In this document: in pieces, positions 1 through 64,000 of the stretch
Layout: each line of letters begins with the position of its first letter
Numbering within the stretch: position 1 is the first letter of the stretch
Assembly: GCF_002554795.1 (NCBI RefSeq)
Contig: NZ_PDEQ01000004.1
Coordinates: 62,001 to 126,000, forward strand
DNA from: Longibacter salinarum
GTDB taxonomy: Bacteria; Bacteroidota; Rhodothermia; Rhodothermales; Salinibacteraceae
Length of the DNA stretch: 64,000 nucleotides
Direction of reading: 5' to 3'
The notes under the pieces: model-generated
The model's database searches: none
Told to the model about the DNA's origin: nothing
The model's input: the letters and a program-made list of their open reading frames with translations, nothing else
Translations under genes and position numbers: made by a program

Positions 1-21
1 CCGTCCGTTCCAGCCAGCGGG

Positions 22-342
22 TTAGCTCGTCGGGAGGTCCTGCATCGTGACGACCTCGGCGTCCGACTCTACGGCGAACGGTTCGGGCGTCGGCTCCGTC
101 AGAGCGAACGCAGAGGAGACTGCGATAATTACAACCAGCGCCAGGCCGATGAGGCTCGTTAGGATCGCCTTGTTCTGCATCGAATGGCGCCGCGCGTCGC
201 GGGACGCCATCATGCCCGGAAGAAGCTCATCGGGAAGGAGGTCGACGGAGGGGTTGAGTTCGCGTTTCTTTCCGTGATCCTGCATGTAGCGAACCGAACT
301 GGAGAAGGCGCGGCGTGGAGCGTATTGCTTCGAAGACGTCAT
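22..342 (-). CDS. small single-pass membrane protein, unknown function
   Basis: A 106-residue protein of no recognised family. The first 60 residues are polar and basic (RR, KKR clusters), one hydrophobic segment follows (AILTSLIGLALVVIIAVSSA), and the last 25 residues are acidic. This suggests a single-pass inner-membrane protein with the basic N-terminus in the cytoplasm. The reading frame is open upstream of this start, but I chose the methionine of MTSSKQYAPRR because the extra 27 residues look unlike a protein start. It lies head-to-tail downstream of the M1 peptidase gene, about 160 bases away, so co-transcription is possible. No function is proposed. Confidence 0.6.
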   Translation of the reverse strand: MTSSKQYAPRRAFSSSVRYMQDHGKKRELNPSVDLLPDELLPGMMASRDARRHSMQNKAILTSLIGLALVVIIAVSSAFALTEPTPEPFAVESDAEVVTMQDLPTS

Positions 343-501
343 CGTGTAGAAACGGCTGAGTCGGTAGAATGGTGAGACCGGAACCTCGGGATCGTCTCCC
401 TTCCGTCGTTCACCCCGCCACACGAATACCGGCCGCTAGAGGTTACAGCCCGCCGTCGATTTGTTTGCCTGCTCACTCCGCGCGGACCTCAATTCATCGG
501 C

Positions 502-2184
502 TCATTTCGACGCCGAGTGAACATCCCACTCCCCCAGAAGCCACGTGTGCGGATCGACCGTGACGTCCGACACAGGCGCTGGCACATCGACCGTGAACGT
601 TTCCTTCCGTTTCGTGATGTCGAGCGTGGCGAGATCTTCGGTATCGCCAATAGCAAGACCGATCTCGAGCGGCACGTCGAAGACGGGGGACCTCTGAACC
701 TGCTCGACCGTCAACTCGACCGCTTCGTTCTGATCGCTGTAGTGCCACTCGATGTCAAGAATCGGGTATCCGGCACGCCGGGTCCACTGCTCGAAAAAGA
801 TGTCCAGGCTCTTCCCAGAGACATCCTCCGCCGCCGACTGAAAATCTGCCGTGGTTGCATTGCCAGACTTTTTTCTCTCGTAAAATGTCTGCAGCGTCGA
901 CCAGAAGGCCTTGTCGCCAAGTTCGAAGCGGAGCATGTGCAGGACCCAGGCGCCCTTCAGATACGGATTGGATGTGAGCAATTGCGCGGGATCCGTATAC
1001 GTCGTGTCAACCAACGGCTCGTCTGGGTTCTGACGCTGAAACGCCAGTGCCTGATTTCGGGCTGACGCCATCGACTCCCGCATCTCCTGAGCTCCTTCCG
1101 CATATTCGAGATACAGTTTCTCAAGGTACGTTGCGAAGCCTTCGCTGAGCCAGAGGTGCGGCCAATCTGCCTCTGTTACCGTGTTACCAAACCACTGGTG
1201 CGCGATCTCGTGGGCGACGAGACCCGTCGACGGCTCACCGTCTGCCATAGCACTTTCACTGTAGAAGATCGCGCTCGCGTTTTCCATTCCCCCGTAGCGT
1301 GTCGTCGACTGCACGTTGGCCAGCTTGGCAAACGGGTACGGCGCGATATTCCCCTCGAAGAACCGCACGATGCGAGGAGCGACCTGCAGATCTCGCATGG
1401 CCGGCCCGCGGTCTTCTGGATATACCCAGCTCTGCATCGGGATGTCGCCCTGAACGCCGAGCGAGTCGACGACGAATTCCGCCGCCCCGAAGACCATCAC
1501 CTTCGTCGGTAGAGTTGCTTCGGTACGATAGCGGGTCACGCGGCGATCGCCATGGTCCGTCTGTCCGAGTCGTTCGCCATTCGCCACAACATCGTAGCGA
1601 GACGGAGCATCGACCGTCCAGGCCACCGTCGCCTTGTCCGACGGGTGATCGACAACCGGTACGTAATGCCGAGCACGATTGGGCCAGTTGTCACCGAAGA
1701 AGGTTCTATCGCCGTGGCGATTGCTTCCAATGATGAGACCATCGGCTGGTGTGCCCGAATAACGTATCGTAAATGTGCGCTCCTCACCCTCTTTCAGCTG
1801 GCCCTCTGGCTCGATGACCACATGATCGTTCACCTGTCGAAATGAGACGGAGCGGCCTTCCTCCTCCACTGCCGTGACGGTCATCCCGGTTTCCTTTACA
1901 TTGTCGGTCTGTGGATCATCGAGATCCAGACGGATCGCCGTTAGCGTATCGGTCGTGAGGCGGAGTCGAACGGTCGCCTCGCCAGTGATTTCGTCGCTAC
2001 GGTCCGACAACGTCACTCGAAAGTCGTAGTGCTGCACATCGATCTCCGGGTGAGCAGGCGTGGGCCCACCGTTTCCCGCAGGCTGCGCCTGGCACGCTAC
2101 GGTACCGTAGCTCAGAACAAAGAGCAGAGTGATGAGAGAAACGAAGGGGGGCGAGAATCGCAGGGAAGCGTCCATTCGATGCAT
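502..2184 (-). CDS. M1 family zinc aminopeptidase, secreted
   Basis: A metallo-aminopeptidase of the gluzincin M1 family, removing N-terminal residues from peptides, probably in the periplasm or at the surface. It has an N-terminal hydrophobic export signal ending near TVACQAQPA; the cysteine is not in a classic lipobox, so soluble or lipid-anchored export are both possible. The substrate motif YGGMENASAI (variant of GAMEN) is near residue 300, and the zinc motif HEIAHQWFGN near 325 is followed by the third ligand in WLSEGFATYLEK. At 560 residues it resembles the short bacterial M1 form without the large ERAP1-type C-terminal domain. The longest frame begins at TTG; an ATG one codon later was chosen, and ATG at 2175 is also possible. 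Confidence 0.9.
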   Translation of the reverse strand: MHRMDASLRFSPPFVSLITLLFVLSYGTVACQAQPAGNGGPTPAHPEIDVQHYDFRVTLSDRSDEITGEATVRLRLTTDTLTAIRLDLDDPQTDNVKETGMTVTAVEEEGRSVSFRQVNDHVVIEPEGQLKEGEERTFTIRYSGTPADGLIIGSNRHGDRTFFGDNWPNRARHYVPVVDHPSDKATVAWTVDAPSRYDVVANGERLGQTDHGDRRVTRYRTEATLPTKVMVFGAAEFVVDSLGVQGDIPMQSWVYPEDRGPAMRDLQVAPRIVRFFEGNIAPYPFAKLANVQSTTRYGGMENASAIFYSESAMADGEPSTGLVAHEIAHQWFGNTVTEADWPHLWLSEGFATYLEKLYLEYAEGAQEMRESMASARNQALAFQRQNPDEPLVDTTYTDPAQLLTSNPYLKGAWVLHMLRFELGDKAFWSTLQTFYERKKSGNATTADFQSAAEDVSGKSLDIFFEQWTRRAGYPILDIEWHYSDQNEAVELTVEQVQRSPVFDVPLEIGLAIGDTEDLATLDITKRKETFTVDVPAPVSDVTVDPHTWLLGEWDVHSASK

Positions 2185-2494
2185 CAATCAAACAGGAGTC
2201 AGGGTCGGAAGCGGTGTAACGGGAGCGATCAAGTTTCGGGTTCCACAAGCGGTCGAGTCACCTAGCAATTCGAACGTCGCATTTCGCATTTCGCATTTCG
2301 CATTTTGTACTTCGCACTTCGCATTTCGCACTTCGCACTTCCAATCCCCCTCCAACTGTCACATCATCGTGACTCAGGCCATGATCGGCCACGTCGTCTT
2401 GACAGCCCGGCAACAGCATCCGTACGTTTTCCACGTTCGCCCGACACCAGCGGCCCGGGCGATTCGCTCGATGCTACCAACCAGTCAACCTACT
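2185..2494. other. divergent intergenic region with heptamer array
   Basis: Spacer between the divergent M1 peptidase and lipoprotein genes. It must hold promoters for both. Its most obvious content is the 7-bp array at 2278-2340. An in-frame extension of the downstream gene reads through the array, but the encoded FRISHFAFCTSHF-type repeats are a by-product of the DNA repeat, not a credible protein. No clear promoter hexamers were recognised. Confidence 0.6.
2278..2340. repeat. heptamer tandem array (CGCATTT/CGCACTT)
   Basis: Nine consecutive 7-bp units, mostly CGCATTT or CGCACTT, with one diverged unit (TGTACTT). The array lies about 155 bases before the lipoprotein start and is pyrimidine-rich on that gene's coding strand. 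It belongs to the same class of period-7 spacer arrays seen at many other gene boundaries in this window. Confidence 0.95.
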
Positions 2495-3379
2495 ATGCGA
2501 ACGACTTTTCGCACTACCTCTTTCTCCTGGATGCTCGCGATGACCCTTCTCGTCACGCTCGTGGCGGCAGGATGCGACGCCGACACTGACGACACCGATA
2601 TCGGCACAAATGAGGCCGACATGAGTGCTGATACATCGATGAGCGTCACGATCGAACAGGGGGAGCGCTCTCCAGAAATTGCAGGGGCCACGGCCACGTT
2701 CGCTGCCCCGGAATCTGGGGAGGTCCTCGACGCGGGATCGGACGTCATGGTAACCGTCAACGTGGAATCGTTTGAGACGCAGGTGCAGACGGACACGCCG
2801 CGCTCGGACTCGATTGCCAACTCGTCGAAGGGCCAGCACGTTCATATCATCGTGGATGGCGGACCGTACCACGCAAATTATGAGCCCGGCACACCGTTCA
2901 ATATCGGCATGCTCGAAGACGGGGCCCACACGGCAGTCGTCTTCCCCAGCCGCTCCTACCACGAGAGCGTCAAGAATGAGGGCGCCATGGATTTCGTAAA
3001 CTTCTACGTCGGAGAAGAGGCGGGCGACTTTCCGCTGAACCCCGAAGAGCCCACGATTATCTACAGCCGCCCGAAAGGCTCGTACACGGGCGCCGGAGCT
3101 GAGCGAATCATGCTCGACTTCTACCTGCATAACGTCGAACTGAGCGCCGACGGCTATTCCGCACGGTACCAGATCCGTGAAAAAGGTAGCGACGAGGTGA
3201 TCGCCTCCACGACACTGACCGAGTGGGTACCGTCGTTCGTCGAAGGGCTTCAGAAGGGAACGTACATCGTTCGCCTTGAACTGCTCGATGCAGACGGAAA
3301 TGTCGTTCCGGGCCCGCTGAACACCACCGATCGGGAGATCATGGTCGACCCGGAAGCACAAGAGGAGGAGGAAGCATAG
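2495..3379 (+). CDS. lipoprotein of unknown function, HVH-containing
   Basis: A 294-residue predicted lipoprotein. After the basic N-terminus MRTTFRTTSF, a hydrophobic stretch ends in the lipobox LVAAGC, and the mature protein begins with a strongly acidic linker. The central part (GQHVHIIVDGGPYHANYEPG, then GMLEDGAHTAVVFPSRSYHES) is histidine-rich and resembles small secreted domains that pair HxH strands with a Gly-Asp turn; a distant relation to DUF4399-like domains is possible but not shown. The C-terminal third has the strand pattern of an immunoglobulin-like fold (NVVPGPLNTTDREIMVDP). ATG 2495 was chosen over upstream in-frame starts because it gives a canonical lipoprotein signal. A strong terminator follows. 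Confidence 0.8.
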   Translation: MRTTFRTTSFSWMLAMTLLVTLVAAGCDADTDDTDIGTNEADMSADTSMSVTIEQGERSPEIAGATATFAAPESGEVLDAGSDVMVTVNVESFETQVQTDTPRSDSIANSSKGQHVHIIVDGGPYHANYEPGTPFNIGMLEDGAHTAVVFPSRSYHESVKNEGAMDFVNFYVGEEAGDFPLNPEEPTIIYSRPKGSYTGAGAERIMLDFYLHNVELSADGYSARYQIREKGSDEVIASTTLTEWVPSFVEGLQKGTYIVRLELLDADGNVVPGPLNTTDREIMVDPEAQEEEEA

Positions 3380-3408
3380 TCCTTCGCATATACGGTCGAT
3401 AGGAACGA

Positions 3409-3447
3409 GGCGCAGCTTCCTCACAGGAGGCTGCGCTTTTTCCTTTG
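3409..3447 (+). terminator. intrinsic terminator of lipoprotein gene
   Basis: An 11-bp stem (GCGCAGCTTCC with GGAGGCTGCGC, one G-U pair, loop TCACA) followed directly by TTTTTCCTTT. It lies 30 bases past the lipoprotein stop codon. Confidence 0.9.
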
Positions 3448-3686
3448 ATAGAAGGTTCGAATGGACGCAACACGAAATACGGTAGGTGAACGTTCATCTA
3501 ATGGATGCCAATGTCTGGCCTCGTCCTCCGTAATTTACGCTTCTATTATGATTTAGACGGAACCGGTCTCGACGGCGCTTCTCTGCCGCTACTGCCATTT
3601 GCCGCGGGAACTGACGGACAGAGCGGCAATTTGACCGATTATCAGATGCTCCCGCCTCCGTGTCCCTCATATCCCAGCCTTGCTCC
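3448..3686. other. intergenic region, promoter expected
   Basis: About 240 bases between a terminator and the alkaline phosphatase start, locally AT-richer than the surroundings around 3530-3560. It should contain the phosphatase promoter. I saw no clear PHO-box-like direct repeats and no clear promoter hexamers. Confidence 0.4.
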
Positions 3687-5192
3687 ATGCAACGCTTCGT
3701 CCTTTTCTTCTCGGCCGTTCTTCTGCTCTCCGCCGGCAGCGGGATGATGTCGCCTGTATCGGGCCAACCCACGGCTGCCGATGATGCGCGCCGGCCAACC
3801 AATGTGATTCTCTTCATTCCGGATGGGTTCGGTCCCGCCAGCGCGACGATGGCACGCGACTACCTTCGAAAGTACGAGGGCGTCGGCGAGCTCGCGATGG
3901 ACTCGATCCAAACCGGTAGCGTCCGCACCTTCTCCACATCCAGCCGAGTGACGGATTCCGCCGCCGGTGCAACCGCTTATGCGACGGGCGTAAAGACGTA
4001 CAATGGAGCCATTGCGGTTGACACGCTCCAACGTCCGCTCGGAACGCTCCTTCGCGCCGCGGAGGGACGTGGCATGGCAACGGGCATGGTGGTCACGAGT
4101 CGGATCACCCACGCGACGCCCGCCTCCTTCTCTTCCCACGTGCCGGAACGCTGGATGGAAAATGAGATCGCCGCGCAGCAAATCCAGAGTGGAGCTGACG
4201 TCATTCTGGGCGGCGGAATGCGGCACTTCCTACCGTCCTCGGCAGAGGGAAGCGAGCGGGAGGACGACCGCAATCTGATCGACGAGGCACGAGCCAAGGG
4301 GTACACGTTCGTCGATGACCGCGACGGCCTCATGAACCTATCCAACGGTCCCGTGCTCGGTCTCTTCAGCATGAGCCACCTGGATTACGAGATCGACCGT
4401 GACCCAGCGGTCCAACCGAGCCTGGCGGAGATGACGGACAAAGCCCTCAGTCTCGTTTCCAAGGACAAGGATGGCTACTTCATGATGGTCGAAGCGAGCC
4501 GCGTCGATCACGCCGGGCATGGCAACGACGCTGCAGCGCACCTGAAAGACATTATCGCCTACAACGAGGCGATGGAGGTTGCACTCAAGCACGCCCGCCG
4601 AGATGGCAACACGCTCGTCGTCAGTGTGTCCGACCATGAAACCGGCGGCCTTACGCTGGGTCGCGATATCCACAAAGAAGACGGCGTGGACGGCGTTTAT
4701 GCATGGCATCCGGAGGTCCTCCACCGTGTGGAAGGCTCGCATGGTGCGATGTTCGATGCCGTCTCCGCGCGTTACGATCATCTACCGGACGGTGCCACGG
4801 CGACCGATTCCGTGGATGCCGTCGCAGCCGTTCTGAGCAACATGGCCGGCATCGATGACCTCACGGATGCGGAGCGGGCGTCCATCCAGAACAGCCTCGG
4901 ATCGTACGACCTCAATTACACCGTCTCAGACCTCATCGAGCGCCGCGCCGTCATCGGTTGGACCACCCGCGGCCACACCGCCGTCGACGTGAATCTCTAC
5001 GCGTATGGACCTGGCGTCGAGAACTTCCGCGGCAACATGGACAATACGGAGGTCGGAGACATTCTGGCGTCTCTGCTCAACCTCGACCTCGATGCGCTCA
5101 CGGCGGATCTTCGCGAGGAAACTGAAGAGACCCAAAAGGCTGAGAAATCAAAAACGGACGCCACCTCCGGTCCGTCGCCTGGGTCCGAATAA
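3687..5192 (+). CDS. alkaline phosphatase, exported
   Basis: A periplasmic alkaline phosphatase (PhoA superfamily) releasing phosphate from monoesters. The 501-residue product starts with a signal peptide (MQRFVLFFSAVLLLSAG) cleaved near VSGQPTAA. The first metal-binding segment is NVILFIPDGFG. The nucleophile region VTDSAAGATAYATG places the phosphorylated serine at about residue 91. Later metal ligands appear in VEASRVDHAGHGND, VVSVSDHETGG and TTRGHTAVDV, the usual order in the family. ATG 3687 is preferred to an upstream in-frame start because it gives a proper signal peptide. It stands alone between a terminator and the hotdog gene, about 50 bases apart. Confidence 0.95.
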   Translation: MQRFVLFFSAVLLLSAGSGMMSPVSGQPTAADDARRPTNVILFIPDGFGPASATMARDYLRKYEGVGELAMDSIQTGSVRTFSTSSRVTDSAAGATAYATGVKTYNGAIAVDTLQRPLGTLLRAAEGRGMATGMVVTSRITHATPASFSSHVPERWMENEIAAQQIQSGADVILGGGMRHFLPSSAEGSEREDDRNLIDEARAKGYTFVDDRDGLMNLSNGPVLGLFSMSHLDYEIDRDPAVQPSLAEMTDKALSLVSKDKDGYFMMVEASRVDHAGHGNDAAAHLKDIIAYNEAMEVALKHARRDGNTLVVSVSDHETGGLTLGRDIHKEDGVDGVYAWHPEVLHRVEGSHGAMFDAVSARYDHLPDGATATDSVDAVAAVLSNMAGIDDLTDAERASIQNSLGSYDLNYTVSDLIERRAVIGWTTRGHTAVDVNLYAYGPGVENFRGNMDNTEVGDILASLLNLDLDALTADLREETEETQKAEKSKTDATSGPSPGSE

Positions 5193-5241
5193 CCGGGTCC
5201 ACGCCCACACCCTTGGCTCACGTTCCTCTTTCTCCCCATCC

Positions 5242-5754
5242 ATGGCCGACCATAGCAGCAATCCATTTCGGGAGATCCTCCAGCAGCATCGTGATGCAGG
5301 CGAGGACCGGCGAGCCGAACAAATCACGCGAGCCGTCGGCTCCACGATTCCGTTCATGTCGACGGCAGGCGTGAACATTGACGTGTACACACCGCAGCGC
5401 GTCGTGGTGACGCTTCCGGATCGGCCGCCGGTCCACAATCACGTCGGAACGCCACACGCCGCCGCTCTCGCGCTGCTGGCTGAAGCAGCAACGGGCCTGG
5501 TGGTCGCGTTGAACCTGTCCGATGGTTCGGTGCCGCTGCTTCGATCGATGAATGTCGATTTCCGCCGGATGGCACGCGGGACGGTCCACGCGGAGGCCGC
5601 CCTCGGCGAGGAAACGCAGCAGCGCATCACCAGACGCCCCATCGGCAAAGTGATGGTCGATGTCGAATTGCTTGCGGACGGCGAGACGGCCGTGACCGGC
5701 GCGCTGCAATGGGCGTGGATTCCCGCGAGCCGCCTTCCTTCATCCGAGGGATAA
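5242..5754 (+). CDS. DUF4442/PaaI-like hotdog thioesterase
   Basis: A 170-residue single-domain hotdog-fold protein, most likely an acyl-CoA thioesterase or a DUF4442 relative. The diagnostic stretch NHVGTPHAAALALLAEAATG matches the helix-containing HxxAL region of these enzymes, and the following segment forms the usual beta-sheet. No signal peptide is present, so it is cytoplasmic. The start ATG follows the phosphatase stop by 49 bases; the longer in-frame reading is out of phase with known family N-termini. Substrate cannot be read from the sequence. Confidence 0.75.
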   Translation: MADHSSNPFREILQQHRDAGEDRRAEQITRAVGSTIPFMSTAGVNIDVYTPQRVVVTLPDRPPVHNHVGTPHAAALALLAEAATGLVVALNLSDGSVPLLRSMNVDFRRMARGTVHAEAALGEETQQRITRRPIGKVMVDVELLADGETAVTGALQWAWIPASRLPSSEG

Positions 5755-5938
5755 CAGAAGCACGTCAAAAAAGAAGGGCCATACGTATCAAATAGGCTAC
5801 CGATTTCATCTTCGTGTTGTCGGTAGTTGAGGATAACGACAAAGCTGCAATCGTCCATGTTTGGCAGCGATCGTCCGAAGAGCACCATTTCCCTCTTCGA
5901 TGCGTCCTCTCCTCCTCTGTCCCAGCCCGGCAAGGGAC

Positions 5939-8446
5939 ATGATTCACGCACCGTCACCCCACATCCTCCGCGGATACTCTCTCGTCGCGTTCGTTATTGG
6001 ACTTGCGCTGGGACTTGTCGCCCTGCCGACACATGCACAGCAGCCGGGCCTTCGCACCGTTCCCGGCGCCTCGGATGCGGAGCAGGGCATCGCCCTGACC
6101 GTCAGTGGTGGCGTAAGCAAGGGGGCGTACCAGGGTGGATTTGTCTACGGTCTCACGTACCTGATGCGCCTCTCGCGTGAGGACCCTCGGATTCGAGACG
6201 TCTTCGATGTACCAGCTTACCATCTCGTATCTGCTACCGGTGCGTCCGCGGGTAACATCAACGCGCTCCTTGCTGCCGTCTCCTGGTGTGACTCAACGTT
6301 TATCGAGCAGTCGCCGCAGGAAAGCCTGTTTTGGCGCGTCTGGATTCCGGTCGGGATGGAGCAACTCTTCCCCGAGACGCGCCCGGAGCAACCGTTTATG
6401 CCCGACTTTGTCTTTTCACGGCAGTTCTTCCACACGGAGGTGGCACCTCGGCTAAAGGAAGCCATGCATCACCCCGTTCGCCGAGGCTGCGAAGTGCCGG
6501 TCGGTCTTACCCTAACGCGCATCGACTCCTTTGGCCATGTCCCCTTCGCACCGAGTCTGGACCCGGTACGGACGATTCGCTACGCCAGCATTGCGCGGCT
6601 CGCGTCGACATCCATCGAGGGAGAACCGGGCATGCGATTCCGTCCGTTCGACTTCACCGGCCTTGACCTACAGCAGTATGGCGAACTCTTGCTTCCGGAC
6701 CTCGCGCCTTCACAGAACGACCTCGGCGTAGATCCGATGGTGCGTGTCGCCCTGGGCTCCAGCGCCTTTCCGCTCGCCTTCGCCCCGGTCGAAATCACCT
6801 TTTCATCCGGTCCGGACGAGCCCAGGGAAACCGGTTACTTCATCGATGGCGGCGTATTCGATAACAACCCGCTCGGTCTGTCCAGTGCGTTGTATAACCC
6901 GCGGCTCCGCAATGAGCGGCCAGACGAGGACATGAAACTCCGAGCGTACGTTGGCCCACGAAGGGCAGACCCGAGGAGTGTCCCGGTCTATTCCCTTCTT
7001 GTCAATCAGAACCATCGACGTGGAACGCCACCTGCCGAACGACAGGCGGAAATCACATCTCGTTCCAAGAGCAGGATTAGTGCCCGGGCCTACAACTCCT
7101 TCCTGAATAAAGCGATTACGACGGCACGGGAATACGAGATGGAGCTACTCGCCCGCGACCTGACGGAAACCGATCGCAAGCGCATCGTGCAGTCCTCACG
7201 GTATCACGCGATCATGGGCGAGAGTCTGATCAGCTTCGGTGCGTTCTTCAGCTACCTATTCCGGCAGCATGATTTTTTCGTCGGACTCTACGACGCCGTA
7301 CATTTTGCAGCAGAGCAATCGGTACATGATCGGACAAACCGATCGGACGTCGGCGCTCGCGTGCGTGCCCTGATCGACGTTCTCGAACCCCAGCTCCAAA
7401 CAGCGGAGCACGACTTCCTTCTCTCACTCCATCGGGATGAATTTGCCCAGGAACGGGTCTGTGAGCCGTTTACGTCGAGTCAGAATGTGTACCTGGCCCT
7501 ATCGTGTGCGGTAAACGACTGGGAACGCACCCACGGTACGGAGCCATCGGGTGCGGCCGAAAACTTTGGGCGACTCTTTGAACACATCGAGACGTATATC
7601 ACGCCTGACCGATTTATTGCTCTGGAAAAGCAGGCCTGCCAAGCTGAAAAAGCGACATCGGTAAATGAAGCCGGTCGCCGAGTGCAAACAGATGGCGAAT
7701 TTCGGTGCGACGCGATTACGGACGACGGCCTGCTCCTGCAGATGCAGGCCAACGCAGATCAAACCGTGACGCGGATATTGGAATCTGCCCTTGAGATTCT
7801 GATCGAGAATGAGCACGAGATTGATGCCACGATGGATGAGGCCACGGCTCGCGATCACATCACACTCGCGTACTTCATCCAGCGAAATCTAGCCATCGAG
7901 GGGCGAACCGGCTTTTCGTGGGACAGCTCGTCGATGCCCGTAGAGCGTCGAAAGCGTCGAGGTGTGGATGCGCCTGCAATTTCGCGTCGGCTGATCTGGC
8001 GTACCGTCGTCCCGAACGAGGTCATCTTCCCCGTCGCGCGAAAAGGGTGGGGGTTTTCCTATCGTCCGCGATACTACCCCGGCCCGCGACATGCGCCACG
8101 CATCCCCCTTCTGCTCGGGTACAATAAGTTCGAGGGCCAGCCAGGACTCTTCCTGACAGGGCTGGGGCTGGAGCAACCGATTTTTTCCGGACCACGCCGC
8201 CTCATCGTGAACAGCGTGGAGGTCGGCATCACGCAGGGAATCGCGACGACCGGGACGGGCGATGGGTGGCGGTATACCGGACTCAATGTCGGACTCTACA
8301 TTCTCGGTGGCAAAATTCGATTCGGGCTCCTGCTCCCCTCTCTATTACGCCACCCGGAGACCAACCTGTACTCGGGGCACCAGACCTCGATCGGCATCTC
8401 CGATGTCAATGGCCTGCTGTACTGGATCGGAAAGTTCATCCAGTAA
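5939..8446 (+). CDS. patatin-like phospholipase, exported
   Basis: A large (835 residues) patatin-family serine hydrolase expected to cleave phospholipid or other acyl esters. A hydrophobic signal (YSLVAFVIGLALGLVALPTHA) precedes the patatin domain. The oxyanion loop is SGGVSKGAYQGG, the nucleophile elbow is GASAG with serine at about residue 103, and the catalytic aspartate is in FIDGGVFDNNPLG. The long middle part is helical and unassigned. The last about 130 residues (GWGFSYRPRYY onward) are aromatic/glycine-rich beta strands, suggesting association with the outer membrane. An earlier in-frame ATG at 5900 is possible. The distance from the preceding gene (184 bases) suggests its own promoter. 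Confidence 0.9.
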   Translation: MIHAPSPHILRGYSLVAFVIGLALGLVALPTHAQQPGLRTVPGASDAEQGIALTVSGGVSKGAYQGGFVYGLTYLMRLSREDPRIRDVFDVPAYHLVSATGASAGNINALLAAVSWCDSTFIEQSPQESLFWRVWIPVGMEQLFPETRPEQPFMPDFVFSRQFFHTEVAPRLKEAMHHPVRRGCEVPVGLTLTRIDSFGHVPFAPSLDPVRTIRYASIARLASTSIEGEPGMRFRPFDFTGLDLQQYGELLLPDLAPSQNDLGVDPMVRVALGSSAFPLAFAPVEITFSSGPDEPRETGYFIDGGVFDNNPLGLSSALYNPRLRNERPDEDMKLRAYVGPRRADPRSVPVYSLLVNQNHRRGTPPAERQAEITSRSKSRISARAYNSFLNKAITTAREYEMELLARDLTETDRKRIVQSSRYHAIMGESLISFGAFFSYLFRQHDFFVGLYDAVHFAAEQSVHDRTNRSDVGARVRALIDVLEPQLQTAEHDFLLSLHRDEFAQERVCEPFTSSQNVYLALSCAVNDWERTHGTEPSGAAENFGRLFEHIETYITPDRFIALEKQACQAEKATSVNEAGRRVQTDGEFRCDAITDDGLLLQMQANADQTVTRILESALEILIENEHEIDATMDEATARDHITLAYFIQRNLAIEGRTGFSWDSSSMPVERRKRRGVDAPAISRRLIWRTVVPNEVIFPVARKGWGFSYRPRYYPGPRHAPRIPLLLGYNKFEGQPGLFLTGLGLEQPIFSGPRRLIVNSVEVGITQGIATTGTGDGWRYTGLNVGLYILGGKIRFGLLLPSLLRHPETNLYSGHQTSIGISDVNGLLYWIGKFIQ

Positions 8447-8511
8447 CCGGGCAGTGATCGACCTGCAAGACCGCGCTCTTCCTACTACCGCGTTCTGTGT
8501 TGAACGAGATC

Positions 8512-9198
8512 TCAGTCTCCGAAGGAGTAGCCCATCAGGCGGATCTCACGAGCGCAGACCAGTTCGATGCGTTCCCGTGCGGCATCGTCCATCAATTCCG
8601 TGTAGGGCGACCGCTCGGGCCGAAATCCACTCTTTGCCTTGGGCAATTCGATGTCGTCCGGAAGGCCAATCGCATCGCGAAGATGTGCGAGTTCGGCCTC
8701 AAGGTTTTCGTATCGGGCGAGATGATCGAGCGCCATGTGTCCGTTGATCGTGTAGATCGGCCAGTTCGTCAGACGGCTTTCTCGACATTCGTGGATCCAC
8801 GTGTTAAAGTTCGGCCGAGGCTCGTTCGTCTTGTAGTAATAGAAACTGACGGCCTTGTCGAACGGGTTACGCTCAAAGGAGAACGTGTAGTACGAATCCC
8901 AGATGCCAGGCTCGACGTGGTCCTGGATAAAATCCGCCGTACGGTGATTATAGAATTCTTTCCGACGTTGACGGAGCAACAGCGTCGCCCAGTCGAAGCG
9001 GTCGTAGTATTTCAGCGGAACGTAGAAATTCTGCGGTCCGCGGTAGCCCCGCTCCCGTCGCTTCGCCTCTCCCCGCTCATCGATTGGCGTGATGATGTCG
9101 TCCGGGCCGCAAAACTTTGACAGCGCTATCTCCAGGCTCGTACTGGCGGTCTTCCGGGTCTTCACGTAAATGAACCGGTGCTTGTGACTGATGATCAT
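8512..9198 (-). CDS. sulfotransferase family protein
   Basis: A 228-residue cytoplasmic protein of the sulfotransferase superfamily (Sulfotransfer_2-like), transferring sulfate from PAPS to an unknown acceptor. The 5'-phosphosulfate loop is RFIYVKTRKTASTSLEIAL and the 3'-phosphate binding part is FSFERNPFDKAVSFYYY, the typical spacing for the short bacterial members. It is 60 bases downstream of the MATE gene in the same direction, so the two may be co-transcribed. It faces the patatin gene convergently. Such proteins often act on glycans or lipids; the acceptor is not indicated here. Confidence 0.85.
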   Translation of the reverse strand: MIISHKHRFIYVKTRKTASTSLEIALSKFCGPDDIITPIDERGEAKRRERGYRGPQNFYVPLKYYDRFDWATLLLRQRRKEFYNHRTADFIQDHVEPGIWDSYYTFSFERNPFDKAVSFYYYKTNEPRPNFNTWIHECRESRLTNWPIYTINGHMALDHLARYENLEAELAHLRDAIGLPDDIELPKAKSGFRPERSPYTELMDDAARERIELVCAREIRLMGYSFGD

Positions 9199-9258
9199 GC
9201 GGGAGGAAACGAACTGAAAGCAGAATACGAAAGGGGTCGTCAGCGTCGGGGAGAGACA

Positions 9259-10767
9259 TTAAAGCGGCTTCGTCTGCCGGTGAAACCGGAGCGTGAGCCA
9301 GATCGATGCGGCGGTGAGACCTGCGACGAGCCCCCACCAGAGGCCCGGCGCGCCAAAGCCGAGATGCACGCCGAAAAGATACCCAAGGCTGAGGCCGATG
9401 CCCCAGTACGAAAAGAAGCCGATGATCATCGGTCCACGCGTATCCTTGAGGCCACGGAGAGCCTCCGCAGCGGCAATCTGAAGTCCGTCTACCACCTGGA
9501 AGACAGCCGCGATGCCGAGCAGTTGCACGGCAAGCGGTATCACGTGTGCATTCTTCGGTGCTCCGGTATCGAGATAGAGGGACACGATCCACTCGGGAAC
9601 GGCCAGAAAAAACACCATCGAGATCGCCATAAACGCCGTCGCGACACTGATCGATGCGTAGCCGGCCCGACGCGTCGCAGCCCGATCCTTCCGTCCGGCT
9701 GCGTGACCGACGCGCACCTGACCAGCAATTCCGATTCCCATCGGCACCATAAACGTGAACGCGGCACACTGGATGGCGACCTGGTGCGCTGCGAGGGACG
9801 TCGCGCCGATGGTGCCGACCATGAGCGCCGTGATCATAAACAGTCCGGCTTCAATTCCCCGCGCGACGCCCATCGGCCATCCGATGTCGACCAGTTCATG
9901 GAGCGTCTCCGAATCCGGAACACGAATCTTCCCGAAGATCGTGTATTCGCGGAACGGACGTCGCGTGACGACGAGCAGGCTGAGCAGACCGAACATCGTC
10001 CAGAACACAATCGTGCTGGCGATCCCCGTGCCCACGAGTCCGAGTGCCGGAACCCCCAGTGCCCCGAACATCAGCACATAGTTGGCGCCCGCATTCAGAC
10101 ACGCGGCGAAAATAGTGATGAGCGTCACGGGCAGAGGTCGAGCGAGGCCCTCCACAAAGCTGCGCAATGCCATAAACCAGCACGCCGGGAGGAATGCCCA
10201 CATGATGGCCCGCAGGTACGATGATGCTCCCTCAACGGCCACCTCGGACTGCCCCAACAGGTCAAGGATCGGCTCGATGTTCCACAGCAGCACCATGACG
10301 GGCGCGCTGAGGATGACGCCGAGCCAGAGTCCCTGTCGGACGCTGCGTTCGATCGTATCCGGCTCGCCCGCCCCCACCGCCTGTGACACCATCGGGCTGA
10401 CCGCCTGCACCATGCCGGTGCAGAGAATCAGCAGAAAGAAAAACAAGGTATTGCCCAGTGCGACGCCCGCGAGCGCATCGGGGCCGAGCCGACCGACCAT
10501 GACGGTGTCGACAAACCCCATCGACATCTGCCCCAGCTGAGCGGCTACGACCGGACCCGCCAGGCGCAGCGTCGGCGGAATTTCTGCCCAGAAGCGTTCC
10601 CAGGGCGAATCAGCTGCCGCCGATGCTCCGACGGTCTCCGCGGCGCCCGTGCGAGCATGAGCCGCGGAAGCCGGCGTTTCTTCAGGCTGCACGTCAGGCG
10701 AGGATCCAGACGTGGGTGCCGAGGATGTGTCGGTTGGATCGGACACGTATACGATGGGGCAGGGCAT
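9259..10767 (-). CDS. MATE family multidrug/cation antiporter
   Basis: An inner-membrane exporter of the NorM/MATE type, expelling cationic compounds in exchange for Na+ or H+. About twelve hydrophobic segments follow a 65-residue polar N-terminus; the first reads LAGPVVAAQLGQMSMGFVDTV with the family motif MVGRLGPDALAGVALGN. The second half has the matching SLAAHQVAIQCA and MGIGIAGQVRVGHAAG. The longest frame starts at TTG; I used the ATG of MPCPIVYVSD, though a later start inside the low-complexity N-terminus cannot be excluded because a terminator-like hairpin abuts this ATG. It is divergent from accA. Confidence 0.92.
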   Translation of the reverse strand: MPCPIVYVSDPTDTSSAPTSGSSPDVQPEETPASAAHARTGAAETVGASAAADSPWERFWAEIPPTLRLAGPVVAAQLGQMSMGFVDTVMVGRLGPDALAGVALGNTLFFFLLILCTGMVQAVSPMVSQAVGAGEPDTIERSVRQGLWLGVILSAPVMVLLWNIEPILDLLGQSEVAVEGASSYLRAIMWAFLPACWFMALRSFVEGLARPLPVTLITIFAACLNAGANYVLMFGALGVPALGLVGTGIASTIVFWTMFGLLSLLVVTRRPFREYTIFGKIRVPDSETLHELVDIGWPMGVARGIEAGLFMITALMVGTIGATSLAAHQVAIQCAAFTFMVPMGIGIAGQVRVGHAAGRKDRAATRRAGYASISVATAFMAISMVFFLAVPEWIVSLYLDTGAPKNAHVIPLAVQLLGIAAVFQVVDGLQIAAAEALRGLKDTRGPMIIGFFSYWGIGLSLGYLFGVHLGFGAPGLWWGLVAGLTAASIWLTLRFHRQTKPL

Positions 10768-10810
10768 AAAAAAAATATCTCGTCGCAACGGGCACGTCCC
10801 GTGAGACGAT
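10768..10810 (-). terminator. terminator-like hairpin abutting MATE start, possible attenuator
   Basis: Read on the minus strand, TCGTC..ACGGG pairs with CCCGT..GACGA (ten pairs, small internal loop, 5-nt loop), followed by eight consecutive T residues that run into the MATE start codon. No minus-strand gene lies upstream within reach, so this is not an ordinary gene-end terminator; it could attenuate the MATE transcript. Confidence 0.5.
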
Positions 10811-11108
10811 CATAAGTTTGAGCGCCTCTGTGTACGTTCGTTCCAACCGTGCGTTCGGACCGTGCGGAAATCTCACGCGGCGACTGTACGGTGTCTATCG
10901 TGGCGCTGGCACGCATCCACGGTCGGGCATGTAGCGGCATAGAAGCAGTTGTAGCAAAAAATCACCGAATCGAGCGGCCCGACGTGCTGCAGGGATGCGC
11001 GCGCGTTGCCTTTCCGCCTGCGAACACTCATCTTGGGGCAACCGTTGTTCTGGAAGCGGGCAGTTGTATCTGCCAGCGCTTGCGTATTCCTCACCTTCCT
11101 ATCCGGTC
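10811..11108. other. divergent promoter region between MATE gene and accA
   Basis: About 300 bases upstream of both genes. No repeat array, RNA gene or convincing small reading frame was found. It is expected to hold two divergent promoters; no hexamers were confidently recognised. Confidence 0.4.
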
Positions 11109-12107
11109 ATGGCCGACGACACCTACCTGCTCGACTTCGAGAAACCGTTGTACGAGCTGGAACAGAAGCTCGCCGAGATGCGCGAGCTCAACAAGGACAA
11201 TGCGGACGATCTCTCAAACGAGATCAGCGCGCTGGAAGAGCGCGTCGAACAACTCCGCACGTCGATCTACCGCAACCTGACGCGGTGGCAGCGTGTCCAA
11301 ATTGCGCGGCATCCTCAGCGTCCGTACACGCTCGACCATATCGAAGCGCTCACCGAGGGCTTTGTCGAGCTTCACGGCGATAGAAAGTATGCTGATGACC
11401 GCGCTATTGTCGGTGGCATCGCTGAGTTCAAGGGAAGCCGCTTTGGCGGCACCGACCGCTCCGTGATGATCATGGGCCACCAGAAAGGCCGCGACACGAA
11501 GGAGCGCAAATTTCGGCGCTTCGGCATGCCCAACCCGGAGGGCTACCGCAAAGCCGCCCGCTTGATGGAAATGGCCGCCAAGTTCAACAAACCGGTCGTC
11601 ACGCTGCTCGACACGCCCGGTGCGTATCCCGGCCTCGAGGCCGAAGAACGGGGCCAGGCTGAAGCCATCGCCCGCAACCTGCTGGAGATGGCACGCCTCC
11701 CGGTCCCGATCGTCGTCGTCATTATCGGGGAAGGAGCCTCTGGCGGAGCACTCGGCATCGGTGTCGGCGATCGCATTCTCATGCTTGAGAATTCCTGGTA
11801 CTCGGTGATTGCCCCGGAAAGCTGCTCGCAGATTCTGTGGCGCTCCTGGGACTACAAGGAAGACGCAGCACGCGCATTGAAACTCACGGCCACCGATCTT
11901 CTCGACGTCGGAATCGTGGATGAGATCGTCGACGAACCTGTCGGCGGTGCGCATCGCTTCCCGAATCAAACGTTCGACAATACGGGCCGCGCGATCGCCC
12001 AGGCGCTGGAAACGCTCACGGCCCTCGACAAAGATACGCTTCTCGATCAGCGCATCGAGAAACTGGATGGCATCGGCGCCTACACGACGGAAGCAACGCC
12101 AGCGTAG
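11109..12107 (+). CDS. accA: acetyl-CoA carboxylase carboxyltransferase subunit alpha
   Basis: The alpha subunit of the carboxyltransferase that moves CO2 from biotin to acetyl-CoA, making malonyl-CoA for fatty acid synthesis. The 332 residues match the family length. The N-terminal coiled region ([20 protein letters not shown]) is typical, as are [55 protein letters not shown] and [17 protein letters not shown]. The start at 11109 matches the conserved N-terminus; the upstream in-frame extension is discarded. accD is not in the window. The thioesterase gene follows by 37 bases and nadC after that, a likely operon. Confidence 0.97.
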
Positions 12108-12144
12108 TCGAGACGGTCTTTCTACCGCCACCTCTTTCTCCGGC

Positions 12145-12564
12145 ATGTATACGTATCGGCACGAGCACCGCGTCCGATATCGGGAATGCGACCCGATGGG
12201 CGTTGTCTATCACACGCACTACCTCGACTACTTCGAGGCGGCGCGGACCGAAGCGTTACGCGATCTCGGCGTACGGTATCGCGACCTGGAGCACTCCGGA
12301 ATCATCATGCCGGTCGTGTCGGCGAACGTGGAATATAAACGATCCGCGGAGTACGACGACGTGGTGATCGTGGAAGCACAGTTTCGGGAAATGCCAACGG
12401 TTCGGGTCCCCATCGACTACGTCGTCCGCCGCAGGGAAAACGACGACCTCCTCGCCACCGGCCACACGGATCTCTGCTTCATGGACGCCGAGCGTCGTCG
12501 CCCCGTCCGGATACCAGAAAATGTGCGCGACGCTTTTCTTCCGCACCTCCCCGATGCGACCTGA
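12145..12564 (+). CDS. acyl-CoA thioesterase, YbgC/FadM type
   Basis: A 139-residue hotdog-fold 4HBT-family thioesterase. The active-site region YRECDPMGVVYHTHYLDYFE contains the conserved aspartate and the HxxY/F pattern of YbgC/FadM enzymes, and ARTEALRDLG follows as expected. It probably hydrolyses short or medium acyl-CoA or acyl-ACP in the cytoplasm. It lies 37 bases after accA, which fits a role in lipid metabolism. The start is the ATG giving MYTYRHEHRVRYREC; the longer frame overlaps accA in another phase. Confidence 0.88.
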   Translation: MYTYRHEHRVRYRECDPMGVVYHTHYLDYFEAARTEALRDLGVRYRDLEHSGIIMPVVSANVEYKRSAEYDDVVIVEAQFREMPTVRVPIDYVVRRRENDDLLATGHTDLCFMDAERRRPVRIPENVRDAFLPHLPDAT

Positions 12565-12675
12565 CGTCCAGTATCCCGTCCACGTGCCGACCCGTTCGGT
12601 GGACTCACGGACGCTGACTCGGCTTCACCAGCGGTACGCCTCACATCCATTTCTTCTGCGAACCCGAACGCTTCG

Positions 12676-13575
12676 ATGCAGCTTCCCTCCTATCTCAGCC
12701 CCGACGACCTGACCAATTTGATCCGACGCGCCATCCAGGAAGATGTCGGCCCCGGAGATGTCACGACGGAAGCTACGGTAAACTCTGACCAAACCGGCTC
12801 GGCATCCATTCGCGCCAAAGCCCCCGGCGTGATTGCCGGACTCGCGGTGGCAGAACGTGTCTTCGCCCACGTAGACCCGGCCATCCTGTGTCGCTGGCAG
12901 GTCGCCGATGGCACAGTCGTGGAACCGGGCGTGGAGATCGGTACGATCGAAGGGCCGGCCCGCGGTCTGCTCATCGCTGAGCGCCTCGCGCTGAACGTAC
13001 TGCAGCGGATGAGCGGCATCGCGACCGCGACCCGACGGATGGTCGAAGCAGCATCTCCTCATACACCCGACATCCTAGACACGCGAAAGACGGTGCCCGG
13101 ACTGCGGGGGCTGGACAAATGGGCCGTCAAACTCGGCGGAGGCACGAACCACCGCGTCGGCCTCTACGACCTGATCCTGATCAAGGACAATCACATTGCC
13201 GCAGCCGGCGGAATTCACGAGGCGCTAGATGCTGCAAAAGTGTACTGCGAAGCTAACGAACGAGAAGACCTCGACATCGAGATTGAAACGCGAACGCTCG
13301 AAGAGGTCAGCGCCGTCGTCGAGCATGGAGGAGCCAATATCATTCTCCTCGACAACATGGCTCAGGCACGCTCCGATGGCTCAGTCGATGTGGCGATGCT
13401 TGAAGAAGCCATCGCGATCGTGGACGGGACCTGCCGTACGGAAGCCTCCGGTAACGTGACTCGAGATACGGTGAACGCAATCGCGGCAACGGGTGTCGAC
13501 GCCATTTCGTCTGGTGCGCTGACGCATTCCGTGACGGTACTGGACCTCTCGATGCAGATGACGGTCCGCTCGTAG
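12676..13575 (+). CDS. nadC: nicotinate-nucleotide pyrophosphorylase (quinolinate phosphoribosyltransferase)
   Basis: Converts quinolinate and PRPP to nicotinate mononucleotide in de novo NAD synthesis. The 299 residues match the family. Characteristic segments are the N-terminal EDVGPGDVTTEA, the ERLALNVLQRMSGIAT helix, DTRKTVPGLRGLDKWAVKLG with the substrate-binding arginine and lysine, GGGTNHRVGLYDLILIKDNH, the metal-binding IEIETRTLEE and the final SSGALTHSVTVLDLSM. It is about 110 bases past the thioesterase gene. nadA and nadB are not in the window. It faces the Cse2-like gene convergently. Confidence 0.97.
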   Translation: MQLPSYLSPDDLTNLIRRAIQEDVGPGDVTTEATVNSDQTGSASIRAKAPGVIAGLAVAERVFAHVDPAILCRWQVADGTVVEPGVEIGTIEGPARGLLIAERLALNVLQRMSGIATATRRMVEAASPHTPDILDTRKTVPGLRGLDKWAVKLGGGTNHRVGLYDLILIKDNHIAAAGGIHEALDAAKVYCEANEREDLDIEIETRTLEEVSAVVEHGGANIILLDNMAQARSDGSVDVAMLEEAIAIVDGTCRTEASGNVTRDTVNAIAATGVDAISSGALTHSVTVLDLSMQMTVRS

Positions 13576-13628
13576 CATTGCACGGGTCGATCGGTACGTA
13601 TAGACCATGCTCGTAGACGGGGGCTTGC

Positions 13629-14216
13629 TCAGGACGACCCGCGACGAAGAGCATAGATGGTCCGAAAGTAGTCGTTCGCAATTCGGAGCCGAATCTGGCG
13701 GGCGTGTCCGCCGGATTTGAAGAGGAGACGTCGAACATCATCCCAGTTCACGACCTGTTCAGCGTCAGCAAAATCGCTGGACGCCCACTCAACGAAAGTA
13801 AGAATCGCCTCATCGTTCGCTTCCATCATGAGCGTAAAGCGATCTTCCGCCCAGCCAACCATAGCGAGTGCCTCTCCGAGCGAGATCGTGGGATTGTGCA
13901 TCCCCGCACATAGCGCCATGCCTTTCAGAAGCACGGCCCATCGCTGATCCCACTGCTCTCGCGACAACCAGGCGGGAGACTTCGTCAGGTTCAATGGCCC
14001 GAGCACGATGCTAAGCACATCATCATCGGGGCGATCTAGCGAAAGACGCTGGAGCACATCCACCTCTTCCGGACTCAGGCGATCGTCCTCCGGGCGAAGC
14101 ATAGACGCAATCGTGGCAACGGCATTGTCGAGTCTCTGCGTTTGATCCGTGCCATCCGTCGATGGGGGAGACGAGTCCTCGGCCAGCGAGAAGCGATGCA
14201 TAGGACGTGAATACAT
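13629..14216 (-). CDS. orphan Cse2/CasB-like protein (tentative)
   Basis: A 195-residue predicted helical, cytoplasmic protein. The C-terminal two thirds follow the pattern I know from Cse2/CasB, the small subunit of type I-E CRISPR Cascade: a helix pair ending RWAVLLKGMALCAG, then SLGEALAMVGWAEDRF (112-127), a hydrophobic MEANDEAILTFVEW helix, VNWDDVRRLL (156-165) and RIANDYFRTIYAL (178-189). Family members typically have S-G-x-A-L...S-E-x-R-F, V-x-W...L and R-x-x-W/I-A-x-x-Y/F. No other cas gene and no array is visible around it; neighbours are nadC and ispG. A second ATG at 14201 is possible. The assignment is by pattern only and could be wrong. Confidence 0.5.
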   Translation of the reverse strand: MYSRPMHRFSLAEDSSPPSTDGTDQTQRLDNAVATIASMLRPEDDRLSPEEVDVLQRLSLDRPDDDVLSIVLGPLNLTKSPAWLSREQWDQRWAVLLKGMALCAGMHNPTISLGEALAMVGWAEDRFTLMMEANDEAILTFVEWASSDFADAEQVVNWDDVRRLLFKSGGHARQIRLRIANDYFRTIYALRRGSS

Positions 14217-14369
14217 GGGGGCGCAAAAGGGCGGTCGAACTCACTGTTCATCTCGCCCGAAATACTGCAACACTGCGGGCGTAGCGGCAATGGCCCGATC
14301 CACAAGACGGCTTCTTCCTCTACGGTCTGGCTCTCAAACTCGAAGAACAAAGCAGTCGCACGACCAAAA

Positions 14370-14413
14370 CTCGTCAGACAAACAAAGCTTTTCAGACAAG
14401 CAAAGCTCGTCAG
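14370..14413. repeat. 18-bp tandem repeat, 2.4 copies
   Basis: CTCGTCAGACAAACAAAG is followed by CTTTTCAGACAAGCAAAG and then CTCGTCAG. It lies about 155-200 bases upstream of the Cse2-like start. It is too short and lacks spacers, so it is not a CRISPR; a regulatory role is possible but unsupported. Confidence 0.8.
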
Positions 14414-14540
14414 TAACGTGGGGGCCTTACCTCACCTTTATAGACGACACCTCAGCCGCACAGCCGACATCCAAAAGAAAAAAGTTGCTGGGGATCACAG
14501 AACCGTTAGATTTAGTCCCCATGAGCGCTTTCGGCAATGA

Positions 14541-14572
14541 AAAACGGTCGCCTCCATTTTGGAGACGACCGT
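14541..14572 (-). terminator. intrinsic terminator of ispG
   Basis: On the minus strand ACGGTCGTCTCC and GGAGGCGACCGT form a 12-position stem with one mismatch and an AAAAT loop, followed by TTTT. It lies about 75 bases past the ispG stop. Confidence 0.85.
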
Positions 14573-14646
14573 CGCATTGATTTCCTGTCTGTCGGCTGAA
14601 CACCTGCGCCACCGAAGCCGGTGTCCACTCACGAGCCGCGCGGGCC

Positions 14647-15816
14647 TTACGAGGTCGGCAGATTGGGCTTCCTGACGTTACTCCCCGCCTCGCCATCTCC
14701 CGAGGACTCCGTGACACCGTCTGTCACCGTCGCGTCGTCGTTTTCCTCGTCCTCGTCCCACTCTTCGATCGCTTTGATCACCGCCTCGACAATTTCGTCT
14801 TCGTCGACGGTGCCCACGATTTCACCGCGCTTGAAGAGGTGTGCACGACCGCGACCAAGAGAGACGCCAAGATCAGCCCCCGAGGCTTCCCCCGGTCCGT
14901 TGACGGCGCAGCCCATCAGCGCCACGTTCAGGTCCTTGTCGAAGTTCTGCGCCGCTACTGCTTCCTCGACTTCCTCGACGATGGTGAACAGGTCTCCGAC
15001 GAGACGACCGCAGGTCGGGCAAGCGATGATGTTGACCCCAGGACGGCCGATGCCGAGCGACTTCAGGATGCGGTGACCCACCTTTACCTCCTCCACCGGA
15101 TCCGTCGCCAGGCTCACTCTGATCGTGTCGCCAATCCCGTCCGCGAGAAGCGTACCGATTCCCACCGAGCTTTTGACCGTACCCGTCGCAAGCGAACCAC
15201 TTTCCGTGACGCCGAGATGCAGCGGATAGTCCGTCCGCTCGGCGACCATGCGGTAGGCTTGGATCATGTAGAACACATCGCTGTGCTTCACCGAGATGAC
15301 GATGTCCTCGAAGCCGTTCTTCTGGCAGATCTCGACATGGCGCATCGCGCTCTCGAACAGCGCCTCCGGCTTCGGATAGCCGTACTTGTCCATCAGGTCT
15401 TTCTCCAGCGACCCGGAGTTCACGCCAATCCGAATCGGAATGCCCTTCTCCTTCGCGGCCAGAAGGACCTCCCGCTCCCATTCCGGCTTGCCAATGTTAC
15501 CCGGGTTGATGCGCACCTTCGCGATGCCGGCCTCAATGGCCTTGAGCGCGTACTGGTGGTTGAAGTGGATGTCGGCCACGATCGGGACGCGGCTACCCTG
15601 GACGATATCCTTCAGGGCGTCGGCATCCTCCGGCCGGGGCACGGCGACACGAACGACGTCCGCACCGGCATCTGCCAGTCGGTGAATCTCCTCCAGGCAG
15701 GTCTCCACCTCGTGGGTTTTCGAAACGGTCATGCTCTGCACGGAGATCGGGGCGTTACCACCAATCTGTACATCGCCGACCTGAACGGGGCGGGACTCGC
15801 GACGGGGGCGTTCCAT
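14647..15816 (-). CDS. ispG: 4-hydroxy-3-methylbut-2-enyl diphosphate synthase
   Basis: The [4Fe-4S] enzyme of the MEP isoprenoid pathway that converts MEcPP to HMBPP. The 389 residues match the short single-domain bacterial form rather than the longer form with an inserted domain found in some Bacteroidota and plants. Conserved stretches include QSMTVSKTHEVE, ADIHFNHQYALKA and VRINPGNIG; cluster cysteines are in IIACPTCGRL and LMGCAVNGPGEA with a glutamate downstream. A non-conserved acidic tail (DEDEENDD) follows. The longest frame starts with TTG; the ATG giving MERPRRESRPV fits the family better. A clear terminator follows. Confidence 0.96.
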   Translation of the reverse strand: MERPRRESRPVQVGDVQIGGNAPISVQSMTVSKTHEVETCLEEIHRLADAGADVVRVAVPRPEDADALKDIVQGSRVPIVADIHFNHQYALKAIEAGIAKVRINPGNIGKPEWEREVLLAAKEKGIPIRIGVNSGSLEKDLMDKYGYPKPEALFESAMRHVEICQKNGFEDIVISVKHSDVFYMIQAYRMVAERTDYPLHLGVTESGSLATGTVKSSVGIGTLLADGIGDTIRVSLATDPVEEVKVGHRILKSLGIGRPGVNIIACPTCGRLVGDLFTIVEEVEEAVAAQNFDKDLNVALMGCAVNGPGEASGADLGVSLGRGRAHLFKRGEIVGTVDEDEIVEAVIKAIEEWDEDEENDDATVTDGVTESSGDGEAGSNVRKPNLPTS

Positions 15817-16030
15817 GGTACAAACGGTCAATCGATGAGGGCGAAGGGAGCGCTCGGGGCGTTCATCGTCTGCTGTACGGCTCCTCTACAGAAAGGCTCC
15901 CGAGCAGGTATAGTGATTTGGTAAAGGAAGACAGGAAAGGACGACACCGTGACACGCAGACGGGTGTTTGGTGTGGACCGCAACCTGAAGGATCGCAATG
16001 CACGTACGCCGGAATCGATTCACCTGGTCG

Positions 16031-17038
16031 TTAGTCCTGAGACGCCTCGTACAGGATTCGTTTCTCTTCCTCCGTGAGCGCGTCATATCCTTGCTCGCTG
16101 ATCTTCTCCAGAATCCGATCGACCTCGTCTTCTTTCGAAGAGGTGGTGGTTTTCGACGACCCCGACGACGAACTCGCCGAGCGCGAGGATACAGGGGACG
16201 TCGACCCCGAGTCCGGATCCGGATTCGGATTTCCTCCCAGCCAGACTTCCAGACGACCGAGAAGACCGAGCGATTCCCCCTTCTTGGATCCGCGCCGCCC
16301 GCGCTTCTTCTTCGATCCGCCACCAAAGATGCGGGTCCAGCCCGTCAGATTCATCCCACCGCGCTCAGCTTTTGCGAATAGATATCCGCTCAACGCGCCA
16401 CCCCAGTGTGCGGTTAGAGCGACGGAGTTGCTTCCCAGGTTGATCAAAACATCAATGACAAGGAAGCCGATAACGACCCAGATGAGACGCACAACGCCGA
16501 TAAAGAGCAGCGCGATCTGCTTATAAGGATACAGAATGGCGACCGCCATAAGTACACCCAGCACGGATGCGGACGCTCCCACAATCGGGATGTTCGGATT
16601 CCCGAAAATGCCTAGCGGCATCAGGAGAAGAGATACGAGTCCCCCGCCTATTCCCGCAAGGATGTAAACCGTCCACATCCGATCCGAGCCATGCATCTCC
16701 TCGTACTCGCGTCCGATCCAGAACAACCACAGCATGTTGAACGCGATATGCAACAACCCGCCGAAACCAGCGCTCGTGTGCATAAAGTTGTACGTAATCA
16801 ACTGCCACGGCTCCAGAAGGATGTCTGGAAATGTGGCGTGCAGCGCAAAGTGGTCGACGATAAACGCTAATCCGCCCGGCCATAGCACGCGCAGGAATTG
16901 CGCCAGCACATAGACGGTGACGTTGATCGCGAGAATCACGCGCAGCGCCGGAGGCTGGCGGTAATACCAGGACTGAAGCTGATTCACGACGGTAGGGTCT
17001 TGTGTATCGTCCGTCCGCGGTGGTGCAGCCGGAGGCAT
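16031..17038 (-). CDS. rhomboid family intramembrane serine protease
   Basis: A polytopic inner-membrane protease that cleaves transmembrane substrates. Hydrophobic segments begin with VILAINVTVYVLAQF. The L1-loop/helix HTSAGFGGLLHIAFNMLWLFWIG contains the conserved HxxxN. The catalytic serine lies in VGASASVLG (about residue 156) and its histidine partner in LTAHWGGALSGYLFA (about 211). After the membrane domain a 110-residue cytoplasmic tail is basic (KKKRGRRGSKK) then serine- and acid-rich, ending EEDEVDRILEKISEQGYDALTEEEKRIL, a helical motif often seen at C-termini of Bacteroidota rhomboids. The start MPPAAPP was preferred to an upstream frame start at 17128. Confidence 0.93.
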   Translation of the reverse strand: MPPAAPPRTDDTQDPTVVNQLQSWYYRQPPALRVILAINVTVYVLAQFLRVLWPGGLAFIVDHFALHATFPDILLEPWQLITYNFMHTSAGFGGLLHIAFNMLWLFWIGREYEEMHGSDRMWTVYILAGIGGGLVSLLLMPLGIFGNPNIPIVGASASVLGVLMAVAILYPYKQIALLFIGVVRLIWVVIGFLVIDVLINLGSNSVALTAHWGGALSGYLFAKAERGGMNLTGWTRIFGGGSKKKRGRRGSKKGESLGLLGRLEVWLGGNPNPDPDSGSTSPVSSRSASSSSGSSKTTTSSKEDEVDRILEKISEQGYDALTEEEKRILYEASQD

Positions 17039-17420
17039 CGAAAACAGGTGCCTCGGCAGATCAATCGGTGTGATCGTGTACCCCGCAGACGAGAGAAGGT
17101 TTTTCTGGACGCCGGACGTACGGCTCAAATCGGGCGCGCCACAGGAAGATGACGGTCATGCCTGTATTCTCGTTACAGCGCAAACGACAATGTGTTGACG
17201 TGGCGTCGAGAACACGCGCTGCGGATCGAAACGTGTCGGTTTGACTTCACTGTACGGAGGCGAGAAATAAATTTCGCCCGGTGAAGTTCAGATCGTCACC
17301 ACGAGAACGGCGAAACGCAGCGACACGTGCTGGTTCAATACATCCAGTTAATCTCCACTACCTTCGCACCCGTATAGGTGATTCCGACAATTGTATGTGA
17401 CAGCGTCACGATGTCGTGTT
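17039..17420. other. intergenic region upstream of rhomboid gene
   Basis: About 380 bases between the metal permease stop and the rhomboid start, same strand. It contains the stem-loop at 17241-17291 and otherwise no recognisable gene. The first 90 bases may be coding if the longer rhomboid start is used. Confidence 0.5.
17241..17291. other. composite stem-loop downstream of metal transporter operon
   Basis: An outer imperfect inverted repeat (TTGACTTCAC with GTGAAGTTCA) encloses an inner one (GGCGAGAAAT with ATTTCGCC). There is no T-run. It lies about 130 bases past the last permease gene and could end or stabilise that transcript, or bind a regulator. Confidence 0.4.
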
Positions 17421-18608
17421 TTATGCCGGTTCGGCCACCCGCCGGGCCGATGCATGCGCCATGCTGCCCACCGGGGCCTGTGCTCGAGCCCCTCCCGTTC
17501 CACGGCGCAGGACACGCCGGGCCTCGTCTCGGCCAGAAGAAGTGAGCCGAAGCCGCTCGTCCTCTACCGTTAGCCAGTCGCGCTCATCTGCATAGTCAAC
17601 GGTCTTTTCCGCCGCGTCTGCCGTCCATCCGAAGTGCTCTTGCAGGTGGCGGGACCTATTCTCGATCGCCTCCTCCGGCGTGTCCTCGTGATGGAACAGG
17701 TGAACCAGCAGCATCTGCGCCGCGAACACCCATTTCTGCCGTCTTCTGCGTCGCCACGAGGCAACGATGCCGCGCTCCGGCGAAAACAGGAACGTGAGAC
17801 CGAAGGCGACGCCGATGCAGCCCGCCATGGAGCCGGCGATCGATACGTCCAGCACGTGAGCGACCCAGTATCCGGCGATAGCACATGCTGCACCGATCCC
17901 CACACTTCCGCCGAGCATCACCGGCAGCCGATCCGTCAAGAGGTAGGCTGCGGCGGGAGGACCGACGAACATCGCGACGACGAGAATGGAGCCGACGACG
18001 TCGAACGCCGCGACCGCCGTCATGGAGACGACGCTCATCAGTCCGTAGTGCAGCAGTCCGGGCGCGAGTCCGAGCGCCGCGGCAAGTGCCGGGTCGAAGG
18101 TCGAACATTTGAGTTCCTTGTAGAACGCCCCGATGAAGGCGGCCGACAGCAAGAAGACGCCGCCGGACACGTACAACCCGCGCGGCCCGACATCGGCCCC
18201 GAATAGCATCATGCGATCGAAGGGAGCAAATGCCAGTTCGCCGAGCAAAACAACATCTGCATCGAGGTGCACGTCGCCCGCAAAGCGGCTGATGAGGACC
18301 ACGCCGATGCTGAAGAGCGCGGGAAAGACGAGCCCGATCGCGGCATCCTCCTTTACGAGCTTGGTGTCGCGTATGACCTCGACGAGAAAGACCGTGAGAA
18401 CGCCCGTCGCGGCCGCGGCGATCACCAGGAAGGGCGAGCTCAGGTTTTCCGTCAGAAAAAAGCCGACAACGATGCCGGGAAGGATCGCGTGACTGATCGC
18501 ATCCGTCATCATCCCCATCTTACGGAGAATCAGAAACGATCCCGGAAGAGCGCAGGCAGCGGCCGTCATCACGGCCACAAGTTGAATGTCGAACTGTGCG
18601 GAGGTCAT
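17421..18608 (-). CDS. metal ABC permease fused to DtxR-like domain
   Basis: The second permease of a Mn/Zn/Fe (TroCD/MntB-type, ABC-3 family) importer. About residues 1-285 form eight to nine hydrophobic segments with family features such as GMMTDAISHAILPGIVVGF and DVVGSILVVAMFVGPPAAAYLL. Residues from about 305 to 385 are soluble: MLLVHLFHHEDTPEEAI, ENRSRHLQEHFGWTADAAEK, then LTVEDERLRLTSSGRDEARRV, the layout of a DtxR/MntR-type winged helix with part of the dimerisation region. Such fusions are known in Bacteroidota; they may sense metal in the cytoplasm. It is the last gene of the operon, 96 bases after the other permease. Confidence 0.92.
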   Translation of the reverse strand: MTSAQFDIQLVAVMTAAACALPGSFLILRKMGMMTDAISHAILPGIVVGFFLTENLSSPFLVIAAAATGVLTVFLVEVIRDTKLVKEDAAIGLVFPALFSIGVVLISRFAGDVHLDADVVLLGELAFAPFDRMMLFGADVGPRGLYVSGGVFLLSAAFIGAFYKELKCSTFDPALAAALGLAPGLLHYGLMSVVSMTAVAAFDVVGSILVVAMFVGPPAAAYLLTDRLPVMLGGSVGIGAACAIAGYWVAHVLDVSIAGSMAGCIGVAFGLTFLFSPERGIVASWRRRRRQKWVFAAQMLLVHLFHHEDTPEEAIENRSRHLQEHFGWTADAAEKTVDYADERDWLTVEDERLRLTSSGRDEARRVLRRGTGGARAQAPVGSMAHASARRVAEPA

Positions 18609-18704
18609 GCTGAGTGCAACCAGTTACCGGTGTACGAAAGCGCCACGACCAGGTCTTCAGAAGCAAATACTGCGTGTTTGTTAAATCCAGTTGGGCTCGC
18701 GAGG

Positions 18705-19562
18705 CTACACCCTTTGCCTACGTCGATACCAGCGGAAAACGAGTCCGCGGTGCGGCGCGAGGAGCATCGAGACGGCAACGATCACCGTAGCGCAGAGGAC
18801 GATGGTCGGCCCGGTGGGTAGGTTTGCCGTTGCGCTGCTGAGGAGTGCACCCGCAACCCCTGCCATGGCGCCGAATGCCGTGGACAGCCCCATCATTACG
18901 CCGAGGCGGTCGGTCCACTGGCGTGCGGCGGCCGCGGGAGCAACGATCATCGCGCTCATCAGGACGACACCAACGGCCTGAAGCCCAATCACGATGGCAA
19001 TCACGGTAAGCGTGGTGAGCCCGACGTCAATCGCCCTCATCGGGAAGCCCAGACTCTTGCCGAACGCCTCGTCGAAAGCCAGCAACTTGAACTCCTTCCA
19101 AAACAGCCCGACGCCCGCGAGAGCAACGGCGCCAAGCCCGGCCATCGTAATCACATCCGACGTAATGAGCGCCGCGGCCTGTCCGAAGAGAAACGTATCG
19201 AGTCCCGCTTGTCCCGCATCTGGCTGTCCCTGAATGTACGTCAGAAGTACCAGGCCAATGCCGAAGAAGACGGACAGGACGAGCGCGAGGGCGCCGTCGT
19301 ATTTCACGCGCGAACGGCGAACGATCGCCATGACCGCGAGGGTAGCGAGCCAGCCCGTCCCGGCCGCGCCTGCCATCAGCACGAGCGGAAGCTTGGACTG
19401 GGTGACAAGATAGGCGACCGCAATCCCCGGCAGTGCGGCATGCGACATAGCGTCCCCGATGAGACTCTGCCCCCGGAGAACGGCGTAGACCCCGAGCGCA
19501 CCACTCACGGCGCCCAGGGTGGCTGCCCCCATCGCTACGGTTCGAAGCGTGTAATCTAACAT
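18705..19562 (-). CDS. metal ABC transporter permease
   Basis: The first permease of the importer, 285 residues, ABC-3 family. Features include the N-terminal GQSLIGDAMSHAALPGIAVAY, equivalent to the segment in the second permease, and LQAVGVVLMSAMIVAPAAAARQW near the end of the membrane domain. It lacks the soluble C-terminal domain of its partner, so the two presumably form an asymmetric heterodimer in the inner membrane. An array of TTCAGGG-like heptamers and a 157-bp inverted-repeat element fill the 220-base gap between this gene and the ATPase gene, an unusual interruption of an otherwise tight operon. Confidence 0.94.
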   Translation of the reverse strand: MLDYTLRTVAMGAATLGAVSGALGVYAVLRGQSLIGDAMSHAALPGIAVAYLVTQSKLPLVLMAGAAGTGWLATLAVMAIVRRSRVKYDGALALVLSVFFGIGLVLLTYIQGQPDAGQAGLDTFLFGQAAALITSDVITMAGLGAVALAGVGLFWKEFKLLAFDEAFGKSLGFPMRAIDVGLTTLTVIAIVIGLQAVGVVLMSAMIVAPAAAARQWTDRLGVMMGLSTAFGAMAGVAGALLSSATANLPTGPTIVLCATVIVAVSMLLAPHRGLVFRWYRRRQRV

Positions 19563-19567
19563 CGTTT

Positions 19568-19610
19568 GGGTTCAGAGTTCACGGTTCAGGGTTCAGGGTT
19601 CAGGGTTCAT
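19568..19610. repeat. heptamer array (GGTTCAG), left of inverted-repeat element
   Basis: Six 7-bp units close to GGTTCAG, starting six bases before the permease start codon (on that gene's strand CTGAACC units lead into ATG). It continues on the other side of the element at 19771, implying one array split by insertion. Confidence 0.95.
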
Positions 19611-19767
19611 AACCTGTTTGGCGGATTAGTCGCTAAGAAGTACGTACCGCCATTCATGTATATTGTATACCGGAGATCAACGAAGCCTGGTGTGGCGAGC
19701 GTCGCAGGGACCGACCATCGAGAGGTCCGTACGTTTGGATCGCCTAAGGCTGTCCGCCAAACAGGTT
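19611..19767. repeat. 157-bp inverted-repeat element, copy 1
   Basis: Bounded by a perfect 15-bp inverted repeat AACCTGTTTGGCGGA (19611-19625 and 19753-19767). The interior holds a hairpin GGACC...GGTCC and no protein gene. A diverged second copy lies at 21831-22028. It interrupts a GGGTTCA heptamer array inside the metal importer operon. It could be a MITE-like non-autonomous element or a structured RNA; no transposase is visible. Confidence 0.8.
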
Positions 19768-19770
19768 TTT

Positions 19771-19791
19771 AGAGTTCAGGGTTCAGGGTTG
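19771..19791. repeat. heptamer array (GGGTTCA), right of inverted-repeat element
   Basis: Two clear and one partial 7-bp unit in phase with the style of the left array. The ATPase stop codon (19783-19785 on the plus strand, TGA on the minus) lies inside a CCCTGAA unit. Confidence 0.9.
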
Positions 19792-20523
19792 TGCTTCTTC
19801 ATTGACGGTGTGGCCTCGGTAGGTTCGCTGGATGGTCTCTTCGGTGAACACCTCGCTGACCTTTCCGGCGGCGACGCAACGCACATTCAACAGCATAACG
19901 GCGTCAAAATATTCTTCGATCGTCTGCAGGTCGTGGTGGACGACGAGAACCGTTGTGCCATTCTCTCGGAGTTCGCGAAGCAGGTCGATCACCGTCCGCT
20001 CGGTCGTTGCGTCAACGCCCTGAAGCGGTTCGTCCATGAAGTACAGATCCGCCTCCTGAACCAGAGCGCGTGCGAGAAAGACACGTTGCTGCTGCCCGCC
20101 CGAGAGCTGGCTGATTTGCCGATCCGCGAAGTCGAGCATGCCCACACGATCGAGCGCCTCGCGTGCCTGTTCACGCTCCTTCGCGCCGGGTCGCCGAAAC
20201 CACCCGAGCTGACCGTACAGTCCCATCATAACGACGTCGAGCGCGCTGGTCGGAAAGTCCCAATCCACCGTTCCCCGCTGCGGAACGTAACCAACCCGGT
20301 CGCGGACCTCGTCGTACGGCTCGCCAAACATCCGTACTTCACCTGCAGCAGCATCGACCAACCCCAGCAGCGCCTTGATGAACGTGGTTTTGCCGGCACC
20401 GTTTGGCCCGACAATAGCCATCAACGTCCCTTCAGGAACGGTCAGATCAATATCCCAGAGCACCGGTTGCTCGCGATACGCAACCGTGAGATCGCGGACG
20501 GTAAGTGCGGGCGTTTTGGACAT
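19783..20523 (-). CDS. metal ABC transporter ATP-binding protein
   Basis: The ATPase of the Mn/Zn/Fe importer, 246 residues. Walker A is [16 protein letters not shown], the Q-loop region is [15 protein letters not shown] (a phrase typical of MntA/TroB/SitB-type ATPases), the signature is [15 protein letters not shown], Walker B is [14 protein letters not shown] and the switch histidine is in TVLVVHHDL. It is cytoplasmic, coupled to the two permeases encoded downstream. It starts 45 bases after the binding-protein gene ends. The [21 protein letters not shown] segment favours manganese or iron over a purely zinc system, but this is only suggestive. Confidence 0.95.
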
Positions 20524-20568
20524 GCTTGACCGGAAGTCAGAGGAAAATACGGGCCGTAGGCACGTGGT

Positions 20569-21546
20569 TTAGGGAGCAAGCGTATCGGCTGGAACGGGCG
20601 AAAGGGCCGTCGTCACGGTTTTCACGTTGCTTCGGAGCATCCCGGTGTAGCTCTCAGCCGGTGTACCCGGGCTTCCGAGTGCGTCCCCGTACAGCGTTCC
20701 CCCGATTGCCACGTCGAACCCTTTAGCCCGAACCGCCTCCCGTACAGCCTCGATTCCCCGGCGCGGGATGCTCGACTCGACGAAGATCGCCGGGATCTCT
20801 CGCTCGGCGACGAAGGTAGCCAGGTTCTGCACGTCGGCCGTGCCCGCCTCGGATGCCGTGCTGATCCCCTGGAGACCACGCACCTCGAAGCCATAAGCTC
20901 GACCGAAATACCGAAACGCATCGTGGGAGGTGATCAGCACGCGCTTGTCTTCCTGCACCCGCTGGATCATGGACTTCAGTTCTACATCGAGCTGATTCAG
21001 AGTGTCGGCATACGCTGCAGCCCGATTGCGGTAGTATTGCGCTCGTGCTGTATCGATCGCGGCCAGTTCGTTGGATACGTGTCGAGCCGCGCGAGCCCAT
21101 AGCTGGGCGTCCATCCAGACGTGCGGATCGAAGTTGCCGGCGTAATCGGGCGACGAGAGCAGAAGCGAATCGGGCATGGCCTCTCGTGCGACAGCCGTCG
21201 TCGGCTGGCCACGCTGCTTCATCTCTGCGAACACGTCCGTCATCTTGCCCTCCAGGTCCAGCCCGTTGTACACGATGAGATCCGCGCTGGCCATGGCCGT
21301 CACATCTCCCTCACTGGCCTTGTACAGATGAGGATCGACGCCAGGCCCCATGAGCCCCTCGACGGAGACGCTATCCCCTCCGACACTCCGGACCAGGTCC
21401 GCGAGAATACTAGTGGTCGCCACCACGCGAGGGTTGTCATTTTCCGACCTCTCGCCGTCTACACACCCGGTCCAGAGAAAAACAGAGACGATGACCATCA
21501 TCACAACACGGAAAAGCGATGACGGCAATCGGAGCAGACCACTCAT
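20569..21546 (-). CDS. metal-binding lipoprotein of ABC importer (ZnuA/TroA family)
   Basis: The substrate-binding protein, 325 residues, first gene of the operon. The N-terminal hydrophobic segment ends with lipobox LWTGC, so it is lipid-anchored in the periplasm. Metal ligands of the cluster A-I family are seen: histidine in GVDPHLYKAS, histidine in NFDPHVWMDA, histidine in LITSHDAFRYF and an acid near IFVESSIPRRG. There is no long histidine-rich loop, which is more usual for Mn/Fe binders than for ZnuA. The longest frame begins with TTG; ATG 21546 gives the standard lipoprotein start. A DtxR/MntR-like palindrome lies 70 bases upstream. Confidence 0.94.
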   Translation of the reverse strand: MSGLLRLPSSLFRVVMMVIVSVFLWTGCVDGERSENDNPRVVATTSILADLVRSVGGDSVSVEGLMGPGVDPHLYKASEGDVTAMASADLIVYNGLDLEGKMTDVFAEMKQRGQPTTAVAREAMPDSLLLSSPDYAGNFDPHVWMDAQLWARAARHVSNELAAIDTARAQYYRNRAAAYADTLNQLDVELKSMIQRVQEDKRVLITSHDAFRYFGRAYGFEVRGLQGISTASEAGTADVQNLATFVAEREIPAIFVESSIPRRGIEAVREAVRAKGFDVAIGGTLYGDALGSPGTPAESYTGMLRSNVKTVTTALSPVPADTLAP

Positions 21547-21615
21547 ACGGAAGGAGACCAATCTTAACAGGAGGTAAACGAGCGGGACAGAATAGCACGA
21601 CGTAAGAGCCCCATG

Positions 21616-21633
21616 TTTTAGCCCTGTCTAAAA
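21616..21633. promoter_or_regulatory. DtxR/MntR-like operator of metal importer
   Basis: An 18-bp palindrome, TTTTAG-CCCTGT-CTAAAA, with matching arms and C/G symmetry in the centre (TTTTAGxCxxGxCTAAAA). It is 70 bases before the binding-protein ATG. The form resembles operators of DtxR-family metalloregulators such as MntR, TroR and IdeR. It is the only such site noticed; the regulator gene is not in the window. Confidence 0.6.
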
Positions 21634-21830
21634 ATAGTGTTTCACACAGCGAAACGTTGGTGCCGTTTATGCCCTGCGTGCAACCAAGGACCACTCTCCG
21701 GACACGTTGCCGCATCAGGTTCTCGCACATGCGCAGATGAACGCACCAGAATAAGAGATTGCAAAGCGTTCACGAAACGGGAAATATTTGGGGGATGGGG
21801 CGTCATACTACGCGACACTTGCGCGGTTAA

Positions 21831-22028
21831 ATCCTATTTGGCGGATGGATCGCGAAACGTAACCGTGACCGTTCATGTCTATTGGCAGGCCCGATGGTGA
21901 TCCCTTGGCACGGACGCAGTAGAAACCGTGCGCGAAGTCAACGAGACCTAGTCATGTGAAGACACCGAGGGCCGACCGTCGGAAGGTCCGTCCTTCGGGA
22001 TGACCGAAGGCTGTCCGCCAAACACGTT
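21831..22028. repeat. 198-bp inverted-repeat element, copy 2
   Basis: Ends match the terminal inverted repeat of copy 1 (ATCCTATTTGGCGGA at left, TCCGCCAAACACGTT at right, with the inner nine bases perfectly paired). Shared interior stretches include TTCATGTxTATTG, TCAACGA, CCGACCxTCGxxAGGTCCGT and AAGGCTGTCCGCCAAACA. It has an extra perfect hairpin CCTTCGG-GATGA-CCGAAGG. It ends about 75 bases before the thioredoxin start. Confidence 0.75.
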
Positions 22029-22103
22029 TTTAACGTCACCTCTCCGCACGTATGCGTGTCGGAGGATTTGCCCTATCCTCTATCGACGTAATTCCATCGA
22101 GCT

Positions 22104-22916
22104 ATGAGTTACGAAGTCCAGGATTTCCAGACCGATGTCATCGACGCCAGTTACGACCAGCCGGTCCTGGTCGACTTCTGGGCTCCCTGGTGTGGCCCAT
22201 GCCGCCAGCTCGGCCCGGCGCTCGAAGACCTCGCCGACGAAGCCGATTCGTGGTCCCTCGTCAAGGTGAACACGGACGACAATCCATCCGAGTCTCGGAA
22301 ATACGGGGTCCGAGGCATTCCAAACGTGAAGCTATTCGTTGATGGGACCGTAGAAGCAGAGTTTACCGGGGCTCTCCCCCGGCACGCCATTCAGAAGTGG
22401 CTGGACGAACATCTTCCCAACGAAACGACCGCACGCATTCGTGAAGCGCGGCAGGCGCTCGAATCTGGTGACGAAGAGAAGGCTGTTCGTCTGTTGGAGG
22501 ATGTCGTTGACCAGAACGGCGACCACCCCGAGGCAAAAGTGGTGATGGCGCGGGCCCTGATCTTCGAGGATCCGGAACGCGCCAAGACACTCGCTGACGC
22601 GGCCGATGTCGCCGACCCGACGCTCCGACAGACCCGCGAGGCGGTCCAAATGGTCGCGCGCCTCGTCCACCTTGCCGACGCCCCCGACGATCTCCCAGAC
22701 GATCCCGCACGCGAGGCGTATTTGAAGGGTGCTCGCGCCCTCGCCGATAAACAATTTGACACGGCCGTCCAGCACCTCATTGAGGCGGTCCAGGTCAATC
22801 GTCACTTCGATGACGACGGTCCGCGGCGTGCGTGCATTGCGCTATTTACGCTACTCGGACCGCAACACGCGGTCACGCAGAAACACCGACGCAGATTCGA
22901 CATGGCGCTCTATTAG
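22104..22916 (+). CDS. thioredoxin with C-terminal TPR-like region (YbbN/CnoX-like)
   Basis: A 270-residue cytoplasmic protein. Residues 1-108 are a thioredoxin domain with the active site WAPWCGPC (cysteines at 30 and 33) and the cis-proline loop YGVRGIPNVKLF. Residues 110-270 are helical repeats (ARIREARQALESGDEEKAV, LIFEDPERAKTLADAADV, AREAYLKGARALADKQFD) like the tetratricopeptide part of YbbN/CnoX, a chaperone-linked redox protein that holds clients for GroEL. Retention of both cysteines suggests redox activity. Promoter and any regulation lie in the 5' spacer, which contains the inverted-repeat element. Confidence 0.93.
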   Translation: MSYEVQDFQTDVIDASYDQPVLVDFWAPWCGPCRQLGPALEDLADEADSWSLVKVNTDDNPSESRKYGVRGIPNVKLFVDGTVEAEFTGALPRHAIQKWLDEHLPNETTARIREARQALESGDEEKAVRLLEDVVDQNGDHPEAKVVMARALIFEDPERAKTLADAADVADPTLRQTREAVQMVARLVHLADAPDDLPDDPAREAYLKGARALADKQFDTAVQHLIEAVQVNRHFDDDGPRRACIALFTLLGPQHAVTQKHRRRFDMALY

Positions 22917-22986
22917 GGTGCCCCCGGAAAGAGACATCCACTCGTTGCTTCGTCTTCTGCCATCGATGCTGTCCGATGGGCGGTGA

Positions 22987-24129
22987 CTACTCTTCGATCG
23001 CGCCACCACAGCCGCTCCCCGCACCGGCTGTGCAGCCGTAGCAGTGTCGCGCCGTTCGGATGCTGTGCTGCTTCCAGTCCTCGAGATTAAAGTCGTCGAC
23101 GTGGGGCCGAACGCCGTCGGGCAGGTCCATCGTCATCTCGAGTTGCTGGTTGAAATCGCAGTCGTACAGCGTGCCGTCCCACGCCACGGACAGCGTATTG
23201 CGGCACATGAGTCCAGCAATCGTGCCCGGGTTAAATGCGTTCACCAGCCGCTGCATGTAGGCTTCCGTCTGCCCTTTCTCCAGAAGCCACTCGAGGTAGC
23301 GCGACATCGGCATGTTGTTCAGCGCGAGCAGGCGATCGAAGGTCACGTCGTGGTTGCGGTCGAGCGCCTCCTTCCACTCTCGTTCGAGCGATGCCTGATT
23401 TCCTGCCAGAAACGCGCCAACAGGATTCGTAACGAGTGTGAGCAACCGGTCGGGATCGCCCTGTCCATAACCAGCCTCGTTCAAGGCGTGAAGGGCTTTG
23501 ATGGACTTCCGGTACGTTCCCGACCCTCGCTGGGCATCGGTGTTGAACTCCCGATAATGCGGCAGCGAGCAAACGACCTCAACGTTCCGCTCGGCAAACC
23601 ACTCGGGGAGGTGCTGATACGGTCGCGTGGTGAGGATCGTCAGGTTGCAACGGTCGATCACGTGGAGCCCGCGGTCCACACACGCCTGGACGAGATACTC
23701 GAAGTGCGGATTGAGCTCGGGCGCCCCTCCTGTCAGGTCGACGGTATGCGCCCCCGATCGGTCGATTGCCCGGAGGCAGGCATCGACGGTTTCACGATCC
23801 ATGTTCTCCTCCGTTCGGTCGGGCCCGGAGTCCACGTGGCAATGCCGGCACGTCATGTTGCACAGCTTGCCGAGATTGATTTGAAAGATCTCGAGCTCGG
23901 ACGGCTGCAGATTTTCCCATCCGGATGCCTCGAGATCCGCGTCGAAATCGCCGGTTCCGGTCGGCCCACCCTTCACTTCAACAGCATTGAGCGCTCGGAA
24001 CTGCGCCTCCGGGCTGGAGAGCGGCTCACGCCGGTAGCGCAGACTGGTCGTCGGTCGAGGCCCATCGACCCGCTCGGTGTGACCATCTCCAACAATGACA
24101 TCCAGCGGAATGAAAGCGTTCTCAGACAT
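22987..24129 (-). CDS. arsS: arsenosugar biosynthesis radical SAM protein
   Basis: A 380-residue radical SAM enzyme. The cluster motif is in NLGKLCNMTCRHCHVDSGPD (CxxxCxxC), followed by DLTGGAPELNPHF, where GGAPE replaces the usual GGEP, a hallmark of the ArsS group. The C-terminal part (GLMCRNTLSVAWDGTLYDCDFNQ, then HCYGCTAGAGSGCGGAIEE) supplies further cysteines as in the DUF3641 domain. ArsS is proposed to form the arsenic-ribose C-As bond in arsenosugars. Some homologues carry selenocysteine in the C-terminal motif; here all positions are cysteine or alanine. The peroxidase-like gene typical of this group lies directly upstream, 52 bases away. Confidence 0.88.
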   Translation of the reverse strand: MSENAFIPLDVIVGDGHTERVDGPRPTTSLRYRREPLSSPEAQFRALNAVEVKGGPTGTGDFDADLEASGWENLQPSELEIFQINLGKLCNMTCRHCHVDSGPDRTEENMDRETVDACLRAIDRSGAHTVDLTGGAPELNPHFEYLVQACVDRGLHVIDRCNLTILTTRPYQHLPEWFAERNVEVVCSLPHYREFNTDAQRGSGTYRKSIKALHALNEAGYGQGDPDRLLTLVTNPVGAFLAGNQASLEREWKEALDRNHDVTFDRLLALNNMPMSRYLEWLLEKGQTEAYMQRLVNAFNPGTIAGLMCRNTLSVAWDGTLYDCDFNQQLEMTMDLPDGVRPHVDDFNLEDWKQHSIRTARHCYGCTAGAGSGCGGAIEE

Positions 24130-24181
24130 ACAGTAACGAAGCGAAAATCGCGCAGGTAGAGAGAAATGGAAAAACGTAGGA

Positions 24182-24517
24182 CTACATCATTTTCTCCTTG
24201 ACCTGATCGAGCATCTGAACGCCGTGGACGAGGGACGCACCGCCGCGGATGGCCGTGGCCACGTGCACCGCCTCTGTCATCTGTTCGAGATCGGCCCCTT
24301 TCTCGAGGCAATCATCGGTGTACGCATCGATGCAGTAGGGGCACTGCACCGTATGGGAAACGGCAAGCGCAATCAGCGCTTTCTCTCGCGCTGTCAGAGC
24401 ACCATCTTCGAAAACCGAGCCGTAGTACTCGAAAAACTTTTTGGCCAACTCAGGGCTTCCTTCCTCAATCTCACCAAATCGCGGAAGATGGTCGGGCTTG
24501 TAATACGAATCAGACAT
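24182..24517 (-). CDS. arsenosugar biosynthesis-associated peroxidase-like protein
   Basis: A 111-residue AhpD/carboxymuconolactone decarboxylase-fold protein. The redox motif is QCPYCIDAY (CxxC with the following histidine replaced by Asp-Ala-Tyr), after EKALIALAVSHTV. This subfamily is commonly encoded next to arsS and is named for that association; its exact reaction is unsettled. It is the first gene of the pair. The 5' leader is C-rich on the mRNA and includes a 14-base word shared with another leader in this window (see 48271-48284). Confidence 0.88.
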   Translation of the reverse strand: MSDSYYKPDHLPRFGEIEEGSPELAKKFFEYYGSVFEDGALTAREKALIALAVSHTVQCPYCIDAYTDDCLEKGADLEQMTEAVHVATAIRGGASLVHGVQMLDQVKEKMM

Positions 24518-24540
24518 AGATCGGGTGTTGGAGACGTTGG

Positions 24541-24554
24541 AGGTGCGAGGGCAA
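24541..24554 (-). repeat. shared 14-base leader word, copy 1
   Basis: AGGTGCGAGGGCAA on the plus strand, 24 bases before the peroxidase-like start. The same 14 bases occur at 48271-48284 before another start codon. Confidence 0.8.
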
Positions 24555-24737
24555 TGAGTCTGTAGCAGGAGAGTCGCCGACGTTACACGGGCGAACCTGC
24601 TGAACCTGCAAAGGCAACATACCGTCTTCGCGCGCCGGTGTCCAGTTCAGTTTGTGACCGACTGGTGCTCACAGCCGAATCGGAAACCTACAGGTGGAGT
24701 GCGAACGGTTCGAGCTTCAGACAAGCACTCGGACCGT
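24555..24737. other. intergenic, no feature seen
   Basis: About 180 bases between the ABC transporter stop and the arsenosugar operon leader. No gene or clear terminator was recognised. Confidence 0.4.
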
Positions 24738-26756
24738 CTATCCTTGCGCTTTTTCTTCCGACGTGGTTGGTGCGGCGGGTACATCGCTGGTCGCCTCCCC
24801 GTCGCCGTGGACGTGCGTGTCGCTAGCGTACTGCAGGTCGTGGAGCTTGCGGTAGAGTCCGTCCATCGCTAGCAACTCGTGGTGCGTGCCACGCTCGCGG
24901 ACTTCGCCCTTGTGCAGAACGAGGATCTTGTCGGCGTCCTGCACGGTGGAGAGACGATGCGCGATGGCGAGGGTCGTCCGCCCCTCGGTCAGCCGCTCGA
25001 GGGCCTCCTGAATGAGCTCCTCCGTCTCCGTATCGACACTCGACGTTGCCTCGTCGAGCACCATCACTTCCGGATCGTAGATGAGAGCCCGGACGAAGGC
25101 GAGCAGCTGCCGCTGACCGTGCGAAAGGGAAGCGCCTCGCTCCTTCACGTCCTGCTGATAGTTCTGAGGAAGCTTTTGAATAAAGTCATCGGCACGAACG
25201 ATCTCCGCCGCGCGGTGCATCATCTCGTCGGTCACCTCTGAATCGTTGAGCGTCAGATTTCGCTCAATGGAACCGCTGAACAGGAAGACGTCCTGCGGAA
25301 TCAGCCCAATGTGGCGACGAAGATCCTTCAGCGATAGATCGCGGATGTCTACCCCGTCGATGGTGATGCGACCCCGCTGCGCTTCGTAGAACCGAAGCAG
25401 GATGTTCATGATCGTGGATTTTCCGGCCCCCGTCGCTCCGACCAAGGCAAGCGTTTCGCCCGGCTCAACCCGAAACGACACGTCGCGCAGCACCCAGTCG
25501 GGCTCTCCGTCATGTTCTTCGTACGCAAACCACACATTCTCAAATTCAATCGCGCCTCGAATCTCATCAAGCTGGACCGGGTCATCGGGGTCGTTCAGGC
25601 TCTGATCGTCGTCCAACAGATTGAAGATTCGCTCGGCCCCGGCCATCGCACTCTGCAGCGTGTCGAACTGGTTTGACAGATCGCGAATCGGCTCGAAGAA
25701 CATTCGCGCGTACTGAATGAACGCGAACAGAACCCCCAATGTGAGCGCACTCCCCGCAATGGCGCGCAGGCCGCCGAACCAGAGCACACCGGCGATGGCG
25801 AGGTTAGAGATAATTTGAATGGAGGGCCAGAAGATCGCATAGTAGAAGATCGTCTGGATCCACGCAGCCCGATGCTCATTGTTGATAGCTTCGAATCGCT
25901 GCATCTCCTCGTCCTCGCGGTTGAAGAGTTGCACGATCGACATGCCGGTCACGTGCTCCTGGATGAAGGAATTGAGCCGGGAGACCTGATTGCGGGCTTC
26001 GCGATACTGCACGCGAACGTGCCGACGGAACCAGAACGTGATCCACACCATCAGCGGCATGACGCACAGCGTCACGAGTGCCAGCACCCAGTTCATGTAG
26101 AACATGAGCGCGGCGATGAACACGATGCGGAGGAGGTCGCCGATGACCACGACGAGTCCCGACGACAGCACATTGCTAAGCGCCTCAACGTCGCTGGTCG
26201 TACGCGTGATTAGCTTCCCGACCGGTGTCCGATCGAAAAACTTCAGTGGCTGGTTCTGGATGTGCCGAAAAACCGCCGTGCGCAGATCATAAATCGCATT
26301 CTGCCCGATATACTGCGTCAGGTAGTTCTCCCCGAACTTCAGTATCCCCTCACCGACAAGCGCTAGAACGAGCAAGAGGATGATGGTCTGCAACCCCTCC
26401 AGGTCGCCGACGACGATGTAATTATCGATCGCTTGCTGAACCAGAAGCGGACGAATCGGCCCGAGGAAGGACGCCGCGAGGGTTATCGTCAGCGCAAGAA
26501 CGACCCAACCCTTGTATGGCTTGAGATAATCCGCAATGCGCCGAATGAGGCGTCCGTCGAACTTGAATCCGTCGTCCTTGGGCTCTTCATCCGCATACGG
26601 ATTAACGTCTTCAACGTCTTCTGAAGATTCGACATCGTCAGAATCGATATCGCTCGGACCCGTGCTGGTCCGTTTCGTTTGATCGTTGGAATGTGACGAG
26701 TCGGATGGAGCCAAGGGAATTGCAGGACAAACCGGGGGACGCGGCAGGGAGGGCAA
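24738..26756 (-). CDS. ABC half-exporter with canonical Walker B
   Basis: A 672-residue type IV ABC exporter subunit (MsbA/TM288-like): an acidic N-terminal extension (DSDDVESSEDVEDVNPYAD), six transmembrane helices from about residue 80 to 380, and an ATPase domain. Walker A is ALVGATGAGKSTIMNIL, the signature is ASLSHGQRQLLAF, Walker B is VMVLDEATSSVD with catalytic glutamate, and the switch is IAHRL. It probably pairs with the other half-transporter at 28089-29891, whose catalytic glutamate is replaced. The frame starts with TTG and has no good internal ATG before the membrane domain, so the exact start is uncertain. Confidence 0.93.
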   Translation of the reverse strand: MPSLPRPPVCPAIPLAPSDSSHSNDQTKRTSTGPSDIDSDDVESSEDVEDVNPYADEEPKDDGFKFDGRLIRRIADYLKPYKGWVVLALTITLAASFLGPIRPLLVQQAIDNYIVVGDLEGLQTIILLLVLALVGEGILKFGENYLTQYIGQNAIYDLRTAVFRHIQNQPLKFFDRTPVGKLITRTTSDVEALSNVLSSGLVVVIGDLLRIVFIAALMFYMNWVLALVTLCVMPLMVWITFWFRRHVRVQYREARNQVSRLNSFIQEHVTGMSIVQLFNREDEEMQRFEAINNEHRAAWIQTIFYYAIFWPSIQIISNLAIAGVLWFGGLRAIAGSALTLGVLFAFIQYARMFFEPIRDLSNQFDTLQSAMAGAERIFNLLDDDQSLNDPDDPVQLDEIRGAIEFENVWFAYEEHDGEPDWVLRDVSFRVEPGETLALVGATGAGKSTIMNILLRFYEAQRGRITIDGVDIRDLSLKDLRRHIGLIPQDVFLFSGSIERNLTLNDSEVTDEMMHRAAEIVRADDFIQKLPQNYQQDVKERGASLSHGQRQLLAFVRALIYDPEVMVLDEATSSVDTETEELIQEALERLTEGRTTLAIAHRLSTVQDADKILVLHKGEVRERGTHHELLAMDGLYRKLHDLQYASDTHVHGDGEATSDVPAAPTTSEEKAQG

Positions 26757-26925
26757 GAATCAATGCCAGATAGGGACAACTCACAGCAACCGCTCCATGT
26801 TGCGTGCGGCGCGGGTGACCCTACGTTCGTTTCCGGTTGATTACGGAATGAGCGATCTGCACTATCGTGCAGGTTTCGGCGTTTGGACGTTGGAACGTTC
26901 TCTTCCCCAGAAGATGCGCGCGAAT

Positions 26926-26960
26926 CACAATTCGAAATTCGCAATACCCAATCCTTAATT
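26926..26960. repeat. heptamer array running into RNase Z stop codon
   Basis: Five degenerate 7-bp units (CACAATT, CGAAATT, CGCAATA, CCCAATC, CTTAATT). The RNase Z stop codon (26955-26957) lies inside the last unit. Closely similar in sequence to the array at 50981-51029. Confidence 0.8.
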
Positions 26961-27905
26961 CCCTGCCCACTTCTCCCGCGGGTCGAGCATGTATCGTTTT
27001 AGTTCGATCGCCGCCTCCGTATGGGGAAACACGTCCCGCGCATCGGCCACCAGTTGATCGGCGCTTTCGTAGCGTGCGCTGATGTGCGTCAGGAGAAGCC
27101 GGCGAGCCTTCGCGTCCCGCGCTACCTCGGCGGCCTCCCTGGCGGTTGAGTGCCCGGTCTCTACGGCTTGCTCCTGGAGTTCGTGCGCGAACGTGGCGTC
27201 GTGAATGACAAGGTCGACGTCGCGGCTCAACTGCCGGCTGCCCGCACACGGGCGGGTATCCGTACAGTAGGCGAAGGAAATACCCGGACGCTCCGGCCCG
27301 ACGACCTGCTCCGGCTCGACGACGTGTCCATCCGACATTGTGACACGTTCGCCTTTATGCAACCGCCCGAAGTCGCGGGGATCGGTGACACCCAGTTCTC
27401 GCGCACGCTCCGGGTGGAAGCGACCGCGTCGGGGCTTCTCTTCTAGCCGGTAACCGACCGTCGGAATACGATGCTGGAGAGGACGCGCGGTGACGACAAA
27501 TTCGTCGGTTTCGTAAACCACGGCGCCATCAACGGTCGACGCGGGATCCAGCTCCATCACGCTCAATCCATATGGCATCTCCTGCTCGGACACGCCCGCC
27601 GCGGCAGAAAGAAACCGGTTCAATCCCTCGGGGCCGATGACCGTGATGGGCTCGTGCCGGTGCAACTGACCAATCGTCGCGGCCAGCCCCGGTAATCCGT
27701 AGATGTGATCCCCATGCAAGTGGGTGATAAAAATGGCGTCCACACGTGCACGGTTGAGACCGGCGTGCAGAAGCCGATACTGCGCTCCCTCTCCACAATC
27801 GAACAGCAGCATTCGCCCCTTTCGCTCCACCGCAACGGCTGACAGGTGTCGATCCCGAATGGGCACAGCCCCCGCGGTCCCAAGAGGAATCACCGTCGTC
27901 TGCAT
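26955..27905 (-). CDS. rnz: ribonuclease Z
   Basis: A 316-residue metallo-beta-lactamase-fold endonuclease that matures tRNA 3' ends. The zinc motif is FITHLHGDHIYGLPGL (HxHxDH), with later ligands in LVIHDATFAHEL and GHSTAREAAEVA, and the final LLLTHISARY. An exosite region with HRIPTVGYRLEEKPRRGRF is present as in bacterial RNase Z. ATG 27905 gives the standard N-terminus MQTTVIPLGTAGAVP; the longer frame would read through a G-rich heptamer array. It sits between two ABC half-exporter genes on the same strand, an unusual interruption of what is probably a functional pair. Confidence 0.96.
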   Translation of the reverse strand: MQTTVIPLGTAGAVPIRDRHLSAVAVERKGRMLLFDCGEGAQYRLLHAGLNRARVDAIFITHLHGDHIYGLPGLAATIGQLHRHEPITVIGPEGLNRFLSAAAGVSEQEMPYGLSVMELDPASTVDGAVVYETDEFVVTARPLQHRIPTVGYRLEEKPRRGRFHPERARELGVTDPRDFGRLHKGERVTMSDGHVVEPEQVVGPERPGISFAYCTDTRPCAGSRQLSRDVDLVIHDATFAHELQEQAVETGHSTAREAAEVARDAKARRLLLTHISARYESADQLVADARDVFPHTEAAIELKRYMLDPREKWAGN

Positions 27906-27960
27906 TTGTGGGGGTTGGGGTTTGGAGTGTGAGGTGCGGGGGGTGTGGGTGAACGGGGGA
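27906..27960. repeat. degenerate heptamer array abutting RNase Z start
   Basis: G/T-rich on the plus strand (GTGGGGG, TTGGGGT, TTGGAGT, GTGAGGT and so on), therefore C/A-rich and nearly G-free on the mRNA. It begins at the base before the start codon. Units are more diverged than in the other arrays. Confidence 0.65.
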
Positions 27961-28040
27961 GCGGGCGGAAGGACGAATAGGCTAGACCGCAATTCTTAAA
28001 GCAGGTCGACACGGTCGTGCCACGCTCACACCGTCCTGCC

Positions 28041-28089
28041 GAACTCTGAACTTTGAACACTGAACTCTGAACACTGAACTCTGAACTCT
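28041..28089. repeat. heptamer array (GAACTCT) ending at ABC stop codon
   Basis: Seven units (GAACTCT, GAACTTT, GAACACT, GAACTCT, GAACACT, GAACTCT, GAACTCT) with no break in phase. The first base of the ABC stop codon, as read on the plus strand, is the last base of the array. Confidence 0.97.
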
Positions 28090-29891
28090 TAACCGTATGC
28101 TTCGATTTCTTCTTCGAGTAGCTGCTTCCTGTACAGATCGGCATAGACCCCGTCCTGCTCCATGAGCTCGTCGTGGGTGCCCCGCTCGGCGATCCGCCCC
28201 TCGTCCATCACTAGTATCAGGTCGGCCTCCTGGACTGCACTTAATCGATGACTGACGATGATGAGCGTGTGGCTTCCCTGGCGATCGCGCAACGATCGAA
28301 GAATGTTGCGCTCCGTCGCTGTATCGACAGCCGAAAGGGCGTCATCAAAGATCAAGATTCGGGGATCGCGGATGAGCGCTCGAGCGATCGAGGTCCGCTG
28401 CTTTTGTCCACCCGACAGCGTGATCCCTCGCTCCCCGACGAAGGTGTCGAAGCCGTTCGGAAAGTCGTCCACGTTGGCGAGAAGATCGGCTTCGCTAGCG
28501 GCTCGCTCAATCTCGTCCCCGTCCGCATCAAGCTTGCCAAACGCGATATTGTTGGCGACGGTATCACTGAACAGGAAGACATCCTGCGGGACGTAGCCGA
28601 TGTTCGTTCGGAGCGTCTCCAGTGGAATGGAGCGGACATCGTGCCCGTCCACCTCGACCTGGCCTTCCGTTGGTTCGAGAAGGCGCGGAATCATTTCCAC
28701 AAGTGTACTCTTTCCCGCCCCCGTGCGTCCGACAATCGCCAGGGTCTCATCCGGTTTCAGGTCGAAGCTGACGTTTTTCAGCGCCGGCTCCTGCTCGGCT
28801 TCGTAGGAAAACGACACGTCGCGGAAGGTAATCCGGCCGTCGATTTCCTGAATGCTCTCGTCCGTCTGCATTCCGTCGGCGATGTCGGGATCTGCATCCA
28901 TGATTTTGTGCAGCCGGCTCACGGATGCCGATGCACGCTGGATCATCGTGATCACGAACCCAAGTGAGGCGACGGGCCAGGTCATCATGCTCACATAGAG
29001 AACGTACTCCACAATATTTCCAATCGTGATCGTGCCCTGCGCGACCAGCCGTCCGCCCATCCAGACGACAATGATCGTGGAAATTCCGACCATCAGCAGA
29101 AAGACCGGACGCCAGGCCGATTCGACGAGCGCGAGGTCAAGATTCCGACGCTTGTACTCTTCGCTCTCCGAACTGAATGCTTCCGATTCCGCATCCTCAC
29201 GCGTATACGCCTTCAACACGCGGATTCCAGCCAACGCCTCCTGTACCCGACTCGTGACAGTGGAATACTGCTCCTGCAATCGGTCGCTGCGCCAGTGCAC
29301 CATGCGTGCCATGAAAAAGACGGAGACCGCGAGCAGCGGCATCGGAATCAGCGCGTACAGCGTCAGCTTCGGTGAGATGATAAACATGACCGAGATCGCG
29401 GTGAGCACCATCACGAGCGACCGCGTCACGTACATAATGGCCGGCCCAATGTAGCGCCGCACCTTCTCGATATCGTCGGTTGCTCGCGTAATGACATCTC
29501 CCGTCGAATACTCCTGGTAGAACCGGGGCGACAGCTTCTGCAGGTGCCGGTAGAGGGAATTCCTGAGGTCGTACTCGATGTGGCGAGATGCGACGACGAC
29601 GGTTTGCCGCATCAAGAACATGAACAACCCGCTGATCACGGACAGCCCAATAATTGTGATCGCGAAAAGGAGCAGGGTGCCGAACAGATAGCTATAGATC
29701 ATCGGCTGCCCGGCGGTCCCTTCGAACACACCGTGCACCTGAACGAAGCGCGGAATCGAGTCGATCGTCTGTCGAACGACGCTCGGGACACTAATCTGAA
29801 AGCCCGCGGACGCCATTGTGCACAGCAACCCCGGAATAAAGAGCCATTTGTACGTCCAAAAGTAGTGATTCAGGCGGGAGAGCGGTCCCAT
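28089..29891 (-). CDS. ABC half-exporter with degenerate Walker B
   Basis: A 600-residue type IV ABC exporter subunit: six transmembrane helices in residues 15-330 and an ATPase domain after that. Walker A is AIVGRTGAGKSTLVEMIP, the signature is LSGGQKQRTSIARAL, and Walker B reads RILIFDDALSAVD, so the catalytic glutamate is an aspartate. That substitution marks the degenerate site of heterodimeric exporters such as TM287/288, and the gene at 24738-26756 carries the intact glutamate. The two likely form one heterodimeric multidrug or lipid exporter. Transcription order is this gene, rnz, then the partner. A terminator-like hairpin lies just before its start. Confidence 0.93.
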   Translation of the reverse strand: MGPLSRLNHYFWTYKWLFIPGLLCTMASAGFQISVPSVVRQTIDSIPRFVQVHGVFEGTAGQPMIYSYLFGTLLLFAITIIGLSVISGLFMFLMRQTVVVASRHIEYDLRNSLYRHLQKLSPRFYQEYSTGDVITRATDDIEKVRRYIGPAIMYVTRSLVMVLTAISVMFIISPKLTLYALIPMPLLAVSVFFMARMVHWRSDRLQEQYSTVTSRVQEALAGIRVLKAYTREDAESEAFSSESEEYKRRNLDLALVESAWRPVFLLMVGISTIIVVWMGGRLVAQGTITIGNIVEYVLYVSMMTWPVASLGFVITMIQRASASVSRLHKIMDADPDIADGMQTDESIQEIDGRITFRDVSFSYEAEQEPALKNVSFDLKPDETLAIVGRTGAGKSTLVEMIPRLLEPTEGQVEVDGHDVRSIPLETLRTNIGYVPQDVFLFSDTVANNIAFGKLDADGDEIERAASEADLLANVDDFPNGFDTFVGERGITLSGGQKQRTSIARALIRDPRILIFDDALSAVDTATERNILRSLRDRQGSHTLIIVSHRLSAVQEADLILVMDEGRIAERGTHDELMEQDGVYADLYRKQLLEEEIEAYG

Positions 29892-29908
29892 GGGGCTTAC
29901 GATTCGTT

Positions 29909-29939
29909 AAAAAAACCACGGCCGGAAGGTACTGCCGTG
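29909..29939 (-). terminator. terminator-like hairpin just upstream of ABC start
   Basis: Minus strand CACGGC and GCCGTG (11-nt loop) followed by GTTTTTTT. It ends 18 bases before the ABC start codon and 425 bases past the previous gene, so attenuation of the ABC gene is one reading; distal termination of the upstream gene is the other. Confidence 0.5.
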
Positions 29940-30023
29940 TAAACTGCTCTGCTGCTACGAAGGGCACAATTTGCTGATCCAAACGCGCCCCGCCAAACCT
30001 GAATCGTAACGTTCGAAAAACTG

Positions 30024-30065
30024 GTTCAACGTTCAGCGTTCAACGTTCAGAGTTCAACGTTCAGG
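30024..30065. repeat. heptamer array (GTTCAAC/GTTCAGC)
   Basis: Six perfect-length units alternating GTTCAAC with GTTCAGC, GTTCAGA and GTTCAGG. Located mid-spacer, upstream of the ABC gene; on the mRNA the units read GTTGAAC/CTGAAC. Confidence 0.95.
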
Positions 30066-30327
30066 GCTAGCTACCGGGCCGTATAATTTCAAACCGGGAT
30101 GTCTTCGTATGTCAGTGAGAAGCGGACCTCATGCGTCTCCGACATGACCGGTACCGTCGAACGTGGCGCACTCTCACACTCTCATACCCACATACGCCCG
30201 TACATTTCGGAGCAACCACGCCTGGGAATGCTAAAATGACACACGCTCTAACGAAAGAGGCCGGAAGGGAAAGTTCAGAGTTCGCAGCACCGGATCGTGT
30301 CGCCCCCCTACCTCCCTTTCTGCCATC

Positions 30328-30367
30328 CCTCAAACCTCATACCCCAAACCTCATACCTCAAACCTCA
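30328..30367. repeat. heptamer array (CCTCAAA/CCTCATA) containing stop codon
   Basis: Five full units (CCTCAAA, CCTCATA, CCCCAAA, CCTCATA, CCTCAAA) and a partial unit CCTCA. The stop codon of the cNMP-domain gene (plus-strand TCA at 30365-30367) is part of the last unit. Confidence 0.95.
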
Positions 30368-30946
30368 CGAACTTACAGCCGTCGCGGCGTCGGCGTAGGA
30401 TTGCAGGGCGATGTCTTTGCCGGATTGCTCGGAGACCACATGCACCAGTTCGACGTGCTGCCCCCCGATCCATCGCGCGAGAGCCATCATGATTTCCGCC
30501 CCGGCGGACGGGTTGCGCTTGATGATATTCTTCAGGTCGGGCCGGAAGAACCCGAGAACCCGCGCCTCCGTCAGCGTTTCTGCCGTCTCCAGACGCTCGA
30601 AATCGCCGAGAATCGATAGCACTCCGAACGCCTCCCCGGGGCGCAGGTCGCGAAGCATCTTTGCGACGCCCGGCTCTGCCTCGGATCGGAGCTGAATGCG
30701 TCCCTGCTCGATCACATACAACCCGAGCCCGGGATCTCCCTCGTAGTACAGCACCTCACCTCTGCGATACGAACGCCGATGCATCGCCTCGGCGAGTGCG
30801 TACAGCGCGCCCGTCGAACAGTGTTCAAACGCTGGCACCTGCTGCACGAGATCAACGATTTCCTGCGTCCGTGCATCAATCCGGCGACGGAAGAGGCGTC
30901 GCATCACGCGACCACTCGCGCGGACGAGATTTCGGAACGTCGACAT
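30365..30946 (-). CDS. cyclic nucleotide-binding-domain protein without DNA-binding domain
   Basis: A 193-residue cytoplasmic protein. A basic N-terminus (RASGRVMRRLFRRR) leads into a cNMP-binding beta-roll: LVQQVPAFEHCSTGALYALAEAM, RGEVLYYEGDPGLGLYVIEQGRIQL, LRPGEAFGVLSILGDFERLETAETL. The phosphate-binding cassette keeps GEAFG but lacks the usual second glutamate (FGV for FGE), so cyclic nucleotide binding may be lost. No helix-turn-helix follows; the tail is helical (AEIMMALARWIGGQHVELV). This differs from Crp/Fnr regulators, and the role is unknown. ATG 30946 was preferred over an upstream non-ATG start. Confidence 0.82.
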   Translation of the reverse strand: MSTFRNLVRASGRVMRRLFRRRIDARTQEIVDLVQQVPAFEHCSTGALYALAEAMHRRSYRRGEVLYYEGDPGLGLYVIEQGRIQLRSEAEPGVAKMLRDLRPGEAFGVLSILGDFERLETAETLTEARVLGFFRPDLKNIIKRNPSAGAEIMMALARWIGGQHVELVHVVSEQSGKDIALQSYADAATAVSS

Positions 30947-31114
30947 GTTCAGGGGCAAATAGGTGAAGGAAAGCAAAACCGATCCTCGACGGTGAGACGA
31001 CGAGTCGTCGGACGTGTTGCCATATGGGACTCGCGATACGCCATTTCATATCGTGAGCAGGAGTCTATCCACGCCGTCCCTTCGGCCATAAAAGGTCCAC
31101 GTTCGCCGTCCGTG

Positions 31115-33703
31115 CTAAAACGTATGACCGATCCCGAAGTGAAGCACGCGTGCTTCCGGCGCGCCAAAGCTTCTGCGGAGTACATCATCTTCTGCGGGCG
31201 ACGGATCGTGGATCTTCCACGCGTAGTCCAGGCGTGCAACAAGGTAATCCCACATGATACGAATGCCAATTCCGGAGCCCACGCCGATCTCCCCGACCGC
31301 GTCGGGCAGTCGGAAGCGGCCGTCGGTTCCCGGTCGGTTGGCATCGCCGTCAAGTCCAGGATTCCGCGGCCCGAACCACACATTTCCGGCATCCACGAAC
31401 GTTGCAAGTCCCCAGTTCCCGCCCAATATGTTGCGTAGTACCACGGTTCGGAGCTCGGCGCTCGTCTCGAACTTGACGTCTCCGCCGAGAATGTTTGCAA
31501 TGTCTCCGGATGACGCTCCGTCGCTGTCGCCTGTGGTCAGGGATGCGCCACCCGGACCGAGTGCACGCAGCTCCCAACCCCGAACGCTGGTTGCACCGCC
31601 ACTGAAGAAGCGCCGGTCAAACGGGACACGATTGGGCCGGGCGATGGGTAATGCGACGCCTCCAAAAACCTTGTACGCGAACGTCGTTCCGCGACTCAGC
31701 GGATGATACTGTCGAATGTCGAGCGTCGCTCGTGCGTACGGTCGATAAATCAGGCGCCCACCCTGCACGCCATCCGCGGCATCCGAGGCCGTGCCGTCAC
31801 TGCTCGAGCCGAACAACCCCGGCAAGCTGTACTCGATTCGTCCGGGCGAAAATGCAAATTCGTCGAGCGCAAGCGGGATCAGGTTGCCAATTTCTGCGGA
31901 CGCCTCGTACACGTGACCTTGATCGCGACGCAGCGGATTTGCCGTCGCCGAGCGCAGCGTGTAGCGGAACGCGGTGTTCACCTGCGGCTGCGTATAATCT
32001 TCCAGAATCTGCGTCCGTTGGACGGGATCGGTGATGCCACCGCCGCCATCGGGATCACCGAATACACGGCGTAGAAATCGCTCTTCAAACTGCGGCAAGG
32101 CGTCCGGATTGCTAAGACTCACGTCCAGCACGTCGACCAGCGAGATCAGTGTCGGCGTATGCTCCATCTCCAGTCTCATCCGCGCACTTCCACGCCCCCG
32201 AATAAGCAAGCCCAGATCATTTCGCCGGGCGGTCAGGAAACTGAGGGAAAGACGCGTCCGGGCATTCCGAAGGTTGTATACGGACTCGAAAAAGCGAAAC
32301 GGGCGAAGCAGATACGGCAGTGTCAGCGATGTCGTCGCCTCGAACTGAGCGGACGTTACGATGGTGGAGTCCAGCCCAGTCGCAATCGAGCCTGACGTGT
32401 TAGCCCGAAACGTCTCACCACCCCCAAACGCATTCACGTTTTCGTATGTGAGGCCGACGCCCACCCCGAATTCATTCTGAATCGTCGTCGTCGTCGGATC
32501 GCCTGTCGGGTCACGCTGCAGCACAAACGTCTCCGCTCTCACGCGATGACGATTGCGCGTCTGCGCGTCGATGCGTAGCGGAAGGAACGGATCCTCGATC
32601 CCCGGAACGTGCACCGTATCGCTGAAGACCGTGCTGATGTTGGTGAAAGCGAAGACGCCCGTTCCCTCGAGACGCCGCTTCGTCGCGAGCACTTTCGAGC
32701 GGTCGTACACAGCTCCAGGTTTGTATTGGAGTGCGCGGCGAACGATGCCGGTCCCAACCCGACCATCCTCTCGTACTTCGACGATAACCGGAGCAACCGT
32801 CTTCCCCGCCTCCGTGGTTTCCACGTCCAGCGTATCGGTTTCTGGAGCGGCTTCCGGCTCCGTGCCTTCGATTCGCACAGTCAGTCGACCAAATCGATAC
32901 CGTTCACCCGGTCGCACCCGGAACGTGACGTCGAAGCTATCCGGTTTCGGCTGATAGACAATCGCCCGGATGCTATCCCGAGAGATAGCTGCGTATCCCT
33001 GATTGCGGAGATACGTAAGCAGTCGCCCACGCTCCTCCAGCAGACGCGGCTTCGAGTATCGGGTATCATCCGCCTCGTAGACGAGCAGCGAGTCACCGGA
33101 GACGGCTTCTGGTTCGATGACGGACTCCTCCACGAGACGCCGCTTTTGCTCATCGTTTAGCATATCGAGGCCATCATACCGGACAGTGCGAATGTACGTG
33201 GGCTGTCCGGGACGTACCCGGAAGATGACACGTACGCGATCCTCCCACTCGGTGTCGATCACCTCGACGGCTATCGCTGCATCACGGAATCCCTGCTGCT
33301 CGTAAAACAGCCGAAGCCGTTCGACATCGTCGCTCAGCGCCGTCGAATCCAGGACGGCTGGCGGCTCTCCACTCGCTTTTAAAGCTCGACCCACACGCTT
33401 CCCGAGCACCCCGGAGTCGCCCAACTGATAAATCCACCTCCACCACGTCAGGCCAGGGATGCTCAAAATTCGACGATTGGGCTCCGTACGAATCCGGCGT
33501 TTTAGCTCGCTGTCGGAAAAGAACGTGTTGCCGGTTATCGATACACTCCGTACAACCGCTTCCTCTCCGTCCTCCTCCTGCGGCGCGTCCTGTGCTAAGG
33601 AAGAGGTCATACCTGCCCCAATCATCACTAGCGTCACGAACACAACCCGAAAGAAAAAGCCCGGGCGATGTGTAAGGTGACAAAGCAAATCAGACGGGTA
33701 CAT
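31115..33703 (-). CDS. BamA/TamA family outer membrane protein
   Basis: An 862-residue Omp85-family protein, inserting or exporting beta-barrel proteins or surface components. The signal peptide (VVFVTLVMIGAGMTSSLAQ) is followed by about three to four POTRA-type repeats (VVRSVSITGNTFFSDSELKRR; TYIRTVRYDGLDMLNDEQ; GERYRFGRLTVRIEG), then a C-terminal barrel from about residue 400. The conserved barrel motif is RRFFSGGATSVRGWELRALG, equivalent to the VRGF/Y loop, and the protein ends in aromatic phenylalanine (GIGHTF) as expected for a beta-signal. No Skp, BamB-D or TamB gene is adjacent, so BamA versus TamA role is undecided. Confidence 0.92.
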   Translation of the reverse strand: MYPSDLLCHLTHRPGFFFRVVFVTLVMIGAGMTSSLAQDAPQEEDGEEAVVRSVSITGNTFFSDSELKRRIRTEPNRRILSIPGLTWWRWIYQLGDSGVLGKRVGRALKASGEPPAVLDSTALSDDVERLRLFYEQQGFRDAAIAVEVIDTEWEDRVRVIFRVRPGQPTYIRTVRYDGLDMLNDEQKRRLVEESVIEPEAVSGDSLLVYEADDTRYSKPRLLEERGRLLTYLRNQGYAAISRDSIRAIVYQPKPDSFDVTFRVRPGERYRFGRLTVRIEGTEPEAAPETDTLDVETTEAGKTVAPVIVEVREDGRVGTGIVRRALQYKPGAVYDRSKVLATKRRLEGTGVFAFTNISTVFSDTVHVPGIEDPFLPLRIDAQTRNRHRVRAETFVLQRDPTGDPTTTTIQNEFGVGVGLTYENVNAFGGGETFRANTSGSIATGLDSTIVTSAQFEATTSLTLPYLLRPFRFFESVYNLRNARTRLSLSFLTARRNDLGLLIRGRGSARMRLEMEHTPTLISLVDVLDVSLSNPDALPQFEERFLRRVFGDPDGGGGITDPVQRTQILEDYTQPQVNTAFRYTLRSATANPLRRDQGHVYEASAEIGNLIPLALDEFAFSPGRIEYSLPGLFGSSSDGTASDAADGVQGGRLIYRPYARATLDIRQYHPLSRGTTFAYKVFGGVALPIARPNRVPFDRRFFSGGATSVRGWELRALGPGGASLTTGDSDGASSGDIANILGGDVKFETSAELRTVVLRNILGGNWGLATFVDAGNVWFGPRNPGLDGDANRPGTDGRFRLPDAVGEIGVGSGIGIRIMWDYLVARLDYAWKIHDPSPAEDDVLRRSFGAPEARVLHFGIGHTF

Positions 33704-33878
33704 ACGCTGAGAGCAGGAAATAATGACCGCTCGTTCGAGAGCAGAAACACGAACGAGGCGGTGTGATCAGGACGTGTGTGTGTTCGCGTCAAGCAACGAA
33801 GGGTTCCTATAAAACGTCTTTGGCCCGCCATTCGTGCCGTCCTGGAAAACGAACCCCCGTGAAGATCGCTATGGGTAA
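33704..33878. other. intergenic, BamA-like promoter region
   Basis: About 175 bases between the M23 terminator and the BamA/TamA-like start. It should contain that gene's promoter. No repeat or RNA gene was seen. Confidence 0.4.
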
Positions 33879-33910
33879 TAAAAAAACGTCCCGACCGTGG
33901 CCGAGACGTT
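33879..33910 (-). terminator. intrinsic terminator of M23 peptidase gene
   Basis: Minus strand AACGTCTCGGCC pairs with GGTCGGGACGTT (ten of twelve pairs), followed by a run of seven T residues counting the stem end. It lies 30 bases past the peptidase stop. Confidence 0.85.
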
Positions 33911-33940
33911 TACGTAAAGCGTGTACGTCGAATGTATCGA

Positions 33941-34978
33941 TCAGCCGCCAGAGCTGAGCGAGAAGCCAGACGAGGTCTCTTTATCGCTCTTCTCTGCGCT
34001 CGCGAACCGATTTTGGTACTGCTGTGTGCGCTCGACGAGTTGGTAGAAATTCTGTGGCGACATGTCGGGGACAAAAAAGTCGATCGGATCAAGCGTCCGC
34101 CCTTTGTCGTCGCGAACTTCGTAGTGCAGATGTGGCCCGGTGGAGCGCCCGGTATTGCCGCTGTAGCCAATGCGCTGACCGCGCTCGACTTTGACGCCGC
34201 GTTGAATGTCGTCTTCGATCTCCGAGAGGTGAGCGTAACGCGTAATGTAACCTGCGGTCTTGTGGTGCACGTCCACGTAATTACCGTAGGTCGGGCTATA
34301 CTGAGCGCGTCGGATCACACCGTTTCCGGTGGTTACGATCGGTGTGCCGGTACGAACGAGGAAGTCGACGCCGGCGTGCATCTTACGCACCTTCAAGATC
34401 GGGTGGTGACGCATGCCATAGCCCGAAACGATCGGGCCATTGGTTGGCCGAATAGCCGGCAGTTCGAGAAGGCGCTGATCGCGGCGCTCGGCGAATTGCG
34501 TCAGTTCGCGGTAACTCGCGCCCTGAAGGCTAACCTGCCGCTCCAGCTGGTCGAGGGTTGAAGCGGTCTCACGAAGCAGCTCCGCCGTATGCGTTCCAAA
34601 TCGGTCGAACTCGCTGTGTGCATCGGTACCACCGACGCCGACCTTACGGACGTCTTCGGAGATCGGCTCGATCTGAAGCAGGGTTCGGTAGAGTTTTCGA
34701 TCCTTCTCCGACAGCCGGCTGAGTTCCTTCGAAAGCGCCGACATCTGCGTGCTCACGCGAGATAGCTGTTGCTCCAGCACCTCATTTTCCGAGCGCAGCG
34801 CCTGCTCCTCTGGGGTCCGGATCATGTGGAGATCCATCATCCACGCCGCCAAAACAGCCAGGACGAGAGCCAGCCCGACGACAACACCAACCTTTCGCAG
34901 CACATCACGCCGGTCCTCCTCAACCTCGACAAACGAGCAGGTTTCCGGATCGTAACGGTAGTGTGTATTCTGCTTCAT
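33941..34978 (-). CDS. M23 family metallopeptidase (murein hydrolase)
   Basis: A 345-residue inner-membrane-anchored protein. A cytoplasmic segment (DPETCSFVEVEEDRRD) precedes one transmembrane helix (VGVVVGLALVLAVLAAWMM), a coiled coil (LRSENEVLEQQLSRVSTQM, then KELSRLSEKDRKLYRTL) and a C-terminal LytM domain. Zinc ligands are visible in MRHHPILKVRKMHAGVDFL (HxxxD) and GPHLHYEV (HxH), so it is probably an active endopeptidase, unlike EnvC-type activators. Such proteins act in peptidoglycan remodelling at division or elongation. ATG 34978 was chosen because upstream residues are not family-like. A terminator follows. Confidence 0.93.
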   Translation of the reverse strand: MKQNTHYRYDPETCSFVEVEEDRRDVLRKVGVVVGLALVLAVLAAWMMDLHMIRTPEEQALRSENEVLEQQLSRVSTQMSALSKELSRLSEKDRKLYRTLLQIEPISEDVRKVGVGGTDAHSEFDRFGTHTAELLRETASTLDQLERQVSLQGASYRELTQFAERRDQRLLELPAIRPTNGPIVSGYGMRHHPILKVRKMHAGVDFLVRTGTPIVTTGNGVIRRAQYSPTYGNYVDVHHKTAGYITRYAHLSEIEDDIQRGVKVERGQRIGYSGNTGRSTGPHLHYEVRDDKGRTLDPIDFFVPDMSPQNFYQLVERTQQYQNRFASAEKSDKETSSGFSLSSGG

Positions 34979-35647
34979 AGAAAGAAGGAAACGTTCAGTA
35001 GCGTGGACACGATGCCACATGCAGTGAGACGTACAGCCGTCGCTCGGCACGGTAAACGTGCGCTTACGTTGACGCAGGCTCAAGGGGACGCGGAGCCATG
35101 CACAAGGTAGGAATCACCTATCGTCGTCAAAAAACGTACGACCGATCATCCAAAAGCGTAGGGTGCGACCGTAGAATGATTGCTGTCGCGCACGCCACAG
35201 GCGTGGAAAACATGCGCTGCAACATGCACCCGACTTTACCTAGATGCTAAAGATACCGGTAGCGAACACATATGTCAACGGGTGAGCAGTGTTTATAGAA
35301 ATACTCTTACTTCGGCTCCCTCTCAATCAAATCGCTGAGGTGCCGGGCACAGAAGCTCCATCCGAATCTACCGGGATGCAGCGACGGGTACGATGACGTC
35401 ACGTCGACAACAACTACTCACCCTGTTTCCCGACACGATGAGGAAGCCAAGTCGCCGCAACACGCTTAGCCAAGCGGTCCGTCTGCAACTGCATTACTAC
35501 ATTTCGCAACTACCATACCGCAACACTAAAATTCAACCGACGACGCATGTAACGCCCTCCTTTCGCCGTACCTTCATGGTTCGGATCGTCGCACTCGAAC
35601 ACAGTGTCCTTTGTGCGACAATCAGTGTCTCAAAAGTCTGAGACAGA
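34979..35647. other. long intergenic region, no gene recognised
   Basis: About 670 bases between the M23 peptidase start and the HprK stop, both minus. Small open frames exist (for example plus strand 35393-35641, 82 codons), but composition and lack of any motif argue against them. A hairpin at 35626-35645 lies just past the HprK stop. No repeats or tRNA-like folds were seen; a small RNA cannot be excluded. Confidence 0.45.
35626..35645 (-). other. short stem-loop after hprK
   Basis: TGTCTCA and TGAGACA form a 7-bp stem with a 6-nt loop, two bases past the HprK stop codon. There is no T-run, so termination by this hairpin alone is doubtful. Confidence 0.45.
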
Positions 35648-36643
35648 TTACTCGAAATCCTGCTCGAAGTATTCCACGCGACGACGCGATGCACCCTCCG
35701 GGTTATCACGAATCCGGGCACGCAGGCGCTCTCCAAACACTTCTGCCGGATCATAGCCGTAGTGCTTGAGCAAGTAGTTCATGGCAATGACCTCGCAGAT
35801 CACGGTGATGTTCTTACCCGGAGTGATCGGCACTTGAACCATGGGTAAGTCTACGTTCAGAATCTCATGGGTATCCTCCACCATGTGGATTCGAGTATAC
35901 TCCTTGTCGGGATCCCAGAGTTGCATGTTGACCACCACTTCGATGCGCTTCTGAAAGCGGATCGCACGGATACCGAACATCGACCGGATGTCCACAAGAC
36001 CGAGTCCCCGCACCTCCATGAAGTGCTGGACGAGGTCGGTCCCGGAGCCCATTAAGATCTGCTCGTCTCGCTTCGTAGCGATAATCACGTCGTCGGCGAC
36101 AAGCCGATGGCCGCGTTCGACGAGATCAAGTGCAACCTCGCTTTTCCCGATGCCCGGTTTTCCGATGAGAAGCAGCCCGATGCCGTACACGTCTACGAGC
36201 GAGCCGTGCACAGAGCACTGCGGCGCGAACTGGTCCTCCAGAAAAGCGCGGAGCGACGCCATGAATTCGACTGTCGGAAGACTCGTTCGATACACCGGAA
36301 TGTCCGCCTCCGTAGCGAGGTCAACCAGACGGTCCGGAAGCTGGTTGTCATCTGTCCCGATGATGCATGGCAGATCAAACTGCGTGATGTTCTGAAACGC
36401 TTCGACCTGACGATCAGCGTCTAGATGGTGCAAAAACCGATGTTCGGTGTTACCGAGAATCTGCACACGCTGATGTGTAAACAGGTCGACATAACCTGCC
36501 AATGCCAGCCCGGGCCGGTGCAAGTTGCTCTCGGTGATCTCGCGATCAGCATCTGCTTCATTCACCGCATCGACTGCCACATCTACCCGGTCGCGGAGCT
36601 TCCGGATCATGAAGTCGACCGTGATCGATTCTTTCTGAAACAT
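35648..36643 (-). CDS. hprK: HPr kinase/phosphorylase
   Basis: A 331-residue bifunctional enzyme that phosphorylates and dephosphorylates a serine on HPr-like proteins. The N-terminal domain (to about 130) precedes the P-loop LIGKPGIGKSEVALDLVERG, followed by RLVADDVI, the family signature MEVRGLGLVDIRSMFGIRAI and QLWDPDKEYTRI. HPr itself and PTS permeases are not in the window; in Bacteroidota-related lineages HprK often occurs without sugar PTS. It is 42 bases after moxR in the same direction, and probably co-transcribed with it. The last residues run into a spacer with a short hairpin. Confidence 0.95.
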   Translation of the reverse strand: MFQKESITVDFMIRKLRDRVDVAVDAVNEADADREITESNLHRPGLALAGYVDLFTHQRVQILGNTEHRFLHHLDADRQVEAFQNITQFDLPCIIGTDDNQLPDRLVDLATEADIPVYRTSLPTVEFMASLRAFLEDQFAPQCSVHGSLVDVYGIGLLLIGKPGIGKSEVALDLVERGHRLVADDVIIATKRDEQILMGSGTDLVQHFMEVRGLGLVDIRSMFGIRAIRFQKRIEVVVNMQLWDPDKEYTRIHMVEDTHEILNVDLPMVQVPITPGKNITVICEVIAMNYLLKHYGYDPAEVFGERLRARIRDNPEGASRRRVEYFEQDFE

Positions 36644-36685
36644 AGAGTCGTCGAGCTGACAAGAAACGGGACGGTGCGAACGATT

Positions 36686-37681
36686 CTACGGCACTTCGAC
36701 GGCGTCGAGGATCCGGTGAACGATTTCGCCCGATGTCACATCCTCCGCCTCCGCCTCGTACGTGATGACGATTCGGTGCTGGAGAACGTCTACAGCCACC
36801 GCACGCACGTCCTCCGGCGTCACGTACGCTCGATGACGCAAGAACGCGTGGGCGCGGGCGGCCAGGTTCAGGTTAATGCTGCCGCGAGGTGAGGCGCCGT
36901 ACTGAACGAGCGGGGCCACATCCGAAAGCCCAAAGCCGCCAGGATCGCGAGAGGCAAGCACAAGATCGACGATGTACTGCTCCACCCGCTCATCAATGTA
37001 CAATTCGTTGAGCACCTCCCGGGCGTTCAGAATCTGAGCCGGGCGAGCGACAGGCCGAATGTCGGGCTGCTCACCCGTGCGGGCCATCCGACGCATGATT
37101 TCGAGTTCCTCCTCCCGGGTGGGATACTCAACCTTGATTTTCAACATGAATCGATCGACCTGCGCCTCTGGCAGCGGATACGTGCCCTCCTGCTCAATCG
37201 GGTTTTGCGTTGCAAGCACGAGGAACAGCTCATCCAGTTCGAAGGTGGTGTCTCCGATCGTTACCTGCCGTTCCTGCATGCTCTCCAGCAGGGCACTCTG
37301 TACTTTTGCCGGCGATCGGTTAATCTCGTCGGCAAGAATAATATTGGTAAAGATCGGTCCCTTCTTAATCGAAAAGCTCCCCTCTTTCTGGTTATACACC
37401 AACGTACCGAGAAGGTCGGCCGGGAGCAGGTCAGGAGTAAACTGAATGCGCTGAAAGCCCGTGCCAATCGCGTCGGACAGCGCGCGGACCGTCAGGGTTT
37501 TCGCGAGACCGGGGACGCCCTCGAGCAACACGTGACCGTTGCCGAGGAGACCGATCAGCAGGCGCTCGACCATGTAGCGCTGCCCGACCACGACGCGCCC
37601 GATCTCATTGATCAGGTCGTCGACGAAGGCACTCTCCGTCGCGATGCGGTCCTTAACGTAGGACAGGTCGAAATCGGGCAT
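36686..37681 (-). CDS. MoxR family AAA+ ATPase
   Basis: A 331-residue cytoplasmic AAA+ ATPase. Walker A is HVLLEGVPGLAKTLTVRAL, Walker B is NIILADEINRSPAKVQSALLESM, sensor 1 is LVLATQNPIEQEGTYPLPEAQ and the lid contains RAHAFLRHRAYVTPEDV. MoxR proteins act as chaperones that assemble or activate metal-dependent or membrane complexes, usually with DUF58 and VWA-domain partners. No such partner is next to it; instead hprK follows and the galactokinase-like gene precedes (84 bases). That gene context is uncommon for the family. Confidence 0.95.
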   Translation of the reverse strand: MPDFDLSYVKDRIATESAFVDDLINEIGRVVVGQRYMVERLLIGLLGNGHVLLEGVPGLAKTLTVRALSDAIGTGFQRIQFTPDLLPADLLGTLVYNQKEGSFSIKKGPIFTNIILADEINRSPAKVQSALLESMQERQVTIGDTTFELDELFLVLATQNPIEQEGTYPLPEAQVDRFMLKIKVEYPTREEELEIMRRMARTGEQPDIRPVARPAQILNAREVLNELYIDERVEQYIVDLVLASRDPGGFGLSDVAPLVQYGASPRGSINLNLAARAHAFLRHRAYVTPEDVRAVAVDVLQHRIVITYEAEAEDVTSGEIVHRILDAVEVP

Positions 37682-37765
37682 AAGACGGGCGAAAAAAGTC
37701 TAATGATGCTTGCGTAGCTGGCATTGCGACTCGGACGAGAGAAGCCGGTGCAATCGCGCAGGTCG

Positions 37766-39043
37766 CTATGGGCGAATGGTGTGTAGATCAGCATCGACGT
37801 CGTCGGCAGCCTGCGAGACGGCTTTCGGAATCGAATCCAGCAGGTTATCGAGAGCGTGAGGCCGACCTGTCACCAGAATCAGCCCGTCACGGGACGTCAT
37901 GCACGCACCGTACACGCCCTCGAGCATGACCGACTCAACGGCTTCGACCACCTCATCCGCAAGAGCAGTGGTTGCTTCCAGGTAATCACGGAGCGAGGCG
38001 TGCGACATAAGAAGCAGCGCTCCGATCATCTGCCAGTCGCCCCGCCGCATTGCTGCGACGTGCTTCTGGACGCGCCGGTTTTCAGTGACCAGATGGCGCG
38101 TGACGGGTCGCAGTCGCTCTGGAAGGCTGTCGAGAGCTCGGTCTAAGTCGCGATGCTCCACGTTACGGAACGACCGCAGCCCGTCGAACCCGTGCTTCCG
38201 GAGAATAGCGAGGGCTTCATCCGCCCGTTCCCGAACGTTCCAGTGCCAGGCATTGGATCGTGGCGCGGGACGCCCGGGATCAATGACGGCCCAATCGAGC
38301 GCTTCACGGGCTTTTGTCTGGACCGGCAAAAACTCGTAGGTGCCGGTATCCACCAGCGTAAACGGTCCATCCATCCCTGCGTGCGCGGCGATCAGAGACG
38401 CGATGCTCGTCGGGCGGGCGGTTGTTTGCTCAATCGCCTCTCGCAGGTCAGGAATGACGTTCGAACGCACGCGAGAAATCCCCGATTTTGCTCCCGCCGC
38501 GTCGGCAAGACGCCCGAGAGCCCGGGTGACCGCGATCGCGAGGGCAGAAAAATATGCGTCCTGCGCCGAGCCCGGGATGCTGCTTACGACGGCAATATCA
38601 TACGCAGACGGACGACGACCTTCGTCAGATGCCGACCACCCGGGCGGATCTTGTTCTTCGCTCCCGTAAAGCAGGAGGTGAAGCAAATGGTGCCAGGACG
38701 GGGCGTCGGGCTCGGGTGGCTGATCGGGACTCGTTGCGGCGGTCCACGGTCCCGCATCGGAGGCAAAGACAAGACGAGACGAACTGCCACTCGATGGACG
38801 GCATGCCACCGTCACAGACGCCTTCACCGGCATTAACAGGGCGAAACCGGTTGAGTAGTGCGTCTGCGCTGCCTGAACGTCAACGACGCCGGCAACCGTC
38901 GCCTGCTGGACCGGGGAGTCTCCACCTCCAAAGCAGGCTTCGAGCAAACGGGGGGCCGCCTCCACACCCGGGCCAGGCGTGTCAGATGACGGTGGTCGCA
39001 CAGAGGGGGGCAGAGAAGACGTCGAAGAAGCGGCGTCGGGCAT
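37766..39043 (-). CDS. galactokinase-like (GHMP) protein with degenerate active site
   Basis: A 425-residue cytoplasmic protein that aligns by pattern with galactokinase. The C-terminal half is clear: ENRRVQKHVAAMRRGDW (321-337), LLLMSHASLRDYLEATTALADE (344-365), GVYGACMTSRDGLILVTG (376-393). The catalytic elements are altered: the sugar-binding GEHTDYNGG segment reads AAQTHYSTGF (58-67), the ATP-binding GLSSSA loop reads PGSAQDAYFSA (147-157), and the third motif lacks the GFGG glycines. The first 40 residues are Pro/Ser-rich. It is therefore unlikely to be an ordinary galactokinase; a sugar sensor, like yeast Gal3, or a different kinase is possible. It precedes moxR and hprK in the same direction. 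Confidence 0.65.
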   Translation of the reverse strand: MPDAASSTSSLPPSVRPPSSDTPGPGVEAAPRLLEACFGGGDSPVQQATVAGVVDVQAAQTHYSTGFALLMPVKASVTVACRPSSGSSSRLVFASDAGPWTAATSPDQPPEPDAPSWHHLLHLLLYGSEEQDPPGWSASDEGRRPSAYDIAVVSSIPGSAQDAYFSALAIAVTRALGRLADAAGAKSGISRVRSNVIPDLREAIEQTTARPTSIASLIAAHAGMDGPFTLVDTGTYEFLPVQTKAREALDWAVIDPGRPAPRSNAWHWNVRERADEALAILRKHGFDGLRSFRNVEHRDLDRALDSLPERLRPVTRHLVTENRRVQKHVAAMRRGDWQMIGALLLMSHASLRDYLEATTALADEVVEAVESVMLEGVYGACMTSRDGLILVTGRPHALDNLLDSIPKAVSQAADDVDADLHTIRP

Positions 39044-39248
39044 GGAGTGTCTTCGTTCAAACAGGGCGGTGGTCGTCTAACGGAGGCGCTAGACGATCAT
39101 CATGGATCAGTAGGGTAGATGGCATCCGTCTTACATGCAACCCTGGTGCCGAATCCGTCCGGCGCTATGGCTGAAGCAGCACGCAATCGTTTCGATTTTC
39201 AGACGTTGTTCCTCTCCGCCGCTACTCTCACACCTCAGCATGAACACA
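39044..39248. other. intergenic, no feature seen
   Basis: About 205 bases between the fmt stop and the galactokinase-like start. Somewhat AT-richer than the flanks; likely holds a promoter for the downstream genes. No repeat array or clear terminator. Confidence 0.4.
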
Positions 39249-40193
39249 TTACGCCCCGATCACATCGCCGGGGTCGAGGTCATATCCATTCAGAAAGTCC
39301 ACAACTCCGAGTCGCCGCTTACCGGGCTGCTGTAGCTCGACAACGTCCACAGCTCCCTCCCCACAGGCCACGACGAGGTGCTCGTCCGCGCGGAGGACGG
39401 TTCCCGGAGCGGCTGCCTTATTCCCAGGGACAAGATCTTTGTCCGCGACTCGACTTCGATACAGTTTTAGGCGCGTTCCTTCATGACGCGTCCAGGCTCC
39501 TGGATACGGCGATAACCCGCGGATGTGGTTGTGTACGTCGCCGGCCGGACGATCCCAGGGCGTTTCGCAATCATCCGTAAATATCTTCGGAGCCGGCGTC
39601 GCCTCACCGTCATCCTGCTTCGACGTTTCGACGGCGCCGTCCTCGATTTGGCGCACCGTTTCAACGACGGCCTCTGCGCCGATGATCATCATCCGGTCGT
39701 GCAACTCACCAGCCGTCTCATTTTCACCGATCGGCATGCGACGTTTCAAGATCACGTCGCCTGTGTCGACTTTCTCCTGCAGAAAAAAGGTGGTGACACC
39801 GGTCTCCTCCTCCCCGTTCATGATGGCCCAGTTGATGGGCGCAGCGCCCCGGTATTTCGGAAGAAGCGAACCGTGGAGATTGAAAGCACCCTTGGACGCC
39901 AGGGTGTAGACCTGCGGCGGGAGAATGCGGTACGCGACAACGGCAATCACATCAGGCTCCAGCTCCGATACAGCCTCCGCAAACGCATCGTCCTTCACCG
40001 ACTCAGGCTGCAGGATGGTCTCAATCCCGCGACTCTTCGCGACCTTCTTGACGGGCGTCGGCGAGACTTTTTGCCCGCGTCCACGTCCTCGATCCGGGCC
40101 CGTGGCAACGGCAATGGGTGTGTAACCGGCGTCGCACAGATGTTCGAGCGAAGGCACAGCGAACTCCGGCGTGCCCATGAAGAGAATGCGCAT
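39249..40193 (-). CDS. fmt: methionyl-tRNA formyltransferase
   Basis: Formylates initiator Met-tRNA with 10-formyl-THF. The 314 residues match the family. The N-terminus MRILFMGTPEFAVPSLEHL, the catalytic/folate motif NLHGSLLPKYRGAAPINWAI, GVTTFFLQEKVDTGDVIL and the C-terminal HNHIRGLSPYPGAWTR are all characteristic. Upstream, separated by 158 bases of octamer arrays, is ftsY in the same direction. def (peptide deformylase), the common partner, is not in the window. Confidence 0.97.
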   Translation of the reverse strand: MRILFMGTPEFAVPSLEHLCDAGYTPIAVATGPDRGRGRGQKVSPTPVKKVAKSRGIETILQPESVKDDAFAEAVSELEPDVIAVVAYRILPPQVYTLASKGAFNLHGSLLPKYRGAAPINWAIMNGEEETGVTTFFLQEKVDTGDVILKRRMPIGENETAGELHDRMMIIGAEAVVETVRQIEDGAVETSKQDDGEATPAPKIFTDDCETPWDRPAGDVHNHIRGLSPYPGAWTRHEGTRLKLYRSRVADKDLVPGNKAAAPGTVLRADEHLVVACGEGAVDVVELQQPGKRRLGVVDFLNGYDLDPGDVIGA

Positions 40194-40203
40194 GAGACGG
40201 TGT

Positions 40204-40287
40204 TGAAGTTTGGAAGTTTGGACGTTTGGAAGTGTGAAAGTATTGAGGTGTGAAAGTATTGAGGTTTGAAAGTGTTAACGTGTGAAG
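40204..40287. repeat. octamer array upstream of fmt
   Basis: About ten 8-bp units of the type AAGTTTGG, AAGTGTGA, AAGTATTG and AGGTGTGA, starting ten bases before the fmt start codon. On the fmt mRNA the units are C/A/U-rich and almost free of G. Confidence 0.9.
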
Positions 40288-40298
40288 GCACTACGCCA

Positions 40299-40354
40299 CA
40301 CATTCATACGTTGATACCTCCACACCTTCATACCGCAGTTCCCACTGTTCGTCA
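40299..40354. repeat. octamer array running into ftsY stop codon
   Basis: Seven 8-bp units (CACATTCA, TACGTTGA, TACCTCCA, CACCTTCA, TACCGCAG, TTCCCACT, GTTCGTCA). The ftsY stop codon (plus-strand TCA at 40352-40354) forms the end of the last unit. The units are roughly complementary to those at 40204-40287, so the transcript could fold into a long imperfect hairpin. Confidence 0.85.
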
Positions 40355-41326
40355 CACTTCGACGCCTTTGAACATGCCTTCGACGAACCCTTTGCGGTCG
40401 AAGACCTGGAGATCGTCGATTCCTTCGCCCACGCCGATATACTTCACTGGGACCTGAAACTGGTGCGATACGCCGATCACGACGCCCCCCTTGGCCGTTC
40501 CATCGAGCTTTGTCAGCACCAGCCCCGTCACGCCGGCGCTCTCCGTGAACTCCTCTGCCTGCCGGATCGCATTCTGCCCGGTGGATGCGTCGAGCACGAG
40601 AAGAACCTCGTGCGGGGCGCCCGTGACCTTCCGTCCCATGACGCGCTTAATCTTCGACAACTCGTCCATCAGGCCGCCCTTCGTGTGAAGTCGGCCGGCC
40701 GTATCGACGATGACGACATCGGATCCGCGAGATCGTGCGGCTTCGACGGAATCGAACGCGACGGCTGCGGGATCTGCCCCGTGCTTCTGCTTGATAATCG
40801 GAACGCCGGCCCGTTCGGCCCACACGTCCAGCTGCTCGATTGCCGCGGCGCGAAACGTATCCGCTGCGCCCAGAACGACATCCTTGCCGGCCTGCTTGTA
40901 GCGATGGGCCATCTTCCCGATCGTGGTCGTCTTGCCGACGCCGTTGACGCCAACGACCATGATGACATGTGGCTTATTTGGGAGATCCGCGTCGAAATCC
41001 GCTGGCCGCTCCTTGCTGTCGTCCAGCATGAGCGTGGCGATCTCGTCGCGAATGATGCGATTCAATTCTTTCGTCGATACGTACTGATCCGACTGCACGC
41101 GCGCTTCGACATTCTCGATGATGTCGAGCGTCGTCTTCACCCCGACGTCGCTGGTCACGAGAACCTCCTCCAGTTCATCGAGAACCTCGTCATCGACCTC
41201 ATCCTTACCGCGCACCATGCGGTCGATCTTTCCGAAGAAACTCGACCGGGTCTTTTCCAGACCCTCGTCAAGCTTCTCCTGCTCTTTCTCGTCGTTCTTG
41301 TTAATAAAGCGGTCGAGAATGCCCAT
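40352..41326 (-). CDS. ftsY: signal recognition particle receptor FtsY
   Basis: The SRP-receptor GTPase that targets ribosomes to the membrane. The 324 residues comprise a short acidic/charged N-terminus (MGILDRFINKNDEKEQEK), the NG domain with G1 GVNGVGKTTTIGKMAHR, DTFRAAAIEQLDVWAERA, G3 VVIVDTAGRLHTKGGLMDEL, G4 TKLDGTAKGG and the closing GVGEGIDDLQVFDRKGFVEGMF. ATG 41326 gives the conserved start; an upstream in-frame extension of 63 codons is discarded. The CDP-alcohol phosphatidyltransferase gene ends 94 bases upstream. Confidence 0.97.
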   Translation of the reverse strand: MGILDRFINKNDEKEQEKLDEGLEKTRSSFFGKIDRMVRGKDEVDDEVLDELEEVLVTSDVGVKTTLDIIENVEARVQSDQYVSTKELNRIIRDEIATLMLDDSKERPADFDADLPNKPHVIMVVGVNGVGKTTTIGKMAHRYKQAGKDVVLGAADTFRAAAIEQLDVWAERAGVPIIKQKHGADPAAVAFDSVEAARSRGSDVVIVDTAGRLHTKGGLMDELSKIKRVMGRKVTGAPHEVLLVLDASTGQNAIRQAEEFTESAGVTGLVLTKLDGTAKGGVVIGVSHQFQVPVKYIGVGEGIDDLQVFDRKGFVEGMFKGVEV

Positions 41327-41420
41327 ATAAGCGGTGCAAATTGGAAACAGTTCAGAAAACAGGGTGCGGCTTCCGATGGCATCGGAAACCATTTGCGGGA
41401 GACGTGCGCCGGAGAGACGA

Positions 41421-42233
41421 TTACGACGAGTGGGGTGGTGCCTCGGTGCGTGCAGACGATTCGGCAGCGTCGTCCATGCTAGATGGCGTCTCAGGAGACG
41501 GGCCGGGCTCGCCATCGCCTGTTCGACCGGCGGTGTCCGTCAGGTCCGACTCCGGCTCCTCAACCATGTCAAGCTCCGGTGGCTCACCAGGCAGAGACGC
41601 CGAGGACGTACCGACCGCCTTGGATCGCACGCCCTGAAGGGACGGGGGATTCGGCATCGGTGGTTCACGCCTCGCAGCGTTAAGATAACGCACGAGGTAC
41701 ACGAAGAACGAAAAGACGAGAAGAGCCGTCGTCATCCAGACGCAGAATGCAAGGACCGGCGGATCGGCCTTCAAAACTGCAGCAAGCACGGTGATAGCAA
41801 GCCAAAAGGTGGCTGCTTTTCCGGCCCAGACGCTCGCCGCAACCTTCCCGGACCGCCGAACGATCAAGAGACTGCCCGCAACAATCAAGAAATCCCGTGA
41901 CATCAGCGCACCGAAGAACCAGGGTGGCAGCGTCGGCTCCGTCGCGCGAAAGGTGAGTGCCGAGACGGTAGCCACGGCACCGACCTTGTCCGCGATGGGG
42001 TCGAGTACCTTCCCCCACTCCGACTCCGTATTCGACCAGCGTGCCACCCGACCGTCGAACCAATCCGTAAAGATGGCGACGATGACCAAGCCAAACAGCC
42101 AGTCCAGCGGCCCGTCGTGCCACAGCAGCATCGTAATGGGCGCGACCAGCAGCAGCCGAGCAATGCTCAGCACATTGGGGAAAGTCCAGAACTTCCCCAG
42201 GTTGGGCCAGCGATTGATGTGAGGTATGGCCAT
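41421..42233 (-). CDS. CDP-alcohol phosphatidyltransferase
   Basis: A 270-residue inner-membrane enzyme of the CDP-alcohol phosphatidyltransferase family, most likely a phosphatidylglycerophosphate synthase. The catalytic motif spans TDWFDGRVARWSNTESEWG and continues KVLDPIADK, fulfilling D-x2-D-G-x2-A-R-x8-G-x3-D-x3-D. It has about five to six hydrophobic helices, beginning with NVLSIARLLLVAPITMLLW. The last 75 residues are a polar, Pro/Ser/Glu-rich tail (PSLQGVRSKAVG onward) not usual in PgsA. ATG 42233 was chosen because the 66 residues before it are not family-like. It lies upstream of ftsY in the same direction. Confidence 0.9.
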   Translation of the reverse strand: MAIPHINRWPNLGKFWTFPNVLSIARLLLVAPITMLLWHDGPLDWLFGLVIVAIFTDWFDGRVARWSNTESEWGKVLDPIADKVGAVATVSALTFRATEPTLPPWFFGALMSRDFLIVAGSLLIVRRSGKVAASVWAGKAATFWLAITVLAAVLKADPPVLAFCVWMTTALLVFSFFVYLVRYLNAARREPPMPNPPSLQGVRSKAVGTSSASLPGEPPELDMVEEPESDLTDTAGRTGDGEPGPSPETPSSMDDAAESSARTEAPPHSS

Positions 42234-42606
42234 GAGGACGAACAGGGTCGACGGATACGGCGCATGCACAATGCCGAAAACACGATAAAGTAGGACAGCC
42301 TCGTCAAGCGCACGGTGCAACGGCTGGAACGCATCGAGACCATACCGGCCCAAAAAATCCGTCCACGCCAGGCATGGAGTTGTCGCCGACCGCGCAAGAC
42401 GAGAGGTTTTTCTCAAATGTCCTACAGTCAATACAACGTATCGACGCTAGGGTTTATTCGCCAATAGACGTACGGCGCACGGTCACGAAATCCACCGGAA
42501 ATACGTGCGATGAAACCGCCCTCTGGCGATCCAGGGGCTCGATTCTCTGTGGCAAGACGGGTATCCTGTCTATCACGCTCGTTTCTTCCACCGTCCTCCC
42601 CGTGTA
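42234..42606. other. divergent intergenic region
   Basis: About 370 bases between the divergent CDP-alcohol phosphatidyltransferase and glycosyltransferase genes. It presumably holds two promoters. No repeat array or RNA gene was recognised. Confidence 0.4.
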
Positions 42607-43704
42607 GTGACACTTTTCTTCGTCGTAGCGTTCCTGATCCAGTGTCTCTATGCCGGTATCCTTGTCGTCGGGCTCCGACGCGCCGGCCAACAGGATCCGG
42701 TCCCGGAAGGCGTCAATCCAGACGACCTACCTTCTCTATCGATCGTTGTGGCAGCCCATAACGAGGCCGACACAATCCCGCCGCTCCTGCGTGCCCTCGC
42801 CTCTCAGACGCACCCGAACCTCGACATCATCCTCGTCAACGACGCGTCGACGGACGAGACCGGGCGCATCCTCACGGACTGGGCGGACGACCATGCATCT
42901 GCCCGCGTGATCGAACGACGTGGCTCGGCCGCACCGAACAAGAAGAAGGCCATTGCGGAGGGCGTTGCTGCTGCACGGCATGACATCATTGCGCAGACGG
43001 ATGCCGACTGCGTGCCGCCGACCGTCTGGTCAGAACGTCTCGCGGCGTCGCACGCGCAATGCGACCGGCCGGTCCTGCTTATCGGTTACAGTCCCGTTGA
43101 GCCTGAAACGGGCCTACTGAATCGCTGGAGCCGTTACGAGACGTGGCAGACCGGTGCGTTCACCGCTGCCGCCGCAGCGATCGGGCACCCCTACATGGCG
43201 GTTGGGAGAAATTTGAGTGCTGCAAAACAGGTCTATCTCGACGTTGACAACGATATCGCCGGCGATGATCTCCTGAGCGGAGACGACGATCTCTTCGTCC
43301 AAGCCGCGCGTCGCACGGGGTCGGCAACCATTCGTCCCCTCGTCGATCCATCGACCTTCGTCCCCACCCGCGGCGCCGATTCGTGGCTTTCGTGGCTTCA
43401 GCAAAAGCGCCGTCACGTCTCGGCCGGCCGGGCCTATGCTCCATCGACAGCGGCGGTACTCACCCTCTACCACAGCTCCCACGTCTTGCTCTGGCTCGCG
43501 CCGATTCTGCTCGGCTCTCTCGGCGTCGGACTGCTGGCCGCCCGGCTCCTGTTTCACAGCCTCGTTATTGGCGAAGCCACCCGGACGCTGGGCGAGGACG
43601 ATCTGGCGGCGTTCTTTCCGATCGGCGAAGTACTCACCGCCCTGTACCATGTCCTGGTCGTTCCCTTTGGCCTGATGAGCCCACCGGACACCTGGAAGAG
43701 CTAA
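42607..43704 (+). CDS. family 2 glycosyltransferase, membrane-bound
   Basis: A 365-residue inner-membrane glycosyltransferase with a GT-A catalytic domain on the cytoplasmic face. It starts with a transmembrane helix (LFFVVAFLIQCLYAGILVV), then LSIVVAAHNEADTIPPLLRAL, IILVNDASTDETG, the metal-binding QTDADC, the acceptor segment SGDDDLFVQAA and QQKRRHVSAGR in place of QxxRW. One or two helices close the protein (LLWLAPILLGSLGVGLLAARLL). The start is GTG, which places the first helix at the N-terminus as in the family; no better ATG exists. Substrate unknown; it could act in exopolysaccharide or glycolipid synthesis. It converges with the symporter gene. Confidence 0.88.
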   Translation: MTLFFVVAFLIQCLYAGILVVGLRRAGQQDPVPEGVNPDDLPSLSIVVAAHNEADTIPPLLRALASQTHPNLDIILVNDASTDETGRILTDWADDHASARVIERRGSAAPNKKKAIAEGVAAARHDIIAQTDADCVPPTVWSERLAASHAQCDRPVLLIGYSPVEPETGLLNRWSRYETWQTGAFTAAAAAIGHPYMAVGRNLSAAKQVYLDVDNDIAGDDLLSGDDDLFVQAARRTGSATIRPLVDPSTFVPTRGADSWLSWLQQKRRHVSAGRAYAPSTAAVLTLYHSSHVLLWLAPILLGSLGVGLLAARLLFHSLVIGEATRTLGEDDLAAFFPIGEVLTALYHVLVVPFGLMSPPDTWKS

Positions 43705-43738
43705 TCGTGCCCGGTGCACCCAGGAGCATTTGCTCGCC

Positions 43739-45430
43739 TTAGCTGAAGTAGAACCAGAGTGCTGCCACGCCCAGCAGGAGTCCGACGGTCAGCCACAGAT
43801 CGACGCGGCGCCATGCGGCCGAACCGAGCGCCCCGTCTTCGTCAGCCGCAGCGACCGCAGCGGGTTCCGCGTGCTCATCTGCTTCAACCTCACCGGCTTC
43901 CGCCGTGCCGTACGTGATGCCACGAACCTTCTCCTCGGCCGGTGGATCGGTCAGCAGGCTCACGACCACGAGGATGCCGACGCAAATCACAAAGAGTAGG
44001 ATCGCGAAATGAAGGAAGTTGATCTCGGCGATCCACTCGATCGCCGTGCCCGATGGTAGGCCGTCCGCATTTGCCCCATTGATCAGCTCGAGCACGAGAC
44101 GGGATCCGCCAAGGACGAGACCCGCGAGCAGGGTCGAAATAGCTCCGTTCGCGTTGACCCGACGCCAGAAGATCCCGATGAGGAAGACGGCGGCGATAGG
44201 TGGGGCGATGTATCCCTGCACGCTCTGCAGGTAGGTATAAAGCTGCTCGCTCACGTTCTGCATGAACGGAATCCACGCAAGCCCGAGGAGCGTGAGCACG
44301 ACCGTCGAGATCCGTCCCACCCAGACGAGCTGGCGTTCCGATGCCTCGGGCTTAAGCTCACGGTAGACGTCCCACGTCACCAGCGTCGAGCACGAGTTGA
44401 AGACGGACGAGAGCGAGGACATGAGCGCGGCGAGAAGTCCGGCCACGACGACGCCGCGAAGTCCGATCGGAAGCAGCGTACCGACGAGCACGGGAAGAGC
44501 CTGATCGCTGGCCTCAAGCTGCAACGCCCCCTGCTGCTGCAGTGCGTAGGCGACCACGCCCGGAATGACGAAGATGAAAACGGGCAGCAGCTTCAGATAT
44601 CCGGCGAAGATGGAGCCTCGACGCGCATGGTCCACGTTCTTCGCCGAGAGCGTGCGCTGTACGATAAACTGATCGGTGCACCAGTACCAGACGCCCAGAA
44701 TCGGTGCGCCAAACAGGATCCCCGTCCAGGGAAAGTTCGGATCGTCACTCGGGAGCCACATGTCGAAGAAGGACCCCGGCACGCTGGCCGTGAGCGCTCC
44801 CCAGCCGCCGAGTTCGGAGATCCCGATGAGCGTGACGGCAAGCGCACCGCCAATCAGCACGAAGACCTGCATCAGGTCGGTGTAGAGCACGGCGCGAAGG
44901 CCTCCCAGGACGGTGTACAACCCGGTTACGCCGACGACGATGATAGCGCCCGTCCAGAACGAGACGCCGATGGCTTCGAAGACGACACCGCCCGCGTAGA
45001 TCGTGACGCTGATCTTCGTCAGGACGTAACCGATAATCGAGATCGCTGCGAGATACCACCGCGCGGTCGAAGAGTAGCGTTTCTCGAGAAACTCCGGCAT
45101 GGTGTAGACGCCGCTCTTGACATAGAACGGCACGAACACCCAGCCGAGGAGAAGCAAGATGAGGGATGCCAGCACCTCGAACTGCCCCACCGCCACGCCG
45201 CTACTCGCCCCCGTCCCGGCGAGACCGATGAGGTGCTCCGAGCCAATGTTTGAGGCAAAAAGCGAGGCGCCGACCACGAACCAGCCGACATTCCGCCCGG
45301 CCAGGAAATAGTCAACCGACGACTCTTCCCCCTGTCGCTCCGTCCACGTGGCCCACCCTGCGACCCCGAACACGACGAGAAAATATAGTCCGATGACGCT
45401 CCAGTCGAGGATGCCGAGCGAAAGATCCAT
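43739..45430 (-). CDS. sodium:solute symporter, SGLT-like
   Basis: A 563-residue Na+-coupled transporter of the SSS family, probably importing glucose released by the adjoining glycosidases. About fourteen hydrophobic segments are visible, starting with WSVIGLYFLVVFGVAGWATW. Family phrases include VDYFLAGRNVGWFVVGASLFASNIGSEHLIGLAGTGA and GVWYWCTDQFIVQRTLSAK, both typical of the SGLT branch. A polar insert (EEKVRGITYGTAEAGEVEAD) precedes the last helix. It is the last gene of the glucan locus. The leader between it and the glycosidase gene is filled by repeat arrays. Confidence 0.93.
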   Translation of the reverse strand: MDLSLGILDWSVIGLYFLVVFGVAGWATWTERQGEESSVDYFLAGRNVGWFVVGASLFASNIGSEHLIGLAGTGASSGVAVGQFEVLASLILLLLGWVFVPFYVKSGVYTMPEFLEKRYSSTARWYLAAISIIGYVLTKISVTIYAGGVVFEAIGVSFWTGAIIVVGVTGLYTVLGGLRAVLYTDLMQVFVLIGGALAVTLIGISELGGWGALTASVPGSFFDMWLPSDDPNFPWTGILFGAPILGVWYWCTDQFIVQRTLSAKNVDHARRGSIFAGYLKLLPVFIFVIPGVVAYALQQQGALQLEASDQALPVLVGTLLPIGLRGVVVAGLLAALMSSLSSVFNSCSTLVTWDVYRELKPEASERQLVWVGRISTVVLTLLGLAWIPFMQNVSEQLYTYLQSVQGYIAPPIAAVFLIGIFWRRVNANGAISTLLAGLVLGGSRLVLELINGANADGLPSGTAIEWIAEINFLHFAILLFVICVGILVVVSLLTDPPAEEKVRGITYGTAEAGEVEADEHAEPAAVAAADEDGALGSAAWRRVDLWLTVGLLLGVAALWFYFS

Positions 45431-45472
45431 ATTGGTGAGGAATGAGGAAAGGGGTGAGAGGGGTGAGGGCAA
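45431..45472. repeat. heptamer array abutting symporter start
   Basis: About six 7-bp units (GGTGAGG, AATGAGG, AAAGGGG, TGAGAGG, GGTGAGG, GCAAACG) directly before the start codon. On the symporter mRNA the units are C/U/A only. Confidence 0.8.
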
Positions 45473-45506
45473 ACGTCCTGAACCGGCAGAGCGACCGGTA
45501 CCCGTG

Positions 45507-45562
45507 CATCAACACGTAAACACATCAACAGACCAGAACAAGATCACATCAACACGTCTACA
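45507..45562. repeat. octamer array (CATCAACA) containing glycosidase stop codon
   Basis: Seven 8-bp units, three exact CATCAACA, others CGTAAACA, GACCAGAA, CAAGATCA and CGTCTACA. The stop codon of the glycosidase gene (plus-strand CTA at 45558-45560) lies in the last unit. Confidence 0.93.
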
Positions 45563-48251
45563 GCCCGATCCGAGTGAGCCGGATGTGGTCGAGGTGTGCG
45601 GCATTCGTCTCCCGATTCATGTTTTCGTCGAAGTCGGTGTAGCTTAGCCGAAGCGTGTGCGTGCCCGCGGGCAAGCGGACGTGAACCGGGTTGCTGTAGC
45701 CCCAGTCGTTCCAGACATCATCGCCGCGCTGGGGCATCACGATCACGTCCGTGGTCCCGCCGACGTCCATCGTCCGGATCGCGGCTTTGTTGCTCGTATT
45801 CACGGGACCGTGTCCATTTGCATAGCGGACATCGATGGCGTACATGCCGGATTCTTCGACGGTGAGTTCGATCTCGACGGACGTATTCTGCTCTTTCGTC
45901 AGCGGCAGGTATCCGTCGCCAGAGAAGCCCGGATCGGTCGACTCCAGTGGCTGGGCAAACGCATCCGCGGGAATCACGCGAACGGCCGGGTCAGCAACGA
46001 CGCGGACCGGCTCACTCAAAAAGGACTCAAGACCGCCCTCTCCGATCGCAGCGACCTGGTATTCGTGGAGAGAGGCCGGTTGCGTCGATTTGAGATCGTG
46101 CCGCGTCGCTTCGACCGTCTCGACGGGTTTGCCATTTCGGATGACGCGATACGCCGTGGCTCCTTCGACAAGCGACCAAGTCAGCACATCGCCGTCCCGC
46201 TTGACATCCGGCGTTGCGGGTGTGTATCGATTCTCTACGATCCGCACGCGGCCGTCCGGGAGGCCGCCGGTCATGATAACGCGGACTTCGTGTTGCCCGG
46301 AAAGATCGGCAGGGATGATCGGTTCGTCCAGCGCCTGACCGTCAAGCGTGATCTGCACGATGCGGGATCCGTGTCCGCGCACCGTGATGTCGAGAACAGC
46401 ATCCCGATAGGCGACGCCTTCTAGCGTTCGCGTTCCTGTGTAGCCCTCCGGAATGAAGGGCTGAATGTGCAAGCCATCGCGATCGAAGCGCATGCCGAAG
46501 AGGACGCGGTAAACCGAAGCGAGTGTCCCGGCAACGCTCCAGAGCTGGCGGTCGGAGTTGATCTGCGTGCCCTCGAAGTGGCCGGTTTCGGCAACGAGAT
46601 TCTCTTTATTCGTCAGAAACAGAGCAGCAGCCCGGTACATCGTCCCTAGGCCGTGCTCGACGCCTGGCGTGTTGCCCGCCTCAGCGCTCGCCCACGTCCA
46701 GTACGCCCCGACGAACGGCCAGTAGCCTGCGTTGTGATACGGTGGGATATTCGGAATGTACGGCCAGAAACTCGGTACGCCGAACTCCACGACGGGATGA
46801 TTTTGCGCCATCATCGATTGGCGTTCCTTAGAAGGTACGTCCGTGAGAATAGCCAACGCCGAGCCAAGGGCCTCCGTCCGCGGGACCGCTGAGTAGGCGT
46901 TCCGTCCGTACCGAAACTCGCTGTAGAGGTCTTTCTCCGGAAGCCACAGATGTTCGTTGATTCCGTCCCGGATCGAACCGGCGATCTCATGCCAGCGACT
47001 TCCATCCTCTCCCTTTTCCTCCGCGATACTGCCCAGAATCTCGTACATCCGTGCGTGGACGACATTGGTACTAAGCGTTTGCGACAGGTAGATGTCGCGA
47101 GGATCCATCCAGTCGGGGTACGACTGTTCGCGCCAGTCCATGAACGACGATTCGCCGTGGACGAGACCGGTGTCCGGATTGTAGACGGCGTGCTGATCTG
47201 CCTCCGCCGAACGACGAATGATCGGGTAGATCTCCTCCAGCCAGTCTTTGTCACCGGTCGTCAGATACACCTCCCACGCGGCGAGCGCCCATGTCATCCG
47301 GTCGCTCGAGATTGGCCACGACCCGCCCGTGCCGGTATCCTGAATGATGCGTCCAGCGTCGTCGACCTTCGCTCGAAGGCTCGTTTTCGCCTGCTCCGGC
47401 GCAATGATGGCGAGGCTTAGCAGAATGCTGTAGCTGATGTCGCGAGTCCACACGCCGGTCCATTTCTTTCCGGCCATGAACGCACCGTCCTCCTCCCGGA
47501 TGTTGAGCAGCACTTCTTCCAGTGACAGGTTATACAGTGCGTCCACGAGTCGCTGGTCGGACTCTACCTGGGGGAACTGCGATATGTCCTCACTCAGCGT
47601 CCAAACGGCAGCGCCCTCATCGTTCAGCGGAAACAGGTCCCGCGTTTCGAACGACAGCGTGATCGTGTAGACGCCGTCGCCGTCGGGGTCGGTGAGACGA
47701 AAGCGGTCACCAGACGAGGCCTCATCGAGATTCCAGGTTAGCGGGGCGGTGTCCCCGAAAATGTATAGCCCGCGGAAGTCTTCCTCCTGGATTGGGTCCC
47801 CGGATGGCGGCGTGTAGACGCCCTGCGCCCGGAATGCTCGGAGCATCGGCTTCATGTCGACGCGGAACGTGACCTCCATCGTGCCGGAGGGTCGCGGCGC
47901 AGCAAACCCAGGCTCAGGAAAAGATGTTGGGGACCGCTTGCCGAAGACGTAGACGGGGGTCAGCACTTCGCCTCCAGCGGGCGAGAGACGGAGTCGAATG
48001 TCATCGCCCGACGGTCGCTCGTTGTCGCGACCGTTGATGCTGAACTTGAAGTTGATCGCCGTCCGCTCCCGCTGATAATTCGACGTGAGCATGGTGCGCG
48101 ACGGAGCCGTTGCCCGAAAGTCCCCCTGGGCGACGGAGGTGTCCGTGACCTGAAAGCGATCGCTGTCGTAGAGCATCTGAGCGGCGGAGAAGGACGGGAG
48201 TCCAGCCAGGCCCCCAAAGAGGAGCCCGAGAACAAGCAGAAACCGGTTCAT
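45558..48251 (-). CDS. six-hairpin (alpha/alpha)6 glycoside hydrolase, GH63/GH37-like
   Basis: An exported 897-residue glycosidase. Signal peptide FLLVLGLLFGGLAGLPSFSA; N-terminal beta-domain to about residue 230 with FRVDMKPMLRAFRAQGVYTP and GLYIFGDTAPLTWNL, similar in style to a carbohydrate-binding or starch-binding fold; catalytic barrel from about 250 to 640 (WTGVWTRDISYSILLSLAI, GGSWPISSDRMTWALAAWEVY, HNAGYWPFVGAYWTWASAEA); then a Fn3-like part and a C-terminal CBM35-like domain (EESGMYAIDVRYANGHGPVN). The exact family is uncertain; alpha-glucosidase, debranching or trehalase-type activity would suit its locus. It sits between the GH31 and symporter genes. Confidence 0.8.
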   Translation of the reverse strand: MNRFLLVLGLLFGGLAGLPSFSAAQMLYDSDRFQVTDTSVAQGDFRATAPSRTMLTSNYQRERTAINFKFSINGRDNERPSGDDIRLRLSPAGGEVLTPVYVFGKRSPTSFPEPGFAAPRPSGTMEVTFRVDMKPMLRAFRAQGVYTPPSGDPIQEEDFRGLYIFGDTAPLTWNLDEASSGDRFRLTDPDGDGVYTITLSFETRDLFPLNDEGAAVWTLSEDISQFPQVESDQRLVDALYNLSLEEVLLNIREEDGAFMAGKKWTGVWTRDISYSILLSLAIIAPEQAKTSLRAKVDDAGRIIQDTGTGGSWPISSDRMTWALAAWEVYLTTGDKDWLEEIYPIIRRSAEADQHAVYNPDTGLVHGESSFMDWREQSYPDWMDPRDIYLSQTLSTNVVHARMYEILGSIAEEKGEDGSRWHEIAGSIRDGINEHLWLPEKDLYSEFRYGRNAYSAVPRTEALGSALAILTDVPSKERQSMMAQNHPVVEFGVPSFWPYIPNIPPYHNAGYWPFVGAYWTWASAEAGNTPGVEHGLGTMYRAAALFLTNKENLVAETGHFEGTQINSDRQLWSVAGTLASVYRVLFGMRFDRDGLHIQPFIPEGYTGTRTLEGVAYRDAVLDITVRGHGSRIVQITLDGQALDEPIIPADLSGQHEVRVIMTGGLPDGRVRIVENRYTPATPDVKRDGDVLTWSLVEGATAYRVIRNGKPVETVEATRHDLKSTQPASLHEYQVAAIGEGGLESFLSEPVRVVADPAVRVIPADAFAQPLESTDPGFSGDGYLPLTKEQNTSVEIELTVEESGMYAIDVRYANGHGPVNTSNKAAIRTMDVGGTTDVIVMPQRGDDVWNDWGYSNPVHVRLPAGTHTLRLSYTDFDENMNRETNAAHLDHIRLTRIGL

Positions 48252-48270
48252 GCGAGAATAGCTGTTGGTC

Positions 48271-48284
48271 AGGTGCGAGGGCAA
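48271..48284 (-). repeat. shared 14-base leader word, copy 2
   Basis: AGGTGCGAGGGCAA on the plus strand, 20 bases before the glycosidase start; identical to 24541-24554. A related GGGTGAGGGCAA is present before the symporter start near 45461. Confidence 0.8.
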
Positions 48285-48305
48285 GATGCTCAATCAAACG
48301 CCATA

Positions 48306-50816
48306 TTAGCGTAGAGAAACGCCACGGGCAACGATAGCATGCGCTGTCGTCGTGCTGAGGCGGACCTGAACGGTCAGGACGCCTGTGTCTCCATCATAGT
48401 GAAAGCCCCCGCGAGCGAGTACATCGGAGGTGGAAGCCCGCTCCGTCAGCGTACGATTTCCGACCGAGACCTCCGATGGCACCGAAGCGACGCGGTGGAG
48501 CGAGGCGCGCACGGTGCGTTCGTCCGGAAAACCGTCATATGACCCGGCAGCTGGAGACATGGTCAGCCGTAGCACGCCGGTGTCACCGTCCGCGCGGAAC
48601 GTCTGGGTGATGTTTGTAAGGGCGTAATCGCCGCGCGTGTAGTTCATCGTTGACCCGTCGTCTTCGTACAGCCGGAAGGAGGCGTCCGCGGCCGTCCTTC
48701 CGACCTCCGGAACGACACGCAAATCAAGCGTGTCCGCTGGCTGGGCGGCCGTGTGCGAGCGCACCGGACGCATCGGGACAATCGTTCCTGCCTTCTGATA
48801 CATCGGCATGCGGTCGAGTGGGGCGTCGGCCGTAATCATTCGTCCGCCAGAGGTCACCTCGCCGGTCCACCAGTCCATCCACTCGCCTTCGGGCAATGGG
48901 ATGTCGACCGAACGAGCGCCTTCTTTCATGACGGGCGCGACGAGCAAGGCATCGCCCATCAGGTAGGCCTCCGATGCCTCCTGCAGGGCGGGATCCTCCG
49001 GATCCGCGAAGAACAGTGGACGAGCGAGCGGAAGACCGGACGCGTGCGCTTCGTACGCGAGCGTGTAGAGGTACGGCATCAGGCGATAACGCAGGCGGAC
49101 GTAGTCGCGCATGATGGACTCGGCCTGTGCCCCGAAATGCCACGGCTCCGTTGGCAGATTGTCGACGCCGTGCGGACGCATCGTCGGCGACAGGGCGCCG
49201 TGCTGCATCCACCGAACCATCAGCTCAGGTGATTTGGCATCACCGAGATAACCGCCGATGTCGGATCCGTAAAGCGGCAATCCGGAGAGGCCTGCCTGCA
49301 ACATGAGCGACGGTTGCTGGGCGAGACCCGTGAACGAACGCGCCACATCCCCCGACCAGTGAACCGTTCCATAGCGCTGGATGCCGGCTGACCCGGACCG
49401 CGTCAGGTTGAAGACTCGCTGGTTCGGGCGCGTCTCGCGCAGCCCGCGGTACAGCGTCTCTGCCCAGAGCAGGTCGTATGCATTATGAATGACCGGTGCC
49501 GGACCGAGGTGGTGCTCCATGTCGTCCGGGTGCTTTTCCGGCTCCCCGAGGTCCGTCCATAGCCCGGCCATCGCACCCTTTGTGCTGTCGCCGACCGCGA
49601 CGGAATCGCCCATGAACGGCGGATGCTTCTCCCACCACCAGTCCCGTGTTTCCGGACGTGTCATGTCGGCCAGGAGTGCCGGACAGCCGTCCGGGCACGA
49701 CCACCAGTCCGGCAGGCGGTACGCAGACCCATCCGGATGCGTCCCGACGTGCCCATCGTCAATAGCAGGCTGAAAGAGGTCCGAGGGGCCCGAGATGTAC
49801 GTTTCCGTAATGGCCACCGTCTGCACGCCACGATCGCTCAGATCGTCCATCATCTCGAAGGGCGTCGGCCAGTCGTCGCGATTCCAGTCAAGATCGCCCA
49901 TGTGCTCGAACCAGTGCAGGTCGAGTACAACAGCGTCTACGGGAAAGCCTTTTTCCCGGAGCGTGTCCACCACGCCGCGAGCTTGAGCCTCCGTTCGGTA
50001 GCCGTACTTCGACTGAATGTATCCAAGCGCCCACTTCGGCGGCATCGGCTGCCGTCCCGTCAGCCACGTGTAGTGACGGAGTTGCTCGCGTATGTCATCG
50101 GTGGCAATCACGACATAGGAGACCGCACCGTATTCCGATGTGTAGGCGAACCGTCCCGACGTCGACGCACCGATGTCGAAACGCCCGCGATCCACTTCAT
50201 CCATAAAGAGTGCAAACCCGCCCGTGGTCACGGCCAGCGGTACGTTGATCTTCATCGTAGCGGGCGCTTCGCTGTAGCCGTAGTGCTGCGTGTTGTACAC
50301 GTCGAACGCGCGCCCCTGCAGGTTGAAGCTTCCGCCCCGTTCACCCGTGCCGTAGACCGCCATGGTCGAGTCCGCCGCAAACTGGACGGTGCGGGTTGAG
50401 TCGGTGACGAGAAGCGGTCGCTCCATCTCCGAGAGCAAGGATCGGCCGCGGTCATCCGCAATCGTAACCCGAAGCGGCGACTTGTGTACGGTCGCGGTCA
50501 GCTCGGCCGTACGAAGGTAGAGGGCCTCGTCCGTGTCACGGATCGTCGGCGTGTAGTCCGGCGTCCGGATCACGGCAAACGAGGTGTCCGCCGATGCAAC
50601 GTCCGCCGGCAGCCATTCGACGCGAAGCATCTCCGGTCGATAGAAGCTGATCCTCGCGGTTGCATTTTCGCCCTCAACGACGAGAACGGCGTCATCGAGC
50701 CGGTGCCCCGTGTAATCGCCCGGCGCTATCTCCGCGGGCTGTGCGTGGACCGGACGAAACGTGAGCAGAACGAGGACGCCGAGCATCCCCAGGAAGCGGT
50801 AGAACGATTCCGACAT
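48306..50816 (-). CDS. GH31 alpha-glucosidase, exported
   Basis: An 836-residue family 31 glycoside hydrolase that releases terminal alpha-linked glucose (or xylose) from oligosaccharides. A signal peptide (FLGMLGVLVLLTFRPVHA) directs export to the periplasm or surface. The N-terminal beta-domain ends near GRQPMPPKWALGYIQSKYGY; the barrel contains DAVVLDLHWFEHMGDLDW, the nucleophile aspartate in GLWTDLGEPE (about residue 420), the acid/base in HWSGDVARSF (about 485) and GSDIGGYLG. C-terminal beta-domains follow. By context, alpha-glucosidase activity on maltodextrins is the best guess. It lies 210 bases after the lipoprotein amylase gene and 54 before the next glycosidase. Confidence 0.93.
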   Translation of the reverse strand: MSESFYRFLGMLGVLVLLTFRPVHAQPAEIAPGDYTGHRLDDAVLVVEGENATARISFYRPEMLRVEWLPADVASADTSFAVIRTPDYTPTIRDTDEALYLRTAELTATVHKSPLRVTIADDRGRSLLSEMERPLLVTDSTRTVQFAADSTMAVYGTGERGGSFNLQGRAFDVYNTQHYGYSEAPATMKINVPLAVTTGGFALFMDEVDRGRFDIGASTSGRFAYTSEYGAVSYVVIATDDIREQLRHYTWLTGRQPMPPKWALGYIQSKYGYRTEAQARGVVDTLREKGFPVDAVVLDLHWFEHMGDLDWNRDDWPTPFEMMDDLSDRGVQTVAITETYISGPSDLFQPAIDDGHVGTHPDGSAYRLPDWWSCPDGCPALLADMTRPETRDWWWEKHPPFMGDSVAVGDSTKGAMAGLWTDLGEPEKHPDDMEHHLGPAPVIHNAYDLLWAETLYRGLRETRPNQRVFNLTRSGSAGIQRYGTVHWSGDVARSFTGLAQQPSLMLQAGLSGLPLYGSDIGGYLGDAKSPELMVRWMQHGALSPTMRPHGVDNLPTEPWHFGAQAESIMRDYVRLRYRLMPYLYTLAYEAHASGLPLARPLFFADPEDPALQEASEAYLMGDALLVAPVMKEGARSVDIPLPEGEWMDWWTGEVTSGGRMITADAPLDRMPMYQKAGTIVPMRPVRSHTAAQPADTLDLRVVPEVGRTAADASFRLYEDDGSTMNYTRGDYALTNITQTFRADGDTGVLRLTMSPAAGSYDGFPDERTVRASLHRVASVPSEVSVGNRTLTERASTSDVLARGGFHYDGDTGVLTVQVRLSTTTAHAIVARGVSLR

Positions 50817-50820
50817 GCTG

Positions 50821-50863
50821 GTGAGGTTTGAGATGTGAGGTGTGGGGTATGAGGGGGGGGGAG
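50821..50863. repeat. degenerate heptamer array abutting GH31 start
   Basis: Units such as GTGAGGT, TTGAGAT, GTGAGGT, GTGGGGT and ATGAGGG, starting four bases before the start codon and ending in a run of G. On the mRNA it reads CCTCAC-type units with almost no G. Confidence 0.8.
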
Positions 50864-50980
50864 GGCTAAGGGATTACGCGACTCGGGACGGTCGACGCGG
50901 AGATGTTAGACCGCACAGGACCTGCGCGCGGGCAACGTGATAGCTGGACGTTCGGGTCAGCGGACGTGTCGCCCAGCATC

Positions 50981-51029
50981 CACAATTCGCAATCCGGAAT
51001 ACTCAATCCGCAGTTCCCAACCCTACCTA
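50981..51029. repeat. heptamer array running into GH13 stop codon
   Basis: Seven units (CACAATT, CGCAATC, CGGAATA, CTCAATC, CGCAGTT, CCCAACC, CTACCTA). The stop codon of the lipoprotein amylase gene (plus-strand CTA, 51027-51029) is the end of the last unit. Confidence 0.85.
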
Positions 51030-52910
51030 CTGCCTCGTTAATGCGAGACCGGAGTAAGCTGGCAACTCGAGCAGCAGCGCTGAGCCGTCGTTCTGCACAC
51101 GCGTTCCGCTGTCGACGGTGGAGAGCGCCGCGTCGTAGTCGCCGCGAAGAGAGTCCGGTAACGGGAGGCGCATGCTGTGGGCTTCCTCGTTACGGTTGAG
51201 GACGACCACGACCGCGTTCGCCGCGCGGCCCCGAGCGTAGGCAAACATATTGCGTTCGTCGTCTGCCTGCACGGTCTGGAAGAGCTGTGTGCGTAGCGCG
51301 GGCGTGTTGCGACGAAACTGGATGGCCCGGCGGTAGAAGTCCAGCAAGTCCTGGTTCACGCCGACCGGGTCGCTCGGACGTTCTTGCTCGAATGGGTGGT
51401 CGTCCTCCACATCGTAGTCGAGATCGTCCCAGACCATTGGTTTCCGGTTATCCGGGTCGTCGGCGCCCCACATGCCGGCTTCGGTGCCGTGGTAGACCAT
51501 CGGCGCGCCGACGTAGGTCATCTGGAAGAGCGTCACGAGCCGCTGCAGGTCGCGTTCGTCGCCATTTGGCGCGCGGACCTTGTACGAGCGGTTGTCGCGG
51601 ACGGACACCACGGCTCCCCAGTCGTAGTCGAACCGGTCCGGCTTGACGTATCCGGTATCACTCCGATTCACAATCATCGTCGCGAGGCGCGGTGTGTCGT
51701 GCGAATCAACCAGGTTCTGCACGGCCGTCTGGGTGCTGTCGTCGAAAGCGGTCCGCCGAGCATCGATCATATCGGCAAATTCCGTCGGCGTGATCACGTT
51801 GTCGATCAGGAAGCCCTTGACGGGGAAAGCGAACGCGAAGTAGTTCATCGCAGCCGAGAATCCGCCCGCCTGGATGAAGCCGGCGGCCGGTTGCCAGGTC
51901 TCAGCAACCGTGTATGCCTCCGGGTTGATGGATCGGACGTGCTCGTTCCAGTCCACCCAGAACCCCTCCGGCACCTCGTCGGCCACGTCCAGGCGCCAGC
52001 CGTCGATTCCATCGGACGGATCCCCATCGCCGTTCGGGTCCATCCAACGCGTCGTACTATCGAAGATGTACTGTTTCGGACCTTCTGCGAGGTCGTCGCC
52101 TCCTTCGGAATCAGCAAACTCGGGAAGTTGCGGGACGCCCCACCATCCTTCGTAGTCGAATTCGGAGGTGTCGGGCGTGGCCGGGTCATCATACATCGAT
52201 ACCTTGTACCATCCGGCGTACGGCGAGTCAGACTGATTCTCCCGAACATCCTGAAAGGCGAAGAAGTCACGTCCCGTGTGGTTGAACACCCCATCGATTA
52301 CGACGCGGATATCGCGGGCATGCGCCTTGCCGAGTAGTTCGAAAAAGAGCGAGTCCGCCGCTGTCGTACGCCACGTGGACGGGTCCATCGGATCCTCCTT
52401 TGCGATCATAGCTCGATCCCCTTCCGGATCCGGGCCGAAATTGGGGTCGATGTGATGGAAGGAGTTGCCGTCGTACTTATGGAGCGTGTTCGCCCAGAAG
52501 ACAGGGTTAAAGTACAGGGCGTTGACGCCGAGCGAGTCGATGTAGTCGAGACGATCGATCACGCCCTGCAGGTCGCCTCCATAGCGGCGCTCGTACACCG
52601 ACGTGTAGAAGCCGCCCATTTCCTGCTCCCATTCCGCCTCCTCATACCAGTCGCGCGTCCACGGCGTGACAGACCAGGATGCCGGAACGTCGTCGATCGG
52701 CTTCTCCAGAGTCTGTCGCGTCGGGTCATTCGTTGGGTCGCCGTTCGCAAAGCGCGTCGGGAAAACCTGATAGAACACCGCGTCGGACGCCCAGGCAGGC
52801 ACCCGAGCCGTCGACGACGTGCTGTCATCGGTCTCGGGCACATCGGAGCACCCGACGAGAGCAAGCGCTATAAACGCTGTTGCGCAGAAGAGGCGTCGAG
52901 ACAGATCCAT
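51027..52910 (-). CDS. GH13 alpha-amylase family lipoprotein (neopullulanase/maltodextrinase-like)
   Basis: A 627-residue surface or periplasmic lipoprotein of glycoside hydrolase family 13. The signal ends with lipobox LALVGC. The barrel begins DAVFYQVFPTRFANGD; calcium/substrate region I is VVIDGVFNHTG, the nucleophile is in GWRLDVADEV (about residue 308), the acid/base glutamate in YTVAETWQ (about 337) and the third acid in LVDSHDTPR (about 402). The GGDLQGVIDRLDYIDSLGVNALYFNP start and the short C-terminal beta-domain match neopullulanase/cyclomaltodextrinase-type enzymes such as SusA. It probably degrades imported or surface-bound maltooligosaccharides. Confidence 0.93.
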   Translation of the reverse strand: MDLSRRLFCATAFIALALVGCSDVPETDDSTSSTARVPAWASDAVFYQVFPTRFANGDPTNDPTRQTLEKPIDDVPASWSVTPWTRDWYEEAEWEQEMGGFYTSVYERRYGGDLQGVIDRLDYIDSLGVNALYFNPVFWANTLHKYDGNSFHHIDPNFGPDPEGDRAMIAKEDPMDPSTWRTTAADSLFFELLGKAHARDIRVVIDGVFNHTGRDFFAFQDVRENQSDSPYAGWYKVSMYDDPATPDTSEFDYEGWWGVPQLPEFADSEGGDDLAEGPKQYIFDSTTRWMDPNGDGDPSDGIDGWRLDVADEVPEGFWVDWNEHVRSINPEAYTVAETWQPAAGFIQAGGFSAAMNYFAFAFPVKGFLIDNVITPTEFADMIDARRTAFDDSTQTAVQNLVDSHDTPRLATMIVNRSDTGYVKPDRFDYDWGAVVSVRDNRSYKVRAPNGDERDLQRLVTLFQMTYVGAPMVYHGTEAGMWGADDPDNRKPMVWDDLDYDVEDDHPFEQERPSDPVGVNQDLLDFYRRAIQFRRNTPALRTQLFQTVQADDERNMFAYARGRAANAVVVVLNRNEEAHSMRLPLPDSLRGDYDAALSTVDSGTRVQNDGSALLLELPAYSGLALTRQ

Positions 52911-52958
52911 CGAAGCGGAAAACGTTGCGAAAGGAGAATCGAGTCGACAAAGAGCTTC

Positions 52959-53147
52959 CTATTGGGATGCCCCTGTCGAATCAACCTGCACGGAAGATGG
53001 GCGGCTCGGCGGCTCCGGAAATGTATCGTCGTCTTCCGGCGGCTCATTGCCCCCGGCCGATCCGCACGCGGCGAAAAGGACGAGCAAGCAGATCGTCAGA
53101 ACGCCGTTCAGCAGGCGGGAAAGTCGAGACGAGGTAAACATGGTCAT
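52959..53147 (-). CDS. small lipoprotein, unknown function
   Basis: A 62-residue predicted lipoprotein. The N-terminal helix NGVLTICLLVLFAACGSAGG carries lipobox LFAAC; the mature 40 residues are acidic and proline-rich (NEPPEDDDTFPEPPSRPSS) and probably disordered. It lies between the two amylase genes (90 bases after the first, 48 before the second) in the same direction, so it should be part of the glucan operon. It may be a short remnant or a genuine accessory peptide. The start is the first of two ATGs in MTMFTSS. Confidence 0.6.
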   Translation of the reverse strand: MTMFTSSRLSRLLNGVLTICLLVLFAACGSAGGNEPPEDDDTFPEPPSRPSSVQVDSTGASQ

Positions 53148-53237
53148 GCGATTCGGTTTGGAAATGTCATCCGGCAAGCTGCGCACCGGGGCCGACTCAC
53201 GAGCCAGCTCCGACAGCAGACGAAAGGGGCCGGTACT

Positions 53238-56200
53238 CTAGCGCACAATCGTCATCTTGCGCGTAGCCGTTTGGCCGTCGACCGTGATGCGGCCGAAGTA
53301 GATGCCACTGGCCAGCGGACGTCCGGAGGCCCCGGTTCCATCCCACTGCAGCGTGTGGAGACCCGAGCGCTGGCGCTTATCGACCAGCGTCTCAACACGG
53401 CGCCCGAGGATGTCGTAGACCTCCAGCGTCACGTATGCATCCTTCGGCAGCGTGTACTCGAGCGTCGTCGACCCGCGGAACGGGTTCGGGTAATTGGGCC
53501 AGAACGTAAGCTCATCCGGGACCAGGCGCTCCTCTTCGCTCTCCACAAACGACGTTGAGCCGATCAGCAGCGTCAGACTCGTCGACGCCTGCTTCGGAAT
53601 GAACTCGGTCGTCGGTTTGGTACGGAGATCGATACTCTCGCCTGTCACGCGATTGATGAGTCGCGCTTCTTTACCTCCGGGTAGGTTCTCCAAACGTAGG
53701 GTTACAGGCGTATGCGGCTCGGAAAAGAGCGTAGCCTCAAAGGCGTGTCCCTCTGCGTCATCCGTGCGAACGGATCGCTTGAGCATTCGCTGCCTGGATG
53801 AAACCGTTGCATCTCCGGCGTCGATCTGCAGGCTAATGGTTTCAAACTGTTGGGGTGGAGCGATAATGTCTTCATCCCCGACACGATTCGCCGCAGAACT
53901 GGACACGCCCATTTCGATACGGGTGTCCACTCCCTTCGCCGGCCCCGCCGCAAGGGTTGCAGTAAGACGGGTCAGGTCCCTCCCTCTCTTCGTCGACGCG
54001 ACGCTATTGGTCGAATTCGTTGACGAATAGGGGAGTTCTAGGATGTTAGCCCCTTTCGTGTTGTTGTAATAAAACGCCTCTCCGTCCAGTGCCGATGCAA
54101 AGACCGAGGTACGACGAAAGGATCCATCGAAGCGCCAGAGTGGCTGCGATACATCGTTCGCGGCTTGCACCGCGCTCCAGTCAATGCCCTTATCGAGCGG
54201 GTTGGAAATGATATTCCACCCCGGATGAACGGGAATCGTGATAAACGTTTCATCCGGACGGGATCGCAGACTGACCGTGGGAACGTCCGCCTGGACGGAC
54301 CATGATTGCGGGGCGATAGCCCAGAATCCTCGTCCTGCGGTGAAGTCAAACGTGGAAGACGAGTCGAACTTCTTCAGGAAATCCTGGCTTGTCCCATTGT
54401 CCCAATAGGCCTGCCAGTCTTCTCCAGCGCTGCCATCAAAGGTGGATGCAAGGCTCGTAGAGGCATCTCCAGGCAACGCAATGAGGCGGTAATCTTGCTG
54501 ATTGCTTCCGCTCCCGAACGAACGGGTCACATCCACAGTCAACTCGTTGGGGTAAAGCAGTGCTGTCGCTTCATTCGACAGAGGGCTGGACTGCCCGTCA
54601 TTGTCCGTTGCGACCACGTAGTAAACGTACGATTGGCCGGACATAGCACTCGCATCGGTGTACGATGTCGTATTGACCCCAACCGTGCCAATAGAAGCAC
54701 CGGTTGTGTCGAACGCCGACGTCGTTCCACGATAGATTCGATATCCTGTTACGTCGACGGACGTGCTTGCGGACCACGTGAGATTAACCTCGCCTGCCGC
54801 ATTATCTTCTGTTGCCGTCAACTTCTCCGGTACATCCGGAGCCGGCGCAGCGACATCAAATGGGACGAGACCTGATTTGGGCGTCTGGACCGGCTGGCTT
54901 GTAAATATGTGAAACTGTCCGGGAGCGAGCGGTATGCCATCTGCAGCTTCTCCATCGTCAATGTTGATGGTCTCACCGCTAAAGAAGTCATACCAGTCTC
55001 CGTTGGACGGGAAGTTGCCCTGAACGACCTGGGGAGTCACACCGACGTTTCCGACGATCACGACATTCATCGTCGGGTGCAGCAGCTGAATCCGTCGGCC
55101 CGGCGTGTTATTCCCTTCGATCGTCACATCGGTATCGGTGGCACGGAATACCTCGTGCTGCTGCCGCAGGTTGATCATCGCACTCCACGCGTCGTGGAGC
55201 TTCACCCGATTGGGGCTCTGGTCCGGGTCGAAGTAATCCCAGCGGATGGGTTTTTCCCCCGTTCGCCCGGGAGCGGAGCTCGGGCAATTTCCTGCGCCGC
55301 TCTGGAGGCACTGCTCCCCGCTATCGCCATAGCCATATCCGAGTTCACCAAACTGCCAGATCATTCGTGGGCCCGGCAGGGTGAAGAAAAACGCACCTAC
55401 GAGCTTCTGGCGATTCAACGCCGTCTCGAGTTTTGTGACGTCGTAACTGCCGTCACTGCTGGAATTTCCGAACGCGATGTTGTTATACATCATCCACTGC
55501 TCGTCATGGCTCTCCATGTACGAGACGTAGTTCGGGACGCTGATGCCGCGATTTTTGTAATAGGAGTTGTTGAAACTGGAACTCGTCGCATACCCCATCG
55601 AGGCTTCGTTGTAGCCTCCGTGGACGTTATTCCAGAGCATCATTCCCGGCAGGCCCTCTCCGATCCGGTATTCTGCCAGTTCTTTTTCCTCGCTGGTATC
55701 GGCAAAATGCTCAAGGATAATGTACGCTCGGTTGTCGACACTCCAAATCTGGTCTGCCATGCGTTGTAGGAGCGCGATCCGTTCGGGATCTCTGCTGCTC
55801 CAGGCCCCGACGTCGGAATATCCATCCGGGTCAGGTCCCTGCGTGAACCCTTTTGAGAGGTCGAATCGAAAACCGTCGACGTTGTATTCGGTGAGCCAGT
55901 ACTCATTCATCCGATCGAGCCAGTACTGAGTGAATACGCTCTCGTGGTTCATGTCATTGAACACATTGAACGGATGCCGAGCACTTGGATTGGCCCACGG
56001 ATTGTCCGGTGTCGGCGGACCAAACGTTCCCTCGTTGGCTAGCCGTATCAGCGGACTCTGGCCCGTAGCGTGGTTATACACCACATCAAGGATCACCGCA
56101 ATCCCGTTCTGGTGCGCAAGATCAGTGAAGCGCTTCAGTTCTTCGCGTGGCCCGTAATACTTATCGGCCGCAAAGTGCATCGACGGGTTGTATCCCCAAC

Positions 56201-57608
56201 TCTGATTTCCATCGAACTCCGAGACCGGCATCAGCTCGATTGCATTGATGCCCAGATTCTTCAGGTACCCGAGGGTATCCTGCATCGTCTGATAGTCGTG
56301 ATTCTCGATGAAGTCACGAATCAGGAGTTCGTAAACAACCAGGTCTTTCTGCTTGGGCCGATCGAAGGAGGAGAAGTTGAACGTCGGCTGCCCCGTCTCC
56401 AGAACAGAGACGAGTTGCTCCGTTTGTCCCGTCGGATACGCCTTCAGGTTTGGGTACGTCGATGAATCGATATACTGATCGTTCGGGGTGAGAACCTTCT
56501 CCGAGAAGGGGTCAGGGATGCGGAGTTCTCCATTGACCAGGTACTGAAACCCGTACTCTTTTCCACTCGTGAGTCCAGGGAGTTCAATCCAGTATCGGAT
56601 GCTATCCTGTCCGGTGGAGGCCGTATTCACCTCCCGATTCATCTGCAGGCTCGGGTCGACCTCCCAGTCTGTCTCGTCGCCAATCACGTGCACATACTGT
56701 GCGGCCGGGGCCTGCAGGACGAGCACAGCCGAGGAAGAGGACGTGTAGTTGATTCCGTCCTCCATCCCTGCGGGGACTGCCTGCTCCGTCACCGGCGCAA
56801 CACGCACCATATAGAACGACTTGGTCGACGTGACACTGGCACCTGTGGAATCTTGCCCGGTTGCCACAACCTCAAAATCATACCGACCAGGCGTATCGAG
56901 AGCGTAGTCGTACGTGAGGGTGGTCGAGGTGGTGCTTTCAATCTGTGACCCGTCCACTGATAGCGTGATGTCCGTGAGCGTCGCCCCGTCCCCGAGCGCA
57001 GCGGCTGCCTCGATCGAGACCGTCTGGTCCTGATCCGTGACAAACGGATCGAGCTGCGACGTCACCGGCTGAACCACATTCACATCGATCGGCTGACCTG
57101 CATTGGCAAGCTGGACGAAGATATCATCTCCATTCGAAGCGCGCCCCACGACATCCCCGCTTGCATCGCGGAAAACGAAGTTCATCGACGTGATCTCGTC
57201 GTCGCTTCCAAGATTACAGGCTGGACCCTCGCCGTCGTTGTAGTAGCTACGGATGTCGCTGATGTCCAGACTGTACCGGTTGGGATCACCGTTTACCGGG
57301 CTCAGCTTCGTGTCTTCTCGTAGCGTGGAGAATTGCCCCTCCGTCGGCCAGTAGTTCTTGACGCACGTCCAGGACGACGGGCTACTCGACGTGAATACGC
57401 CGGTGTGAGCGTAAATATCGCCGGTGTAATCTTCCAGCGCGGCGTTCCCTTCCTCCGCATTGAAATACACCGTCACCGCTCCACTGGACGGAACGGACGG
57501 ATCGGTTTCAACGGCTGGACTCGAACTCTGGGCCGCCACTGTGCCTGGCATAAAAACGATTGCCCAGGCCAATACAACCCAGATAGATAGACGTAACGAT
57601 CGGTGCAT
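53238..57608 (-). CDS. multidomain GH13 alpha-amylase with T9SS sorting domain
   Basis: A 1456-residue secreted amylase. Signal peptide WVVLAWAIVFMPGTVAAQ; N-terminal beta-domains (to about 400) with starch-binding-like and early-set features (TLSVDGSQIESTTSTTLTYD; VHVIGDETDWEVDPSLQMNR); GH13 barrel from about 415 (KDLVVYELLIRDF), nucleophile in GFRFDLSKGF (about 581), acid/base in ILEHFADTSEE (about 634) and aspartate in MESHDEQWMM (about 701); a fibronectin III domain (about 924-1016: VNLTWSASTSVDVTGYRIYR); and a C-terminal type A sorting domain (FWPNYPNPFRGSTTLEYTLP, then LASGIYFGRITVDG). The sorting domain implies T9SS export and surface attachment. It should be the initial starch-cutting enzyme of the locus. 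ATG 57608 was chosen for its signal peptide. Confidence 0.95.
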   Translation of the reverse strand: MHRSLRLSIWVVLAWAIVFMPGTVAAQSSSPAVETDPSVPSSGAVTVYFNAEEGNAALEDYTGDIYAHTGVFTSSSPSSWTCVKNYWPTEGQFSTLREDTKLSPVNGDPNRYSLDISDIRSYYNDGEGPACNLGSDDEITSMNFVFRDASGDVVGRASNGDDIFVQLANAGQPIDVNVVQPVTSQLDPFVTDQDQTVSIEAAAALGDGATLTDITLSVDGSQIESTTSTTLTYDYALDTPGRYDFEVVATGQDSTGASVTSTKSFYMVRVAPVTEQAVPAGMEDGINYTSSSSAVLVLQAPAAQYVHVIGDETDWEVDPSLQMNREVNTASTGQDSIRYWIELPGLTSGKEYGFQYLVNGELRIPDPFSEKVLTPNDQYIDSSTYPNLKAYPTGQTEQLVSVLETGQPTFNFSSFDRPKQKDLVVYELLIRDFIENHDYQTMQDTLGYLKNLGINAIELMPVSEFDGNQSWGYNPSMHFAADKYYGPREELKRFTDLAHQNGIAVILDVVYNHATGQSPLIRLANEGTFGPPTPDNPWANPSARHPFNVFNDMNHESVFTQYWLDRMNEYWLTEYNVDGFRFDLSKGFTQGPDPDGYSDVGAWSSRDPERIALLQRMADQIWSVDNRAYIILEHFADTSEEKELAEYRIGEGLPGMMLWNNVHGGYNEASMGYATSSSFNNSYYKNRGISVPNYVSYMESHDEQWMMYNNIAFGNSSSDGSYDVTKLETALNRQKLVGAFFFTLPGPRMIWQFGELGYGYGDSGEQCLQSGAGNCPSSAPGRTGEKPIRWDYFDPDQSPNRVKLHDAWSAMINLRQQHEVFRATDTDVTIEGNNTPGRRIQLLHPTMNVVIVGNVGVTPQVVQGNFPSNGDWYDFFSGETINIDDGEAADGIPLAPGQFHIFTSQPVQTPKSGLVPFDVAAPAPDVPEKLTATEDNAAGEVNLTWSASTSVDVTGYRIYRGTTSAFDTTGASIGTVGVNTTSYTDASAMSGQSYVYYVVATDNDGQSSPLSNEATALLYPNELTVDVTRSFGSGSNQQDYRLIALPGDASTSLASTFDGSAGEDWQAYWDNGTSQDFLKKFDSSSTFDFTAGRGFWAIAPQSWSVQADVPTVSLRSRPDETFITIPVHPGWNIISNPLDKGIDWSAVQAANDVSQPLWRFDGSFRRTSVFASALDGEAFYYNNTKGANILELPYSSTNSTNSVASTKRGRDLTRLTATLAAGPAKGVDTRIEMGVSSSAANRVGDEDIIAPPQQFETISLQIDAGDATVSSRQRMLKRSVRTDDAEGHAFEATLFSEPHTPVTLRLENLPGGKEARLINRVTGESIDLRTKPTTEFIPKQASTSLTLLIGSTSFVESEEERLVPDELTFWPNYPNPFRGSTTLEYTLPKDAYVTLEVYDILGRRVETLVDKRQRSGLHTLQWDGTGASGRPLASGIYFGRITVDGQTATRKMTIVR

Positions 57609-57687
57609 GACGTATGCGAAGGAGGTGAGAATAGATCTAAGCGACGATGACTCGTCGAACGCGGAATTCGCAGGCCACCGGTGTAGG

Positions 57688-57719
57688 AAAAGCGCACCAG
57701 CACGAGGGCCAGTGCGCTC
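57688..57719 (-). terminator. terminator-like hairpin between SusE-like and amylase genes
   Basis: Minus strand GCGCACTGGC pairs with GCTGGTGCGC (ten pairs including two G-U, 6-nt loop), followed by TTTT. It lies about 35 bases past the SusE-like stop and 80 before the amylase start, so it may lower expression of the enzymes relative to SusC, SusD and SusE. Confidence 0.75.
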
Positions 57720-57752
57720 TCCTACGCGGGTCACCGCAGATACAGCTCCGGT

Positions 57753-59144
57753 TTAGTTTGCGGGCCGGAACCGGATGTCGTCGAGCAAGAAGTCGATCGA
57801 CTCCGAGGTGGTGTCGGTCGCCTTCCGGCGGACTTCAAACCCAACATTATTGATGCCCGGATTCTTGAGCGCGCTCGCGCTCGTGCCAAGGTCTCCGAGA
57901 GGAATGTCGATTTGGCGCCACTCCATACCCGCAGAAATACTCCGGATAGTTCCAGCATCGTACGTGTATCCGCCTTCACTATCGTACGTCTGAACGAAAA
58001 CGTACAGGTCGAAGTCACGCGACACTTCACCGACACGGAGCGACAGGAAATCGCTCTCCGTTACGTCAACTTTGATCGGATCGTAGTTATATCCGAAGAA
58101 GTTGCCGCCGCCGCTGTAAGACAGGCTCCGTGACGTCGGTCCATCAGCTTCTGCAGCGACATTGTTGCTGTTGCTGAACGCGATGTCCGAACCGCTGCCG
58201 TACGCGTTCGTGGTGCTCTCGAAGTTATGAATCTCGACCATGTTGCTCGACTCGTCAGCAAGCGAGATCTCATCGAGATGGTATGTTGCCGGACCGTCTG
58301 ATGTAAAGGTCACGGATTTGAACGCACCATCGCCGCCGGCAGCGTTCGTTACGGGGTTCAGTCCGCCATCGAATTTATCGTACTCGATCGCGTACCGACG
58401 CCATGTACTTCCCGAGGTAATCGGAATGCTCAGCGTGCGGGTTTCCTCACCGCTGCTCACCCCTTCGGTAATTGCAATCTCTAGGGTGAACGTCGTTGAC
58501 GGATCAGGCAAGACGAGAAAGGAGAAGCGGTCTGTGCCCGGGCCATTGGCCTCCCGGTCGACGGTTACTGCACCGCCTGCCGTGGTTTCGACACGAAGAG
58601 ACTGGTCCCCATTGCTGTTCGCCGACGCTTCTTCCACGACTTCGGTGGTCGTGCCGCCGGTCGTCGACACGCTGCGAATGCCGTCTTCGTAATCGATGAC
58701 AGACGCGTAGGAGCTTGCGAAGGACGTGGTGATATCGATTTCGGCGACCAGCACCGAGATCGACCGCGTGATGTCCTGTCCGCCCGCACTCGCCGAGAGC
58801 GTCAGCGTCTCATCCAGAATGGTGTCTGGCACTTTGTTGAACGTTGCCCGCCACGTCTGCTCGCCTGCGCTGGGGTCGCCGGTCTGCTCAAGGCGATCCA
58901 GCGTAAGATCAGTATTGGAGGACGAAAGCGAAGGGTGCTCATCAAACCCCTGATACTGAACGGTGAACTCAGTCGCTCCCTGGCCACTCTCCAGGATGAT
59001 GATCGTTAGAGAGGAAGGGACTTGTAGGTCGGGTTGAATTTCGAAATCTTGCACGGTGCCCGGCGTCTGGTCGCAGCCTGTAAGTACAAGGCTCGAGCAC
59101 ACCAGAGCAACGACACACAAGAGTGTGGTGGCGATTCGGCGCAT
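57753..59144 (-). CDS. SusE/SusF-position surface glycan-binding lipoprotein
   Basis: A 463-residue lipoprotein (lipobox LVLTGC). The mature protein is all-beta: a first Ig-like part (SLTIIILESGQGATEFTVQY), a segment around ITTSFASSYASVIDYEDG and two galactose-binding-like jelly rolls (HLDEISLADESSNMVEIHNF; then SIDFLLDDIRF at the end). Its position directly after susD is that of SusE/SusF-type starch-binding lipoproteins, although sequence similarity to SusE cannot be judged by eye. It probably binds glucan at the outer surface to feed SusC/SusD. A hairpin precedes it and a terminator-like hairpin follows it. Confidence 0.75.
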   Translation of the reverse strand: MRRIATTLLCVVALVCSSLVLTGCDQTPGTVQDFEIQPDLQVPSSLTIIILESGQGATEFTVQYQGFDEHPSLSSSNTDLTLDRLEQTGDPSAGEQTWRATFNKVPDTILDETLTLSASAGGQDITRSISVLVAEIDITTSFASSYASVIDYEDGIRSVSTTGGTTTEVVEEASANSNGDQSLRVETTAGGAVTVDREANGPGTDRFSFLVLPDPSTTFTLEIAITEGVSSGEETRTLSIPITSGSTWRRYAIEYDKFDGGLNPVTNAAGGDGAFKSVTFTSDGPATYHLDEISLADESSNMVEIHNFESTTNAYGSGSDIAFSNSNNVAAEADGPTSRSLSYSGGGNFFGYNYDPIKVDVTESDFLSLRVGEVSRDFDLYVFVQTYDSEGGYTYDAGTIRSISAGMEWRQIDIPLGDLGTSASALKNPGINNVGFEVRRKATDTTSESIDFLLDDIRFRPAN

Positions 59145-59194
59145 GGTTCATTGATTGGCTTATGAAAAGCAAGGTGGGAGAGCAGTTGCTAACC

Positions 59195-59250
59195 CGTTCC
59201 TGTCCGACGGAGCCAGCGCACGTCCGGCCCCGTCGGCTACGTCAGGAACG
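59195..59250 (-). other. long stem-loop in susD-susE spacer
   Basis: CGTTCCTG and CCGACGG at one side pair with CCGTCGG and CAGGAACG at the other (15 pairs in two blocks, with a 5-6-nt asymmetric bulge and a 20-nt apical region). There is no T-run. It starts eight bases past the SusD stop codon; a processing or 3'-end stabilising role for the susC-susD message is plausible. Confidence 0.7.
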
Positions 59251-59257
59251 TTTCGGT

Positions 59258-60883
59258 TTAGTAACCGGGGTTCTGCTCGAGATTCGGGTTGGCGCTGAGT
59301 TCATTCGCTGGCAGCGGATACAGATTCCGGGTCTCATCCAGAGATCCACCATCCACGTCATCGCCTTTGAAGGGCCACGTGTACTGCGTTTGGCCACCGA
59401 ACTTGCCGAAGCGAACGAGATCAGTCCGCCGCTTGGCTTCCCAGAAAAGTTCGCGCCCACGCTCTGCCAGAAGGAAGTCTTCTGTGAGGTCCGCGTTGCT
59501 GAGGTTGCTGCTCACACCTGCGCGAGCCCGCAGGTCATTGATCAGCGTAGCCGGGTCGTAGCTCGACGAGCTTCCCCCGCGCAACTGCACGGCCTCGGCG
59601 TAAATCAGGTGCGCTTCCGCCAGACGGAACATGGGATAGTCCGTGTCAGGAAACGTTGCGTTGGCACCGGAGACGCCGTTGGACGTGACGTTCTGGTATT
59701 TCGGCACCGCATATCCATCGGTGAAGACGGTTAGCGTGTCGATCTCGAGCGATTGGCCATTGGTGTAGAAGATGCCGCGGCTGTCGCCCGGGCCGAACAG
59801 GTTGTACCCTACCTCCGTGGTGCGGAGTCCCTGGTACCCGAAGTCAATGCCATAATCGGCTGGGGTCATCGACCCGCCGACCGCAGCATGGGTCAAGAAC
59901 TGAGTCCCACCGTAGTGCTGCGTGTTCTGCCCGTCGTTCGGAATGGCGAAGACAACGCCATCTGCTGTGTGATTATCAGCCAGGAAAAGGTGCTGATAGT
60001 CAGCCTCGAGCTGGTACCCAGCATCAATGACGCGTGCTGCATACTCTGCAGCGAGGGTCGCGGGATCGCCATTGACAACGGAGCCGGCTTGTCCATCAAG
60101 GTATACGTCGGCGTTCAGGTACAGCTTTGCGAGCAGCATCCAGGCCGCCCCCTTGTCTGCACGTCCGTACTGCCCTTGTCGAGCATCTGGCAGCGTTTCC
60201 GCCGTGTTGTCATCTACGATGTCAAGAAGCTCGCCTTCAATGAATTCGAAGACCTCCGTTCGGCTAGCCTGCGCCGGCGGAGCACCACCGCGCGTCACGC
60301 TTTCATCGACGAGTGGGATGTCGCCAAAGAGATCGATCCCATGATAGTAGCTCAATGCACGAAGGAAGCGGGCTTCTGCGCGCCACTGAGGCATTTTGTT
60401 GATGACCGAGCGGTCTACACCGCGCTGTTGGAGTAGGTCACCCGTCGACTGGCGGAGAAACTCGTTAGCATGCGCGACCTGGAAGAAGATCCGGCTGTAC
60501 ATCGCTGACGAAAAGCCATTCGAGGACGACCAGGTCCCTGTGTTCAGCTCTTGCACGGAGCCGTCACTGTATGCGATGACGGCTTCATCCGTCGGTAGCT
60601 CCTGCATCTGCCAGTAGAGGCGGATGTACTGGGAAAAGCCTTCGTCGATGTTCGCGATGTCACCGCTTCCGGCCGGCCCCTGCTGGCCTGTCACATTCAG
60701 ACCGGCGTAGAGCTTCGCCAGGTACGACTTATAAGCCCCTTCTTCTTTGAAAATGTTATCGGCTGCCGCCAGCCCCTTCGGCTCAACAGCGACGTTGTCG
60801 CAGGCGGTAAAGCCAATGCCCAACGTGAGCAGTAAAAGCAATGAAAGGAGCGGCGTGAATCTACCACGCGTGAAGTTATTCAT
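59258..60883 (-). CDS. susD: SusD/RagB family nutrient-binding outer membrane lipoprotein
   Basis: A 541-residue lipoprotein (FTAC lipobox after LLLLLTLGIG) that caps the SusC barrel and binds glycan. The N-terminus NVAVEPKGLAAADNIFKEEGAYKSYLAKLYAGL, the helical TPR-like core (WRAEARFLRALSYYHGIDLFGDIPLVDE) and the C-terminal AEAHLIYAEAVQLRGG, LLAERGRELFWEAKRRTDLVRFG and LYPLPANELSANPNLEQNPGY are diagnostic. The segment order matches RagB/SusD proteins. It lies 60 bases after susC. Specificity for starch is inferred from the adjacent amylases only. Confidence 0.96.
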   Translation of the reverse strand: MNNFTRGRFTPLLSLLLLLTLGIGFTACDNVAVEPKGLAAADNIFKEEGAYKSYLAKLYAGLNVTGQQGPAGSGDIANIDEGFSQYIRLYWQMQELPTDEAVIAYSDGSVQELNTGTWSSSNGFSSAMYSRIFFQVAHANEFLRQSTGDLLQQRGVDRSVINKMPQWRAEARFLRALSYYHGIDLFGDIPLVDESVTRGGAPPAQASRTEVFEFIEGELLDIVDDNTAETLPDARQGQYGRADKGAAWMLLAKLYLNADVYLDGQAGSVVNGDPATLAAEYAARVIDAGYQLEADYQHLFLADNHTADGVVFAIPNDGQNTQHYGGTQFLTHAAVGGSMTPADYGIDFGYQGLRTTEVGYNLFGPGDSRGIFYTNGQSLEIDTLTVFTDGYAVPKYQNVTSNGVSGANATFPDTDYPMFRLAEAHLIYAEAVQLRGGSSSSYDPATLINDLRARAGVSSNLSNADLTEDFLLAERGRELFWEAKRRTDLVRFGKFGGQTQYTWPFKGDDVDGGSLDETRNLYPLPANELSANPNLEQNPGY

Positions 60884-60943
60884 GTCTCTAGGTCGTGCGT
60901 TTGCAAAAGAAGTGTCGGCAGTGGAGGTCGAACGTCGTGCGCG

Positions 60944-63900
60944 TTACAGCGACACGCTGACGCCACCCGTGAAGGTGCGCGAACGCGGGTAGACGTTGTT
61001 GTCGATTCCGATGCCGGCCGAGAAGACCTCCGGATCGATGCCATCGTATCCTGTCAGGATAAAGGCATTGTTGACGCGACCAAACACGCGGATATTCCGC
61101 ACGCCGGGGAGATCCGGCAGCGTGTATCCGAGCGTGATGTTATCAACACGGAGGAAGTCGGCATCTTCCACGTAGTAATCAGAGAAGTACTGTGGATCCG
61201 TAAACTCGGTACTCAACGCATCCTGGTGGATGTTTGTAGGCACCTGGTTACTGGACAGGCGACTGAAGTGACCGAAATTGGACTCCACATTGTTGTAGAC
61301 CTGCTGGCCTATGTGAGCACGAAGCGTGAAGCTCATGTCGAAGTTGCGGTAGCGCAGATTCGATGTGTGACCGAAAATCCAGTCGGGCTGCGGGCTACCG
61401 GACAGCGTCAGATCATCTTCGTTGATCGTGCCGTCACCATTCTGGTCGACGTACGCGAGATCGCCGGCGTTTCCATCGCCGTCGCAGTCGGCACCGGGTA
61501 CGCAGGGCGTACCGTCCTGTGCATACCGCTGCTCGTACGTATAGAAGGAGAAGATTGGCTGTCCGGGCCGAAGCACCTGAATGGTGTTACCGATGGCGCC
61601 AGAGATTCCGCCCACTCGAAGCTGCTCAATGCCAGCTCCCGGACGATCAATCCGCTGCAATTCGTTCTGGTTCGTCGACGCGTTGATCGACGCGTTCCAG
61701 CTAAAGTCTCCGGTTTCCACGACCAGTCCACTCAGGCTCGCCTCGATGCCCTGGTTCTGCATCTTACCAATGTTGGTCGTCACGAAGTTCGACAGGTTCG
61801 AGCCGGCGGCCGGAGTGATCGAGAAAAGCAGATCATCCGTGATGGAGCGATACGCTTCCACCGAACCGGTCACCCTTTCGTTGAAGAGGCCAAAGTCGAT
61901 GCCTGCATTATAGGTGGTCGTTTCCTCCCACTTAATGCCTTCATCAGCCGGCTGCGGACGGATCGTGCTCACGAAACCGTTCCCGAATTGGGCCTGCGCA
62001 CGGGGTCCTCCTGGCTCGTAAAATGGAGCGTACTGGAAGTCCCCAATCTCCTGGTTACCGGTAATACCGGCGGAGACGCGCACTTTGAGCGTGGAGATCT
62101 GTGGTACAGCTTCCATGAATGACTCTTGATGCACGCGCCAGGCAAGGGCTGCCGACGGGAAGGTACCCCAGCGGTTAGCTGGACCAAACTTCGACGAACC
62201 GTCGCGACGTACCGTAGCCGTCAGAAGGTATCGATCCTTGTAGGTGTAGTTGATACGTCCAAAGACCGAGATGAGACGGCTTGGGATCTCCGTGACCGTC
62301 GACGTAACCTGGCTTAGCGAATCGGCGCGGAGTACATCACTCCGGTTCGGACCGTAAATATTCGTGGTGAGGCCGGAGGCACTGTACTCTGGATACTCTT
62401 CGCTGAAGTCTTGCCACGAGTACCCCGCAGTCACGTCAAACTTGCTCTCGATTTCCTCAAACCGGCGGTCGTAGTTAAGGAAAGCATCAACCAGCGTGTT
62501 GAGCTGGCGGAAGTTCGCTCGGGATACGGTACCCGGGAAGTTCGTTTCGGCCTGGGACTTCAGATTCGTGGGGGCGAAGAACTCGCGCTCTCCGACGGTG
62601 ACGTCGTATCCGACGTTCGCCCGGGCGCTCAGTCCCTGGACATACGGAATTTCGTACTCCGCATCGACATTACCGATGCTCCGGAACGTCTCCCCTTGAT
62701 TCGACTGCAGGATGTACTCCGCTACCGGGTTATTCTCTGCAAGAGCGGCATTCCACTCAAAGAATCCGCCGTAGGGGCTACGCACGTCGCGAATCGACTG
62801 GGTCGGATCAAAGCTCGCGGCTCCTCCGACGAGGCTGCCGGGCTCGAAGCTTTCAGATGTTTTCGACCCTTTCAGATTCGTGGTAATGGACAGTGCATCG
62901 TCGAATAGCGACTGGTTCAGGTTCAACCCAGCGTTGACGCGCTCGAGGGACGATGTTTGTAGCACCCCTTCCTGATCGAGGTACCCGAACGAGACGCGGA
63001 GACTCGATGTGTCAAAGCCCTGGGAGTAGCTGAGCTGGTGTTCATGTGTGAGAGCATCACGCTGGGTGGCATCCTGCCAATCGGTGGTAGCAATACCAAG
63101 TCGTCCGGCGACACTCGGCGCGCGATCCTGAACCACGGTGCGAAATTCTTGTGCGCCCAGAACGTCTATGTTGTCTTGCACCTGAGAGGCAGCGACCGTT
63201 CCGGTATACGAAACACGGCCCTCCTCGACGTCTCCACTCTTCGTCTCGATAAGAATGACGCCGTTCGCACCTCGCGATCCATAAATCGCAGTTGCGGACG
63301 CGTCTTTCAGCACCGTGATATTTGCAATATCGTTAGCGCTCAAAAAGCTGAGCGGATTCCGCTGCGCGGTGTTGCCGTTGTTACTGAGCGGTACGCCATC
63401 AATGACGAAGAGAGGCTGATTGTCGGCATTAACGGACGTCGCCCCACGAACGCGGATGAACGTGTCGCTACCGGGAGCACCATCGGAAGCCGAAATCTGG
63501 ACGCCCGCAACCTTCCCAGAAATAAGTTGCTCCGGGCTAGCCGTGGCAACGGGGTTGAATTCAGCTGCATCGACTTTATTAACGGATCCAGTTATGTCCC
63601 GCTCTTGAACGGAGCCGTAGCCGATGACGACGATGTCGTCGAGCTGCTGAGTCGCGGGTGAAAGCGCGATGTCGATGGTCGAACGTCCTTCGATGGCGAG
63701 GGTGCGCGTCGTGTAACCGACGAAAGAGAAACGGAGCGAGTCCGCCTCTTCCGAGACTGTCAGTTCGTACTGACCGTTCATATCGGTAGCCGTACCGGCG
63801 GAGGTGCCGGGTACGGAGACGCTGGCACCGGGCAGAGTCTCGCCGTTCTGCGAGTCCGTCACCGTGCCGGTGATCTGTTGCTGTGCGAAAGCTGGTGCCG

Positions 63901-63958
63901 TGCTGGACACCGCACATGCAAGCAGGAGCACGAAAAGAAATCGTAAGCTGCGTTGCAT
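60944..63958 (-). CDS. susC: SusC/RagA family TonB-linked outer membrane transporter
   Basis: A 1004-residue TonB-dependent importer of oligosaccharides. Signal peptide FLFVLLLACAVSSTAPAFA; carboxypeptidase-regulatory-like domain QITGTVTDSQNGETLPGAS to DIALSP; TonB-box region LDDIVVIGYGSVQERDITGS; plug with AVSTASPEQ-like ATASPEQLISGKVAGVQIS and IRVRGATSVNADNQPLFVIDG, then IYGSRGANGVILIETKSG; barrel to the C-terminal SRTFTGGVSVSL. ATG 63958 gives a proper signal peptide, so the gene is complete although the frame stays open to the window edge. It is the first recognised gene of the locus; its promoter and any regulator are mostly beyond the window. Confidence 0.96.
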   Translation of the reverse strand: MQRSLRFLFVLLLACAVSSTAPAFAQQQITGTVTDSQNGETLPGASVSVPGTSAGTATDMNGQYELTVSEEADSLRFSFVGYTTRTLAIEGRSTIDIALSPATQQLDDIVVIGYGSVQERDITGSVNKVDAAEFNPVATASPEQLISGKVAGVQISASDGAPGSDTFIRVRGATSVNADNQPLFVIDGVPLSNNGNTAQRNPLSFLSANDIANITVLKDASATAIYGSRGANGVILIETKSGDVEEGRVSYTGTVAASQVQDNIDVLGAQEFRTVVQDRAPSVAGRLGIATTDWQDATQRDALTHEHQLSYSQGFDTSSLRVSFGYLDQEGVLQTSSLERVNAGLNLNQSLFDDALSITTNLKGSKTSESFEPGSLVGGAASFDPTQSIRDVRSPYGGFFEWNAALAENNPVAEYILQSNQGETFRSIGNVDAEYEIPYVQGLSARANVGYDVTVGEREFFAPTNLKSQAETNFPGTVSRANFRQLNTLVDAFLNYDRRFEEIESKFDVTAGYSWQDFSEEYPEYSASGLTTNIYGPNRSDVLRADSLSQVTSTVTEIPSRLISVFGRINYTYKDRYLLTATVRRDGSSKFGPANRWGTFPSAALAWRVHQESFMEAVPQISTLKVRVSAGITGNQEIGDFQYAPFYEPGGPRAQAQFGNGFVSTIRPQPADEGIKWEETTTYNAGIDFGLFNERVTGSVEAYRSITDDLLFSITPAAGSNLSNFVTTNIGKMQNQGIEASLSGLVVETGDFSWNASINASTNQNELQRIDRPGAGIEQLRVGGISGAIGNTIQVLRPGQPIFSFYTYEQRYAQDGTPCVPGADCDGDGNAGDLAYVDQNGDGTINEDDLTLSGSPQPDWIFGHTSNLRYRNFDMSFTLRAHIGQQVYNNVESNFGHFSRLSSNQVPTNIHQDALSTEFTDPQYFSDYYVEDADFLRVDNITLGYTLPDLPGVRNIRVFGRVNNAFILTGYDGIDPEVFSAGIGIDNNVYPRSRTFTGGVSVSL

Positions 63959-64000
63959 AATCGTGTGGATGCTAGGGAAAAACGGGTCGGATAAGGTCAA
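63959..64000. other. partial 5' leader of susC
   Basis: Only 42 bases upstream of susC are inside the window; no promoter or operator can be judged. Confidence 0.3.

Follow-up and report, generated by a model that had tools for sequence, protein, structure and literature searches.

A stand-alone Cse2/Cas11e paralogue, possibly repurposed outside CRISPR, is retained between ispG and nadC in two species of one genus

Within the window, the whole 64-kb stretch of Longibacter salinarum DNA analysed here, a gene resembling the small subunit of type I-E Cascade was found between two housekeeping genes (Table 1), and an intact ortholog occupied the same place in a second species of the genus (genome G001). 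Together, our analyses strongly indicate that this orphan is a stand-alone Cse2 paralogue, separated from a type I-E operon prior to the divergence of the two species and since then vertically inherited and neofunctionalised. The reading that we favour, at roughly even odds, is that of a domesticated, vertically inherited Cse2 that was released from CRISPR and took on a CRISPR-independent nucleic-acid function within a single genus.

Table 1. Features of the orphan cse2 gene, its neighbourhood and the operon-borne copy of the host (window positions unless a locus is named)
Feature	Position	Strand	Basis or remark
Stand-alone Cse2/Cas11e-like gene, 195 aa, ATG start	13629..14216	(-)	ORF, profile matches, G001 ortholog
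SLGEALAMVGWAEDRF, aa 112-127, LGxAL...WxExRF core common to operon-borne Cse2; includes R126	13836..13883	(-)	alignments
R126, equivalent of E. coli CasB R101	13839..13841	(-)	alignments; role per PMC5965380
E143-W144, replacing Arg-Arg (E. coli R118-R119)	13785..13790	(-)	alignments
C-terminal segment, aa 155-192	13641..13754	(-)	identity and charge comparison
ispG (GcpE), upstream neighbour, same strand as orphan; context only	14647..15831	(-)	Pfam GcpE
nadC (quinolinate phosphoribosyltransferase), convergent with orphan; context only	12676..13575	(+)	Pfam QRPTase
Terminator-like hairpin, after ispG and before orphan	14543..14573	(-)	count in region not above shuffles
Short element GGTGTCGTCTAT-N-AAGGCC, 5' of orphan, candidate promoter/operator	14423..14451	(-)	common to G001
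Host's own I-E Cse2	L004:8279-8887 (contig C10)		complete cas locus

Judged on its profile matches, the ORF is a real, diverged Cse2/Cas11e homologue. It scored above the curated cut-offs of both Pfam CRISPR_Cse2 (25.1 bits, E 2.7e-5; cut-off 24.6) and NCBIfam casB_cse2 (36 bits, E 6.9e-9; cut-off 28.5) and matched the PADLOC Cas11e profile with 81 bits (E 1.7e-23), whilst the G001 ortholog reached 27.1 bits against Pfam CRISPR_Cse2; all credible profile matches of the orphan were to Cse2/Cas11e families. The initial annotation, made from the letters alone, had offered the link to Cse2 as an inference from the order of three motifs and had called for a Cse2-profile search. The motifs do follow one another as described, with SLGEALAMVGWAEDRF succeeded by VNWDDVRRLL (aa 156-165) and RIANDYFRTIY (aa 178-188), and the family link now stands well above chance, both in the profile searches, which returned no other credible family, and in a profile-profile comparison of the two orphans with five operon-borne Cse2s (hhalign probability 100, E 6.8e-45). 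AlphaFold2 run on the orphan sequence alone, without an alignment, gave an all-helical model of low confidence (pLDDT 42.6), which does not confirm the Cse2 fold. A search of the PDB with the single orphan sequence returned chance matches only, and one with a profile reached Cse2 structures weakly (3wa8, E 0.001; 4tvx, E 0.03). A Clostridia locus (L028) considered as a relative was rejected, its match being to an unrelated protein and due to chance.

Pfam assignments bore out the earlier identification of the flanking genes as ispG and nadC, with the orphan 430 bp downstream of the former. The hairpin that separates it from ispG suggests that the orphan probably has a promoter of its own, and a 12-nt identical stretch accompanied by AAGGCC was recovered upstream of both orphans (L029 1624-1648 in G001), this element being present as a single copy in each genome. 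In line with the initial report, no further I-E cas gene and no repeat-spacer array was found in the 64 kb. Searches of the window by tblastn with the proteins of the host's I-E locus recovered the orphan alone; the host CRISPR repeat had no match in the window at up to three mismatches, no 20-mers recurred there at a spacing of 45-100 nt, and host CRISPR spacers produced matches of chance length only.

Elsewhere in the host genome (4.4 Mb, 22 contigs, 99.8% complete), the genome-wide cas search proposed in the initial annotation uncovered a full type I-E locus on another contig, C10, comprising cas3-cas8e-cse2-cas7e-cas5e-cas6e-cas1-cas2 and a CRISPR array that has a period of 61 nt and reaches the contig end. 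Cas1, Cas5, Cas6e and Cas7e were detected on this contig only, and Cas8e was searched by protein, the Pfam Cse1 profile being uninformative in that it fails to recover the Cas8e of the host itself. Within the distal portion of the array (L004 15106-15728), blocks of ~232 nt occurred in 2-3 copies, representing either duplicated spacer runs or an effect of assembly where the contig ends. Phylogenetic analysis united the two orphans in one clade (support 100/100) on a long stem of 1.3-1.5 changes per column, and grouped the host's own I-E Cse2, 33-35% identical to the orphan, with the I-E Cse2s of other genera. A sister relationship between the orphans and the host's own I-E Cse2 was rejected (p-AU 0.011), and on this phylogeny the orphan is not a recent copy of it. 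No particular operon-borne group was singled out by the tree as the closest to the orphan clade.

We surveyed 245 genomes from the class, together with 394 sampled from the phylum. With two exceptions, the window gene and its counterpart in G001 (the sole further representative of the genus in the set), all clear Cse2 matches adjoined other cas genes of type I-E. These two exceptions are the only orthologs known. The G001 gene lies in the order rhomboid-ispG-cse2-nadC-thioesterase-accA-MATE, so that the nadC-side placement, which the initial annotation had singled out for comparison in relatives, is kept in the second species. Across most other genera of the family, the rhomboid gene adjoins ispG and neither nadC nor Cse2 lies within ~1.5 kb; given these differing neighbours, the junction and the orphan appear to be genus-specific in the genomes compared. 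Neither the window nor the G001 contig carried cas8e, cas7e, cas5e or cas6e beside the orphan. Searches of the G001 draft (83% complete, 390 contigs) for cas1, cas5, cas6e, cas7e and the host cas8e detected none of them. Cas genes normally cluster at one locus, and a single assembly gap would hide the whole set, so this absence is suggestive at most. Retention of the orphan at this position in a draft genome where no cas genes were found suggests that it has taken on a separate job.

The survey also yielded two loci, from two genera of the same family, with tandem I-E interference modules (L031, G022:C48, 1330-19164; L034, G004:C1, 1-15987), in which cas3-cas8e-cse2-cas7-cas5 occurs twice, followed at the end by a single cas6e and cas1-cas2; the second module encodes a divergent Cse2. 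In a further locus (L041 12168-17657, G024), two cas3-like genes lie 5' of one I-E operon, the second matching in two pieces.

Comparison of the two species over 185 codons showed purifying selection on the orphan. Its product was about 56-57% identical between the window and G001, against 94% for ispG and 79% for nadC, and changes per codon position amounted to 0.30/0.22/0.63, with no stop codon. The NG86 estimate of dN/dS was ~0.12, a rough value since dS is saturated, and dN was higher in the orphan (0.33) than in ispG (0.04) or nadC (0.14), indicating faster evolution than in its neighbours. This rate, together with the isolation of the gene from other cas genes, might be expected of a gene left behind by a vanished I-E locus, decaying but still open by chance, a remnant being one of the options raised in the initial annotation. 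We consider such decay improbable, as 63% of third positions differ and 57% amino acid identity nevertheless persists, the reading frame being free of stops and frameshifts in both species, a pattern unexpected under neutrality. The low dN/dS, the 82% conservation of the C-terminal segment and the upstream element common to both species argue in the same direction, and an intact gene with an ortholog under purifying selection in a second species does not favour a remnant.

Residues were mapped onto the E. coli K-12 CasB reference, in which residue 142 is Lys, by three alignment methods that all agreed. In E. coli CasB, R27 and R101 anchor Cse2 on Cas7 and contact the target strand, whilst R53, R110, R142 and R143 act as guides for the non-target strand (review PMC5965380). 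Both orphans (as R126) and all operon-borne Cse2s compared retain the R101 equivalent, and the region around R126 was conserved to the same degree as in operon-borne Cse2. At the R27 position, the window protein has Arg and the G001 ortholog Gly. Loss of R53, R110 and R143 from the orphans is uninformative, since the operon-borne Cse2s of these relatives lack them too. Several residues invariant across 21 operon-borne Cse2s were altered in both orphans, including R118, which is Arg in E. coli and in 26/26 operon-borne Cse2s aligned and Glu in both orphans; the adjacent R119, nearly invariant in the operon-borne Cse2s compared, is Trp in both. At the position of K142, the orphans carry R/K, where nearly all operon-borne relatives have an acidic residue. 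The C-terminal segment was 82% identical between the orphans, compared with a mean of 51% for operon-borne pairs of similar overall identity, and its net charge was +5/+6 in the orphans versus -2 to +2 in 21 operon-borne relatives.

The kept docking residue and the intact I-E locus of the host leave a Cascade-linked role viable, and the main rival explanation is accordingly a trans-acting Cascade modifier, a possibility that we regard as somewhat unlikely. Under this explanation, the orphan would dock on the host I-E Cas7 backbone via R126, where it would replace or compete with the operon Cse2 and alter either the locking of the R-loop or the recruitment of Cas3, acting as a subunit for tuning or self-restraint. 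Beyond the complete locus on contig C10 and the retention of R126 within conserved surroundings in both orphans, such a variant subunit might be tolerated, as interference in E. coli requires Cse2 only partly (PMC12235044). Against it, the G001 ortholog no longer has the other docking residue (E. coli R27), the orphan and the cas operon are on separate contigs, and the orphan and the Cse2 of the host's I-E locus are not sisters and so have no vertical history in common. The earlier suggestion that the gene acts in trans with a distant locus thus finds a full I-E locus in the host and none in G001, whose 83% complete draft retains the orphan and yielded no I-E gene.

The same docking residue makes conceivable a dominant-negative subunit homologue, that is, an anti-CRISPR-like decoy of mobile-element origin that would poison Cascade assembly. 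We judge this very improbable, given the housekeeping genes on both sides of the orphan and the lack of mobile relatives: none was found in phages or among IMG/VR viral contigs, PHROG families gave no match, and the sole plasmid match was the casB of a Salinibacter ruber plasmid operon, 40.9% identical to the orphan.

Of the options put forward in the initial annotation, repurposing as a nucleic-acid-binding protein fits best with the conserved placement, the lost invariant residues and the conserved basic C-terminus. In this scenario of a repurposed Cse2, the exit of the gene from a type I-E operon would predate the divergence of the two species in this genus; the gene would then have taken its place between ispG and nadC and been inherited vertically. 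Its product would be a small helical nucleic-acid-binding protein that acts without the rest of Cascade, having kept the ancestral Cse2 core and lost the operon-type Arg-Arg pair, with binding shifted to the basic C-terminal segment (K167, R/K173, R176, R178, R185, R191 and R192). That the orphan binds nucleic acid through this segment and works without Cascade is a proposal that we hold to be evenly poised, binding being deduced from charge.

If correct, this would represent a Cascade subunit maintained by selection outside a cas operon, implying that the small subunit is able to work by itself or as a modifier in trans, and a host with both the orphan and a normal I-E locus makes a direct test possible. 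A search of the open-access literature found no stand-alone Cse2/Cas11e, which is weak evidence of absence, and nothing was retrieved from the literature on CRISPR-Cas in relatives of Salinibacter. Documented exaptation concerns whole CRISPR systems and Cas4.

The orphan resembles the Cse2/CasB/Cas11e of type I-E Cascade in its sequence family, in its LGxAL...WxExRF core, NWxDV...LL and RL..A..Y motifs and in its Cas7-docking Arg at the position of E. coli R101. It differs from Cascade Cse2 in lying outside a cas operon, in the Glu-Trp that stands in place of Arg-Arg, in the many invariant positions changed and in its basic, highly conserved C-terminal segment. With the host's own I-E Cse2 it shares family, similar length and scores above the Cse2 family cut-offs, but its low identity and separate branch of the tree set it apart from that copy, which sits in a complete locus with an array. 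A precedent found for exaptation of a single Cas protein is a Cas4-derived nucleocapsid protein of a virus (PMC4625639), a lone Cas protein outside CRISPR loci with another function. The orphan would be like it in these respects, and unlike the exaptation precedents found, which involve Cas4 or whole derived CRISPR systems, in that the protein concerned is Cse2.
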